Below are positions 1 through 64,000 of a stretch of DNA of 64,000 nt, piece by piece (the stretch's first letter is position 1; every line of letters begins with the position of its first letter). Made by a program: the position numbers and the translations under genes. The notes under the pieces were generated by a model. That model did not search any database. It was not told the origin of the DNA and saw only the letters and a list, made by a program, of their open reading frames with translations. Source of the DNA: Coffea arabica (taxonomy: Eukaryota; Streptophyta; Magnoliopsida; Gentianales; Rubiaceae); assembly GCF_036785885.1 (NCBI RefSeq), contig NC_092312.1:26402001-26466000 (forward strand). Direction: 5' to 3'.

Positions 1-3000
1 AGTGAATATGAAATCATTGCCATGATCATCATTTGTTTTTTATTATCAATAGATGTTTGAAAATCAAGTATCACTCTTCAATTTTGATCCTGAAATTTTT
101 GTTTTTTATTATCAATGATATTTTTTTTTTGTAAATTTTTGCTATGCTCTAGTATATTTTAGTTGATGATGATAGTTGTTACTATAAGTCTTCAGTATTG
201 GAATGAAAGGATAGGGGACGATAAAAGGATGCAGTAAAGTAGAGGAAAAGATGAACTTGATTGGCTCCATCCACCACAAAAGGTTAGTTTTGATATTGAA
301 GAAATTCCTATGAAATCCTGACAAATAATGTGGGCTTTATAGACATTTTGGTGTAAAGTGTGGGATTTACACTAGAGGGGTGTGAATTTAGCCCCACTCT
401 TTTCTAAAGAGATTATAAAATTTGTATCACAAATTAAACTTTCTTATGTATTTTGGTTTCTATTCAGGTTTGACGAAAAAATGCAATGAGTTCTAGTGTT
501 ATGCTTTCTAGTTTGCTTTTTATCCTTGGATCTTCCTCAAAAGTATATATAGAAAAAAAAAAGAGAGAATATAATGATCTCAATTACAAAGCAAGGAAAG
601 GTATTTTTATGATTAATGACTAGTATTAATTTGGAATTTATTGTTAGTATGTTTTACGAGTAGATACATATTGGTTTATAAAATGTATCAATACACTAAT
701 AAAATTTCGTTATCCAAAATCAATTCCTACTGGACTATTTTAGCATTTTATGTAATAAAACTTTTCTTTTTATAAGGAAACGAAAATTAGATCATCAAGT
801 AACAAAGTGACTCAAAACACTAATGCGAAACCTCTATATTTTATTTAGTGACGGGATTAATTCGTAAAAATAAATGAAAAAAATTTACAAATGTTACTAA
901 TCGGATTTCTTTACCTCGATCATAGAATTGGTTGCATTTGGATTTAACTTATTACTCCACGGTCAATTACGTGCCATGTGATCTGATCTGTGAAAAGGAC
1001 ACATCATATGCACTGCAAATCGTAGCAAGCTTATTGTCTTTGGAATGCCTAACCTAACAAATGAACAGTGTGGTGCTTGTGAATTGCCAAGTACTTTTAG
1101 GTATTTGTATCCAAATTAATAAATCTATGCATAGGGTTGTAAATGAGTCTAATAAAGCCAAACGCTTAATTATTATTTGCTGAATCAACCTCAAACGAAT
1201 TTGTCAAACACTTGTGTATTATTTGCTGAATCAACCTTAAACGAATTTTTATCGAGATGAACTCCAGTCGAGTTCGAGTAATTTGAAATTTTTACATATA
1301 AAATCGAATTTTATACTAACCAGACTAAACTCAACCGAGTTTATCGAATATAAAATATTGTTTGAACTTGGTTTGACTAGTTAACGAACCATATTCGAAT
1401 AATCTCTTACCAATTCAAGTTCGATTCGAATATCGAGTAATTTTGTCCATCTTTCAACCCTCTCTATACATGCATTAGAAAGAATTTGATTCAACTAATC
1501 AAATCGACATCGGATAACAGATTCCATACAACCAAAATAAGAAAATTAAGCTCCCTGTCGTCTTATGATCAGTCTAACTGTTAATTGACCAATGAGACCA
1601 AGTGTAATCTCTCACTAACATGCTGCAGATTACGTACTAAAAATACAATTAATTCTCGTGTTGTCGGTCGTTGTTTTATGTGTAAAGTTGCAGGCCCCCC
1701 TCACGTGCCTTCTTACAATGTTCAAATATTATGGGTAAAAATCTACCTTTTCATCTATGTTTATGGGGTTTTTCCCCTTGAAATTCGTCACCTGACTTTT
1801 TGGTCTCCATTAACTGCCGTCTAAAGTACCGACGATAGATACATTATAGTAACATGTAAGATCATGTCTGGTCAAAGTGCGAAAGAATTTTGTTGATGAT
1901 TTTCATAATGGTGGAAAAGTTGTAGGGCACTTTTAAGTTTGTTAGCAGGGTATGAATGTAAGGTAGGGCCTGTTTGGCAAACAGGTTCTTGGCCAAATTT
2001 GTCGTCTACAAGTTTTTAAATAACTTTATCTACAATAATTTTAAAAAAATTTTTAAAAATTTTAAACTATATACTTCAAAATACCCAAAAATTTATACAT
2101 CTTAAAAATTTTTCCTACAACTTCTATAATAAGCTACAGTCTGATTTTAGACAAATGTCAAAAAAATTCATTTGCCAAACGAGGCCGTAGTCTACTCTAC
2201 TCCATTGAAGTTTCGTATGTTTGCGGCATTAATCCAAGACAAAGGACAAAGGATAAAACTTAATCGATACATTGACAGTATATACACAAACAGATTAAAG
2301 TCCTCAGTTGGGAATTTGGAATTGGCAATTTATATTCTTTAATTTTCCGGTTTGTGATGGTCGATGTATAAGTGAAATAAAGTTTAAGGACTATTTTAGT
2401 TTTAGCATAATAGTCGAGGGACTATATTGGCCAATTTCTCAATTATATCCCTTGATCAAAAAAGTTGATCAGGAAGGTAGATGCAAAATGAGGTTGACAA
2501 CGGACATAAGCCAATTCCGAGTAGATTCCATTGAAGCTTGAATGTGTATATATGTATTAGGACTTACCATGTGCAAACCAAATCTTGAATAATTGCTCTT
2601 GAAATTAATCTTCTTAGTGAACATGGTAGAGAACAAATTAGGCCAGCTTAATTAGCATAACAAAATTCTTCAAAATCAGGGATACATATTCACTTTACAT
2701 TTGACAAAATTGTGATAAAACCTGTAAACAATTAACGTCAGTAAAACATCTATCTAAGATACTAAGAATCCCAAACTTGATTCTGATGGCGATGGATCAT
2801 CAACCATCAAGCTCATTAATTATAAGGAACATCTTCTTCTATCTAGCTTGAGCCCGACAATTGAAAACGTTCACTTGGCTTTATTAGACTAATACTGTCA
2901 ATGTACTTTGGATTTTAAAAGAGACTGATAAGGAGGTTGCTCATTATTTAACTCATCATGCAAAAACTGTCAATTTTTTCGAATCGATGTCAAATTTCCC

Positions 3001-3135
3001 TCTAAATTTTGTCAAACAAATCGCGTTGAATGATTTCTAACAATCTCATTAATAAATTACTTTGTTTTATTAAAAAAATCACTAAAACATAACTTTTAAC
3101 AATTGAAAGTATCATTTATGCCCTGTACTTAGGCT
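1..3135. other. AT-rich intergenic region, no gene recognised
   Basis: No open reading frame here looks like a real exon. All are short, AT-rich and without recognisable domains. A possible degenerate hAT-type non-autonomous element lies at about 1132-1456: it opens with AGGGTTGTAAATGAG, closes with TTTCAACCCT, and the flanks CTATGCAT and CTATACAT resemble an imperfect 8-bp target duplication, although two extra bases at the right end make this uncertain. Nothing else is supported. Confidence 0.6.
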
Positions 3136-3154
3136 TGCTAGCTAACTCAACTTC

Positions 3155-3356
3155 TTCTTTTTGTTTTTTGTCGCAATGACAGAAGTCGTATAATTTAATC
3201 TAGCATGATCTAGGGAGAAGGAGAGGAGAACTCGACGCGAGTAGAGACTCCGTTGAAGAAAGCTAATTAAGATTACCACATAAAGTGGCAATTGGTTCCT
3301 TGACCTCTCACCTCCGTCAAGGCTGGTGGTGACCACCGGGCCAAAGGCCTAGTGGC
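3155..3356 (-). mobile_element. SINE-like retroposon, family X copy 1
   Basis: A roughly 200-bp element in minus orientation, with its T-rich tail at the left and a tRNA-like head at the right. It is flanked by a near-perfect 19-bp target duplication at 3136-3154 and 3357-3375 (one mismatch, TGCTAGCTAACTCAACTTC versus TGCTAGCTACCTCAACTTC). It is recognisably similar to the copies at 42787-43009 and at 20267-20442 plus 24869-24920. The head, read on the minus strand, contains a pol III A-box-like stretch (TTGGCCCGGTGGTCA). Older and more diverged than the other copies. It sits about 90 bp upstream of the TATA box of the DRT100-like gene. Confidence 0.75.
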
Positions 3357-3447
3357 TGCTAGCTACCTCAACTTCAAATCCCAAGTTCCCAAATCCCAAC
3401 TGGAATTCCACCCCACTTCCAGGGGCATCCTCATCCACCTCGACTTG

Positions 3448-3456
3448 TATATATAA
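3448..3456 (+). promoter_or_regulatory. TATA box of the DRT100-like gene
   Basis: TATATATAA lies about 240 bp upstream of the start codon. Transcription would be expected to start near 3480, giving an unspliced leader of roughly 210 nt. An ATG at 3459 opening a 74-codon frame is only a few bases past the TATA box and so is probably not transcribed. A CATGCAT (RY-type) motif overlaps 3458-3464. Confidence 0.55.
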
Positions 3457-3691
3457 CCATGCATACATTCACACTTCATGCTACCCCAAAAGTTCCCATC
3501 TCCTCAGTTCCCACTCAACTCATAAAACCCACTAGGCCATTACACTCTCCATTATTACACGCACAACACACAGTCTCACAGACCCTCACAAGTCCCAATA
3601 TCACTGCAAAACAACACACAGTCACACACTGCATTTCGGCTTTTCTTCAGACCATACAAAGAAGAGCTCAAAACAACAACTGAAAGCAAAC

Positions 3692-4792
3692 ATGGGGAGA
3701 ATGAAAGTTTCCTTGGCCGCCTTAGTAACATTGGCTTTTTGTTTTTCCGCTAATGCCTGCCCGCCTGGGGATCGGGCAGCATTATTAGCTTTTAAAGCTG
3801 CCCTCAACGAGCCTTACTTGGGCATCTTCAATTCTTGGGCGGGCACCGACTGCTGCACCAACTGGTACGGTGTCAGCTGTGACCCTGACCGACGGGTCGC
3901 CGACATTGTCCTCCGGGGAGAATCCGAGGACCCCATCTTTGAGAAAGCCGGCCGGTCCGGTTACATGTCAGGTGAAATAGCAGCTTCTGTTTGTCAACTC
4001 GACCGGCTCACCACCCTCGTCGTCGCAGACTGGAAGGCAATCGCGGGGGAAATCCCGGCTTGCATTCCGTCCTCGTTACCCATTCTCAGAATCTTCGACA
4101 TCGTCGGAAACCAGATCTCCGGCAAGATTCCGGCCGACATAGGCTCACTGGGTCGACTAACTGTTCTCAACCTCGCCGACAACAAGCTCACCGGTGCGAT
4201 TCCGCCGTCGATTGTCAACCTCGGGAGCCTCATGCATCTCGACCTCACCAACAACAAACTCACAGGAGAAATCCCCTCTGACGTCGGAAAACTAACCATG
4301 ATGAGCAGGGCACTGTTGAGCCGTAACCAGCTCACCGGTTCAATCCCCAGCTCATTTGCTAACATTTACAGGCTGGCCGACATTGATCTATCCATGAACC
4401 GGATCTCCGGTTCGATCCCGGCTCAACTCGGAACAATGCCGGTTCTGTCAACCCTTAATCTAGACAGCAATCGACTATCCGGAAGCATACCGACGAGCTT
4501 ATTGAGCAGTGCCGGGTTAAACGTTTTAAACATCAGCCGAAACAGTCTGGAGGGCAATTTACCCGACGTTTTTGGACCGAAAACTTATTTTACGGTCCTT
4601 GATTTATCGTATAACCAATTGCGCGGTTCAATTCCTAAATCACTATCATCGGCAAAGTACATTGGGCACTTGGATTTGAGTTATAATCACCTTTGCGGAC
4701 CGATTCCGGTTGGCTCACCTTTTGATCATCTTGAGGCCTCTTCATTTGCTAATAACGATTGCTTATGTGGATCACCACTACGTACTTGTTAA
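3692..4792 (+). CDS. DRT100-like leucine-rich-repeat protein
   Basis: Single-exon gene of 366 aa, close in length and layout to Arabidopsis DRT100 (DNA-damage-repair/toleration 100) and related secreted LRR proteins. Residues about 1-22 form a signal peptide ending before CPPGDRAALLAFKAAL, the start of the LRRNT_2 cap, whose cysteine pair is in DCCTNWYGVSC. About nine plant-type LRRs follow (repeated NxLTGxIP and LDLSxN motifs), ending in a C-terminal cysteine cap (NDCLCGSPLRTC). There is no transmembrane segment and no kinase, so a secreted or wall-associated protein is expected. The DRT100 name comes from partial complementation of bacterial repair mutants; a role in plant DNA repair is not established, and polygalacturonase-inhibitor-like or wall functions are equally plausible. 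The coding region is clearly more GC-rich than its surroundings. A second ATG at codon 4 could also serve as start. Confidence 0.92.
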   Translation: MGRMKVSLAALVTLAFCFSANACPPGDRAALLAFKAALNEPYLGIFNSWAGTDCCTNWYGVSCDPDRRVADIVLRGESEDPIFEKAGRSGYMSGEIAASVCQLDRLTTLVVADWKAIAGEIPACIPSSLPILRIFDIVGNQISGKIPADIGSLGRLTVLNLADNKLTGAIPPSIVNLGSLMHLDLTNNKLTGEIPSDVGKLTMMSRALLSRNQLTGSIPSSFANIYRLADIDLSMNRISGSIPAQLGTMPVLSTLNLDSNRLSGSIPTSLLSSAGLNVLNISRNSLEGNLPDVFGPKTYFTVLDLSYNQLRGSIPKSLSSAKYIGHLDLSYNHLCGPIPVGSPFDHLEASSFANNDCLCGSPLRTC

Positions 4793-7106
4793 TTGAATCT
4801 AAATCATGGGGATTAGTAGTAAATTGTAATTAACCGAAAATGTCGGTTGGTTATTATTGCTGCTTGCTTGTGTGATATTTCCTGCAACGGTCTGTAAGGA
4901 TAAACCCCTCCCCCCCCCCCTTTTTTTTTGAAGTATGTAATCTCAATTGTGTATTGTTTATAAGAGTGCATCAGTTGCATGCAAGTGTAAAATGCGTGCG
5001 AACTTCTGTACGAGAATCAAATCTATCTATAGTAAAGAAAGAGATTATATATGTTTTTGTATTGCTGGCTTTACTGGCATTTTCGTTCATGAGACTGTGT
5101 GCTTGAATCATGAGTTTATGATAAAGGTTATGGAGCGTTCATGATTTTGATGGCATGGTTCTTGGTCACAATGGCAATCATTGCAGCGGTGAATTGGTGA
5201 TTTGGTGTTGATGAAAGCGTTGACATATATATGCATAAAGTGATCACGCCAGCGTTATTTGTAGGTCAATGGGAGAGGTGGAGATTGATTTGCCTGCTCC
5301 ATTATAGTATTATTATTTTTTGAAGCAGCCTTTGGAGGGGGTGAAAACCTTTGGCTAAAGAAGAAAGGGAAAAATCCTTGGCTACAGATAAGCCCTTTTT
5401 TCATTCGGCAAAATATGGTCACATTAATTATTTTCCTTCTGGAAAAAAAAAAAGAGAAAAGAATTGCAGCATTTGAGAGTTAGATAACGCAGCTGTCCTC
5501 TAGACAGTATAGGATCTGTTGCATAAATATTAGTAGTATTAATTTGGTTGGTGAAACATGCATGAGAGATTCAATGCGCAGAGCATTAAAAAATATGGTA
5601 CAACAAATTTTGGGGGAAGCAGCAAACAGAGGTCAAGTTCTTGCCAGGGCAATGCATGTTCCTAATTTCCAGTCCCATGTGACCTGCCCATACATCAACT
5701 GTATTTATATATCCTTCGTGGTCCCACTACATTTTGTTTCTTTCCAAATAGGAGGATAAAACAGGTTGGTAAACTTTAGCTCAGCTAATACAGTGATAAG
5801 ACTGACAGTGAAAAGCCAGTGGATCCATTCATGATTCAAGCAAATGCAAAAGGGGATCCGTTTCCAACATTTCTAGTGACAATTCCAGACCAAAATAGCC
5901 AATTTGAATGTTGTGCAATAGAAAGTGAAATTTGAGAGAATTTGGGAGGCCTTACTTTAGATTGTAGTTGTTAGCAGAAAAATTTTGATGTTCCGTGTAA
6001 ATACATTTCTCAATCAACTTTTCACCTCAAATACACAAATTGAGCATAATTTTGTAAGTACTTTTTGTTTTCAGTTGAGTTCTCTTCCATCCTATTTTAT
6101 TTTCTTCTTGTTCACATTCCCCTGTACAGATAGATGGCTACAATCGGTTAAATGTTTGTAACTTTTAGCTGCGACTAGCTATTATCTTGTCTGTCAAACA
6201 GAGCAAATGTCAACTCGTTTTAAAATGGTTTTAGACTCTTAAGAAAGCTGCTGCAGTCAGGTAAGTTCTTGCTTCGCGTTTAGCCACAACGAAAGGAATT
6301 GAGCAGCTTCTAAAGGTTGATGGCCACTTGGGAGTGTCCTGCCTATTCATTCGTATTTTGCGGACTCAAAGGATTTGTTTACTGTTCAAGGTTTCAGGGT
6401 AAACTTCAGCTGTTTCAAATAATTGTAATCACTCCAAGGAGGATCAGGAGAAAAGAAGCAAAATTAATTTGAGGCAAATATAGAAAGGATTATCTCTAAT
6501 GTACAGATCAATGAAAGATTTTGTCAACATTCTTAGTCATCCACTTAAAATACTAAAATAGGGGTGACCTTTTCAGTATCCTGGACTTTTCATGCATTCT
6601 AAAATTCGGCTTTTTTTACCTCAAGAACCCTGTATCAGATCAGTTGGCCCAAATACGGAGTGTTTTCAGTTATCTAGCCCTCATTCTGACTATCACTGGG
6701 GAAGAGTACACTACTTCACAGAGAATTCTTTACATGAAAAGGATATTAGAAGGAAATAGCTGGGCTGTTTTAAGATACAAAATTTTTTTCAAGCACCAAG
6801 TTCACGAGTTCCCGGCTGCTATCTTTGTTGTGTCAGCTTATTGACTTGGAGAGTCTAGAATTTGATGCTATTAAAAGTCGATGCATGAACAACTGTTGCA
6901 CTTTGGACAATACAGATGTTATTTATTGAAGATTATGTGTTTAAATTTCTGTATCTGTTCTCAATTGACCCAAAGCTTAATCATGAAAAGAGGGTATGTT
7001 GTGCCTTCAACTAGCCCTTCCAATTTTCAGACAAGTTATCAATAAAAGTGAAACCAAAGTGTGATTTTTTCATGACCAGTTTGAAATGCACATCAGCACA
7101 TCAAAC
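4793..7106. other. 3' region of DRT100-like gene and intergenic DNA
   Basis: The first few hundred bases are the likely 3' UTR of the DRT100-like gene, including a C-run followed by a T-run at about 4907-4929. The remainder is AT-rich with only short, domainless open frames. The last stretch before 7107 is the likely 3' UTR of the minus-strand COM1 gene, so the two genes are convergent. Confidence 0.6.
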
Positions 7107-9431
7107 TCACATCTCTGACTCAAACCCTATGTTCCAGAATCCTTCAGGAGTCAGAGGAGGAGCATACCTGTAACGATGTCTTGAAACTCCATCATGATGC
7201 TCACACCGCATGTTTTGTCCATTGCCATTCTCCTCCTTACATTCATTGGGAAGAACAGCATCATAGAACTTTTTGCATTGCTTGCATTCAATTCCTTTCA
7301 GGTTTTCCCTCACAGTTTTCTTTCTTACTGGTTCCACAAACTTGAAATTTGATGTTCCAGGCCTCTGAGGTGGGATTTGACACTTTTCACGGTCAACATT
7401 CATGTCTTCTGTCTCGTCATCAGAGCTATTGAATTCTATGTCTTTTTGAGCTGGTTCTGGAGGATTACAAATTTGATCCTTAATGGCATTGCCTAAGTCT
7501 CCTCTAATTTTCTCCAAGGGGGTATCAAGAAAATCATCATGGAGATCAGGTCCAAGTTTACTCTGGTTAGACCTCGTATTTCTCCAATAAGACACAGGAC
7601 GTTTTGTTCCAGCTGGTGGGCAAGATTTTACACTGGCAAAGGTTTTTGGTTGGATAGAAGTTCTTGACCTAGAAGGGGAGACAGAGTTTGATCTTTGATT
7701 TAACTGGACTTCCTTGTCATTCTTCAACTCTTCTCCCTCACCTTTCCTTCTTTCTGCTTCACCACTAACACCAGAGGCATTTGGACCTTTGTTGACATCT
7801 ATATTGCCAGATACCAAGAGTTAAATGAGGATAAGTGCATACTAATTTCCAAAAGGGGCCAGGAGGGGGACGGGAGGATGTAAAAAACAAGAAAGCTAAG
7901 CATATCACAGTCATTAACTGTTTGTAGAGTCATCTGGATAATGTTCTGTGGCACGATCATCATAAAACAGTGGAACATTTAGAAGATTTCAGCACTAGGG
8001 ATAGAGAAAAAAGGACTTACCAACCGAAGTTAATGGGCTATGATTCAGCCCCAAGGTGTCACTCTGATCTTCCATTCTATTTTGGGGCAGCGCATTTCCT
8101 GTAGTAAGACCATACTTTGAACACAAAAAGTTGTACTGAGATTTGAGATTCTTATAAGCAACAATGACTTCCTTTCGTTTCTGCTTTTCAGACATTAACT
8201 GGGAGTCTTTTGCTTCAATCTGCTGAAGCAACTTCCCGTGTAATTCCATTTCTTCTGAGGACCCCTGGCTTCCCTCTTGCAGATTGGGTTGATGTATATC
8301 AACCTTCTCTTCCGGGCCTCTTCCTAGTTTCTCCAGAAGCTGTCGCTTCTCCTTCACAAGCTCTTCAAAATCCTTCTGTATTTTCAACTTTTCAAAATTG
8401 TATGAATCAATCTGCTGCATCAGCTGTTCTTGCAAAATTCTTCCTTCTTCCACTTCATCATTTTTCTTTCCTATCTCCTTCTCTAGAAAATTTATATCAT
8501 TCTGTAAATTTACTAGTCTTGTGGCGAGTAGCCTTTTCTCCTTCTCATATTCGTTCAATTGCTGCTCATGCTCCATTATTTCCGAGGCCTGTGATTCGAC
8601 CTTTTTCAGGAGATTCTCCCGCATTTTTCTTCCCTTTTCAATTTCCTCATTCTTTTTTCTCAGTTCCTCCTGAAGCTCGTCAATCTTCCCATTCATAATC
8701 CCAAATCTTCTAATAATTAAATCTGCATCTCCTTGGTGATCTGTCAACTGTTCCTCTTCTTTATCCATCATTAGGGAAGTATTTGATCGAACCATTTGGA
8801 GAAGTGTAAGCTGTAATCCCATTGCAGCATCAAATTCCCTAGTCTTGTTTGCTAGCTCTGATTTCAATCCCTTGACTTCCCTCTCCAGATATGTGTGCTC
8901 TGTAAATAGCTTCCAATGTTTGTCATCAAGTTCTTTCAGCTCCTTGTCTCTGTCTTCCACTAGCTTCTCTGCGACATTATACAAATCATGCCACTGTTTC
9001 ACTTCTACCTGCAATGCGCCTACTTCTTTAGTCTTCTGTTGCAGGTCTTCTTGGAGACTGCGAATACTATCTGGAGACAAGCCAATACTAGCAAATTCTT
9101 CCCTCTCCAACTTCAGAGAGCTGATTTCAGCACAAAACTGTTGCTTTTCGAGCTGAAGCTTTCCAATTTGAAGTAGCAGATCTTTTTCTCTCTCTTTGCA
9201 AGCATTTTCCGCAGATTCTCTGGCTTCAGAATACAACCTCTGAAGGGTCTTAGATTTTGCCTGAAAATGCGGATAAATTTGACTGCAAAATACATATTCA
9301 ATCTGGGAAATCCTATCTTTAGCTTCCTGAATTGTGGCAACCAGAATAGTACTGAGCCCTGATATATACTTGAACTCCATGCTGTCATCAGTAGACCCTA
9401 ATTGTGGTGACTTCTGCAAATTTCCATCCAT
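7107..9431 (-). CDS. COM1: COM1/GR1 (CtIP/Sae2-like) DNA end-resection protein
   Basis: Two coding exons on the minus strand, 9431-8021 and 7798-7107, joined GTTG|gtaag ... atatag|ATGTC in phase 1, give 700 aa. The family (CtIP, Sae2/Ctp1, plant COM1 or gamma response 1) works with the MRE11-RAD50-NBS1 complex to trim DNA ends at meiotic and damage-induced double-strand breaks. Residues about 60-440 are almost continuous coiled coil, expected for tetramerisation. The C-terminal Sae2 domain is clear: a CxxC at residues 642 and 645 (ECKQCKKFYDAV), then CEHHDGVSRHRYRYAPP and the family terminus EGFWNIGFESEM. An acceptor (ttggtag) directly before the ATG implies a leader intron, with its donor CAAG|gtttca near 10045. 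At 700 aa the protein is longer than I recall for Arabidopsis COM1 (around 590 aa), the extra being in the coiled coil and linker. Identity is confident from the terminus. Confidence 0.93.
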
Positions 9432-10045
9432 CTACCAAATCTAAAAGAATCTAATCAAATTTAGCAGCTGATAATTATTCCATATAAACATTACTCTAAA
9501 AAGAATTAGTTCCTGAAGGTAATTATTAACATGAATATCCGCCTGATTCCTATCATAAAACTCATAGAGCTAACCAGTAACATAATTCTCTGCAAAATTT
9601 CAGCAACTGTACTCTTACTTAAAATTCACTACGAATAAAATGATTAGCCAACAAAAACATCCCAAATTAATCCGTAAGTACAACAAAACCTTGATTTATT
9701 CAACTTCTTCTGCACAACAAAACCCAATCTTCAGGAACAACGAGACCACACCTTGATTTAGTTTTACAGTTTCAGCTCAAATTGAACAAGCAGGGATAAG
9801 TGGATTCTATGCACAAATTATGCACCAAAACTGCAGAGAAATCAATACATTTCACCTCGGCGCCATTTTTCTGAATCAAAAAATTGCTTCAATTTTGTAA
9901 TTAAGAACTAAATCTGATTCCAATTGTACAGAAAAACGCATTTAAATATCAACAATGAACCGAATGCAAACTGAATTTCTACTAGTGTGCGTTGTGTGCG
10001 TGTGCTCGTGAGTGTGAGAGACAGAGAGAAGGAGAGAGCTGAAAC

Positions 10046-10213
10046 CTTGAGCCCGAGGAAGAAGCACGAACGACGTCGTTTTTGAGCTTATGAAAGAGAG
10101 TGAAAGGAAGAGTGCTGGAGAAGCTTGTTTGGTGTAGGTAGGTATACGCTCCTCCGAAAGCAAGAAGAGTGTCAGAGAAGATTTGAGGCAAAAGCGCGCC
10201 AAATATAAATAGT
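10046..10213 (-). promoter_or_regulatory. COM1 core promoter with E2F-like site and leader exon
   Basis: On the minus strand a TATA-like element (TATTTATATTT, 10213-10203) runs directly into TTTGGCGCGC, which contains TTTGGCGC (10203-10196), a perfect match to the E2F consensus TTTSSCGC. The leader exon probably runs from about 10175 to 10046, ending in a plausible donor (CAAG|gtttca). E2F control would fit a replication- or meiosis-linked repair gene; that is inference. Confidence 0.5.
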
Positions 10214-11149
10214 CAACGCGGGACGAATTATTTTCAAAATTATTCCTTTTTTTTTTTTTTGGTTTCCACGAGATTAGTTTAGTGGGCTTGTGACTTGAAT
10301 AGCGGAAGTTTGCATTGGTTATCCTGTAATGTTTGGTTCGGCCCATGCATAAAAATGTGTTTTTATTAATATATTATTGTATTTCTATATATTGGTTATT
10401 GAATGCCTTCATAATTATTTTGCAGTTTGTGCTTGTTCAATGAGGATAGGATATGGAATATATTTACACTAGTGGAAAGAAACGTTACAAATAACAATTA
10501 TAAATTTAAGAATGCGTTTGGATTGCAAGTTTTTCAAAAAAAAAAAAAATTGGAATATTTCCTCTAAGACATTTTTTTAATTATTATTTTACTTCACATA
10601 CATCATAGGACTATAATATATATATATATATATATATTTTATAAACTTTCAGAAACTCCAATCTAAATGGGCTTTAAGTATTTTTGTAAGTTCAGGCACA
10701 GGTGCCTTACTTTTTTAAGGTCAATAAAAGTTGCTAATATAATACTTTTTTTCTTCTTAATTTGTTGTTTCATTTTATGGTTTACTTTTTTTAGTACAAG
10801 CAGAAGGGTTCGAATCTGAAACCTTTTAATCACATTCCCTCCCCTCCGACCATCTAACCCACCCTCCCCCAATTTTATGTTATACTTTATCTCTATGTAA
10901 GTTGATAACATAAAGCTATACTTTTTTTCTTATAGGAGTTGTTGTAATTACATTAACCATACATTTAGCTTTCATGCATAAATTGGATTTTCACTATCAG
11001 CATATTGGCCATTAGAAGAGAGAGACCATGAAAATAATTTAAACTCCAGAATTTGTGTGATGAAAACACATTTGGAATTGCAAGAGAAAACTGATTCGTA
11101 AAAGTCTTATTAGCAAACTTAAGAAAGAGGAAATCAACTCCTCAAGATT

Positions 11150-11735
11150 AAATTTAGCCTCCTAAACTATCAATTACAGGGTTTTTTATTCTGTCACAAT
11201 AGTGCAATAGCCATAATTTGGCGAGCCTTTTATGTGAAGTTCAAAAAAAAAAAAAAAGTACACTTGATGTTATCAATTGCTTAAATTGATCCTTTTGCAT
11301 CAATTTTTTTTTTTCCGGAAACGATAGATGTTTGTATTGATATGTCTAAACTTTATATAGTATTTGAGCAACGGCTCAACCAACTTTACAGAAATGTAAC
11401 CCAACACTTAAAGAGTGACAAAAATTCTCTCCGAAACTTTTGCATCAATCACCCAACCATCAATTGTATAAGAAGACAGTGTGCCAAATTTGATACTTAT
11501 TTGGCTTTTTAGTCAAGGAGGGGAAAAAAAATAGATCACTGGTTTGGCAGTTGGCACTTAAGGATTATTCTAAAATGGGCAATTTGTAAACTTACAACAG
11601 AGGAAAGTTGTTTGTTGTCATTTGACTCTTAATAGGCAACCCAATTTTTATCCGTTATAATATCAAATGACTACTACTTTGCAAGAAACTAAAAAGTGCT
11701 AGTTTTTGCAACTGACAGTTTAGGAGGCGAAATAC
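11150..11735. mobile_element. Inverted-repeat non-autonomous DNA element (MITE/MULE-like)
   Basis: The left end (around 11153-11176, TTTAGCCTCCTAAACTATCA) and the reverse complement of the right end (around 11710-11732, TTTCGCCTCCTAAACTGTCA) match closely, so the two ends are inverted repeats. No transposase is encoded. Exact borders and target duplication were not resolved. A separate retroposon sits inside it at 11305-11436. Confidence 0.55.
11305..11436 (-). mobile_element. Short retroposon with 13-bp target duplication
   Basis: About 130 bp starting with a T-run (a poly-A tail read on the other strand) and flanked by identical 13-bp repeats CTTTTGCATCAAT at 11292-11304 and 11437-11449. 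That is the signature of target-primed reverse transcription. The body is not similar to the SINE families elsewhere in this window, and could be a 5'-truncated LINE end or another SINE. Confidence 0.7.
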
Positions 11736-12558
11736 AATGACCAAAAAAAATTTAGGTGGATTATTGAAATTTACCTGGGAAAAAAAAAAATCAATGTTGT
11801 CATTAAGCATTGATCTCTTGTTCCATAATGGCATAATGCATGTAAACTTTACATTTCCTTATATTAGGACATCAGAACAGTAAAAGGCATGTCATGTGCA
11901 TTCTGATTAGCCTATCAATTGAATAGATCATACCAAGTTTCTTGAAAAACATTTACTATATATTCATCAGGCTAGGGACGATCACCAGCAGCAAAATTTA
12001 GACCCAAAAGAGGGAAATAAAGAAAGAAGAAATCACCAGCAGAATACTACTCAGATTCAGCACATTAATATGCTCAGACAACCTGATCTTGACACAGTCA
12101 AATTAAAGCATTCCTTATGAATGATCTAAGGTTCTATTTAGATGAACTGTCATCGGTTGGCTAACTTGCTGAATCCTTGTTGCCTCGTTACTTTCACGGT
12201 TCATTCAACAAAATTAACCACTCATATTTGCTGTATTAGTCCTCTCTCCCCACAATCTGAACTATCCATTTAGGAAGACTTTAAAGTTGGTGTCATTCAA
12301 TCGGAATACAAGGGATCCAGCAAGGGATGATCCAGATGAGTCTGCAGATGTCACTGAACAGCCAAATTTGTGAAGATAGGCAAGCATGAACGATTCCTAA
12401 ATCCAAAAGATATAGGGTCTCCAACAAATTTTTTGGTGATGTTAGGTTTACATAGATTGAAGATAAAGCAAATAGAGTTCAAGACAGTGTATCTCAGTGC
12501 AGTTGAAGAATGTGGCTTTCTTTTCCTTGAGATCCAACAAAACAGAGGCCATTACTGA

Positions 12559-14352
12559 TCAATTGAAGAAGCTGAATCTCTGACCCGCTTTAACTTTCTT
12601 ATATACATCCATTGCTTGCTTCACCATTTCATCTTGGGCAAGAATTTTAGCTCTTCTTTCACAAGATGGATGAGTTGAGAATGCATTTTCATCTGAACCA
12701 TACAGGCTATGCCACCATCTTACCATTGGAGCATATCGAGGGTTGTAGCCAGCTGCAGCCATTAGCATCATTCCAATATGATCTGCTTCGAGCTCATCCC
12801 TTTGAAAGAAGAAACAAAGACAGAGGTCCTCTTTTATGGTTTCTATGGAGTTGATGAGGCATAAAAGTGCAGAATCAAATAAGAAAAGGGAAAAAATGAC
12901 AAGTTCACTGATCTGAACCATGAGAGCATTGCAACACTGATGCGATATAGAAAATGACCTCTCTCACTGGAATATAGCAAAGTGTTTGCAAGAACGACTT
13001 ACCTCCTTGAGAGGAAAGAGTAAATCAAAGCCAACAACAATCCAATTGGTAGCATACCAACATGACGGAGAAAAGGCGAAACTAGAAGGACATGAAGCCA
13101 TAAGCCCCTCATGAAAAGCTCCGCTTTATGGTGTGCCAATCCGTGTCCTACCTGTTATAATCGGAAAAGCAATATATATCACCGCAAATTCTTTGTTCTG
13201 CTTGTTTCACCATAATAAAAATGGAAAATAGTTCCACCTGAATACCAAGGGTACACGACCAAATTATTGGGCATAACTAAATAGGATACCATCCAATCAG
13301 CAAGTCAATATGTAAGCAAGAGAGACAATCAACTTGTATATGAGTATAACATCTAGAGAAAGTGGTACATCAAAAAGTATTCAACGCAAACAGCCATTCC
13401 GCACCTCATGCGACAGGCTAGTTGCTATAACAGCATCAATAAACGCATCAAAGGAGTCTGCATGTTTGATCATCCTTCTACTTTCTTCGCTTCCTGCCAA
13501 CGTTAGCACCCCAGTGTAAAATACAATCTTTCCATCAGAAAGATACTCAGCATTATGAAAATCAGAATCAACCAGCATCACTTCCCAATTCATTCCTTCC
13601 ACATGCTTAGTACCATATCTTATCCCAAATCTTCCATCCCTTCTTTGTGGGCTTATCTTCTTCTGACCATCATCAGATTGAACAGCCATGCTAAAATGAT
13701 CACAATCAATTTTCTCAGGAGAGTAAATAGAAGCATGGTAGTCATGTTGGAGCCCCAAACCATCATACATTCCTTCAAGTATCTTTCCTAAAATCTTCCC
13801 CACTCGAACACCTTCTGGGCTTGTTGGGGAGAGTATTTTTCCCCTGTATTTCCTTTGATAGTTCTCCCATCTTACCCTGTCGAAGAACTTTGACAGCAAG
13901 TCAGTACTTAGCACCAGATGAACTCTATCAGAACAAGGAACCACCTGCAAGCTACCAAAGATCATAACAAAGACCACACATTTACCCACAGATCTCATAC
14001 GAATCCTAAGCCATTCCCGAAAGGGAGAAGAGGGTTCTTCGCCATTACTAGCTTGGGAAGAGTAACACATTCTTCTTCTTCCATTACTTCCAAGTAGTAC
14101 TAAAGTTGTATTATTGCTAGTACTAAATGATTTCTTAACATTTTTCAAGCCAAGCCCAGATAAAGACGTAAACCTTGAATATTTTCTTACAGGCATTATG
14201 ATGGACTTCTCTATTTGAAGTCTTTGCTGTTGCTGATGACGCAGAAACCTGAACTTGGTAAAGAAAGCTGCATTTTGGTTGAAAGTTGGAAGCTTTTTCT
14301 GGGTTGTGCTGAGGAAATTTGGGAGCTTTGATCTGAAATGCGAGAAACCCAT
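12559..14352 (-). CDS. OMA1: Mitochondrial OMA1-type M48 zinc metalloprotease
   Basis: Three minus-strand exons: 14352-13405, 13151-13003 and 12799-12559. The junctions CATGAG|gtgcgg...aacag|GTAGG and AGGAG|gtaag...caaag|GGATG keep frame and give 445 aa, about the length of Arabidopsis OMA1. The first junction falls inside the active site and splicing rebuilds HEVGH (residues 315-319), the HExxH zinc motif; the third ligand lies in DELEADHIG (E370). The basic, Ser-rich N-terminus fits a mitochondrial presequence, and a hydrophobic segment (KCVVFVMIFGSLQVVPC) fits an inner-membrane anchor. OMA1 is a stress-activated inner-membrane protease that acts on OPA1-type proteins in animals and supports respiratory supercomplexes in plants. 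An upstream in-frame ATG at 14394 would add 14 residues; I prefer 14352 because a degenerate duplicate near 16844 begins at the matching methionine. Confidence 0.9.
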
Positions 14353-14394
14353 TCTGCTACAAACAACTATATAATTTTCAGGAAGGAATAGCAA

Positions 14395-16186
14395 GGCCTC
14401 AGGTCCGAGCTACATTTCTTTTGTATCAGGGTTTAATGCGCAGAGGATAAAAGGGTTTTAGAGATGCCTACATCTAGCTCAACAAGAAGGGAAAAAACAC
14501 AAAGGACTTTTACATAGTTGTCTGCCAATAAACTACACGAGAATGGCTCCAAGAAAGAAGGGTTCGTATGATCGTATCAATCGCGTTTGCGGTTCGCATC
14601 CGTCTACCGGAAAATGTTATTTGCATTCCCATTTTTTTTTATTTACACTTTCACTGCCATTTCTATAATATAATTTTTATTTATTAAATCATATGATAAA
14701 ATAAACGATTAAGGTGCAAATAACCAAAAATAGAGTGTAAATAACGTTTCTCTTACCGTTATTGTTATAGTTCCATCGCAGGAAAATGCAAAACGGGGGA
14801 TGTATTAATGTTGTTTATGTTAGGCAGTTCATATTGCACGACGTAATCCACATAGGACTAGGAGGTGGTGCAAGTTGATGCTATTGAAACTATTGATGTA
14901 CTACTATAGTACTAGCCCAAAAAACTATTTATACACTATTAATTTTCTTGTATGAAACTTATAGTTTATACTGCCATATAACTCAAGTTTGAGTCGGTTG
15001 CAGGAACTCGTGTAATCTACATATTTAATGCCTATAATTTATAGCTCGCAAATCAACCCATTTAATTAAATTTATTCATACTCGCTCGTGAATAGATGGG
15101 TATGAGTATCTTAAATTTTTGCATATGGGTATAAATGTGTTACTCAATTATACTCATTTATTAAATGGGTATTATTGGGTAACCCATGAAACCCAATTAA
15201 CCCATTTAAAATTGTCTTTCCTCAAGTCTCCTCTCTTTCCCCGCCTATTTTTTTTTTCAGATTTTTCATTTTGTCATGATATTAATTATTTTTATTTCAT
15301 CATTATTATTATTTGTTGGTTTTATCTTATCATTTTATTTTCTCTTTGTTTGATAACTTGCTTCTTTTTCAGCATTACCAATTTATGATAAGTTTTAACT
15401 GCTTTTCCTACTTTCCAAAATGAAATTTTAAATTTATACATGAAAAAATGTTAGGGGTTCAAAATTTTTGAATTAAGTTTTTATGTTAACTTTTACAGCA
15501 CTTAGTTCAAAATTTTATATTCTTATTATTCAATTATTAAATAGCATGTAATTTTGCGATATAAAGTACAGATAGGAAAAAAATTGATAATTAGGCTTAT
15601 TGAACATTATAAGTAAATATTTGAAACTAATGATGGGTGAAAAGGGCGGTATAAATTGATAATTTAATTTGCAAAAATGAATTTAAATGAGTTTACAAAA
15701 GTTAAAATAAATGGGTTATAAATGGATGATTGGATTACCCAATTCATTTTTTGACTTACCCATTTATACTCATCTAATTAAATGGATATAAATGAGTTAA
15801 CTCACTTATACCCATTACCCATTACCCATTTTACCCAACCCAAACCCGCCCAAATCACCCATTTTGACGCCTCTAGTTGACCGGGAATGGAAAAGAAAAG
15901 ATTTGATTCTCTAGAGAGTCTTAATTGAGGTTCTGATTCTACTTACCTAAATGTGTGGGGTGTAATTGTTTATCTTGCATTCAACTGGGTACCGTCATTG
16001 ATGTAGAACTATCTTCCTCAATTTTTTTGATTTGTATAACTTTTGGAAAGAACGAGATTTGTATTTTTTTTTTTTTGGTGTCAAGTTGATAAAAACTGTC
16101 ATTCTTCCAATCACAAAAGTGGATATGTTGCTTAGCTATTTGAAATCCATTATGAAGATGAAGATGTTCTATTCCAATTTGCAGCC
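14395..16186. other. Intergenic region upstream of OMA1
   Basis: Holds the OMA1 promoter and leader next to 14400 and otherwise no gene. The right half is a degenerate repeat (15080-15876). Short open frames here are AT-driven and domainless. Confidence 0.6.
15080..15876 (-). repeat. Dispersed repeat ending CATTTTGACGCCTCTA (hAT-like)
   Basis: Rich in ACCCATTTAT / ATAAATGGGT motifs in both orientations, ending CCCATTTTGACGCCTCTA. Read on the minus strand this is TAGAGGCGTCAAAATGGG, like ends of plant hAT-type elements. A second copy of the family with the same orientation lies at about 56495-56955, ending CATTTTGATATCTCTA. Left border and target duplication not resolved. Confidence 0.45.
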
Positions 16187-16846
16187 TGGGAAGAATTATG
16201 GAACATTCTTCTATTTCCATTACTACCGCTACTAAAATAGTGGTATTGGGAAAATGCTAGTTTCCATCTCTAAACTTTTGGTTATGAACACATTTCGTTC
16301 TCAAATTTTTTTGGCGCAATACATTTAATATCTAAACTATCAATTTTTTTTACCAATTTCATCCTCAAATGAGAATTTAATCAATTTGATCAGAAATTAG
16401 ACACTTGATGAGCATGACCCCCTTAAGTAAAAAGTCTTGCACGATTTAGAATCAACAAAATAGAATGGTTATCTTCACTCTCTCGACTCCAATACCTTTC
16501 TTCCCAACTCCAATCTCCGTTCAAATTGATTCATTTCCCATTTGAGGATAAAATTAGTAAAAAATTGGTAGTTCAAATATTAAATGTGTTATACCAGAAA
16601 GTTCGAGAATGAAATATGTACATAGCTCAAAGTTTAGGAATGAAAACTGGTATTTTCCCTGGTAGTGGTAGCATGAGTCGACACATTTACACTTTTCAGA
16701 CCACGCTCCGAGGAAATTAGGGAATGGAGTTGTACCGCCGTTTGTAAGTCGGAAGCCTTTTGGTTCTGGTGAGAAAACATGGGAGCTTTGTACCCAAAAA
16801 AAGAGAAAACTCGGGAGCTTTAATCTGAAACGAAAGGAGCCCATTA
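16187..16846 (-). pseudogene. Degenerate duplicate of the OMA1 5' end
   Basis: About 1.8-2.5 kb upstream of OMA1 and in the same orientation. The sequence around 16800-16845 resembles the first codons of OMA1: GGGAGCTTTAATCTGAAACG and AGCCCATT here, against GGGAGCTTTGATCTGAAATG and AACCCATT in the gene, and the frame opens MGSFRFRLKLPSFL against MGFSHFRSKLPNFL. A second patch at 16187-16240 (GGGAAGAATTATGGAACATTC then TCCATTACTA) resembles OMA1 exon 1 around 14050-14100 (GGGAAGAGTAACACATTC then TCCATTACTT). The stretch between them is interrupted by an inverted-repeat element. No protease domain is present, so it cannot be functional. Similarity was judged by eye and is patchy. Confidence 0.5.
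16245..16663. mobile_element. Inverted-repeat MITE inside the OMA1 fragment
   Basis: The left end (GGGAAAATGCTAGTTTCCAT, then CTCTAAACTTT) is an imperfect inverted copy of the right end (AAAGTTTAGGAATGAAAACT then GGTATTTTCCC). Symmetry continues inward for over 100 bp, for example CAAATGAGAATTTAAT against CCCATTTGAGGATAAAATT. A related left-end sequence occurs at about 29715-29940. No coding capacity; the target duplication is not clear. Confidence 0.55.
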
Positions 16847-17536
16847 TGGTATGTGACCAGTCAATGAAAAGAATTTCTTCTCAGCCAACATTGATCTGTT
16901 GTCTACATATATTCTTGATCCTTAGGGATGGATTAGAAATGGCTCTGTTTCGTACATACGTTTCCAGTGATTAAGCAGGCATACGAAAGGGTTTTGGAGT
17001 CCTTAATCTGGCTAGCTTGAGAAGAAAAAAGATGCGTCAGACTATTACCGGAGGTCAAGGCAGAAATGGAAGAGAATTGCTCGGTCATCGAATAATCTTT
17101 AACCCAATGGCACAAGGTTTAGAAACAAATACGAAATAAAGTGGATTTCTGTTTATCCAGACCGTTAGACATTTACCAAAACCGAAGCCTTTGGCTTCTT
17201 CACTTTTACTCGGTTATTTCAACCAGCCAAACATTCTACAAGTACAACCAAATGCCCTTTAAACTTTGAGTGTCTGGAGAACAAAACAATGAACTTTCCA
17301 CTATAATAGATTATCATAATGGCAAGTAATAGATGGAGGCTGCAAGCCTGCAACATTTCGAAAATTAATTGAGAATATACGAATTGAATGCCACAATCAG
17401 TCTTAAACAAGCAAACGGCTGATATAATAATTCATTCAAGTCATTCTCCTGTAGTAAGGGAGTCAAAACTGAACTAACATCAAAATGATCTAATAATACA
17501 GCCAAAATTGCAATGGCATAGAAACTGAGAAAATTA
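16847..17536. other. Intergenic, includes 3' UTR of eL31
   Basis: No gene recognised. The stretch just left of 17537 is the presumed 3' UTR of the minus-strand ribosomal protein gene; small open frames overlapping it are shadows. Confidence 0.6.
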
Positions 17537-19481
17537 TCACTCATCATCATCATCAATAACTTTAGTACCCAACCCCTTGAATCCCTCGGGAACTTCAGTA
17601 ACAGTAACCAAGGAGTAAAGCTCCTCCTTGGCATCTTCATCTTCATTTCTCTTGCGTGCAATTCGGACACGGACTCTTCTTGGCACACTGCGGATCCCAC
17701 GGCTCCAAACGAACTTGTTCAGCTTCACATCAACTCTAACATCAGTTGTTCCCATGGCCTTCTGGGCAAACTTCCTGATTTCCTTGATGGCTTTTGGAGC
17801 TTTCTTCTTAAATGTGCTGCATATCAAGAACCAAACTTATTACAGAAGTCAAAAGGCATCGCTCAATTGAGCAACAAAAAAAACTAATCAATTAAGACTC
17901 CAAACAAGAAATATGGTTTACAACAAAGCGATCTCAAAGATACACTTCCCAACGAAAAACTGTTTCACGTGGAAAAATAGAGCTTCCTATAAGATTCACA
18001 GTGAATAAAGTTTGCTATCCTCCAGTGGCTTCTGTTTTACAAATCTGAAATTTCAAAGGCCATTAATCCACTGGACAGAAAAATCATCTGATGAAAAAAA
18101 AAAAAGAAAACTTGGTTCCAAACAGAGACAGAAATAACAAAAAGTAGAAATTGATACGAGCTGAATCAAGACCACAAGAGCTACGGAAAGAAGGATGAAA
18201 GCAGCAAAGAGGATCATAAGGTCCTTTCACAAAAGTTACTGTTTGAACCAACCATCATCCAAGTGTCCCAGTATGACAAGACTTTTTAACTGTTGATTGC
18301 TTCTTCGAACTAATAGTCAACTGTGATATATATTTAGTTAGGTACATTGGTCTTAAACTTACACTGGAAAGGGAAAGATTCAAGTTCCATATACAGGAAT
18401 ATTAACTCAGTAGAACAGACAAAATCTTAAGCAGAAAATTAGTTTTTAAATCCTTCAAAAAAAACTACATAACTGAGACAAATAATTAAGACAAACTGTT
18501 GAGATCTATGTACAGAGAAAATTTCAATCTGGTTTCTAGCACGGCCAAGTTAAATTTTTAACAGCACGGAGCTCATCAATATCTGGTTTTCGTCCTGTCA
18601 TGACCAAATTAGTTGACCTAGTGTAAACCATCAGCTGCAGTTTTAATCAAATTTTCTAAAATAAAACTTCTACACATAGGTGAATGCTCAACAATATCCA
18701 CAAACAAGGCAGCAAATGACAATAAAAAGGTTTGAACAAAGCTCTAATTTTGTCAATCACAGCTATAAAAATGCTTAATTATGATCAGCAATAGAAACTC
18801 CAAATTGGGAGGTAGCTGCAAATGACAAACACAACTCAGTCCCTTAGATGTTCATAAAGAGTTGCGATCATGTTCGCAATTCATTACAGGTCTGTAGAAC
18901 TCATCACTGTTGTTTCATTTGCCAACATCCACCGAAAAGCTCAACAAGAGGGTGATTAAGGACACATCCAAGGAGACATGCATGATCGCTTCAGCTCAAT
19001 TGTTCATCCTATACTTGCACAAATAGCAGTAAGAAGCAAAATTGCAAAACCCACAACTACTAACAACCAAAATGTCAGGCCTTGTACATATAACCTCGAC
19101 TCATCAAAAAAATTATGACAGAGAACCCATTTCCAAATATTAAATTTTTGATGCAAAATGCAACTTTTGATAGCCATCCATGGAATTCAGAGATTTCTAA
19201 ATGCAATTAAAAAAGCAGCCAACGGTTTGGACTAAAATGTTTCGCAAGACCGTATAAAAACGAAAAAAGTCATGAAATTATCAGATCAACAAAACCTAAA
19301 GCACACAAAATCAATCATATAAGCATCTAACTGTGTGTTGTGTGTGTATTCACACTCGAGACAGGAGGAGAAAAAGACGTAGAAGGTAGGGTTACCATCC
19401 ATGGAGGCGTTTGTGGAGGTTGATGGTGAACTCCCTGGTGACAACCTCCTCCTTCCTGGGCTTACTTCCCTTCTCAACCAT
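17537..19481 (-). CDS. RPL31: 60S ribosomal protein eL31
   Basis: Two minus-strand exons, 19481-19396 and 17816-17537, joined GGATG|gtaac ... atgcag|CACAT to give 121 aa, the normal size for plant eL31. The protein starts [20 protein letters not shown] and continues through the spliced [20 protein letters not shown], family signatures of eL31. It ends in an acidic VIDDDDE tail. eL31 sits near the peptide exit tunnel of the large subunit. The single intron is 1579 bp; I looked for box C/D snoRNAs in it, since plant ribosomal protein introns sometimes host them, and found no convincing C...D pair. Promoter motifs typical of the class lie upstream. Confidence 0.97.
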
Positions 19482-19507
19482 TTCGCCTACCTCTCTTTCT
19501 CTCTCTA

Positions 19508-19675
19508 AAACCCTAGACGCCTCTGTGGTACTTCGGGAAGCTGAGGCTGCTAAAGAAACCCTAGCTGTGCGATGACAGGTATTTATAGGGATTACTGAGA
19601 CAGCAAGTGAATATGTAGGTCGGGCTGATTTCAGCTGGGTTTCAAATGGGTTTAGTGGTGGAATTAAAATGGGCT
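19508..19675 (-). promoter_or_regulatory. Ribosomal-protein promoter motifs: two telo boxes and a site II element
   Basis: AAACCCTA occurs at 19508-19515 and 19556-19563, and TGGGCT at 19670-19675, all within 200 bp upstream of the eL31 start codon. Telo box plus site II (TGGGCC/T) is the known plant arrangement for co-ordinated expression of ribosomal protein genes. Confidence 0.6.
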
Positions 19676-20266
19676 TTGGGTTTTTTGGGTTGTCCACGGT
19701 GTCCAATTAAATTTGCATCATTGGGTATCACGGGCTGCCGGAGGTGGAGGGTGTCGGTGCTTGCGTATACTCCAAAAGTTTAAGAAAAAAAAAAAGGTCA
19801 CATTACAAAAATACAAAGGAGAAATGAGGGGTGTAAATGAACTCTAGTGTTCAAACTTGTTTCACTTATTTTTTGACAAGCTTGAAAATGTACATCAATA
19901 TTGACGTATTTATTTATCAAGTCGAACTCAAATAAGCTATTATTGTATCGAGCTGAAGTAGCTTGGGCATTTTGCATATAAAATTCAAATTCTATGTTAA
20001 TTGAGTCAAATTCAAGGCAAAATGCTATTTGTATTTGGCTTAATTAGTTACAGCATGAAACTAATATAAACTCTTTTTGAGCTGAACTTGATTCTTGCTC
20101 TGTATTTTTGTCTTGGATGCGACGAAATCTATGATAACCCAAACATACCTATTAGATGTCTCCAAAATTTAATTTAGTTCTCAAAAATATTACTTAGAGT
20201 AACTTTGAGATCAGTTGTTAAGAGTCTTGGTTCGACTCTCTAGTCATCCAAATTTCTTTTAGTTGT

Positions 20267-20442
20267 CTTTTTTTTCCACAACAATGGGATTTCTATAACC
20301 TAAACTAGCCTAATCTAGGGGGGAGAGAGAGAGGCATGGGACTTAATGTGAGTAGAAACTCCATCGAAAATGGTCAATGAAAACCATCACATATTGTGAC
20401 AATTTTGGTGGGAAGCAAGGGTCGAACCCTTGACCTCCCAAC
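20267..20442 (-). mobile_element. SINE family X copy 2, tail portion (interrupted)
   Basis: Begins with a T-run at about 20267-20275 and matches the tail two thirds of the family X copy at 42787-43009, for example CTATAACCTAAACTAGCCTA and ACCATCACATATTGTGACAA. It stops abruptly at 20442 in the tRNA-like head, in the middle of CGAACCCTTGACCTCCCAAC. The missing head continues at 24869, after the hAT-like insertion. Confidence 0.8.
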
Positions 20443-21155
20443 TAGGGGTGAGGTGAGGCGGTGAGCAGATTCGGTTCGTACCGAATTCATAACCGATTTC
20501 AAATTCAATTCGATAATTTGAAATCGGGTATTTGGTAATTCGGTACCAATTCGGTGCATACCGAATTCACTGAATTCTAATATGGTATAAAATAGGTAAT
20601 GAGATTATGAATTTGATAACAATCGATTTCGAATTCAAAATTCGGTAATTGAAATCGGGTACTGCATTACCGCATTCGAATACCAAATTGATATATAAAA
20701 TTATATAATATATAGATAAATGCTATTTAGTATTAGTATATACTACTAATACTTTATTATATTATATAGGTAAATGCTATTAATAATAATTAGTATATGG
20801 AATTATCATCATATCATGTACTTATAATACTAATAATATATAATAATGTACAATATATTTATTTTATTTTAGTATTTATTAATTGTTATATGACTACAAT
20901 AATGCATAGTAATACATTACAATATAAGATAACTATAATACTTATTATTTTATACATGAATAACATACTAACATGACTAGAATTAGATAATAATTAATAC
21001 ATATATGTATAATACTAAATATTAAACAATAAACATAATTAGTAGATTTAGATATTGGTAATTTGATACATCATTCATGTTTGAATTATTGAATATTTGA
21101 ATGCGTAATCTATAACTTGCAAATATTAGTGTACTCTAAATTTACATTACATATT

Positions 21156-21835
21156 CACTAATCTTAAGGCTTTAAGTATAGATAAGACAACTAAGCAGTG
21201 TAAGTGAATGTATATGAATTGCAAATCACTGTATTAGTGTATTGACTTTCACAATAACATATGTAAGTAAATAAGTTTAATTTTGATTTGAAATAAATTA
21301 TAAGTTTGTAACTAACATAACTTATCACTAATCATTGTAATTTGTAAGTTTGTAACTAATATTACTTATTATTAATCATTGTAAATTATAAATTCATAAA
21401 TTATTCTAATCATTGTACAGTCTAAGGTTTATTCTAATTTAAATTAATTACTTTTTATGTGTTCCTTAAATCATAGACTAATATTAAATTGTAGGTATAA
21501 GTGATCAAATAAGTTAAAATTCATATTATCTATTTACTAATCTTAAGGCTTTAAGTATAGACAAAATAACTAAACAGTGTAAGTGAGTGTAAGTGAATGC
21601 ATGTGAGTTGCAAATCAAGTAAATAAGTTTTTTTTATTTGAAATAAATTATAAGTTTGTAACTAATGTAACTTATCACTAATCATTGATTCATTGTAATT
21701 TGTAAGTTTGTAACTAATATTACTTATTATTAATCATTGTAACTACTAACTAAATTAGTTTAAATTAATCACTTTTTATGTGTTTCTTAAATCATAGACC
21801 AAGGATTTTAGGTATAAGTGATCAAATAAATGTCA
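21156..21835. repeat. Imperfect tandem duplication inside the hAT-like element
   Basis: Two direct repeats of roughly 300-360 bp, about 21156-21518 and 21535-21835. Shared landmarks in the same order are AATCTTAAGGCTTTAAGTAT, GTAACTAATATTACTTATTA, and TTAAATCATAGAC followed by GGTATAAGTGATCAAATAA. The second unit is shorter by internal deletions. Non-coding, very AT-rich. Confidence 0.75.
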
Positions 21836-22062
21836 ATTAAACCACAAAATGATTTGAACATAAGTAATGTGTTCAATTATGAATAAATTTGGGGATCGAA
21901 TCAGTAATAAATTTTAAATTATTGAGGAGCATAATGAATGTATTATAATTTAGGAGACCCAATTTATAAATTAAAAATTACAAAATCACTTCATTTGGGA
22001 AAAGTCGGATTTCATCTTCAGCTGATGAAAAGTGAGAAAGCAACCGTTGCAAATTTGCAATA

Positions 22063-22297
22063 GGGCAAATTATCCAATTGGCCCTTTAACTCTTTGTCTA
22101 AGTAAAATTAAGCCCCTCATCTATTTTTTGCTGACTTTAAGCCCTCGAACTTGTAAAATGGGGAACCCGTGGCCCTTTCAGCCAGTTTCTCCGGTTTTGC
22201 AACCGGATGACCAATTCACACGAACGCAAGTGTGCTTCTTTCAAGGGTATTTTTGTCCTCACATTCTAAGCAAAAAGGGCGCACATAGTCCACCTTT
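22063..22297 (+). repeat. Left terminal inverted repeat of the Pack-MULE
   Basis: Inverted partner of 23503-23737. The outermost sequence is GGGCAAATTATCCAATTG. The right-hand copy differs at about 11-12 of 235 positions, with mismatches concentrated in the inner half. Confidence 0.93.
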
Positions 22298-22353
22298 CTA
22301 TTTGATTTCCCTCACTCCCCTTACTCTTCCCTGCGCAACCCCCACGCAATCCC

Positions 22354-22755
22354 ATGGCCGTCTCTGTCGCCACCGCAGTAGCCGCGGCCGCCGCGGCCTC
22401 CCAGAAGCTCTCTCTGCTTACAACCCCTCCTCATGACAAGCCCTTCTGCTCTTCCTTCTCAAAAACCCTCCTAAAACCCTGCCACCCCGTCACCCACACC
22501 CGCAAAGTCCACTGGACCAGTGTCTCGGCCGCTTCCAAGAAGTCTTTCTTACCCTTGGAACATGATCCAGCGATCGCATCCCAGTGCAAGCCGGAGTTAC
22601 AGAAGCACCTCCGGACCCCACTGTTCGAATTTGGGTCGAGTCCACAGGTGGATTCCGAGTCACAATCCGTTTGTTTCCGGCAAATGGGTTCACTAGGCGA
22701 AACCCACTGCAACTCCAGGCCAGGCTGCGGCCACCTACTCACGGGCAACGAGTAA
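22354..22755 (+). CDS. Chimeric open frame in the Pack-MULE (transit-peptide-like N-terminus)
   Basis: A 133-codon frame. Its first about 67 residues (starting MAVSVATAVAAAAAASQKLS, continuing Ser/Thr/Lys-rich to SVSAASKKSF) look like a plastid transit peptide or first exon of another nuclear gene. I do not recognise the donor gene. From about codon 68 onward the frame runs antisense through the captured wall-associated-kinase exon, giving a meaningless tail. The fusion point falls near 22553, next to a splice-donor-like GGTAAGA on the minus strand, where the kinase-gene fragment ends. Whether it is transcribed or translated is unknown; it may simply be a fortuitous frame in captured DNA. Confidence 0.4.
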   Translation: MAVSVATAVAAAAAASQKLSLLTTPPHDKPFCSSFSKTLLKPCHPVTHTRKVHWTSVSAASKKSFLPLEHDPAIASQCKPELQKHLRTPLFEFGSSPQVDSESQSVCFRQMGSLGETHCNSRPGCGHLLTGNE

Positions 22756-23295
22756 TCCAAGTTGACAAAAGCCCGGTACGCCCGGCAACCCGCATCTCTC
22801 ACCCGAATGGAATAAGAAGTCGCCGACCCGCCCGCCCTGAACGTGCAGCATATCTTCGAATTCTCACAAGCGCCGCCATCGCTGACACTCCTGGTCCCGT
22901 TGATAAACGTATGACAGAGACTGCTTGAGGTACAATTCAAAGGAGAGATCAACAGAGTCTGGGTACAATTGTGGTACAAGATGGTGTTGCTGTTGGTGAT
23001 GTTGAAAGGCAAGGAAGGGGGAGGGTTGAATGGTGAGACGCTGGAGTTGAGGGGAAACGGAGGTGACCGGGTAGGTGTTGTTTAAGGTGTCGAATAAAAG
23101 TGAGCCGGCGCTGCAGCGGAGCTTGTAGAGTTGGTCGCCGCAGGTGGGCCCGATGCTTAGTGGGTAGGGAACCGGCGTGGCGCCGCAGTCCGGGCAACGC
23201 TGAGCGGAGAGTGTAGGCTTGGAGAATGTTACCAGAAGCAAGGTGCAGGTGGCCAGGAGGAGGAAGTGGTGGCGAGGGGCTGAAGAGATCGCCAT
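22553..23295 (-). pseudogene. Captured WAK-like receptor kinase extracellular exon, frameshifted
   Basis: Minus strand, start codon at 23295. The N-terminus is a signal peptide followed by CPDCGATPVPYPLSIGPTCG, the GUB_WAK_bind galacturonan-binding domain of wall-associated kinase-like proteins (WAKL15/20 type). The frame breaks near 23015-23025 in a run of C on the coding strand. The continuation lies in the next frame (PFNITNSNTILYHNC, later CCTFRAGGSATSYSIRVRD and CFCNSGLHWDAIAGSC). It ends at a donor-like site SCSKG|gtaag near 22553. The transmembrane and kinase exons are absent, so this is a first-exon capture, broken by frameshift, within the Pack-MULE. Captured leader DNA probably extends to about 23490. 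Confidence 0.88.
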
Positions 23296-23502
23296 TGAAA
23301 GAGAGGTATTGGTTGTGGATAAAGATGGGGTTGGATCCTTTTGTCTGATTTCTCATCTGAAGCCTAAGTCTTGCATCTTTGAGAATATTTATTTTTCTTT
23401 ACCCAATTCAGTAGTTTTTGGGAAGTCCGTTTACGAGTCTAGGCGGGCATTTGGGGAAATTTTGGCCACTGTATTCCCCGTTGATTTCTAAGCCAGTGGA
23501 GG

Positions 23503-23737
23503 GAAGGTGGATTATGTGTGCCCTTTTTGCTTAGAATATGAGGACAAAAATGCCCTTGAAAGAATCACACTGGCATTCGTGTGAATTGGTTCTCCAGTTG
23601 CAAAACCGGAGAAACTGGCTGAAAGGGCCACGGGTTCCCCATTTTACAAGTTCGAGGGCTTAAAGTCAGCAAAAAATAGATGAGGGGCTTAATTTTACTT
23701 AGACAAAGAGTTAAAGGGTCAATTGGATAATTTGCCC
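23503..23737 (-). repeat. Right terminal inverted repeat of the Pack-MULE
   Basis: Inverted partner of 22063-22297, ending GGATAATTTGCCC and followed directly by the 9-bp target duplicate TTTGCAATA. Confidence 0.93.
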
Positions 23738-23746
23738 TTTGCAATA

Positions 23747-24690
23747 TTGCATAGTGCCGTGACTGCCGTCACCTAGGGCTTTCACAGCACTAACACTCCC
23801 AAGTCCCAAGTCCCAAGTCCCAAATCGAAGCTGCTCTCCGCCTCTCCGGCCTCCGCCAGTCCGCCGCGCTCTACGTCTCCTGTCGGCTGTGTCCTGTCGT
23901 GCTGGTTCATCGCTGCCGAGTGTCGAAGACGAAGCACCAATATCTCACTGGTTCATCGCTGGTTCATCCCTGCTCATCTCTGGTTCGCTTAGGTAAGTGC
24001 TCCTCTGTTTTTGGCTCTGTGTCTCTGGCATTAAAATGGGCCAAGATCGACTAGGAAATTTGTTATCCTGAATTGATAAGGGGACGAAATCTGAGCTTCC
24101 AATAGCAAACTCTAACTGTTGTAGTAGTTTAGATTAGGTGTGATATAACATAAGCTTTGTATTTTATACACAAGAAAGCTCTCTCCAGTTGTGCAGCCTT
24201 TAAAAGTTAAGGCCTTGGGGAAAAATTCCACCTTTTATCTGTTAGAAAAATTAAAAAGGAAAAAACTTGCTAAAATGAAAATTTTACCTCCTTGTCTGTG
24301 GAGATTCTCAATCTCTGGTGCACATCTAGTGAAAGTACGGCTCCAGAAGTTGTACCTAGGATTCTGGATATGAATTTTCTGCAATGTGTAAAAGAAGAAA
24401 CATCTATGTATAAATAAGCAGAAAGGCCACCTTAATAAGCTCAATAAAAGTAATCAGCTCCTGAATAAGTAATGGAAAGCATTGGAGCAAGTCTAGAACA
24501 TATCGAAGAGAGCAATTTAGCTTTTATAACTACAAACCAGTAGAAGGCCTACATATGTCTAGCTTCTTTACATATTTTCAGTCTAATATTTGTAGCTTTC
24601 TCATGGCTTGCGGGGGTTGGTAGTTGCTGAACTATAAAGATTGGTTTTATATATTCTCTTAATTTGCTTCAGGGGTTTTTTTTACATAAT
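23747..24690 (+). other. GC-rich leader-like segment of the hAT-like element
   Basis: After the Pack-MULE comes a C/G-rich, leader-like stretch (about 23770-23994) with a tandem CCCAAGT triplication, several TCATCGCTGGTTCATC-type short repeats, and a good splice donor (CTTAG|gtaagt at 23995). It then passes into AT-rich DNA. It resembles the untranslated leader of an autonomous element's transposase gene, but no coding exon follows. It could be mistaken for the LSM7 first exon; a better LSM7 leader exists at 25200-25327, outside the element. Confidence 0.4.
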
Positions 24691-24868
24691 AGATGAATTC
24701 GGTTAGACCGAATTCATTACCGTTTTCGAATTTGAAATCGGGTACCGCATGAATTCGGTAATGCCCAATTCGAAATTGAAAACGGTTTAGATTTCTATAG
24801 GTGCAATAACCGAAAAAACCGAATTCAGTGCACCGATTTACCGCATTTGCACTGAATGCTCACCCCTA

Positions 24869-24920
24869 CTTCCAACACCACCAAGTCTTAGAAGGCTGGG
24901 CAGTGACCACTGGATCACAG
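24869..24920 (-). mobile_element. SINE family X copy 2, head portion
   Basis: Continues the SINE interrupted at 20442: CTTCCAACACCACCAAGTCT, then GTGACCACTGGATCACAGG. On the minus strand this is the A-box-bearing tRNA-like head, corresponding to ATGACCACCGGACCAAATGC in the 42787-43009 copy. The first eight bases are the hAT target duplicate. Confidence 0.75.
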
Positions 24921-25199
24921 GTAACCTGAAAAGAGTCTTTACCCAAAATACCCATGCTCTACGTGAAGGGGTTTCAACAAGCATAAGGGTATGGGATCTC
25001 ACATTACTAGCCCAACTTACCAGCTACCACAAACCAGGGGGCACACAAACTTGAAAGTATTTATAAAAAAAAATAAAATTGAAAGTTAGGTGAGGCCAAT
25101 GTTGAATCAAAATTAGATCGAGGGGGTTGAATGCAATATTATTTACTAAAATACTTTCCCCTCCAAATTCCGCCCTTGGTCACGCTATTTATCGTTTTC
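24921..25199. other. Short intergenic gap upstream of LSM7
   Basis: AT-rich, no open frame of note. It contains the LSM7 promoter; a TATA-like TATTTAT lies at about 25187-25193. Confidence 0.45.
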
Positions 25200-25327
25200 T
25201 AGTCCAACAATCTTCACACCTTCCTGAACCTCTTCACTTCCTTCTGTTCCAATTTTCTTTTTCACCTCCGGCAACCGGTTAAAATTCTGGCCAGTCTCCT
25301 CTTGACGCCAGTGACTACCATTGGAAG
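25200..25327 (+). other. LSM7 non-coding first exon (approximate start)
   Basis: C/T-rich leader-like sequence ending at a good donor (GGAAG|gtaata). A second leader exon begins at 25451 after ttttgcag and carries the ATG at 25513. The transcription start is inferred only from the TATA-like element near 25187. Confidence 0.55.
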
Positions 25328-25512
25328 GTAATACTAAAACCTCCTCTTTTCTGTATTTACTTTTTTTGTTGAACATTTTTTCCAGATTAGGGTTTAACAT
25401 TTGGGTTTAGGTAAAACTGTTGTAAAATTTTTTGTCTTTAATTTTTGCAGTACAATTGGTATCTCTAAGCCAATTTAAGCCTGCAGTGTAGAGTCATATC
25501 AGCTCTGAAAAC

Positions 25513-28500
25513 ATGGTACATTTCTCTCTTGATCTCTTGTTAATATGTTTGCCATCGTATTTACTTGATCAAATTAACTGTTTTTAGTATTAGAAGTAGA
25601 GATTTATAGAGTTAAATATGATCTTTTGAGTTGGGAGTTGGAAAGTGAGATAAAGTGAGTTGGCACAGTTGAGGGCCGGAATAAGAATTGTTCATGTTAA
25701 ACATAGCTTTATTAGAAAGAGTGATTTTTTTTTTCCTATTTCTTGAATTACTAGTCTTTTGTTTCAGTCTGGAAGAAAAGAAACGGTTCTGGATTTGGCG
25801 AAGTTTGTTGATAAGGGAGTACAAGTGAAGCTTACTGGCGGAAGACAGGGTAAACTTTATGCTCACATTACTTGATACTGTAAAACAAGTAGTAATTTCA
25901 AGGCCTATACCCTGTGAAAGCAATGTAAATAATAGGCATTCTTGTCAATTGGTATTATTCAGTTATGTTTTCAAGGCTAGCAAAATTGATCCATTGAGTT
26001 TTCCACCAATCTACAGAGAAATGCCATGGCTTCATAAGGGTCTTGTGAAAGCTATTGGTCATCTTTAGGAATTTCTTTGGCTTTTATGCTTGTTATCTTG
26101 GAGGATTTAGGAGTGTTACTTGTTGTTTTTATCATGATGACAGTTATAGCTCCCTATGTTACTTGTTCAACATGGCTTAAAAGCATCAGATGGGACCTTT
26201 TTAATTTTGTATTGTCTCACTCCCAGCTTTGTATACCACAATCACTGACCAGGCTGGAGAACAAGCAGGGAATTAGGTAGTGGTGAGGAATGTAGACGTG
26301 AAGGAATAGAGGGAGAGTTAGACAGGACACCAGATAGAGGGGAGGTGGCAAACTGGAAGAATAGAGGAGGGGGATCAAAGAGGGGGAATCAGAAGGACAG
26401 GGAAGAGTAGTCTTGGCAGCATGCAGATTTTGTGCACTGAATGGTGTTTGGAGAAAGTGGCTGCTTAGTAGCATAGACTGGGGACTGCTCCATGTTTTTC
26501 TTTTTCATTATTTCATTGCTGCTCCATTTACCATAGAGAAGGCAGAGGATGGGGGGAGAGATGGAAAGGGTGAAGGATAAGTTAGACACAGAAGAGGAGG
26601 TGAAGTTTTCCATAAGGAAATAGAGGGGAAGTAATAGTGGAGGTGTTACAGATCCATGGCTCTCTTTTTGAAGGAAGTAACCCAAGTGACAGTAGGAGTT
26701 TATTTTAGTTTTCAGATTTAGACTAAAAGACAAAGGTAAAATCATAAGATGTTGTTAAACCATTGAGTTTGCGTAACCTACTTGATTTGCTTCCTTTCCC
26801 TCTCATCCCTTGATCCAAACAGGGTGTTAACTTGCAAACTTGACTATTGTAGTTTTCACTTTTCTTAATGTAAGATCAATAGCTGCACATTCAGAGGCAA
26901 AACCTTTTGTTTCCATTGCAAAGCTTCTCCTGCTTTAAGTAGGAAATTGTTAATTGGTTCTTATGTTACAGTGACTGGAACACTAAAAGGGTATGATCAA
27001 TTGCTAAATCTTGTCCTGGATGAGGCCATAGAATTTCTCAGAGGTAATCTTCTGTTGCAATGACTTTGTTTGATGTTCTTTTACATAGAAGCATATCAGT
27101 TCTTCCATGGCTGTATTTCTTGTACTCGTGGAGTCGACTATTTGGAAAATTTATTCTGTTTATTTAGTTACACACTGTGCTTAAGCCTGAAGACTGCCAA
27201 GAGCATGCTGGTTGTTCTTTGTCGAACCTATTAGACAATCTGTTGGTTTTCATAAATTCCAGTGTCTTGGCTTAGTTCTTTTATGTTGTCCTGTTTTTCC
27301 TATTTCATTACATATATTTCCCAATGCTTATTTGGGCACTTGTGTATAAGCATCATCACCATGGAGAATTCAATTATCTATTTCCTTTTTTTTTTTTTGG
27401 TGAAAGATCAAACTTGATGGTCTATGATATTCAACCTTGCAGCACAGTCTTATTGTCATTATGAGACAAAGTAAGAAAAGCATCTTTTCATGAGAAAGAT
27501 AAATGAAAAAAGAACATAAATTATGTTGTCATCCCAAATAACAAAACCAAAAAAAAGAAAGAAAGAAAGAAAGAAAGTGTTGTTATGGCTTTTGGTGCAT
27601 TTGATTGAATGAAAATTGTGAGTGAGTGAATGCATCCAGTTGGTCCCAGTTTCCAATGTTTAAACCAATTTTCATTGATACTTCCAGAAAATTGTGTATA
27701 CCCAAACACGTCTGCTGTTCTTCCTTCCATCCTGATAACTGTGTTTTGAAGTTTATTTCAAGCTAAGGTATACTTCCTGGTATGAAGTCGTGTAGACTCT
27801 GGATTTCCCTATATTCATGTGCTAAAATGCTGTATTGCTCCTCAATTAATCCTGGACGACTCCCCTTTCTAGTCGAACTTTTGTGCTGAGACTCTCTGTT
27901 TCCTGTAACTTTTTCTGTGTCAATCTTCTAAGGCAGGTTGATAATAGTAGTGGATTTGAAGAATTACTTGTTATACATGGGAGTCATGAAAATGCAAGTT
28001 ATTTTTTCTGGGTTTGTACTCAGATTATCTCTAGATCTGTGGCAAATGGCGTCCTAAAATTTCATCAATGACATCTTAATGATTGACTTGCAGTTAGTTT
28101 TGCCAACAGCCAACTAATTTGAGATCAGTATTACCTCCAGTTGCTTGTTCTTCTAGCGATAGTTTTTCATTTTGTATGAATTATGCTTTTACCTTCAAGG
28201 ATATACAGGGGTTTGAGTATTTTTCTCTCTGGAGAGAATTATTACAGAACTTATTGTCTTTTCTCTTCTGTTCATCACATTCATTTTGGAGCAAATTATC
28301 CTCTGAGATTATGTATGTGCTTTCAAAAGCTGGACCACTGCCTGCATTATTTCTTGATTACTATTTTTTTGGGTGCTTTAGTGGGTGCAATGCCATAATA
28401 AGTTTAAATGACTATGGGCCATCTGATTCCAAATATGTCATGACCTTAACACTGAACTCTTGTAATTTTATTCTTTTCATGCCTATTATCATGTAACTGT

Positions 28501-29229
28501 GTGTGAAGAATATATTGGAACCTTTATTTTGCAGATCCAGATGATCCCCTCAAGACTACTGATCATACGCGACGTCTTGGCTTGATAGTATGTTTTTCTA
28601 ATTTATACTTACTTTAATTTGTTGCCAAGATGTGTCTCATGGATCAGAAGCATAGCTACGTCTTAAATATGTCCGTATATGTAAATGCAAGTAGAAAATG
28701 GAAATCATTATAAAATCAGCACTTAGTTCTGTGAATTAACATCAGTTGTGCATCTACTACCGCGGAGTTCTGTTTTGTGTCTTCACACTTTGTATGGAGA
28801 TTGAAAGTATACAAGTGATCCAGTATGTTGTGTTTCAATTCCTAGTTTATTGCCATGGTGTAGGAAAAACTAGTCTTTCGAGTACAGTTAGTTTTGACCT
28901 GTAAACAGTATTCCTTCAATCTTTAAAATACTCATTCTGTATTCTTTTCCTCCTCCTTCCTCCATGTCCCTTTCCATGCTATCTGAAGTTTTAGCTCGTA
29001 ATATTTGAGGGATTGTTTTGATTTATTATATTTGCTGAATTCAGATGAACTTCCCCCATCTGTTCTGTCAACACAGCAATAGACATTTAGGTTTTATATT
29101 TCGTTCCTTACTAGTCGTTCTGCTTTTGTTTCAATGCAGATATGTAGGGGTACTGCAGTGATGCTTGTATCACCTACTGATGGCACAGACGAGATTGCAA
29201 ATCCTTTTGTCCAGCCAGATGGTGCATAA
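25513..29229 (+). CDS. LSM7: LSM7, Sm-like protein of the LSm1-7 and LSm2-8 rings
   Basis: Coding exons 25513-25515 (the ATG alone), 25768-25849, 26972-27043, 28535-28587 and 29140-29229. All introns are GT-AG, and the join gives exactly 99 aa, the family length. The protein begins MSGRKETVLDLAKFVDKG. It contains the Sm1 motif (VQVKLTGGRQVTGTLKGYDQ, then LLNLVLDEA) and the Sm2 motif (LGLIICRGTAVMLV), ending ANPFVQPDGA. LSM7 is a subunit of the cytoplasmic LSm1-7 ring that promotes mRNA decapping and of the nuclear LSm2-8 ring that binds the U6 snRNA 3' end. The first coding exon contributes only the start codon, so initiation depends on splicing across the 252-bp second intron. Introns total over 3 kb and contain no obvious gene. 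The split Sm domain is intact, so the gene is expected to be functional. Confidence 0.97.
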
Positions 29230-30870
29230 ATCACTTTCGTTTTCAAGCTGAATTTAATCATCATTCGCTTCTCCACACCACCAGAGGGAATCTGCTTTAT
29301 GACTTTTAAGCAGCAGATTGATGGAAAGGTTTAAGCTAGTTTTACTTTGTTAACCTTGGAACTTATTTGGTAGGAAAATATTGAAATGTGAATTGGATCA
29401 TGAAAATTCTCTGTTGTAATCTTCTTAAAGGCGTTATCATAGCCTCGTTCATGATTTGAATGTTCATGGCGTTTAACTAAAGATACTTACTAATCTAATG
29501 CGTCATCGTGTTACCGAATTGAGGAAGCGATAGCATTGTACCTTGATCAATTGCGTTGTATACGTTCGTTCAAACAACGTTTCTATACTCAGTGGGTTGC
29601 CAAAGCCCATAGGGGTAAAGAATTTTCCTCTTCTTGCCTCGACCAAAGGAGACTCCGCGCATTGTAGGAGCAAGGGAAAAGTATAGAATTTGAGAATTAA
29701 ATCAGAGCCATTTTTTCTAAGGGAAAGTGCCAGTTTTCAGCCCCCGACTTTTTGTCATAGATACATTTCGCCTTTAAACATTTTGGCATAACATGTTTGA
29801 TATCTGAACTATCAATGTTTGATCAATTTCAACTTTAAATGGGACATTATCAATTTTAATGGAATTTGGGCATGTGATAAGCATGAGCCCATTAAGTAAT
29901 TTACTGTGTGACTTAAATTCAGCAAAACTAAAAAGCATTCTTCATTCTCCCTTCTACAGTTTCCCGAGAAAAATTTTCAGGACTAAACCCTCTCTTCAAA
30001 ATCACATCCTACTAAGAAATTGTAAAGAAATGAAAGCCTACTCAATTTGATCAAGCAACAATCTTCCTCTTCCATGCGTATTTCCATAAAATGAGATCCA
30101 GGAGCTCGGAATCATCAGTGTAATCCAAGAGTAGCCATCGTCTTTGCAGTTGTGGATTGAGACCAAAATTGGCAAGACGATAATCCTGGGAGAAAATTCT
30201 ATGATTGTCCGTGATGGCTAGTAAAAAAATTCCTTATTTTGTTACTATTTTAACTCAAATTAAATTATGGCTTTACTTTGCTAATGTTGAAGAATGTGAT
30301 TATGTTTGTAGAGAACTGATAAATGCAAATATTTTGAATGGCTTGATGAACCAATTTGCACAAGGGGAATGATCTTTATATAGGGTTTGCTAAAGGGTGA
30401 ATCAAATGGAAGAAACAATTGCAAAAAGAAATAATCTACTGTTGGCTATGCTGTTGATTCTATCTTTTGATGGAATAAAGAGTGGACACGCAATGGGGGG
30501 AAAGTTGGTGCTAAACTTGGAGTGAGTTACCGAATGGGAGCTGCTGATTCTAGTTTATTTTAGTTTTTGTGTTATTTTGACTGGATTTGCAAAAGCAGAA
30601 GTAGCCTTGGGTTGGTTCTTGTAAATGATGGCATGCATTGATTTAACTAATGTGATGTCGAATGTAGGACATAGGTACTAGAGTTAGAGAGTAAAGACAT
30701 CCGTTCATTTTGCTAATTTTAAGTCGTGAGTTAGGACACCTTACGAGAGATTTTATTACACACAAAAGAAAAAAGAAAGCGAGAAGAGGAAGCTGGTCTT
30801 AGTGCAATGGGAGGGTTTGCTCTAGAGAGAAGGAGGAGGATTTTGTTTCAGTGAATACAACTATTGCCTT
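29230..30870. other. LSM7 3' region and intergenic DNA
   Basis: No gene. About 29715-29940 is related to the left half of the MITE at 16245-16663: shared phrases include CTGAACTATCAATGTTTGATC against CTAAACTATCAATTTTTTTT, and GATAAGCATGAGCCCATTAAGTAA against GATGAGCATGACCCCCTTAAGTAA. Its right-hand partner end is not adjacent. Confidence 0.5.
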
Positions 30871-30873
30871 GAT

Positions 30874-32830
30874 CGACCATCCTAACAGGGAAAGGACACC
30901 TAATTGCTTAGTATCATTTTAGTATAGATAGTAGAACTAGAATCAAATCTACGGAACTTCCTTGTTGAAAAGAATATTTAGTTGGTGAAGAGAAGCCAAA
31001 CAGGATCTTCTTTCTCACATTTCTTCAAAGAAAAAAAACACATTTTTTTTTATTCATTCAACTTCAAACAATAGGCTCGTACCTAACTGCATTAAGCTTC
31101 TTTTACAAGAAGAAATAGTAGGGCGAGGAGAGCAATTTCTCACATTTCTTTTACAAGGTTGCCTATTTCATCAAAATCATAGAAAGAAATGATCAAATTC
31201 CAAGATAGAGTTTAGCACAAATTCAAGTTTTTTTTTTTTTTTTTTTCGGTACAAAGGAGGGCTTAAGCCCATTACATATTAACTAGACGAGGTATTGCCA
31301 CGCCACAGACATCACGGCCCAAAAGTGTTCGTAATACTTGTGGAGGATCCTGAAAGACAGTCATTCCCGGAGCACAAATTCAAGTTAGATGCGACCTTTC
31401 CAATGCTCAAACTTACAAAACTGAAGAATTGACTGCCGAGCTTACAAAACTAGAAGAAACTGATAAGAGGAGTGGATCAAAATAATGACTACTTAGCTTT
31501 CTAATGACCACGATGATGATGACAATAATCAGAGTTGCTAGCAATTTGGCTTCGATTGAGTGAGTGTGAGGGCATAGATAAAATAGAGGAAATTAAGCAC
31601 AAGTAGCAGAGATAAGAAGATAGAGAAAGGAGACTCGAAGTGGATTGTAGAAGGAGAAAGCGGAGAGTTTTGAGATTTGAGAAAAAATGGATGAAATGAT
31701 GAAAATAAAGAATTTGGAGAAATTACATTAGTGAAGATAGACTTAAAACAAAAATTCAATGGATGAAGGGAAGTAGAATCAAATTCTTATTCTCACATTT
31801 TTAAAGAAAGTTCTGCTTTGTTCAACAAATAGGGCTTATTAACGAGGCATTTGTCTAGTGTTAAGATCGTAGAGTTGTTGGTTTCAAATTCTCCTTTATA
31901 TACTCGCTTTTTATATCCTACTTCCTTACTAAAAAACTGTGTTAGTTTCTTTCTTAAAAATTATGCATCAGACAGTGCAAGTTAGTGTCTTTCTTGAAAC
32001 TGTGTCCAGGTTTTTTAGCCATCACGAAAAAAAAAAAAAAGAGCATTCTGGACTTTCTTTAAGTTTTCTCCATGAGATATCAATACCCAATTTCGTGTAC
32101 AAGTCCGTTGACAATCTCAAAAGTTTTGAAAAGGCATATTACTGTATATTAGCCAATTTGAGAAGTATATGCAAGATGGTACTATTGGACACATCCAACG
32201 CCAAGAGAGATCAAAACCCCTAATAAAGATAGCATCCTTACAAAAACACTTTTTTCGTCTAATTGAAAGTGTCATAAACATTCTTACAAAACACTTTTTC
32301 AGTCTAACTAAAAGTGTCATACTTCTTATTTTTTGGATGGTAATTAAGATAGAAAGAATTATAAGTAGAAGGCATCGGATTCAAAACCTCCCACTTACTG
32401 AAAGGCAAAAACAAGAAAAAATTTTTGGACGTCCAAATTCTTTATTATCTTACAGAAGTCAAAGTTGTTTCATCTCTTTCTCAATATTATCCACATGTTT
32501 ATCTATGTTTCGTGCTAGATTTAAATTTAAATTTTGAATTTTAGAAGAAAGGTTTGAAAATAAAGCAGTAATATCACAATCAAGACATTATTTTTAAATA
32601 GTTAGAATCCGGACATGCAATCAAAAATTTGGGACAAAAGGAATACAAAACGAGTACAAACCCAACCCCTACAATAATCTACGAATTTCTAGGAAACCAA
32701 TGCTTCAAATATATCGAGCTAAACTTTCCATGTTCTGTATCAAGAATCAAGATCATAAATGACACTAGAAGGGATTTTATACTTTTTGATCAATAATTGG
32801 ATTTTACCCTCGTGAAGTCGTTCCTTGGCA
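30874..32830. repeat. Ancient segmental duplication, unit 1
   Basis: Non-coding. Landmarks recur in the same order in 34346-36245: GATCGACCATCCTA...AGGGAAAGG (30874 / 34346); TAGAATCAAATCTA...GGTGAAGAGAAG (30936 / 34402); GTTTTGAGATTTGAGAAAAAA (31670 / 34866); GTATATTA-CCA-TTTGA-AA (about 32143 / 35981); and AGAGATTTTATGCCC or AGGGATTTTATACTT (about 32768 / 36226). Strongly diverged, perhaps 65-75% by eye. Unit 1 carries its own retroposon at 31230-31370. Smaller fragments of the same phrases (TTAGTTTCTTTCTTAA, TTTTCTCCATGAGAT) recur more than twice, so further internal repetition is likely. Confidence 0.6.
31230..31370 (-). mobile_element. Short retroposon with 16-bp target duplication
   Basis: Flanked by identical AGCACAAATTCAAGTT at 31214-31229 and 31371-31386, and starting with a T-run of about 17 (a poly-A tail on the minus strand). 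Read on the minus strand the body ends GGGCTTAAGCCCTCCTTTGT, then ACCG and the A-tail, which resembles 3' ends of plant LINEs or LINE-mobilised SINEs. Only about 140 bp, so either 5'-truncated or a SINE. Confidence 0.8.
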
Positions 32831-34345
32831 AATGAAAAGCCACGGATATTGCTAGCCCAGGCCTTATAACATATTTCGTAAGAAAATTCTCATTTTTACA
32901 TTTCTTATTGAACATCGTTTACAAGGACATGAAATAGAGCAAGAAAAGCAATGTTTGTACGTTGAACCGTTCAACTTGAACGTATTGAAAATTAGGTTTC
33001 TTTCATAAAAACTATGTTCAAATTTTTCATTACATTTTCTCCATGAAATATGCTACCAAATGTAGTCACAAGTTCATGCACAAATCTAGAAATTTTAAAT
33101 ACCACCATGTACTACTATCCTTCATTGAACTTCCTTCCTTTACAAGAACATCACAGAATTGATCTTCTCGATTACTGAAAGTTGATTTTGCAGGTCAATT
33201 GACCTAGTAGAATCAGTTTCAAGTGTAAACTTCATATTAGTCACTAGAGCAGGCTCAAAAATTTTAAAGCCAATTTGCAAAGTGATGCATGTTCTAAAAG
33301 CACAACTGTAGATGCTGCAGGAAATGGGGCCTGTCTAGATCCCTATGTTGTATAATTTGACAGAATTTTGATATAAACTAGTATAATTAATTTTTGTCTA
33401 ACCCATAAATGTGAATGATAACTCGGTTGATGTAAACTCATGATTACACCAAAAAAAAAAATTTTTTTTTTATTAAAAGCAAATTTCATTAACATCTAAT
33501 CCAAACCTTAAAGAGAAGGAGGAGAGTTTAACTACTTGCACTTCAAAAATGTTGATGCATGGAAGGCCTTCGATCGAATTCCATAATTAAGATGCATCCG
33601 TAGAAATAAAGTGTACTTGGAATAAGTTCTAAAAACTTTTGTTCTGAAATTTAACATTAATGCGATGGAGTCTCTCAATTCTTGAAACTTGGTTTCTTCC
33701 TGGCTGGCATCAGAAATGGAACTCTCAAATGCAAATTGACCGAATAAGCTAAGATGAAGAAGAAGAAGAAGAAGAATCAGGGATTAATTTTACGTAAATG
33801 GAATTTGGATTGGATGAAATCATGGAATGGAAGCATGCAGAGTTTAGGGTCAACAGCATAAATGATTCGCCAACTTTACCCTTCATTTACGAGGCACGTG
33901 ATGGGTTTAGTGTGACTCCTTCTTGTTAAAAGTGACCCAATAAGGTATCTAAAAATGAAAAACGAGCACATTTGGTATATGAAGGACTAAAATTACTTGT
34001 TTTCAGTTTTGAAGGACTAATAAATTTTCTCCTACGTGATAAGTGAGGGACGATTAATGCAATTTTTTTGACGAAAAAATCACTATTTTCCATGGATCGG
34101 AACTCCATAGTGACCAAAATTTTTATGGTGCTAATTAATTTCTTTATTAATCATGAATTTGATCACGATGATATAATTAACTAATCTCTTTATAAATCTA
34201 TTTAACTAAGCATGTTCTTTAATCAAGTGGAGATTTGTTTCAAAGATTTGAAATTAGTTGTAATTAGCAACAGTAATTTGTGGAGTCTATAATCTATGCT
34301 TCTTTAGCTAAGTGGTCTGGAACAATTGATCAGTACTTCCACCAT
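32831..34345. other. Non-coding spacer between the duplicated units
   Basis: Degenerate repeats, a short (GAA)n run at about 33758-33776, and no gene. Some phrases around 32920-33090 (TTTACAAGGACATGAAATAG, TTTTCTCCATGAAATATG) echo those at 34980 and 35313-35400. Confidence 0.5.
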
Positions 34346-36245
34346 GATCGACCATCCTAGTAGGGAAAGGAAAATCTAATACTGATCAGCTCATTGCTTA
34401 GGATAGAATCAAATCTATAGAACTTCTTTTGTGAAAAGAACATTCAATTGGTGAAGAGAAGTCAAACAAAACTGTCTTTCTCATGCTTCTTTTAAAAAAA
34501 AAAAAAATTTTTTTTTTGCATCATTCAATTTTTGACAATAGGGCTATGCTCAATTTTTTTTTTTTTTTTAGCATTCTTTACAAGAACAATTGATACAACA
34601 ACAAGAGTAATTTTCGTGCATTGCACGTGCGGAAATTTAATTTCTTGTTTCACAAACAAAAGTTGTATCAATATGTTTACTATTTCCCTTGTAAAATTAC
34701 TCAAAATTAGTGGTCACCATGGCTAGCATTTTAGCTTCAATATTGAAGGATCCGTAAATGTGAGGATAAAGAGAAATTAATGAAATTAACAAGTAAAAGA
34801 GAGGGAAAAAAAGGATAGAGATTAATGGAGATGTGAATTGGATTTGAGAAGAAGAAAATGGAGGGTTTTGAGATTTGAGAAAAAAAAGGATGAGATGATG
34901 AAAAGAAGAATACGAAAAATTGATGGAAGTGAAGATAGACATTAAACAAAGGTTTTTTTAAACCAAATTTATTAATTTCATTTACAAGAACATCAAATAG
35001 GCACAAAAAAGAACATCAAAAGCATTTGATGTGAATTGAACGTGGAAAGTTAGTTTCTTTCTTAACAACTATGTCTTTGAATTTTCTGATGAGATTTTCT
35101 TTGCAAGAAGAACATTCGATCAATGAAGGGAAGTCAAATCAATTTCTCATTATTGTAACACTCTAAACCATGCATGGATTAGCTTTTGAACCTACAATAT
35201 ATACATGTCCAGAACCTACTTTTAAACCAAACCATGATCGACGAGAAAACTCGGGGTGTCGCATTTACTCTCCATTAATGCCTTTGTATCCCTCACAATT
35301 AACACTAGCTAGATATAGGGCAAGAAAAGCAATTTCGTGCTTTGAACGTGCAAAAAAATTAGTTTCTTTCTTAACACAAATTTCTTCATGTTTTCTCTAT
35401 GAGAAGTCGATAACTAATGTCATCACAACAAGTGCATGGACTAATCCAAAATTTTTGAAAACACACACTATCGTACGTATTAGGGGTGCTGTCGAGTCGA
35501 GTCGAGCCTCGAGACAAAATAACTAAGTTCGAACTCGAGCTCGAGCTCGTCAAGCTTTTAAAATTCGATCTCAAGCTCAAGCTCGATATCAATTTATGGA
35601 ACTTGAGCTCGAACTCGAGCTCGAGTTGAATTAAATGTAATTAATTCAAATCAAGCTCAATCGAGCTTATTCGGGCTCAATCAAGCCTAATCAAGCTCAA
35701 GTAATAAAAATTAATATTTTATATATAATTTTAAATAAAGGATATTATTGACATTTCACAATAATAAAAATTAAAATATATATTATAAAAAACTCGATAG
35801 AGCTCGTCGAGCTCTCGAGTATTATATTTCCAAGCTCGAGCTTGACTCGATAGCTCTAACAAGCAGCTCGAGCTCGAGCTCGAGCTCGAGTTTGGTCAAC
35901 CGAGCTCGAGCTCGAGCTGCTGACCAAGTAGCTTGCGAGCTCGAGCCGAACTACTTGGTTCAACTCCAGCCCTAGTATGTATATTAACCAGTTTGACAAA
36001 TGTATGCATTTATATGACAATATTGAATCCACTCATGATCAAGAAAAATTAATTGAGAGGCTTCAAACTTATGAGAGTTCGAAAATGATCTGGATTTTTT
36101 TTACTTTCGAACCATTCCAAGATTATATCAGTATGAAATACGAAACAAGCACAACCCTTATAACTATCTGTGGGATTTCCAAGCCTAATTTTCTATTTTC
36201 TTATCAAGATATATAAAGACCACAAGAAGAGATTTTATGCCCTTG
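34346..36245. repeat. Ancient segmental duplication, unit 2
   Basis: Partner of 30874-32830; see that entry for shared landmarks. Unit 2 is interrupted by a hAT-type MITE at 35481-35974. Removing it restores the phrase matching TACTGTATATTAGCCAATTT in unit 1. No coding content. Confidence 0.6.
35481..35974. mobile_element. hAT-type MITE rich in GAGCTC/CTCGAG motifs
   Basis: Left terminus TAGGGGTGCTGTCGAG, right terminus CTCCAGCCCTA. Flanking octamers GTACGTAT (35473-35480) and GTATGTAT (35975-35982) match 7 of 8. Both subterminal regions are packed with GAGCTCGAGCTCGAG-type motifs, able to form long imperfect hairpins. It is 494 bp with no open frame of interest. Confidence 0.7.
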
Positions 36246-36833
36246 GATTAGTAGCCTTACAATTATACTTGGCGAAGCGTTAGAGAAAATCAGCAGGGTG
36301 AAGAATAAGAGCGTAAAAAATAATGTCCAGAGGGAGACATGGAAGGAAATCTGATTTTTCTTCTCCTAGACACTTGATTCTGGATTGTCAACCAATTTTG
36401 GCCGTGGATCGCTGCAGATTGTCCAACATGAGCTGCTTTACAAACTCTGATGGGGAATTCCATAAAATTAGATGCTATAGCATGGAAAGCTAACTCATGC
36501 ATAATCTTATAATTGCACCACTAGGAATCCATTTTACATAAATAGCACTCTCAGACCCCAATTTAGTTGTAGTCTTAAATTAATTTCATTTGTCTAATAA
36601 TCAATACTTTGATCCTCGATAGATGATATCCGCGCGAGGATTGCAGTTAGACAAGCTCTTTTATGTAAATCTGAAAACCCTCGCGAATATGGTCCAAGAC
36701 CATGAAAACCAAGTGGAGATTTATCACCAAAAACAAATACTGTAATAATTGTTTCTTAGCTTTTAATATCTTGGTGTTTGAGTGACATATTTCATTCCGT
36801 TATATTTTATTTTATGGTCTTTTATATGTTTAC
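36246..36833. other. Intergenic DNA
   Basis: No gene or clear repeat recognised. The right end includes the left copy (36815-36833) of the target duplication of the SINE that follows. Confidence 0.5.
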
Positions 36834-37136
36834 CTTTTTTTTTTTTTTGTCAACACAGGGGTATCCGGGTCAATCCTTACGGGGCCCGACTAATCCCCTG
36901 CGGCCCGGGAGAGGAGGCCCCACTCCACACTGAGTACGTTAACAACGGGACTCGAACTCTGGACAAGTCAGAAAGGTCGCCATACCCTAAGAAGGGGGAG
37001 CGGACCGCTCGAGTTATCTCGTGGGGACAGAAGACCAGTCACGTAAAGTGGCAAGTTTGTGGGAGGCAGGGGTTGAATCCCTGACCTCCAGCATCACCAA
37101 AGATGATGATTACCACTGGACCAAATGGCCAGTGAT
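36834..37136 (-). mobile_element. Mosaic SINE: family X body joined to family Y tail
   Basis: 303 bp in minus orientation, with perfect 19-bp target duplications TGGTCTTTTATATGTTTAC at 36815-36833 and 37137-37155 and a T-run (poly-A) at the left. On the sense strand, the first about 200 bp resemble family X, with an A-box-like TTGGTCCAGTGGTAATC, a B-box-like GGGATTCAACCCCTG and a shared GACTGGTCTTC-type body. The last about 55 bp (GGGCCGCAGGGGATTAGTCG through GGATACCCCTGTGT) are nearly identical to the tail of the family Y SINE at 38423-38617. A second tRNA-like B-box (GAGTTCGAGTCCCG) lies at the junction, so the element looks dimeric or recombinant. Confidence 0.85.
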
Positions 37137-37155
37137 TGGTCTTTTATATGTTTAC

Positions 37156-38404
37156 AATGGCTGTGGTTTGCATACCTTTTTCCGTAAATTTACAATTCTA
37201 GTGGAATTCATGCATGGGTTTGCAAGTGTTTTGACTTCTAGTTAACAGCCAGCCGGTAAGTCGAATGATGACATGCTACTTTAATCAAGAAAGTGACATG
37301 AGCCATCTTGTTATTTTCAACCAACAATTCCTCTCTTAAAAGATTAGGATTATCTTAAATCGGAAGAAGTGTTTCTAATTCCTAGCTACAAGTATCAGTC
37401 TCTTAAGTGTCCTAATATATAGTTGCATTTGGATTTCTATTGTAGAAGCCTACTGTCGATTTGAGATGATTTGGATCAATCCACACCCAAATCTACTAAT
37501 CTATTTGGATAATTTTGGAGCTAGATTTGAAATCCCCCCCCCCCCAAAAAAAGGATTTCAAACCTTAAAGCTAGATTTGAATTTTTTTTGTGTTGATTTT
37601 TAGTCTAAGAATTAATATATTTGACCAGATTCAAGATCAATGCTGGTTAATTGAACTTTGCTCTTGATTTTGATGATTGATAGCTCAGATTTGTGATCGA
37701 TTGGCCTTGGAATCAAGCTTACATTGTTACAATAATTGGTTTGGTGCATATTTTGTGCAATTCGGGTGCTAATTTCTCATTGATCTGTGTTGGTAGGTGA
37801 TTGGGTGTGTTAGTTCTCTTGGTCACTCATGAAAGTTTCTTTTTTCCCAAATTTGGGTAGGATAGTCAATGTGATCGGATTAGCCCAAATTTCACCCGAA
37901 AAATAAAGCTAGCTTTTTTTTTTTTTAAGTGAGTCGAGCAAAGTTTGAGTTAGATACTAGGATCAAACTAAATGTGAATTGAGTTCAGATCTTATTAGGC
38001 TTAACCCGATTAAAATCCAACCTAAATAATTGCATATTTATGTATATATAACATCTATAACAATACAATTAATATATAATTATGCATAATATAAATTAAA
38101 AAATTAATAGTTTATACATAACCATATAATAATGTGCAAACATAACACATATTATATATAATTATATATTAAACTGTGAGCTTGAATAGAATTTGATTTA
38201 GACCCAATTCACTAGACTTGACTCGATTGGCAACCCTAATTTTGAGGTAGAATCATATTGTCGTCAAGGAGAAGTCGTATTATGTTAACAAGTCCTATAT
38301 ATTTTTTTTCCATCCTGGTTAATCATTAGGAAATGAGAGTCGACTATGGTGCATGGCAGTGCGCTATAGCAATATTATTGCCTTTTTGAGGATTTCGCCA
38401 TAAT
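37156..38404. other. Intergenic AT-rich DNA
   Basis: No gene or repeat recognised beyond a C-run/A-run at about 37536-37552 and AT-rich low-complexity sequence near 38030-38170. Confidence 0.5.
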
Positions 38405-38422
38405 ATGTGACATGCTTTAGGT

Positions 38423-38617
38423 GTCCCCCACGGGTTTAGCCACATGGTAGCGCGTTTCCTTGGGACATTCAGGTTCCGGGTTCGAAACTGCGCTATGGGG
38501 ACGCCTGTGCACTTATCGTGCTTTAGTCGGGTTGGGGCGCCGGACTCGGGCCGCAGGGAATTAGTCGGACCCGTAAGGATTGATCCGGACACCCCTGTGT
38601 AGACAAAAAAAAAAAAA
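38423..38617 (+). mobile_element. SINE family Y with 18-bp target duplication
   Basis: Perfect 18-bp direct repeats ATGTGACATGCTTTAGGT at 38405-38422 and 38618-38635 bound a 195-bp element ending in a run of A. The head has an A-box-like GGTTTAGCCACATGGTAGCG and a B-box-like GGGTTCGAAACTGC, indicating a tRNA-derived pol III promoter. The tail ends GGACACCCCTGTGTAGAC before the A-run. An open frame on the opposite strand (38344-38592) is incidental. Confidence 0.88.
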
Positions 38618-38644
38618 ATGTGACATGCTTTAGGTACAAAGTAG

Positions 38645-39178
38645 AAATTGGTTTATGCTCAAAATGTTCTGGTTCACGGTCGAACCAGTAACTCCCGAGG
38701 ACCGAGGCTGGTTTGCCATAGAAGTTTTGGTAGACGTATGGAGGTTCTAGAACACTCTAGACGTTTCTAGAATGGCCGAATTTTGTACATAAGAAGCTTT
38801 AGGGACTAATTAAAAGTGCAAAATTCTAGATGTTAAATTGTCTAATTAAAAGTGTGGAGTATTCTAGAATTCTTTAAATCTTTTTGATTTGTTTCTGAAT
38901 AGGCCAAACTCAAATTGGTTTGTGCTCAAAACGTTCTGGTTCACGGTCGAACCAGTAACTCCCGAGGACCGAGGCTGGTTTGCCATAGAAGTTTTGGTAG
39001 ATGTATGGAGGTTCTAGAACACTCTAGACGTTTCTAGAATGGCCGAATTTTGTACATAAGAAGCTTTAGGGACTAATTAAAAGTGCAAAATTCTAGACGT
39101 TAAATTGTCTAATTAAAAGTGTGGAGTATTCTAGAATTCTTTAAATCTTTTTGATTTGTTTCTGAATAGGCCAAACTC
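38645..39178. repeat. 267-bp nearly identical tandem duplication
   Basis: Units 38645-38911 and 38912-39178 are direct repeats with a period of 267 bp and only about four or five mismatches by eye, so the duplication is recent. Each unit contains the palindrome-rich phrase GGTTCTAGAACACTCTAGAC, then GTTTCTAGAATGG, and a second TTCTAGAATTC. No open frame. Immediately follows the family Y SINE. Confidence 0.9.
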
Positions 39179-40901
39179 CCTTATTTGCCTCCCGCTTAAG
39201 TGTGTTGAGTATGTTTACCATAGTAGGTAATGTTGATAAATTGCCATCTCGTGACACTACTATATATCAAGGATGTCAATTTTAATTTACAAACCCATCC
39301 CATAACTTAAAAAAGTTGTTATTATTCCCTTAGTTAACTTCTAAATTTTTCCTTGCACAATGGATTTCAAAATTTTCCTTATTTTTTTTTATTTCCCAAG
39401 CATTTGATATCTTAGCAATAAGAGTCAAAACTTTAAATGTGTATCCTAATATGGCCTCATAATTTACTTTTTAAAAAATTGTAAAATAATTAGCACAATT
39501 ATAAGGAAGAAGGTCCAAATTTTTTATATACCGAATTGCATATGTGATAAGCAAACATGACAATAATTTTATCACTATGTTAGATAGTTTTGATGTTATT
39601 TTACTACGAATATAGATTTCTAAGATGGCAAAGAAAGTGTTGCCATAATTTCTTTAAAGTTTGTGAATTTTTGGGTTGGGGACAAGGAAGTGTAAGTGAG
39701 AGGTTTCGAATTCGAACCCTCACACTTATACTATAAAAATATTTAAAAAAAGGTTTGTGAATTTTTGAAGTGGTTTAGGGCCATTTCATTTTGAGCTATT
39801 ATTGACTTGATACCCAAGAAAAAGAAAGATCAACAAAAAAAAGAACACATTCAAAATTAACTAATCAAAAAATATCACTAAATCGACATTTGGTTATGAA
39901 TTAGATACACGCAAAAGGCAATATTGATAGTTTAATAGTTTTGTTGGCAAAATATAAAGAGGAGGCATTAGAAGGAGAAAATGAATAAAAAATATAAAAG
40001 CCATTCATGGGATAAACGTTTCATTAAAATGGTTGAATTTTAAATGGTCTAAGAAGGTACTATGCTATTTTTGTAAGTTCATAGTATACAATTAAATTAT
40101 CAGAAACCTCGACAGAGGATCATGAAATTAAAACAAGTGTTTCTGTTATGAAATTAATAAAGTGATAAGTGTCGATGTCTATTTATCTTCCTAATATACA
40201 TTAGAATATTCATTTCATATAAGGTTGATTGGTATATTTAGATATCTTTTTTGCAGTTTGTTAGTTCATCTATGGAACTACTCAATTTACATGTTTGAAA
40301 TTCTAAATTCATGTATCTATATGTATCTACATTAATACCGGTACATGTACATTTGAACTTGTATTACGTATAAATAGAGGGCATATAAAACTCATTGTGA
40401 CCTTTGAAATCCATTGAACCTGTGGAACATCTGATAAATCAGTAACACAAATATTCTCGCTATTTTCTTTTATTTACTCTACTATCTTCATTCTTTACTT
40501 TTAGCAGTTTATTTTATGAGTAAATCTTATATACACTGACAGTATATACATTATAACTCTTGGATCCATGACACGTGTAAGTATTGGATTTCAAGTTTAA
40601 ATTTTGTATAGTTGTCATTTATTCAAAATCTATTTTTAGTTAATCTTGTATGGTCACCAATTCTAAAAGACTTTCTATTCTCTTCTTAGTTCTATTTTTA
40701 CTTATATTAAAATCAAATATTTTTTTTTAAATCTTCCTTCATTTCACACATATATCAAATAAAAAATAAGAACTCAAACCAAAAATAAAAAAAATTCTAA
40801 TTGAAGAAGAGAGAAAATAGCAATAACACATGCTAAGTAGCAATGCACTCCCCTTAAATGAGTTGGCTAAAGCATGAGATACAGCCCTGATTGTAGGTGA
40901 G
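39179..40901. other. Intergenic AT-rich DNA
   Basis: No gene or well-bounded element seen. A tRNA-B-box-like phrase (TTCGAATTCGAACCCTC) near 39708-39724 hints at another decayed SINE but has no resolvable borders. Confidence 0.5.
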
Positions 40902-40909
40902 ACGACAAG

Positions 40910-42233
40910 CAATGTTTTCAGAACCGGACCGGTTGAACCGCGAATCGGCCATGTCACCGGTCCGGTCTAATGCTAAAGCCGGAAGTTCATGGAGAACCGT
41001 TGAAACCCGGACGAACCGTTAAGAACCGTGAACCGGCGGTTTTTTAAATTTTTCAACAAAATATCAAGAATGGTGTAGCTAAAATTCAAACCTGGATCTC
41101 CAAGTTTGGATATGACAATCTCACCGCTAGACTGTAGTTAAGTTTGTTAAAAATTCTACTTGACTAAAAAATATATTAAAACATCAAATTCTTCTCTTAT
41201 TTTTTTTTCAATTTTTTTTAACCATTTTTAACCCAAATATCCACAACAAGATTTTCTCAAGTTTTCACCATTATTATTAGGTTATTATCTTCAGCAAATT
41301 GTAAACAAGTTGAAATTTTCAACTTTTCGTGTTTTCCAACATCTTAGTAAGTTTAATTTTTTTCTTTTCAAGGTTTTTTTTCTATATTATTATCTTTAGT
41401 TGATTTTTTGCATTTTCTTCTTTTTCCCCTCAATTTTCATATGTTTCCCTCATTTTTGTTTTATTTTTATTCGATTAATTAAGGATGAATTTTTTGCAAA
41501 AGTAGTGCACATCCGTGTAGGAATTACAAATAATAACATTGGGCTGGTAAAAAATATGGTAGTTGGCATATAATCGAAGCTATTGATAATTGAATTTAAA
41601 ATAATTAATGGTATAGGATCATTGAATTTAATATAACATGTTAATTAGTAATGTTTAGTAGCAATTAATTTTTTATGTGTTTAACTGTATATTTGTTTTT
41701 AAAAAATTTTTAGTTTTTTTTAGTTTGAGCAATTAGATTTATATTTTTATAATAAAATTTTAACTTTTTCAGCTTAAGTTGATGAAATTGTGAAGGTGGT
41801 GTGGTTGCTTATCATGCCACTGATAAAAGTTTGCTATTCAAATAGTTTGTTTTAACTTGAACTCTTTTATGGATTTTTTTAAGGGTTGTAAAAGAATTTC
41901 AATATTTATTTTATTTATTTTTTGTGTTTTTTTTTTGTGATAATTGGTGAACATTTGGATTGTATCTATTTATGTTTATAATGAATTTATGAAAACTTAT
42001 GGTGAATTATGATATTTTAATTATATTTATCATTCCATGTTTTATGTATAACTTTTAGAAAATTTATTATTATCATAACTTAAATTAAGTTATGTTGGTA
42101 AAGTTCAAGTGTAGAATGAAACCTGCTTAGTACTTAACATTAAAAAAAAAAAAAATAGTGAACCTTTGAACCGGCCGAACCGCGAACCGGCCATCTCTCT
42201 GGTTCACTGACCGGTCCGAGTTTAAAAACATTG
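40910..42233. mobile_element. hAT-type non-autonomous element with perfect 8-bp target duplication
   Basis: Termini CAATGTTTTCAGAACCGGAC (left) and GTCCGAGTTTAAAAACATTG (right) are inverted repeats, flanked by identical ACGACAAG at 40902-40909 and 42234-42241. Subterminal regions carry multiple GAACCGG / CCGGTC motifs in both orientations. The 1324-bp interior is AT-rich and has no transposase. If the outermost C/G pair is excluded the duplication could be read as 9 bp, which would suggest a Mutator-like element; the symmetric 8-bp reading is preferred. Confidence 0.85.
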
Positions 42234-42539
42234 ACGACAAGTAGGCTTGCAAAAGAGTCAAGTTGATTTAAGTCGATTTTTGGTTTAATCGAGTTAAGTC
42301 TCGACTCAATTTTACTAAACTTGAATTCGATCTCGAACTCGACAAACTTGAAATATAAAGTTCGACCTTGAGGTCGACCTCAAATGCGAACTGAGTAGAG
42401 CTCAAGTTCAAGCCTACTCAAATTTAAAAGAATTAAAAAAGAATTATTTTATTTAAAACATGAATAAAATAGTAGTTTTTCCTTAACAAATAATAGAAAT
42501 TAGGGATATATATATACATAGAATTTCATTATTAAAATG

Positions 42540-42542
<3 letters not shown>

Positions 42543-42578
<36 letters not shown>

Positions 42579-42667
42579 CATATATATAACCAAGTAATTC
42601 ACGCACGCTAACGAACTCAGCTTCATATATAACCAAGTAATTCGCGCACGCTAACGAACTCAGCTTC
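42543..42667. repeat. (TA)n microsatellite followed by a 43-bp tandem duplication
   Basis: A TA run at about 42548-42572 leads into two direct copies of a 43-bp unit (starting near 42582 and 42625) containing AACCAAGTAATTCACGCACG, with one mismatch. Non-coding. Confidence 0.8.
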
Positions 42668-42786
42668 TCTATGCTCGAGCCTGATTGGGGTGACTCCAAC
42701 TCGGCTCGAGGTTGATGTTGATTGAGATTGAGTCAAATTTTGATTAAATCGATTCATAAACACTCACGAGTGATTTGGCCTATCTA

Positions 42787-43009
42787 TTTTTTTATCGAAA
42801 CGATAGGATTCCTATAACCTAAACTAGCCTATTCTAGGGGGAGGAGGGAGAGGACTCGATGTAAGTAAAAACTCCATCGAAGAAGACCATAGAAGACCAT
42901 CACATATTGTGACAAATTTTTGAGGGAGACAGGGTTCGACCCATAACCTCTTTGCATCACGAAACCTTAGAAAGTTTGGATGACCACCGGACCAAATGCC
43001 TAATGGCTG
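42787..43009 (-). mobile_element. SINE family X copy 3
   Basis: T-run at the left (42787-42793), tRNA-like head at the right, about 223 bp. Flanks GGCCTATCTA (42777-42786) and GGCCTGTCTA (43010-43019) are a 9/10 target duplication. It is intact and serves as the reference for the copy split by the hAT-like element. It lies about 120 bp upstream of the presumed transcription start of the SWIB/Plus-3/GYF gene. Confidence 0.8.
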
Positions 43010-43129
43010 GGCCTGTCTAGTAACCTACAATACTAGCATTTGTACACTTGTACCCTGTAGTCGCTCAAAAACAAGAAATAGGTGGACACGGTAACTGTTG
43101 GTCCACCTCCAAATGCAAAACTGTTACTG

Positions 43130-46100
43130 TATAGTCTACAGTAATATCTTCAGCGGCAAGCTTCTCCGGCTCCGACGGCTGCCCATACGACCAACCTCCT
43201 TGTTCCATTCTCTCCAATTCGCTCTCTTCTGTCTCGTCTTTCTCAATCTTTTCTTTCTCCCCACTATTTCTCCGACTTTTACATTGCAAGAAATTCCTTC
43301 TTTCGAACAACCCCACCGTCTGTTTCTTCACTTGAGCACTGAAGAGAGCAATTTTCACATTCTTTGAAGTCAAATTTATTATTTTTTAATGCATGCAAGA
43401 CCATTTCTTGGTTTTTAGCCTCGCCAATTTTTGACATTTCTTTTTCTATTTTCTGTCCCTCCAATTTTTGGTGAAGTATTTCAATTGGTACAAAATAGTA
43501 CAAAATATCCCTTCTGTTATTTATTCTTTGTTTTTATTGGTTTTTTTTTTTTGGTTGTGTTGGGTTAATACTTGTAATTTTCCTTTCAGGGTTTTGCTGG
43601 AATTTAGCATTGGCTATTGCTGCTAAGGTACATTTTTTTTTTTCTATTTTTTTCCTTTTATCTTACTCATTTTTTTTACAAAGTAATGGATTCCATTGTG
43701 CATGTTAGATTCACTTATAACATGTTCTAGTTGAGTTGTGGCCTTCATTTGTAATTCTTGATAAAGGGTGGTTTGTTACACTTGTTGGAAATTGATAAAG
43801 TGGGTTCAATCATTCAATTCTTTTAGTGAAATTGTCAGAACATTTTTGTTAAAAAGTAATTTAATTGAGTTACTGATTGTCCAATACGCTGTCTTGTGGA
43901 TTATGGATAATGCCCAAGGAAAATAGTAGATATTTAGCTGAGGATATAGTAGCATTGTGATTCTTCATTAAGCTATGGTGTGAAAAGGAAAAGTGAGGTC
44001 CGTGAGGTGATGGTTTGAACTTGGCGGTGACTTTGAATGGGCTGGGGCAGAGTCGGTAGTGCTGTTTTCATGTTTAATGTACGTAATGGCCTTTATGTTT
44101 GAAGGAGGCTACTGCCTACTGCATTGAAGGTTTGTTTGTCGATTTGATGAATCAAATAATGTATATTTAGTTTGCTGGCTGGAATTTGCCTGCTGAGAAA
44201 TTAAAAATGCAAAACAGTTTGACATGTTAGGAAGTAGGCATGAAACAAAAATTTTTAGTCAACTATGGAGTTATAAAGTTGATATTTAAACTTCATAATA
44301 CTTACTTGCAGTTGATCAGTGCTCAGTATTAGACTTGTCTTGGCTTCAGACGGACTGCGGTAGGGCTGGTTGCCCTTTAATGCCTTTTTTGGTAAAAAAC
44401 TACAGACTTAACAAGTGAACAATCTAAATATCAGTTTGGTTTGCTTAAGAAGAGTTTTATGGTAAGCATTCAACTGATGAGTTTCAAATGGTATTGGTAT
44501 GAATATAAGCACTAGACAGCTACAACTTGGTACTCCCTCGATCATATGTTTTCAAGCCATATGAGATGGTGTAGTCACTGTAGAAAAGCTATACTTTCCA
44601 ATGTGTTGGAATGCACCAACATCTGTACATTGCAATGACATTTTTTGGTTGAATGATGACGTTCTGAATATTGGCTTTCTTAATTTGTCCATGAAAGAGA
44701 TTGTTAAGTGTATGATTTCTAACTAAATGCGAAAAAAATTAGAAAGCCCTCTCACTGTCTTTTTCTTTTCTCCCATGTGATAGGAAGGGTGAGCAAGTGG
44801 CTGTCTAGAATTACAAGGTTTAGAATAATAGCTCATTCGTAAATCTAATATGTTACTAATTTACCTTTCAGCGAGTGATACCTGCTTTCACTAGGATATA
44901 CAATTTTATTGGACATGTGAGGAACATCCGTGTCATGTACCTCTAAAGTGATCAAATTGTATAAAGTCATATACAGGAACTTCAGGTACTATCTTTCTGC
45001 CTGGAATGCTACATACAAATATAGTTCTCTGGGACTATCTTTGCAATTAAATATATCATAAGATTAATGATTTAGTTTCAGATCTAGCTATAACCTCTTA
45101 GATTAAAGTATTTTGTCTTCCTGCATAGAATCATTTGATGAAGGTTAAATTGTGTGCTTTGGAACCCTGCAATGCAGTTTTGAGGCATTTAGTTGCTAAA
45201 AGGTAGCATGGAGAAAAGAACGTAAGTTGTTAACATTGGTCTTTCTTTTCTTGTAAAACATTCTTTGTGGATTCTAACCATTTGGTTATACTTCTCCATG
45301 TAAGAAGATTTTTACTCCGTTTAGAATAAGGAGGGTGCTAAATGCACAGAACCGTACTAATTGGTGAATTGTCCATCAAGACACAATCCAAATCAAGAAA
45401 GTTTTTACTTGTTCCCTAGTGGCTCTCTTTTGTCATTTGAGGTTATATAATGCTATATTATGAGAAAAACAATCCAAATGACCTTAGCAGTTTCTTTTTC
45501 CTGAGTGGTTCTCCTTGATTTTGTTTATTTTCATACTAATTTTAGGCAAAGATTTGCCCATAAAGGAAGAGGACTCCCTTTACCTTATCTTGGGTGACAT
45601 GTGCAGTCTTGGATAACTTTGCATGGCCAACTATGCTGGGGCGCATGCATACAGATTTTTGTTGAAGAGGGATTTCTAACTTACAACTATAGGATGCCCC
45701 CTATCAATTACGTCTTATTATTTCCTTGGCAAAGTATCTTGCAGTTCATTTAAGTATAGATTTAACTTTGCTTTGTTGAAGTGAGATCTCAATCTTTTTT
45801 TAGAATTTTGCAGCCATGTTCTTTTGACGTTGTTTTCTTTTTCAGTTGTTGCAATGTCAAGTTGCTTTTTATGTCTGGAGTCCTGTTCTATCTCGGAATA
45901 CCTTCTCAAAGGAGAATATCATTTGAATTTTGTTCCTTTGTGCAGCATTGTTTGAGGCTGAACTAATTGTTGAGCTAATGGAGTTGAATTTGTTGTGTTG
46001 GCAAAGTTGCACATCAGTTCGGTTTTGCTCTCACTGAGTAGAGTAGTATGTCCATTCTTGGCTCTCAGTAGTCTTAGTCGTGCATTCACATACAGTTCTG

Positions 46101-46246
46101 GATACTCAAGGGTATAAGGAACCAGCTAAACGTGTAGTCCTTCTATTCCTGTACAAATTTTTATCTCTTGGAAGTGCGAGTAAATTTGCAGTTGGTTAAG
46201 GCTTATAAAGTCTAAAAGCTTTCGTCCTTTTCGTTCATTGTGAGAC
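43130..46246 (+). other. Presumed promoter-proximal leader and leader introns of the SWIB/Plus-3/GYF gene
   Basis: C/T-rich leader-like sequence occupies about 43140-43320. A candidate small non-coding exon lies at 43590-43627 (tttcag|GG ... CTAAG|gtacat). An in-frame TGA at 46241-46243 just before the ATG at 46247 shows that translation does not begin further upstream in that frame unless an acceptor lies between. Exact leader splicing cannot be determined; no other gene is seen. Confidence 0.45.
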
Positions 46247-49200
46247 ATGAAGGACACTTCATCTTTTTGGGTGGAAGAATCCAGTGACCCATCCTTCCTT
46301 CCTATGAAAAAAAGGAGAAAAGTGAGGAAACTAGAGTTTGTTGGGTGGGGGTCAAAACCTCTCATGGAGTTTCTTGAATCAATTGGAAAGGATACCAGCA
46401 AGAAGCTGAATCAGTACGAGGTTACAGCCATCATGAATGAATATATAAATGCCAATAACCTAGCTGATCCTGCAAAGAAGAAGAAAATTATGTGTGATCA
46501 ATGGCTTTATGCTCTTTTTGGAAAAAGATCCATCCCTCGGATAAAGGTCTATGATCTGCTGGAAGCTCATTTTGCTGAAAACCATGATAGTTCAGAAGAT
46601 GATTCTCAATACAGTTCAGAAGAGGAGGGTGGTAATATAACCTATATGAACAAGAAAGCTTCAACTTTAGAGCACAAATTATCTTACCAACAGAAAAAAG
46701 TCCCTGAAAGTCCTAAAAGCTGTTTTGCCGCTGTCATTCCTGAAAATATTAAGCTTGTCTATCTAAAAAGGAGTCTAGTTCAGGATCTTGTAACTGCCCC
46801 TGAAAGTTTTGAAGATAAATTGATGGGTAGCTTCGTGAAGATTAAATCTGACCCCGATGATTACTTACAGAAAAACTCCCACCAGCTGCAGCAAATAATA
46901 GGTAATTGTATTTTATCTGCGTGCATCTTTTTCTAATGCTATTTCCAAAGTTAGCATCCTTTGCAAATTCATTCACTAGTAATGCATATGAATCCATAGA
47001 ATTTGTTCTTGCTTTTAATTAGCAAATGATTGGATAACAATTGTGCAATTATGATCAATTGCATAAGGACTGTATGTCTGGTGCTGCAAGTGTTTCTCCC
47101 TCGTATTATGAAAGAAATGAGAAGGCCGACCTAAAAATCAGTGGAAGAATTCATTCTAAGGAATGCCAGCCAGTCAGCTAATTCTTTACTTTTACTTGGA
47201 AGCATATTGTAATCCTACATGAAACATGAGGTCATATGTTTTTCATATTCAACTTATGAGGTTGGAAAAAATGCTCCTTCATTTACAAATATTGTGCTTA
47301 TAAGATTTTGGGTTCTTGTTTCTGTTATATGTGCAATTTCATAGGATAAGGAAAATCCCCATTTGAATTTCTGCCCTGCAAACAATATCTACAGATATGA
47401 TCTGTGATTTGATGAGAGTGGTTCTACATACTATTCTTGGTAAAAATATATTGAAAAGGCTGGTAGTTCCAGACTTTTTGAACACCTCATGAGTTTTTTA
47501 ATACATCATATGCATAATGAGAAGAGTCACTGGAGTAGTTCTGATAGTATAGTTTTTCCTTTTTTTCCAGGTATATGTTATATCAGTTCTCTCAATAGAC
47601 ATTTCTTAAAGAACATTAAAACGGTACTTGAATACTATATTGTCTGTGTCATTTCTTTTTGCTGTTTACTGGTTATTTATGACTTTCAGTCTTTAAACAG
47701 GTATTCAGATGATTGAAGCAGGCGATGGTAGTAAAGAAGTTTACCTTCGACTTTCAAATTACATGAAAGAAGTACGAATTCAAATGTTGTCCGATGATAA
47801 CTTCTCTGAGGTAATTGGTGTGTGCTTCTGAAGCTATTGAAGTGTAACAGGAAGTAGGATTGCTAGAGAAATCAGAATTGGTCACTCAGTCATTAATTTA
47901 AGTTTCTTCCAAAGAGGGCATAACAAAAGATGTGGCACCTTGCATTTGGACTTCTCTCTTTTTATGGTGAATTGAGAGAAATTTTTTGAAAGAGGATAAA
48001 AAGATGTATTGAGTGCAGGGATCAGGACAAATAGACTTGCTAGGAGTGTCTTTTCTTTAATGTCATGATGGCACCTAATCATCACTGTGTGTAGAATGAT
48101 GTTTTGTAGAAATTTCCTAATTCTCTTTTTCTCGAGTTCTTTTTGGAACTTAGTTTTTAATTTCTTCTTGTTGAATATTGAATAACAACGAATTTGATAC
48201 CAAAGACTTGTTGGGGTTGAACCATGGGTTTGCGTGCATCAAATATTCAAGTTGAATAAGATGTAAAAGCTTTTATTCAATTCATTAACTTTCATCGATC
48301 TCAATCTGAATATCAGTCTGTCTAGAGTCCTTGTAGGCATTGTCTCATGAGATGCCCCCATTTAGTTGGGGGTTTTGTTCCTTTCTTGGCCTTTAAGGTC
48401 GGTGTTATCCCTCAGACAGGTCCTTTCTTGTTTTTTTGGGGTAAGTGGGAGGTCTACCCCAGACCTCATACTTACAATTCCTCCCCCCTTACCACCCAAT
48501 CCAACCCTCCCCCCCCCCCTAGACAGGTCCTTGGTTTGTCTTTGTGCGTATCACCCTTGGAAGGGCCAAGAATCTAAAAGTCAGCCTGAGAAGCAGGAGA
48601 TAATCTTAAACTTCAGTCTGTATGTTCTTCTCTGGAAAGAATAGATATAGAAATAGTAAAGCACTGGGGATCTTGTCAATCAAAAATTATTCCATCACAA
48701 AGATGAGCTAAAATGGTTTAAATAGGATGAAGTCTTCTTGAAGAGAATACCAGATTCCATTTTGTCTTAATTAGCTTCTCCCTCATTTTATGGAATGGCA
48801 GGGAACTTTAGATCCTCAACATCCCAGCAAATGAGGTAGAGGGGCATGAAAAACAGCACTGGCAATGTGCATATCACCCTCCTCTCTTGCCACCCAAATG
48901 AGATGAGGAGCACGAAAAAGTGCATTTTCAATGTGCATATGAAAGTTCTCTCTGCCACCGATATTTCCCCCTGCCTTCGCAATTTCCTTGTTTTTCCTTA
49001 GTACAGTGAAGTACTCTTTTCTTCCAAATTCAGCAATATTGCATAATGCTGCCTTGAAAAGTTGTTAAAATTTCACTGGAACCATCTAATGATGTCATTC
49101 TTTTTCCTTTTGGTAACCTAATCATCATTATCTCTTGTTAACTCATTTTCATCAATTTTTAAATGTTTCCTCGTGCTATTTTTTTAAAACCTTCAATATA

Positions 49201-49679
49201 CCTATTTTTGAAACTAGAGTTACATGTTGACTGTGGATTTTCACTCGTTTTCTTATCACTGACTATTAGAGGATCAGTTAAATCCTATATTTTTTAACAT
49301 GGCGTCTCATCTTTGCGGTGTCAATTGCAGGCAGAATGTCAGGATTTGCGTGAAAGGGTCAAAGCTGGTTTGCTTAAAAGGCCTACTGTTGTAAGATTTC
49401 TTCTTCAGTTTCGGATGATTATTGTAATTGACATCCTTCCATTTTATTGTTGTTTGAAGAGATAAACGGAAGATAATTGGACTCAAAGTTCTGGATTGTC
49501 AGGCTAGGACAAACAAATCTCTAGCTAGAATTAAGGTTCAATCTCTTGTGTCAAGTATACAACATTGCTCTGAGACAGAGTATTTGTGTCTTATAAAACC
49601 ATTGGATCTTTTGAAGAGATTGATTTTGAGATCTGAAGCTTTTATATAAAATGCATGGGCTTCATTGGATAAACAACAC

Positions 49680-49720
<41 letters not shown>

Positions 49721-52700
49721 CTACTTGGTTTATTTGCAGCTATATACTAAACTAGGGATGATGGCACACTGGATAACTGAAACCACCTATTCTAAAGACA
49801 TTGACTTTGAGATCCCAAAATGGGGAGTTTTCAGGTAAAATGTATGTACTTCATGTGGATAGATCAACACCAGAGAGAGAGAGAGGAGTTTTCAGGTAAA
49901 ATGTATGTACTTCATGTGGATAGATCAACACCAGAGAGAGAGAGAGAGAGAGGAGAGAGAGGGAGAGAAGAGAGAGAGAGGTTATCCTTGATGCTGCTTC
50001 CAGTTGTTAAACTATGTTTAGCTCCCTCTCAATATTCATGTCAGACGCAAGTCTTTGTCTGTAATCTAAATCTCTTTCATCTCAGAGTTTCAAGTTTCAG
50101 TTGTTCTAATGTTTTTATAAGTTTCATGTGGGATATCTCTCTCTATCTGATAGCGAAAACTAATTTAAAATAAGTGCTTTTCTTTTGTGAGCATAGCTGT
50201 GGTGGAAACTCCTAAAGAGATCCATTTGATTGAGGATTTGTTTGTTCATTTCATTTGCTCTTTGTCTACTGTCCTTCAAAGATTTTTTCTTCTCTGGCAT
50301 CAAGTACTGACCGCAATTGCGGATTCTGTGATAGGTGGAGCTTGAGATGAAAGCTAAAATGTTGCACAAGGATATAACAAAGCATGTAAGTAGACATATT
50401 TCAAACTCTCTCTCTCTCTCTCTATATACATACATATATATATAAACATACATATACAACAGGAATATCTATCTCTCTCTCTCCTGTCTCTACTTACTGA
50501 TCTGTTGGAATGTCAATTTAGATCTTAGTTCGGTCATCAATTTTTATTATCATTGATTTTTTTTTTTTACTTTTTTTAGAAGATGAAAGAGTCATTTGCA
50601 AATGATTTTGCACCTATATGCTTGCTGATTTGTTTTCTGGCTCAAGTTCCTAGTTGCTTCCACATTTTTTATGCAGGAATAATTGTTACAATGGCCTCCA
50701 ATTTGCATTTATGGAATCTGCTACAGTGTAGTTTTAGTGCTGTTGGTTGTTCCTAACCATTTCCAGAATTTTCATATATTTCTGTGATTGTAGTGGATTC
50801 CAAGACAAATTGCCCTTTTGCAAAAGTTTATCGATCGGGCGAATGAGAAGGGGTGGCGTAGAGAATATCCTTGCCATATACCTTAATTATACACTATTAG
50901 AAATTGTAAGGTTCTTAATTCATATACATGATGAAATGCTCTGTTGGAGCTGCTTTATGGTCATTTATAAAGTTCTAAAAGTGCTACAAGATGGTTCAAA
51001 GAGTAATCTTTTATTTTCTTGTTGGCTAAGATTTACAAATGCAGGAACTATTGCTTCAACAACTAAGGCATTATTTTTTCTGGTAATGTTTGTCGCAATA
51101 TTATGGGGTGTATGTGTTATAAGATGGTTAAAAAATGGATATGTTGATCTTATCTTGCATTATTCTGGGCGTTAAATTGCATGAGGTAGAAAATAAACTT
51201 TAGGTTGCTTTGAAGAGAATACTGTTAAAGAAATCACACAGCATGAAGTGACAATCTTAATTATGTGTTTCCTTTGTTCAGGAAAAGAAACTTTTCCTTC
51301 TGAAGCATCAAGTTCTCAGTATCTTTGTCATATGAGTAGTTTCTGAAAACCTTGAGGGCTTGCCATCCTGTCTTGTAATCTTCCCTTTCTGTTGGGTTAA
51401 AAATTTAATGTTGCTGAGATGATATTTTGAGCAAGTTAGAAATTATAACTGTTAGTTGACTTGGATGAGAAATGATGTGGGTAATTTATCTGCAAAACAA
51501 TGCATCTGGGGAAAGTTAGTGGTTTCCTCTTAATGATGGTGCTCGATCATAATCTTAAGTTGTTCTTTGCTGTCAACAATCTTTACCTCACATTAAGTTG
51601 ACAATAGGATTTCTGATAATGTAGAACAATCAAGAACTCATTTTGCAGGGGAAAAAGTGTGTGCATTTTCCTTTGCTCACCCATGTGACAAATCAACCTA
51701 TAAGAAACTCGACAGATATTCATATTTGTTTCCTTAACCTGCTCTGGAATTTACAATGTTTGAGCACTTGGAAAGAAAAGAGCAGCTGGTGAAGTCATCT
51801 GAACAGGAAAGACTTCTAGCAGAGACGCCCAAAGTAATCGCTGATGAAATAGAGCCTGAAGCCACACCTGTGGATGCCCTAGAAAAAGTAGAAGAAAGGA
51901 ATAGTTCTTCACCAAAATCAAGTCATTTGGAGGCTTCAAATATCAATCTTACTTATGATGCAGGTGAGTACTGAGCTCTCTTGGTTCTGTCAGTCACTGG
52001 TCATTCCACTTCTGTGGAATTCTCTGGGCTGTAGTTAAACCTGGACCCAACTGGCTCAATCGTGAACTGGCCATCTATCCAGTATGTTTAAGTGAAAAAA
52101 CTGGGCAGCTAACAAACTGGTCAAACCTGGACAAAAACCTGTGAAATCAGCCAAAACTGTCGAAAACCCGGTGTTGAACCATTGGCTCACAATTCTTTCT
52201 CTCTCTCTCTCTCTATCTATGACTGGATTTGGGCAACTTAAGAATGATCTCTTGAACCAGTCATCATTCCAGTTCACCTTCTGGTGTGGGTTAACAGACA
52301 TTGCTCCTCTGTTGCAGCAAAGGTTTTTCATTCTTAATGAACAGCATCTAAACATGTTTCTTCATAGAGGGGTGGGGGGTTGCCAAAATTTGCTAGTCCA
52401 TGGCATGTCCTTACCACAATATCTCAAATTGCAGCTCTGGCAAAGCCAAATTTGAGCATGAGAATCTGTTGCTCTTTATTCGTTGTAAATTACCCTGTTT
52501 CAATCTATTGATTGTTGGTTATTTCATTTAGAATGCATCAACTCCAGAAATAACTCATCTCTCACTTGCGTTGTCTAGTTCTTCCTTCTGTTTTGGTGTT
52601 TCTGCTAAGCTTGCCTTTTCTTCTGTTCCTAAGTACCTTAATGTAAGAATATGCATTTTTTAACTGCTTGGTCCAGTATATTTGGTGCTTGCATAATTTC

Positions 52701-54713
52701 TAGCATCATTTAAATGAACTTGATGTAGCATTTAGCAGGTCTGGTTAATGTATCAAGCTTCAACTGTCATCTGTTCTTTCAGAGTTCCTTCAAGCAGAGA
52801 AACTGCAATTGTTTATTTTTGGTTTAATACTATCAATGATTGGACTTGCTGTTTACAATCATTCTAGTGGATTTCATTGTAGATCCAAGCACTTGTTATC
52901 ATGAGGTTATGGTTAATTGTATTGGGCAGCTCTGCTTCTTAATGTACTAGTGATTTTGGTTATTATTGCTCTCGGGAGTATTTTGCCTGCTTCTCTAGGG
53001 AGAGCTTCAGGAATCCTTTTGGGTCTTTTTTGTTGATGGACAAGAAACTAGGATTCTCATTGCTGATGATATGATTTACGAGTCATTCATGGCCTTATTT
53101 TTCTAATTTAGTCTTTTTACAGTTCAAGGGTGAAATCAAGTTTTTCAGTTTTCAAATCTTACTAATATTGTAAAAGGAGTTGCTGGGTTCAATTTTCTTA
53201 TACTGTTGGCAATATTATGGTTATATTCAGGTTGTGCAGATGTAGGGATCCATTCCAGACATAGTGAGGGCAATTCAGATAAGGAGATTAGTGGTTCTCT
53301 TTGTGAAATTCCATGCGTAGAAGATGTAAATGGTAAATTTGTTTCTTCATGCCCTCTTATGTGCTGAAATTTGTTCCCTTTCTCATGACGATGGCAAGGC
53401 TTTGAAGCACCTTTTATTCTTTCCTTTGCTGTAATAAAACCAGCAACATCTAGCTATGTAAGATGAAACGTGCATGCATTGAGACAAATATATTTTAACA
53501 AGCAGCAACGAATTGGACCTGTTACATATATTTAGGTAAAATTACTGCTGTCGTTGTTGGATTACATTTGGTTATGAACTGCTCAAGTCTCATTGAGCTT
53601 AAGAGTAGCGATCAATAGAAAGCTAACCTCTGCTTAGCAGGAGAAAAGAGTAAGTTACACATTTTGAAAAGTAATTATTCAATTTATTTTTTTCTTTAAT
53701 TAGGCTAATATCAAATATTTGTTGCCATAACCTCTTCTTTTGGACCAGGAGTATATGGCACCAAACTCTTGACCTGCATTGTAGCATCTAATTACGAAGC
53801 CTGGTAATTTGATTTCCTATAGAAGGAATATTTTTCTTTTTGTTTTATACTGGATCCAAAGCTGAGTATGAGATGTTTAGGCAGGTTGAGGAAAGGGGTG
53901 ACTAAATATACTTTTTTCTTCAAGTCATATTGGATCATTTATTGCATATGCAAAACAAGAAAAGCTTTAATCTTGGAATGAGCTTTGATTTTTGGGAGCC
54001 TTGTGCATTTTTTACCATATTGTGGTTAATTTATTTCACTCAGAATGAATAGACCGTGTTGGCGTGTTTTAAAATTGTTTTTAAGGAATGCTGGTAAGTA
54101 TAATGCCATGTTCAACTGGCTTAGTTGGATCTCTGAGGTCAATAAACCAAGTGCTTAGTAGTCTTATTATCTCAGTTGATCGATCACCACGTCACCGTCT
54201 CCATACCTAATTTAATATCGAGTTGCTTTACACTGAAAGAGTTATATGCGATATGTATGTATGACTTGGTGTGAGGTCGATCTTAATGCAGACTGCCAAC
54301 ACTCGGATCTTGTTCAGAAAGCAAGAGTGCCTGTCGTCGTGAATGGTGAGCAAAGCAGTACAGATGTGCAGGCTGTTGATTCAGAAGACAATGGGGGTTC
54401 TCCGGGAATATCAGAAAAAGAGGTTAAACCAGCTCAAGTGATTGAATTAAGTGACGATGAATCTGAGGTTGAAGATGTGAAGATTGAAAAGCATACTGCT
54501 GTTGGAAACCCTGACGAATGTTTATGGCATTATTTGGATCCACAGGGAATGGTGCAAGGTCCCTTTTCAATGACTTCGCTAAAGCGATGGAGTGATGCCA
54601 ACTACTTCGACCGAGACTTCAAGGTTTGGAAGATGGGTGAAAGCCTGGACAAGGCGGTCTTACTGATTGACGCTCTTCGCCAGAATTTCCCTTGTAAAGA
54701 AATAGAGAATTAA
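46247..54713 (+). CDS. SWIB / Plus-3 / GYF domain protein (At5g08430-like)
   Basis: Eight coding exons: 46247-46901, 47701-47810, 49331-49390, 50335-50385, 50794-50864, 51755-51963, 53231-53332 and 54292-54713. Together they make 559 aa, close to the Arabidopsis At5g08430 type. Residues 20-28 are a basic cluster (MKKRRKVRK), and 28-112 a SWIB/MDM2-like domain (FVGWGSKPLMEFL...YDLLEAHF). From about 165 to 300 runs a Plus-3 domain (IPENIKLVYLKRSLV, later EVRIQMLSDDNFSEAECQDL). A helical segment follows (LLQKFIDRANEKGW, then MFEHLERKEQL), then VIELSDDESEVED (469-481), which looks like a SUMO-interacting motif. A GYF domain lies at about 495-545 (WHYLDPQGMVQGPFSM). Such proteins are nuclear and linked to transcription and chromatin, some binding histone H3 or Argonaute partners; the exact role of this subfamily is unknown. 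Intron 5 is a U12-type AT-AC intron. Confidence 0.93.
49682..49982. repeat. (GA)n microsatellites and a 61-bp tandem duplication in an intron
   Basis: A pure GA run spans about 49682-49717. Two direct copies of a 61-bp unit (starting at 49824 and 49885) contain TTTTCAGGTAAAATGTATGT followed by ACTTCATGTGGATAGATCAA, each ending in GA repeats. A looser version of the same phrase precedes the first GA run, suggesting three rounds of duplication. All within an intron of the SWIB/Plus-3/GYF gene. Confidence 0.85.
50865..51754 (+). other. U12-type AT-AC intron
   Basis: The 890-bp intron between coding exons 5 and 6 of the SWIB/Plus-3/GYF gene begins ATATCCTTG, an exact match to the U12 donor consensus ATATCCTT, and ends TTTAC. 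A perfect U12 branch-site consensus TTCCTTAAC lies at 51730-51738, about 17 nt from the acceptor. Splicing gives GA|A in phase 2 and joins GWRRE to MFEHLERKEQ, matching the continuous family sequence. No GT-AG alternative restores this junction. Read-through would reach a TAA at 50884-50886. Confidence 0.93.
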
Positions 54714-57700
54714 CAAGGTTAATTAGTTCAAGCCTTAGCAAATGCTGTGAATAACTTCTATTCTCTTTGAATAGGTTAAATCTATGATGATATAGTGTCT
54801 GAGACACAATTTGTTTACCTGGGATTTTGACATACCCAGTGATGGTTGTTACCAGTCGGCAAACTGTGAACGGATGCTGTCTCAGATGTCTCGTTTGATG
54901 ATTTGGTTTAGCTATTGCTTTCTTGTATAGGGAACTGTGATTTGATTAGAGGTGAAAATGGAAATGTTTCTTGGATATTAGCTGTGTCTGTTTCTCCAAA
55001 GAAGATGAAACTTAAGGAGCGGGAAGGGGTAGGAAAATTTAAACCAAAAATTTCTAATTCCTAAAACCTCAACCTTGTCACTAGGCCAAGGTCTCATTCG
55101 CAAAATTCAAAGAATACTTGATTGTTAAAGAAAGGTAAAAAAAAGAAGAAAATCAATGCCGAAAGAAAAAAGAAAGGTGACCGTGAAAGCTTAGATAAAA
55201 GGGATCCAAAGGGTTAATCACATTTTATCCCCTTAAAGAATACTTCATTTATCAGTTTACCCCATAATATTTAATTTTGCTCACTTAACCCCTTTTAGGA
55301 TAAAATTACCCTTGCATTATTTTGACTTTTCATTTACCTTGTTTTCCTTTCTTTTATTTCTTTTTCTCTTTCTTCTTTATTTAATTCTTCCTCTTTCCCC
55401 TAAAAATCTTCACCTTAATGATTGAAATTAAAAAAAGAGGAATTACAGAGATCTATCTTCTTTTTAAATAATTAAAAAAATATTCAAATCACTTTCCTAA
55501 AATACAAGTTTTTTAGCCTTTCAATTCTTTTAATTTTGGATTTTCCTCTTTCCTTTCTAGTTTCTCATTTTATTCTCAAGAAAATATCATAAGATGAAAT
55601 TGTTTTCCTTTCTTTTATTTCTTTTTCTCTTTCTTCTCTCTTTCATCCTTCCCAATAGAAATTCCATTTCAACGAAAATTTTTATTTTTAGTTTGTAATT
55701 GCATATTTCTGGGTGAAAGTTTAAAAGGTATCAAAAACTAATTTTGATTTTTTATATGATGCCACGTGTCACAAATTTCAATTGATGATTATTAATTAGG
55801 TCACAATTTCATTTTAAGATATTAATCGAAATCCTGTATGTTAAAAGAGTGTGGTTGAAAGAGTAAGTAGATCCACTTATGGCTCTTGATGCATATTTGA
55901 GGAAAGAGCACAGACCATGTGCAAGCAAATTAAAAGAAAAAATAGGTTTAAAAAAAGTGTAAATCTTATATACACTAACTGTGTATACACTATCATCGTT
56001 CGATTCATGACATGTGTTTTTCTTTCATTTTTTGTGAAAAGATGGCACTTTGCCTTTTGTTGCAAGGTCATTAGAAGAAATTTTAAAAGCAAACAAAGAA
56101 ATTAAGATAAACCCCCCCCCCCCCCTTCTCTCCCTCAGAAAGAAGGAAAAAACGACCATGACACTAATAAGGTCTCAATCTAGTAGTTAGGGATAACTTT
56201 TTAAGATTTAGAAATTTTGAATTTAAATCCTCCTTCCACTATCTCATTTTTTAAATTTTATCCCTTCCTTATTTTAATTCTTTTTTTTTTTTAAAAAGGT
56301 GATCATGAACATAATATAGAAGCTTTGATAAAAGGGTCAAATTTGCACCGAAACAGAAAAGATCGAAATTCAGTAAATTGAATAGCATAATTGAAAGAAA
56401 AGCAGATTTTGCTATAGCTCTTGTTACATATGTCCAAGAGTGGTGGTTATTGTTTGTGGTTGTTTGGGGGGGGGGGGGGGTGGGAGTGGTTATTAGGTTT
56501 AGATGAGTTAATCACAACCCAATATATTAATTAGCCCAAACCCGCCTACTAATAAGTCAATTTGGATATGCAATGAATTTTGTATGGGTCTAAATAGGTA
56601 CTCAGTTAGACCCATTTAATTGGTGAGAAGTAAGTTGATTAAACTCATTCATTTATACTCATTTAAAAATAATTATATATTTAAACTCAATTTTTGGTGG
56701 ATGTTAAATAGATAAATTTGAATTTCCTACCAATCTAATAATAATAAAATGTCGTTATTTCTTGTCAAATAATATGCAAAAAAAAAAAAAGAGTTTCAAA
56801 AGGGTAATTGGGTATGCCCATATCTCTTTATTAAATGGATATAAATGGGTTAACTCATTTTTTTACCCATTTATTAAATAGGTATAATTTGGTTGACCTA
56901 GTTATACTCGTTACTCATTATGACCCGTTTAAACTCTCTCAAGTCACTCATTTTGATATCTCTAATTAGGCTTGTAAATTTGTGTATTGTGTGTTTTTCT
57001 TCTTCTTTCCTTCCGGGGGAGACGATTGTACTTTACCTTTTACTGTGAGGTTAAAAGAGAAAATATAAAAAGTGACCAAAAAAGTTAAGATTAAACCCCC
57101 TACTCCCCTTGATACAAAGTATAGAGGTTAGTATTGGTTCTACAGTAGTTCATATGTTTATTTAGAATATAACATGATATCCTTCAAAAAAAAAAAAAGG
57201 AATATAACATGATAAATTGGCATATTATAACATATCACTTGATATAACTTTTATATATCAATTTATCTTGATATTATAACATATATTATAATTACTTGAT
57301 ATTATAAACCAATTTATCATATTATAACATAATATAACATTTAAATTTGCTCCTACATTTTGGCATGTATCTGTTAGCCTCTTTCCACATTGTTCAGCTA
57401 CTAAATCAAATGCTGTCATTCATGTGCTGATTTCCTTCCTTTCGAAGCCTCTTTTTGTGCCCATTTTGTGATTCGTATCAGTACTTGAAAGAGAAGCATA
57501 TCAATTTGTATCTTTTAAGAAGGAAACAGAATCACATTTATAAGGAGGATCAATATATATCACCACTATTATGATTTTCTTCTACATTTCTTACTTGTAA
57601 TTACTTCCCTGAATATTAATTGTTACTTTTTTTCAATTGCTGCCGATTGCCTAGTCATTATTTGGTATGACAAGTCCTCCTAATTGAAAAGCAAAATAAT

Positions 57701-58319
57701 TCTTGTCAAAGAAGTTGTGGAAATTTTACTTCATCATAAATGAATTTTATGCCTGGATGCATGCAGATACAAGATAATTTCCGTGTCTATTGGAACCATA
57801 AAATTTAAATTCACAAGCATTCGCATCTTAAATTTTAAATTCATGGAAGATAATGGATTTATAATGGCAAAAAAAAAAAACTTCAAACAATCAGATTGGA
57901 CCAAAACAATAGTTTAAAACTAAATAAAGTAATAGATAATTAACTCATTTAATTGATCCTTGATTGTTTAACTATAATTTGTGAGGGAACTAAAGAAACG
58001 ACATGTAAAACATTCGGTGGAAAGACACAAAAACTAGTCATGATTTGTCATCTTTGTCCACCATTTGACTGTGGAAAAAAAGGAAGAAAGTCCATATATT
58101 ACTAGTCCTGTATGCATGCATTGGGAAAAAGAAACAAAACTAACAAAGGAAAACAAAAGCCTATGACAAAGGAAACAAATCTACCATATGGGAACATATC
58201 CAAAAATTCTGCCAAGGGATTCTCATGATAAACTCTACTTTTGATTTTTGAAAACTTTTAAAATGTAGTTTTTGTTTACCTTCTCTAATCCCTAAGTTAA
58301 ACTCATCCAACCTTTTGCA
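54714..58319. other. Intergenic region between the GYF-domain gene and CKI1
   Basis: The 3' UTR of the left gene occupies the first few hundred bases. The remainder is AT-rich with C- and G-homopolymers (about 56113-56127 and 56466-56480) and a hAT-like repeat copy at about 56495-56955. Open frames are short and domainless. Confidence 0.6.
56495..56955 (-). repeat. Second copy of the CATTTTGANNNCTCTA repeat family
   Basis: Shares with 15080-15876 the motifs AGCCCAAACCCGCC, TTAAATGGATATAAATGGGT and the terminus CATTTTGATATCTCTA, in the same orientation. Probably decayed hAT-type elements; no transposase and no resolvable target duplication. Confidence 0.45.
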
Positions 58320-59625
58320 GCTCTACTGCACAAGAAGCAATAACTGACAGCCTCCATTATGAGCATCACATATGTGTGATTGGCATATATACAGAGAGTT
58401 CAAGAAAGCATAATATTTGGCAGACAGCTCTTGCAGCTATATCTTACGAGGTAAATTTTCAACCCCTTTTCTTTTCTTTTTTTCATAGTAGAATTTTGTA
58501 CGTAACCATGATGATAATTATGCCATCACTTAATTTTATTTTTTTCTGTGCTTAAGCTTTCTTAGTGTAATTCAGCCAAGTAATCAACTTTAAAGTCTTT
58601 CATGATTGTTATTAGAGGTAGAAGAACTTCTGTTGTTTATTTTTCTTTTCTTTTGATGATTTCAGGCATTAATTGTATGGGATACCCTCGAAATTATAGA
58701 ATTTTTATTGGGTTCTATAATCATAGGAGATGAGAGGAAAAGACTTCTTTAGCTAAAACGATTTAGGATTTGCATAGTTCTATGGTTTTCTCTCTTTCCT
58801 TTTTTTTTTTTTTTTGTAGTTTATTGTTTGTTTATTTCCGTTTCATGTCATTGATAGGACCGAGTTACTTGATAATTATGATTTTTAATTCTCAACGTAT
58901 TATTGACATATGCAAGCATGCGGATGCATGGAATTGAAACATTATTGTGTTTTGTGATTAATTTGTGTTGAAAAATTTTAAGTGAACTATGCTTAGTGAT
59001 TTTCGATGATGTTTAATTTTAGAAAATGATTTGACATGCAAGTATTTTCGTAAGATTATTTAGACAGGTATAATTAAGGGTATATATTATAATTTCATTT
59101 GCTAAATAATAGAATATTTTACGTTTGGCATGAATTGATGAATTTATTTGATGGCTTTTGATAAAACTTCCAACACATATGTGTAAAAGCTTTTTTAATT
59201 TTTAAAATTTTTTTTTGTTTTGTTAAACATTTTCTCTATATGAGTTGAAACAGAATTTAGAAGCTGTTGGACCATTGCAGATGGTCTTTTGCTAGAGTGT
59301 GAACATATGCTGTACAACTCACAAAATTGCAAGTTAAGGAAAATGTTATTATTATTTGGAAAAAGACGGAAAATGGTGATTTTGATTTAATCCAACATCT
59401 GTATTCACATGAAGCAATGGTCATGAATCCAAAATCTTGCCTACAATGCCACGAAATGTTTACTGATATTCCAAATTTCAAAAGCAGAGAAAGATTAACT
59501 TGATCATGCTACTGATGGAAAAACAGGACGGACAATGCTAATGCTTCTTAATTGTCTCATTTCTCTGTAAGATGCAGAGGTGACACTGGCCTTCCTTTGA
59601 TTGCAAAATTAAAGTCCCAACCTCC
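58320..59625 (+). other. Presumed CKI1 upstream region with possible leader exon
   Basis: About 58320-58451 reads like a leader exon and ends in a good donor (TTACGAG|gtaaat), which would make a leader intron before the ATG at 59626. This is inferred from base composition and the donor only. No other gene in this stretch. Confidence 0.35.
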
Positions 59626-62600
59626 ATGAAGCTAAGCTCATTTCTGGTTTTGCGACCACTTAGCTTCTTCATAATTTTGGTGAGACTTCTGAAATTTTGT
59701 TTAAACTATATCGTTGATGCCAAAGATAAACTATTTCTTTCTAGTTGCCATATTCTGGACAAAATTGAACTTTGACTTGATTACTGAAACTTCAGGGGTT
59801 TCCTTTGCATGAAAAACTTGAATTGTGTAGTATCTTGGAGTCCTGATTAAGGAGCCCCTTTCCCCATTTCTACATCGTTTTCATGTTTTTCCATTGACTT
59901 AATTTTGTCAAATGTATATAACTTTTGGAAGATGTTTGTATTTCAACGTGCAGTCTTTCATAGTGCTGCTGCTGCTACCTGCTTTGCTGATTCCTTTATG
60001 GATCAATAAGATTAATAGAATCGAAACAGAAGCCAAGTTGAACTCCAACAAGGTCCATCAAGGAATACTATCAGGGATTGAGAATACAGCAAAGTTGTTG
60101 TCACCAACAAATCATTCACTTGCATACTTACAAAGATTTTTAAGCTCATCTTTGAAGACAACTGATCCTCCATTTTCAGCAATAGAAACTCGGGTTGATA
60201 TGCCTTTCTGTCTTTGTATCGTTTTTCACGTGGGATAACATTAATTGTTATAGATACTATAAGTATTCAAATGCTAACATTCTGAAATTTTTCTTTATCT
60301 GGTGGTAAACTATATAGGTGGCTCCTACATTATTTTTTGCTTTGTCTACAATTCCACACCTGTCCCAGATTTCATATATTGCCTTGGACGGCTTGTTTTT
60401 CTCATATTACATCAGAGGGGATCAACCTTTCGCTGTATATTCCAACACTTCATTTTCCTCCATTCCCCATGCTACTGCGACTAATTATACTTGGTACAAT
60501 CAACCGGTGAGTCGCGACACAGGGAAGCTTTGCGGAGAAGCAACGAGGACTCCTCCACTCTTAGACTTTAATTCAAGCTGGTTTCTAGAAGTGTTGGAGA
60601 GTGGAAATGGATATTCTTCAGTAGGAACTGGCTGGAGTACTGATCAAGATCCTCTATTACTTATGAGTTTTAGCATTGATCAAAGAAGAGCTTTATCGCT
60701 AGGCTTTCCTGTTGAACCATTTACTGATTTCTTCTCGAATGACATAAAAGTTTATGGAGGGGCATTTTATCTGGCAACAAATAATGGAACAGTACTCAGT
60801 CAAGGGATCCCAAATACTCAAATCGTGAAAGCCGGTAATTCAGTTTCAGTTCAGATATGGAAACCAAATGGTGATCAAATAGGCAAGGTTGGTGATGTTG
60901 CATGTCAGTCCAATGACAGCAACCTGACAGCTTCTGTTTTGGAAATATTGGAAATGAAGTATCTCTTTTACTGTTCGCCTCTTGAAATTATTGGAGTGAA
61001 ATTGGTAAGTTACCTTTCTGCTATGCCTTAACAGAAAAAACAAAGTTTCTTTTCCTAAGGCATCTATTATAATCTTAAATCCTCCAACAGTGTCATAATG
61101 CCTTGTATGCTTGGTTGTATGAAGTGCAAGAAAAGTTTGTACATTTTCATACATTTGAAGACAGTAAGTATGAATTTGATGGCTTGAACATCTTCATGTT
61201 CATGGCGAGGTAACTGCACTTTGTTCGTATTGTAGGTGTATGTGTTAGCTATACCATACGGGGGACTAGTAAGTTTCTTGCACCAGAATGTCAAATTTGC
61301 ACTTGTACTCCTCGTGCTAATGGTCCTTGCCATGGCTATCTCCATTTTCACATTCATTTGCTCCTCTGTTAGAGCTGCAAGGAGAGAAATGTATCTTTGT
61401 GCTGCACTTATAAAACAATTGGAAGCAACTCAACAGGCTGAAAGGAAAAGTATGAACAAAAGTCTTGCCTTTGCAAGAGCAAGTCATGATGTCCGTGCAT
61501 CTCTGGCTGCTATTATAGGTTCTATAAGGTTATGTAGTGTAAAAGTAGCTCATGGATCAGATTTGCAGGAAAATTTAACCCAAGCTGAAACTAATGCAGA
61601 GGATCTTTTAGGTTAGTCTTGGAGATTTTGTTTTGCATGTTGGCTCAATATATTAGTCATTTCAACTCAATACTAAAGATTTTGTAGGTATGTTGAATTC
61701 CATTCTCGACACAAGTAAGATCGAAGCCGGGAAGACACAACTTGAAGAAGAAGAATTTGACTTGCAAGAACTTGTTGAAGATGTGGTTGATTTGTATTAT
61801 ACCGTTGGTTTGAAGAAAGGTATAGATGTGGTATTGGACCCCTGTGATGGATCTGTTGTGAAATGTTCTCATGTTAAAGGTGACAGAGGCAAACTTAAAC
61901 AAATTTTATGGAACCTATTGAGCAATGCTGTCAAATTTACTTCTGAAGGACATGTCTTGGTTAGAGTTTGGGCTAAAAAACCTAGTTTTGAAAACAAAAT
62001 ACTTTCTGCAAATCAGAAAAATTCAATCAGATGCATGTCATGTTTTCTTTTCCAGACTGATGGTACCAAAGAGGACTTGGAAGTCGTTAACAGAATCCAA
62101 GAGGATCCAAGTTGTATGGAATTTGTATTTGAAGTGAGTGATACTGGAAGAGGAATTCCCAAGGAAAAGCGAAATATGGTCTTTGAAAACTACGTTCAAG
62201 TCAAAGAGACAGCACTTGGACAGGAGGGAACTGGTTTGGGGCTTGGCATTGTTCAATCTCTGGTATGTAGACTCACTTCACCTCTCTATTTAATCCTCAT
62301 TAGTCCTTAGACTGTCGTGACATTATGTTTTTGTCCAATGTTAGGTTCGGATTATGGGCGGAGAGATTGCAATCGTGGAAAAGGATCGAGGTGAAAGGGG
62401 TACTTGTTTCAGGTTTAACACCTTCTTTACTCCATGCGGGTATGGGACTGATAGCCAAGAACATGATCACGACATGGAGTCACATGGTAGTCAGTATTCA
62501 AGTAACTTCCATCAGCAGCCAGGACTGAATACTACAATCCATAGCCCCAAAATAGAGGGATCCCATGTTGTACTCTTCCTCTCTAGTGATGAGAGGAGCA

Positions 62601-64000
62601 AAATCACAAAGAAATTCATGGAAAGCCAAGGGATAGATGTGTCTGTTGTGAAGCACTATGAATACCTTCCTCAAACTCTCAAAGCGATCAAACAAAAACT
62701 GACGAGTTCGTGTCTGAAGCCTAACAACAAATCTGATTTTAAGTCGAGAACTGACCGATCGAGCAGAGTTATGTCTAGTAACTCTTGTTCTGGATTAAAG
62801 GACATGCCTCTTAGTGCATTTGATGGAAAGGATTCTCTACCTGCATCAGAGAATATAATAAGTACCAAGAAAACACCAAACTTTGTCTTGATTGTGATTG
62901 ACACAAGTGCTGGACCATTTCGAGAGATCAGTAGGGCTGTGGCTGAATTTAGAAGAGACCTTTGCAGCACTTGCAATAGGATTGTCTGGATAGATGGGCC
63001 AGGAGCTGGCAGCATAAATGTTCAAGGCCTTGAAGAGGATAAACTACCTGCAATGGATGTAATCATCTCCAAGCCACTCCATGGATCACGTTTGTATCAA
63101 GTTATTGGACTTCTTCCGGAGTTCGGGGGTATAATGCCAACAGCAAAAATTATGGAAAGAAACAACTACGAGAGTAAAACTGTTTCTGTTGAATCAAGAA
63201 GCCTAAGTTATAGGGATCATGCGCAACTTAAATCAAGACATCCTTCATTCCAGAACAAGAAAATACAGGAAATTGGTAGCTCAAAGGGTGAAAAACCATT
63301 GCAGGGTAAGAAAGTCTTGGTGGTGGAAGATAATAAAGTTCTACAGAAAGTGGCTACAGTACTCGTTTCTGAGCTTGGTGCAGATACTCACTCGTGCAGA
63401 AATGGTGAAGAAGCTCTAGTAATTGTTTGCAAGAATTTGAGGGATAGACGAGAGAGTGGGGCTCGTCAAGCTCTACCTTTTGATTATATATTGATGGACT
63501 GTGAGGTAAAAATTCCCTAAATTCTTATCCTTCCATATGTTAAATAAATTCATACATTTGAATGAGAAGACACAATACAACAGAAAAATACAACTATGTT
63601 ACTGTACTTGCAAATGGTGAAACTATACTTTCCCAATAAATGTGTTCATAGTGGTTTGACCTGTTAAAATATGGTCTTAATTCAGCTCTGCAGCCAAAAA
63701 ATTTTAACACATTGACTACTTTAAACTAAGAATACTCGACTGAAAGTTTTGCCATGGCTATCATATGAAATCCGCTTTACATTTTTCATTGTTGTTCTGT
63801 TTCGATTGAGATGAAAACAAATCTGGTTTCCAGATGCAAGGCATGGATGGATATGAAGCTACTAGATGCATAAGAGAAGAGGAGAAGCAATATGGTGTGC
63901 ATACCCCAATCATTGCACTAACTGCTCATACGCAAAATGAGGAGAAAACCAAGATGATTGAAGCTGGAATGGATTATTACTTATCCAAACCTTTGAGGAA
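59626..64000 (+). CDS. CKI1: CKI1-like hybrid histidine kinase (3' end beyond window)
   Basis: Seven visible coding exons: 59626-59679, 59954-60193, 60318-61004, 61236-61611, 61688-62262, 62345-63505 and 63834 to the window end, all in frame (1086 aa so far). TM1 lies at about residues 12-35 and TM2 at about 347-372, with the extracellular domain between. The H box has its phospho-histidine at H411 (FARASHDVRASLA), followed by the N box (NLLSNAVKFT), G1 (DTGRGI), F (VFENYVQ) and G2 (GTGLGLGI). The C-terminal receiver has VVEDN, phospho-acceptor D1029 (YILMDCEMQGMDGYEA), ALTAH and SKPL. Family knowledge: CKI1 signals through histidine phosphotransfer proteins into type-B response regulators without needing cytokinin, and controls female gametophyte and vascular development. 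One donor (CGG|gttgat, after 60193) is weak, but the junction TRVAPTLFF fits the family. The end of the receiver domain lies outside the window. Confidence 0.95.

Follow-up and report, generated by a model that had tools for sequence, protein, structure and literature searches.

A Pack-MULE carrying broken fragments of two host genes, in all probability captured one after the other

Introduction

Rice Pack-MULEs were reportedly described by Jiang in 2004. According to excerpts of three papers, the Pack-MULEs of Oryza combine long TIRs, target duplications of 9-11 bp and GC-rich gene fragments, carry no transposase and often exist in several copies (PMC8903248, PMC8277862, PMC4858842), all of which applies to the element described here as well. 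Outside the grasses, excerpts give counts of 1,447 Pack-MULEs for sacred lotus (PMC4053705), 220 for tomato and 46 for Arabidopsis (PMC3310237), so that such an element is not exceptional there. Multi-gene products derived from MULEs have also been reported (excerpt of PMC4858842). In a Pack-PIF lineage, two gene fragments were gained stepwise and the copies form nested groups, as in our case, but that lineage belongs to the PIF superfamily, and its additions of 163 and 58 bp are explained by the fusion of neighbours (excerpt of PMC8903248). For animal Pack-TIRs, template switching followed by transposition is described (gap-filling and FoSTeST models), which is the kind of route that we favour below, and microhomology is found at one or more breakpoints in 67.6% of the cases; the work concerns animals, and its authors deem the relevance to plant Pack-MULEs worth exploring (excerpt of PMC8277862). 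The same excerpt, and that of a review, leave the gene-capture route of plant Pack-MULEs open. Our literature search found, within its wordings, no paper on sequential or multiple captures, and none of the literature searched treated Mutator-like elements, amidophosphoribosyltransferase and transposons together.

Here we analyse a window of 64,000 nucleotides (C3:26402001-26466000) that contains, at positions 22063-23737, a Pack-MULE which we call element W. The assembly that we searched for the TIR family and the donor genes comprises 1,197,963,845 bp in 131 contigs.

Results and Discussion

Element W is 1,675 bp long. Its left TIR (22063-22296, plus strand), of which the last ~17 bp also resemble the 5' flank of the captured ASE gene introduced below, and its right TIR (23504-23737, minus strand) both measure 234 bp and differ at 11 positions (95.3% identity); the arms of 235 nt given by the repeat finder include a base of the duplication that pairs by chance. 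The target site duplication TTTGCAATA (22054-22062 and 23738-23746) is 9 bp long and identical on both sides. The interior has a GC content of 0.544 compared with 0.357 for the whole window, and none of six ORF queries from W scanned against Pfam gave a transposase family. The earlier note on this DNA, which had claimed TIRs of about 235 bp with about 95% identity, a perfect 9-bp duplication, a GC-rich interior and the absence of a transposase, was accurate on all these points.

W resides in a high-copy host repeat (20443-24868) with the ends TAGGGGTGAG / CTCACCCCTA and the duplication CTCCCAAC / CTTCCAAC, which is 7/8 alike. We take this repeat to be hAT-like, since its ends and duplication have features known for hAT elements; its left part (~21138-21829) holds diverged internal repeats. 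When 40 of 299 candidates were scored, the right flank of W matched at least 12 other places over 999-1000 of 1,000 bp with 96-98% identity. We then joined the flanks of W across one TTTGCAATA, with the element removed, and used this as the query for empty sites. All four paralogous repeat copies that were fetched align ungapped at the join over 230-240 bp and contain one TTTGCAATA. The homologous locus C4:26844650-26846600 holds the same repeat, again with one TTTGCAATA and without W; a 7-bp gap lies to the right of the join and none at the join itself. On the right side, which is the side that was read, this locus has 557 bp of flank beyond the repeat end in common with C3 (97.5%). C4 is either the homeolog or another haplotype of C3, and in the simplest reading W would have inserted after the C3 and C4 copies separated. 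An intact host gene or absent 9-mers, named in the earlier note as the observations that would overturn it, were not encountered, as the empty sites carry one 9-mer.

A genome-wide search for the TIR family, as the earlier note had proposed, was run with the outer 34 TIR bases and up to 3 mismatches. It gave 154 forward and 147 reverse matches in 1.198 Gb, while the reversed control pattern gave 0. From 456 candidates, 40 were scored and 20 relatives fetched by similarity to the left TIR of W, which includes ASE-like bases and thereby biases family-wide statements towards ASE-bearing members. Perfect target duplications of 9-10 bp flank 17 of the 20 relatives, and two more have a duplication with one mismatch; at L050, where the TIR match covered part of one end only, no duplication was found. 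The interiors of L050 (C2:4242790-4244683) and L040 (C2:4133701-4135594) are 100% identical, suggesting a local or an assembly duplicate, and in this ASE-bearing relative inspection by eye shows a nested insert whose ends resemble TAGGGGTGGCAAT, with CTTACAAC as its 8-bp duplication. L045 and L046 have one and the same duplication and identical interiors and hence look like a single insertion that was duplicated later.

Two sister copies located elsewhere, L031 and L032, contain the same interior as W and are flanked by perfect 9-bp duplications of their own. Over 1,674 bp, W differs from L031 at 10 and from L032 at 12 positions (99.3-99.4% identity to W), L031 differs from L032 at 9, and both have lost 1 bp that W retains. 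The left TIR of W is 100% identical to that of L031 and 99.6% to that of L032, and its right TIR is 99.6% identical to both. Within each of the three copies the left and right TIRs differ by ~5%. Because this difference is the same in the sister copies, it was inherited and provides no measure of the insertion age of W. The insertion can still be called recent, as the earlier note had done, with the reservation that TIR identity does not show it: the label rests on the 10-12 differences between the copies and on the homologous site, which is empty.

Among the matches listed, at least 9 pairs of TIR-family ends lie ~5.8-6.2 kb apart, and two of these pairs were fetched. L070 and L071 (6.1 kb) have TIRs that are 87-91% identical to those of W over 213-241 bp and perfect 9-bp duplications, of which one consists almost wholly of A. 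Their frames contain PF10551 (MULE transposase), PF03108 (MuDR DNA-binding) and PF04434 (SWIM) above the Pfam cut-offs. With Mutator domains and the same TIR family, they are candidates for the transposase-bearing partner that the earlier note had suggested looking for. The transposase frame is interrupted by a stop in L070 and open at this place in L071; given this stop, and with two of the nine listed 6-kb pairs read, a working transposase is not proven. From copies with target duplications of their own we infer that W was probably mobilised by a transposase acting in trans.

Nearly all of the interior of W is explained by fragments of two genes. On the plus strand, we found two blocks that derive from a chloroplast amidophosphoribosyltransferase (ASE) gene. 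Block 1 (22280-22541; W 218-479) contains the 5' leader, the ATG (22354) and part of the transit peptide, and corresponds to positions 163-425 of the donor L061 on C4 with 94.7% identity (14 of 263 bp differ, ~5%). Block 2 (23303-23486; W 1241-1424) is an internal coding segment collinear with block 1 and corresponds to L061 1111-1294 (94.6%); its first 4 bases, GAGG, are common to the neighbouring block at the join. In translation, 23303-23491 matches the chloroplast amidophosphoribosyltransferase 2 of Arabidopsis (6lbp_A, E 1.2e-24), and a WAK leader at 23303-23490, considered before, was rejected since 23303-23486 is ASE. The donor L061 has an open frame of 572 codons from stop to stop, with glutamine amidotransferase and phosphoribosyltransferase domains; the second donor copy, L062 on C3, is also open, and the two differ at 7 of 274 positions.

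The minus-strand block (22543-23306) extends from 11 bp upstream of an ATG (23295) through an extracellular exon towards its 3' edge. We found that it derives from a wall-associated-kinase-like (WAKL) gene present as L054 (C4) and L055 (C3), which presumably encodes a receptor of the WAKL20 type. The WAK label was chosen because the minus-strand ORF of W matches GUB_WAK_bind in Pfam (E 8e-08, 33.0 bits, cut-off 29.4) and because a kinase exon lies downstream of L054 (E about 1e-44); the donor itself scores 28.0 bits, slightly below the cut-off. Donor matches cover W 481-955 and 950-1244, with 53 donor bases missing between them. This deletion, located at 23012-23017 between direct AGGAAG repeats of the donor, breaks the WAKL frame and is present in all three copies. 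The block differs from each donor copy at 21 of 764 positions (2.75%), L054 and L055 differ from each other at 13 of 834, and 12 informative sites split 6:6 between them. Tumour-necrosis-receptor cysteine repeats matched the WAKL frame weakly (E 0.016 and 0.026), as spectrin did the ASE ORF (E 1.3), and we attribute both to chance. Both donor genes, for which the earlier note had recommended a search, persist elsewhere in the assembly, with frames open over the stretches read.

Pieces of the WAKL exon were also seen at other places. A 112-bp piece, 98-100% identical to W, is located at L063 685-796 (C8), L064 719-830 (C16), C15:45245941 and C11:15786023; in L063 and L064 it begins at most 2 bp from the 53-bp deletion point and lies in other, repeat-rich surroundings. 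This exon may thus have been captured a second time, independently. L056 1484-1836 (C9) and L057 1500-1852 (C7), two loci that are 97.2% alike over 1.27 kb, contain 353 bp of the 3' part of the exon (98.6-98.9% to L054), which extends slightly past the W fragment.

Long TIRs, a 9-11-bp duplication, transposase-bearing TIR relatives, an interior of host-gene sequence and no transposase of its own are the marks of a Pack-MULE, and W has them all. The sequence data support its assignment as a genuine non-autonomous Mutator-like transposon (Pack-MULE) carrying broken fragments of two host genes. The earlier note had already proposed such an element with two host-gene fragments in opposite directions, which the TIR family and the donors confirm, but its picture of two divergent first exons captured side by side has to be given up. 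With ASE starting at 22354 (+) and WAKL at 23295 (-), both 5' ends face the TIRs, so that the fragments converge, and two collinear ASE blocks flank the WAKL block. A WAK-like exon on the minus strand and a transit-peptide-like exon on the plus strand had been called correctly; the borders had not, the WAK part covering ~22543-23306 rather than 22553-23490.

At the left junction (22536-22541) the ASE and WAKL sequences overlap by a microhomology of 6 bp, CAAGAA, for which the chance is 0.0016-0.0018 in random joins; W then lacks ~7 bp of the WAKL donor. At the right join the overlap is GAGG, 4 bp with L055 (chance about 0.017) and 3 bp with L054. With L054 as the donor, only 3 bp of microhomology would remain at the right join, and the 7-bp deletion next to the left join makes the shape of the latter uncertain. 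No TIR match was found in any of the seven donor stretches read (2.1-4.1 kb each, three of them WAKL). Microhomology at both joins and donors without a TIR favour, but do not prove, template switching during repair over a fusion of neighbouring insertions. In such a fusion, as argued for other Pack-TYPE superfamilies of rice and maize (excerpt of PMC8903248), two family members would have flanked WAKL exon DNA, lost their inner ends and been mobilised as a whole by their outer ends. Indeed, the new DNA in W has family sequence on either side. However, the two ASE blocks keep the strand and order of the donor and do not overlap, and the three WAKL donor stretches read are free of a family TIR. 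Inner TIR remnants or repeated element sequence around the WAKL block were not seen in W, although later loss could hide them. Two truncations would be needed in addition, and the microhomology at both joins is against a fusion as well, which we therefore regard as an unlikely origin of the WAKL block.

The relatives allow us to read the order of events. Positions 1-245 and 1007-1207 of the W interior are common to the smaller relatives L041, L042 and L043, while positions 246-1006 are, in the set of 21 elements compared, confined to W, L031 and L032. L041 keeps L061 166-650 and 1108-1294, and thus contains ASE DNA where W has WAKL. The segment L061 425-650, which is missing from W, is kept in L041, L043, L044 and L040, and L042, L045 and L046 align there. 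ASE block 2 of W agrees with L041 and L043 in derived bases and in its 3' capture junction. In addition, the Cys codon of the REEC motif, TGC in both donors, is TGA in all nine relatives that keep it (seven without identical pairs); we take this residue to be the catalytic cysteine. Together, the ASE-only relatives, the derived bases and junction of block 2, and the TGA make a single ASE capture, followed by WAKL, the best reading.

Could both pieces have been acquired in a single event, with the ASE-only relatives arising by a separate ASE capture or by loss of WAKL? In line with this, block 1 of W is nearly as far from L041 (11 of 254 bp differ) as from the donor (14/263), and it retains 9 bp that are absent from L041. 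As the distance between W and L041 nearly equals that of each to the donors, W did not arise recently from L041 itself. The ASE donors differ more from each other than the WAKL donors do, so that divergence alone cannot order the captures. But L041, L043, L044 and L040 keep ASE sequence that W lacks, which a loss of WAKL cannot restore, and separate ASE captures are opposed by the shared derived bases and the common 3' junction. We consider a single event very improbable; one-step capture of both genes is likewise disfavoured by the smaller relatives with ASE alone and by the ASE blocks that flank WAKL.

That the inverted repeats happen to enclose a working host gene, or a chimeric gene that has been domesticated, can practically be dismissed: there is a plus-strand ORF of 133 codons from the ASE ATG in W, but through a 1-bp difference it has 113 codons and ends differently in L031 and L032, the WAKL frame is broken and ends after 143 codons in all three copies, and the homologous chromosome has no element at this site. 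The last two points also led us to reject a single intact host gene. A protein role of the passengers is unlikely; with their frames broken, any effect they have would be at the DNA or RNA level. Given the converging fragments, transcription starting in the left TIR would yield RNA that is sense for ASE and antisense for WAKL, and transcription starting in the right TIR would yield the opposite. Promoters have been reported in MULE TIRs (excerpt of PMC3310237).

Overall, we are highly confident that the best explanation for W is a Pack-MULE that captured ASE first, later acquired WAKL in place of the middle of ASE and was presumably spread by a transposase provided in trans. A MULE would first have picked up ~1.13 kb of the ASE gene. 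The ASE-bearing lineage would then have lost its coding capacity, with the change of the REEC Cys codon to TGA, and shed internal ASE sequence. During break or gap repair in one such copy, synthesis may have switched at microhomology into the WAKL gene and back, which would replace the middle of the ASE segment by WAKL. The new ASE-WAKL-ASE element would finally have multiplied by transposase supplied in trans.

Other subfamilies carry different middles. The L033 type, with 10 full-length interior matches, carries, in antisense, part of a gene whose C-terminus is RING-like, with L077 and L078 on C7 and C8 as the donors; the RING was read by eye, and Pfam gave no match for the fragment at E 0.01. 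That this fragment is a spliced copy (the donor has ~86 extra bp) was rejected, because the donor frame reads through. L047 and L049 combine the left half of the RING-like fragment with a kinase C-terminus (Pkinase E 2.4e-20), presumably of the AGC class, with the best other places on C18 (99%) and C17 (98%). L044-L046 contain a CAP fragment (E 2.4e-18), whose best matches elsewhere, at 93%, are on C12 and C11; L048 has an AT-rich middle. The five donor genes are all paired on neighbouring-numbered contigs (C3/C4 twice, C7/C8, C11/C12 and C17/C18), which suggests that the genome has doubled or that the assembly is phased.

The first ~72 bp of the W interior, which comprise the ASE leader and the ATG, are matched in all 20 relatives, a count biased by their choice through the TIR; L070 and L071 gave no match to these bases. 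One may speculate that this MULE lineage is a cassette in which the ends and the ASE leader are kept while the middle is repeatedly swapped by template switching, with WAKL, RING-like, RING-like then kinase, and CAP as the middles. We offer this tentatively, as a possibility that we would not bet on. The kept ASE leader might help transcription. If the cassette is real, gene capture by plant Pack-MULEs would be traceable join by join via surviving intermediates.

Elsewhere in the window, ORFs with Pfam matches are located at 3692-4792 (leucine-rich repeats), 7107-7817 (SAE2/CtIP C-terminus), 12562-12963 (M48 peptidase), 46247-46936 (SWIB and Plus-3), 54246-54713 (GYF) and 61690-62310 (histidine-kinase ATPase); three further ORFs scanned against Pfam gave no match. 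A direct tandem duplication of 267 bp, 98.5% identical, is found at 38645-39178.

Conclusion

In summary, W exemplifies a known type of element and leaves the view of what Pack-MULEs are unchanged; stepwise capture and multi-gene MULE products have been reported before. A single assembly here holds both donors, relatives with the first gene only, W in three copies and the empty homologous site, together with relatives with other secondary captures and transposase-bearing relatives. Since the series is complete in one assembly, the order of events and the joins can be read. Moreover, the difference between the two TIRs of an element should not be taken as its insertion age. Compared with the Pack-MULEs of Oryza, W is distinguished by a capture order that is readable in one genome and by a second gene that lies inside the first; from those of lotus, tomato and Arabidopsis it differs in its donor genes. 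Finally, in contrast to the Pack-PIF lineage, a block of 761 bp replaces ASE sequence in W, with microhomology at both joins.
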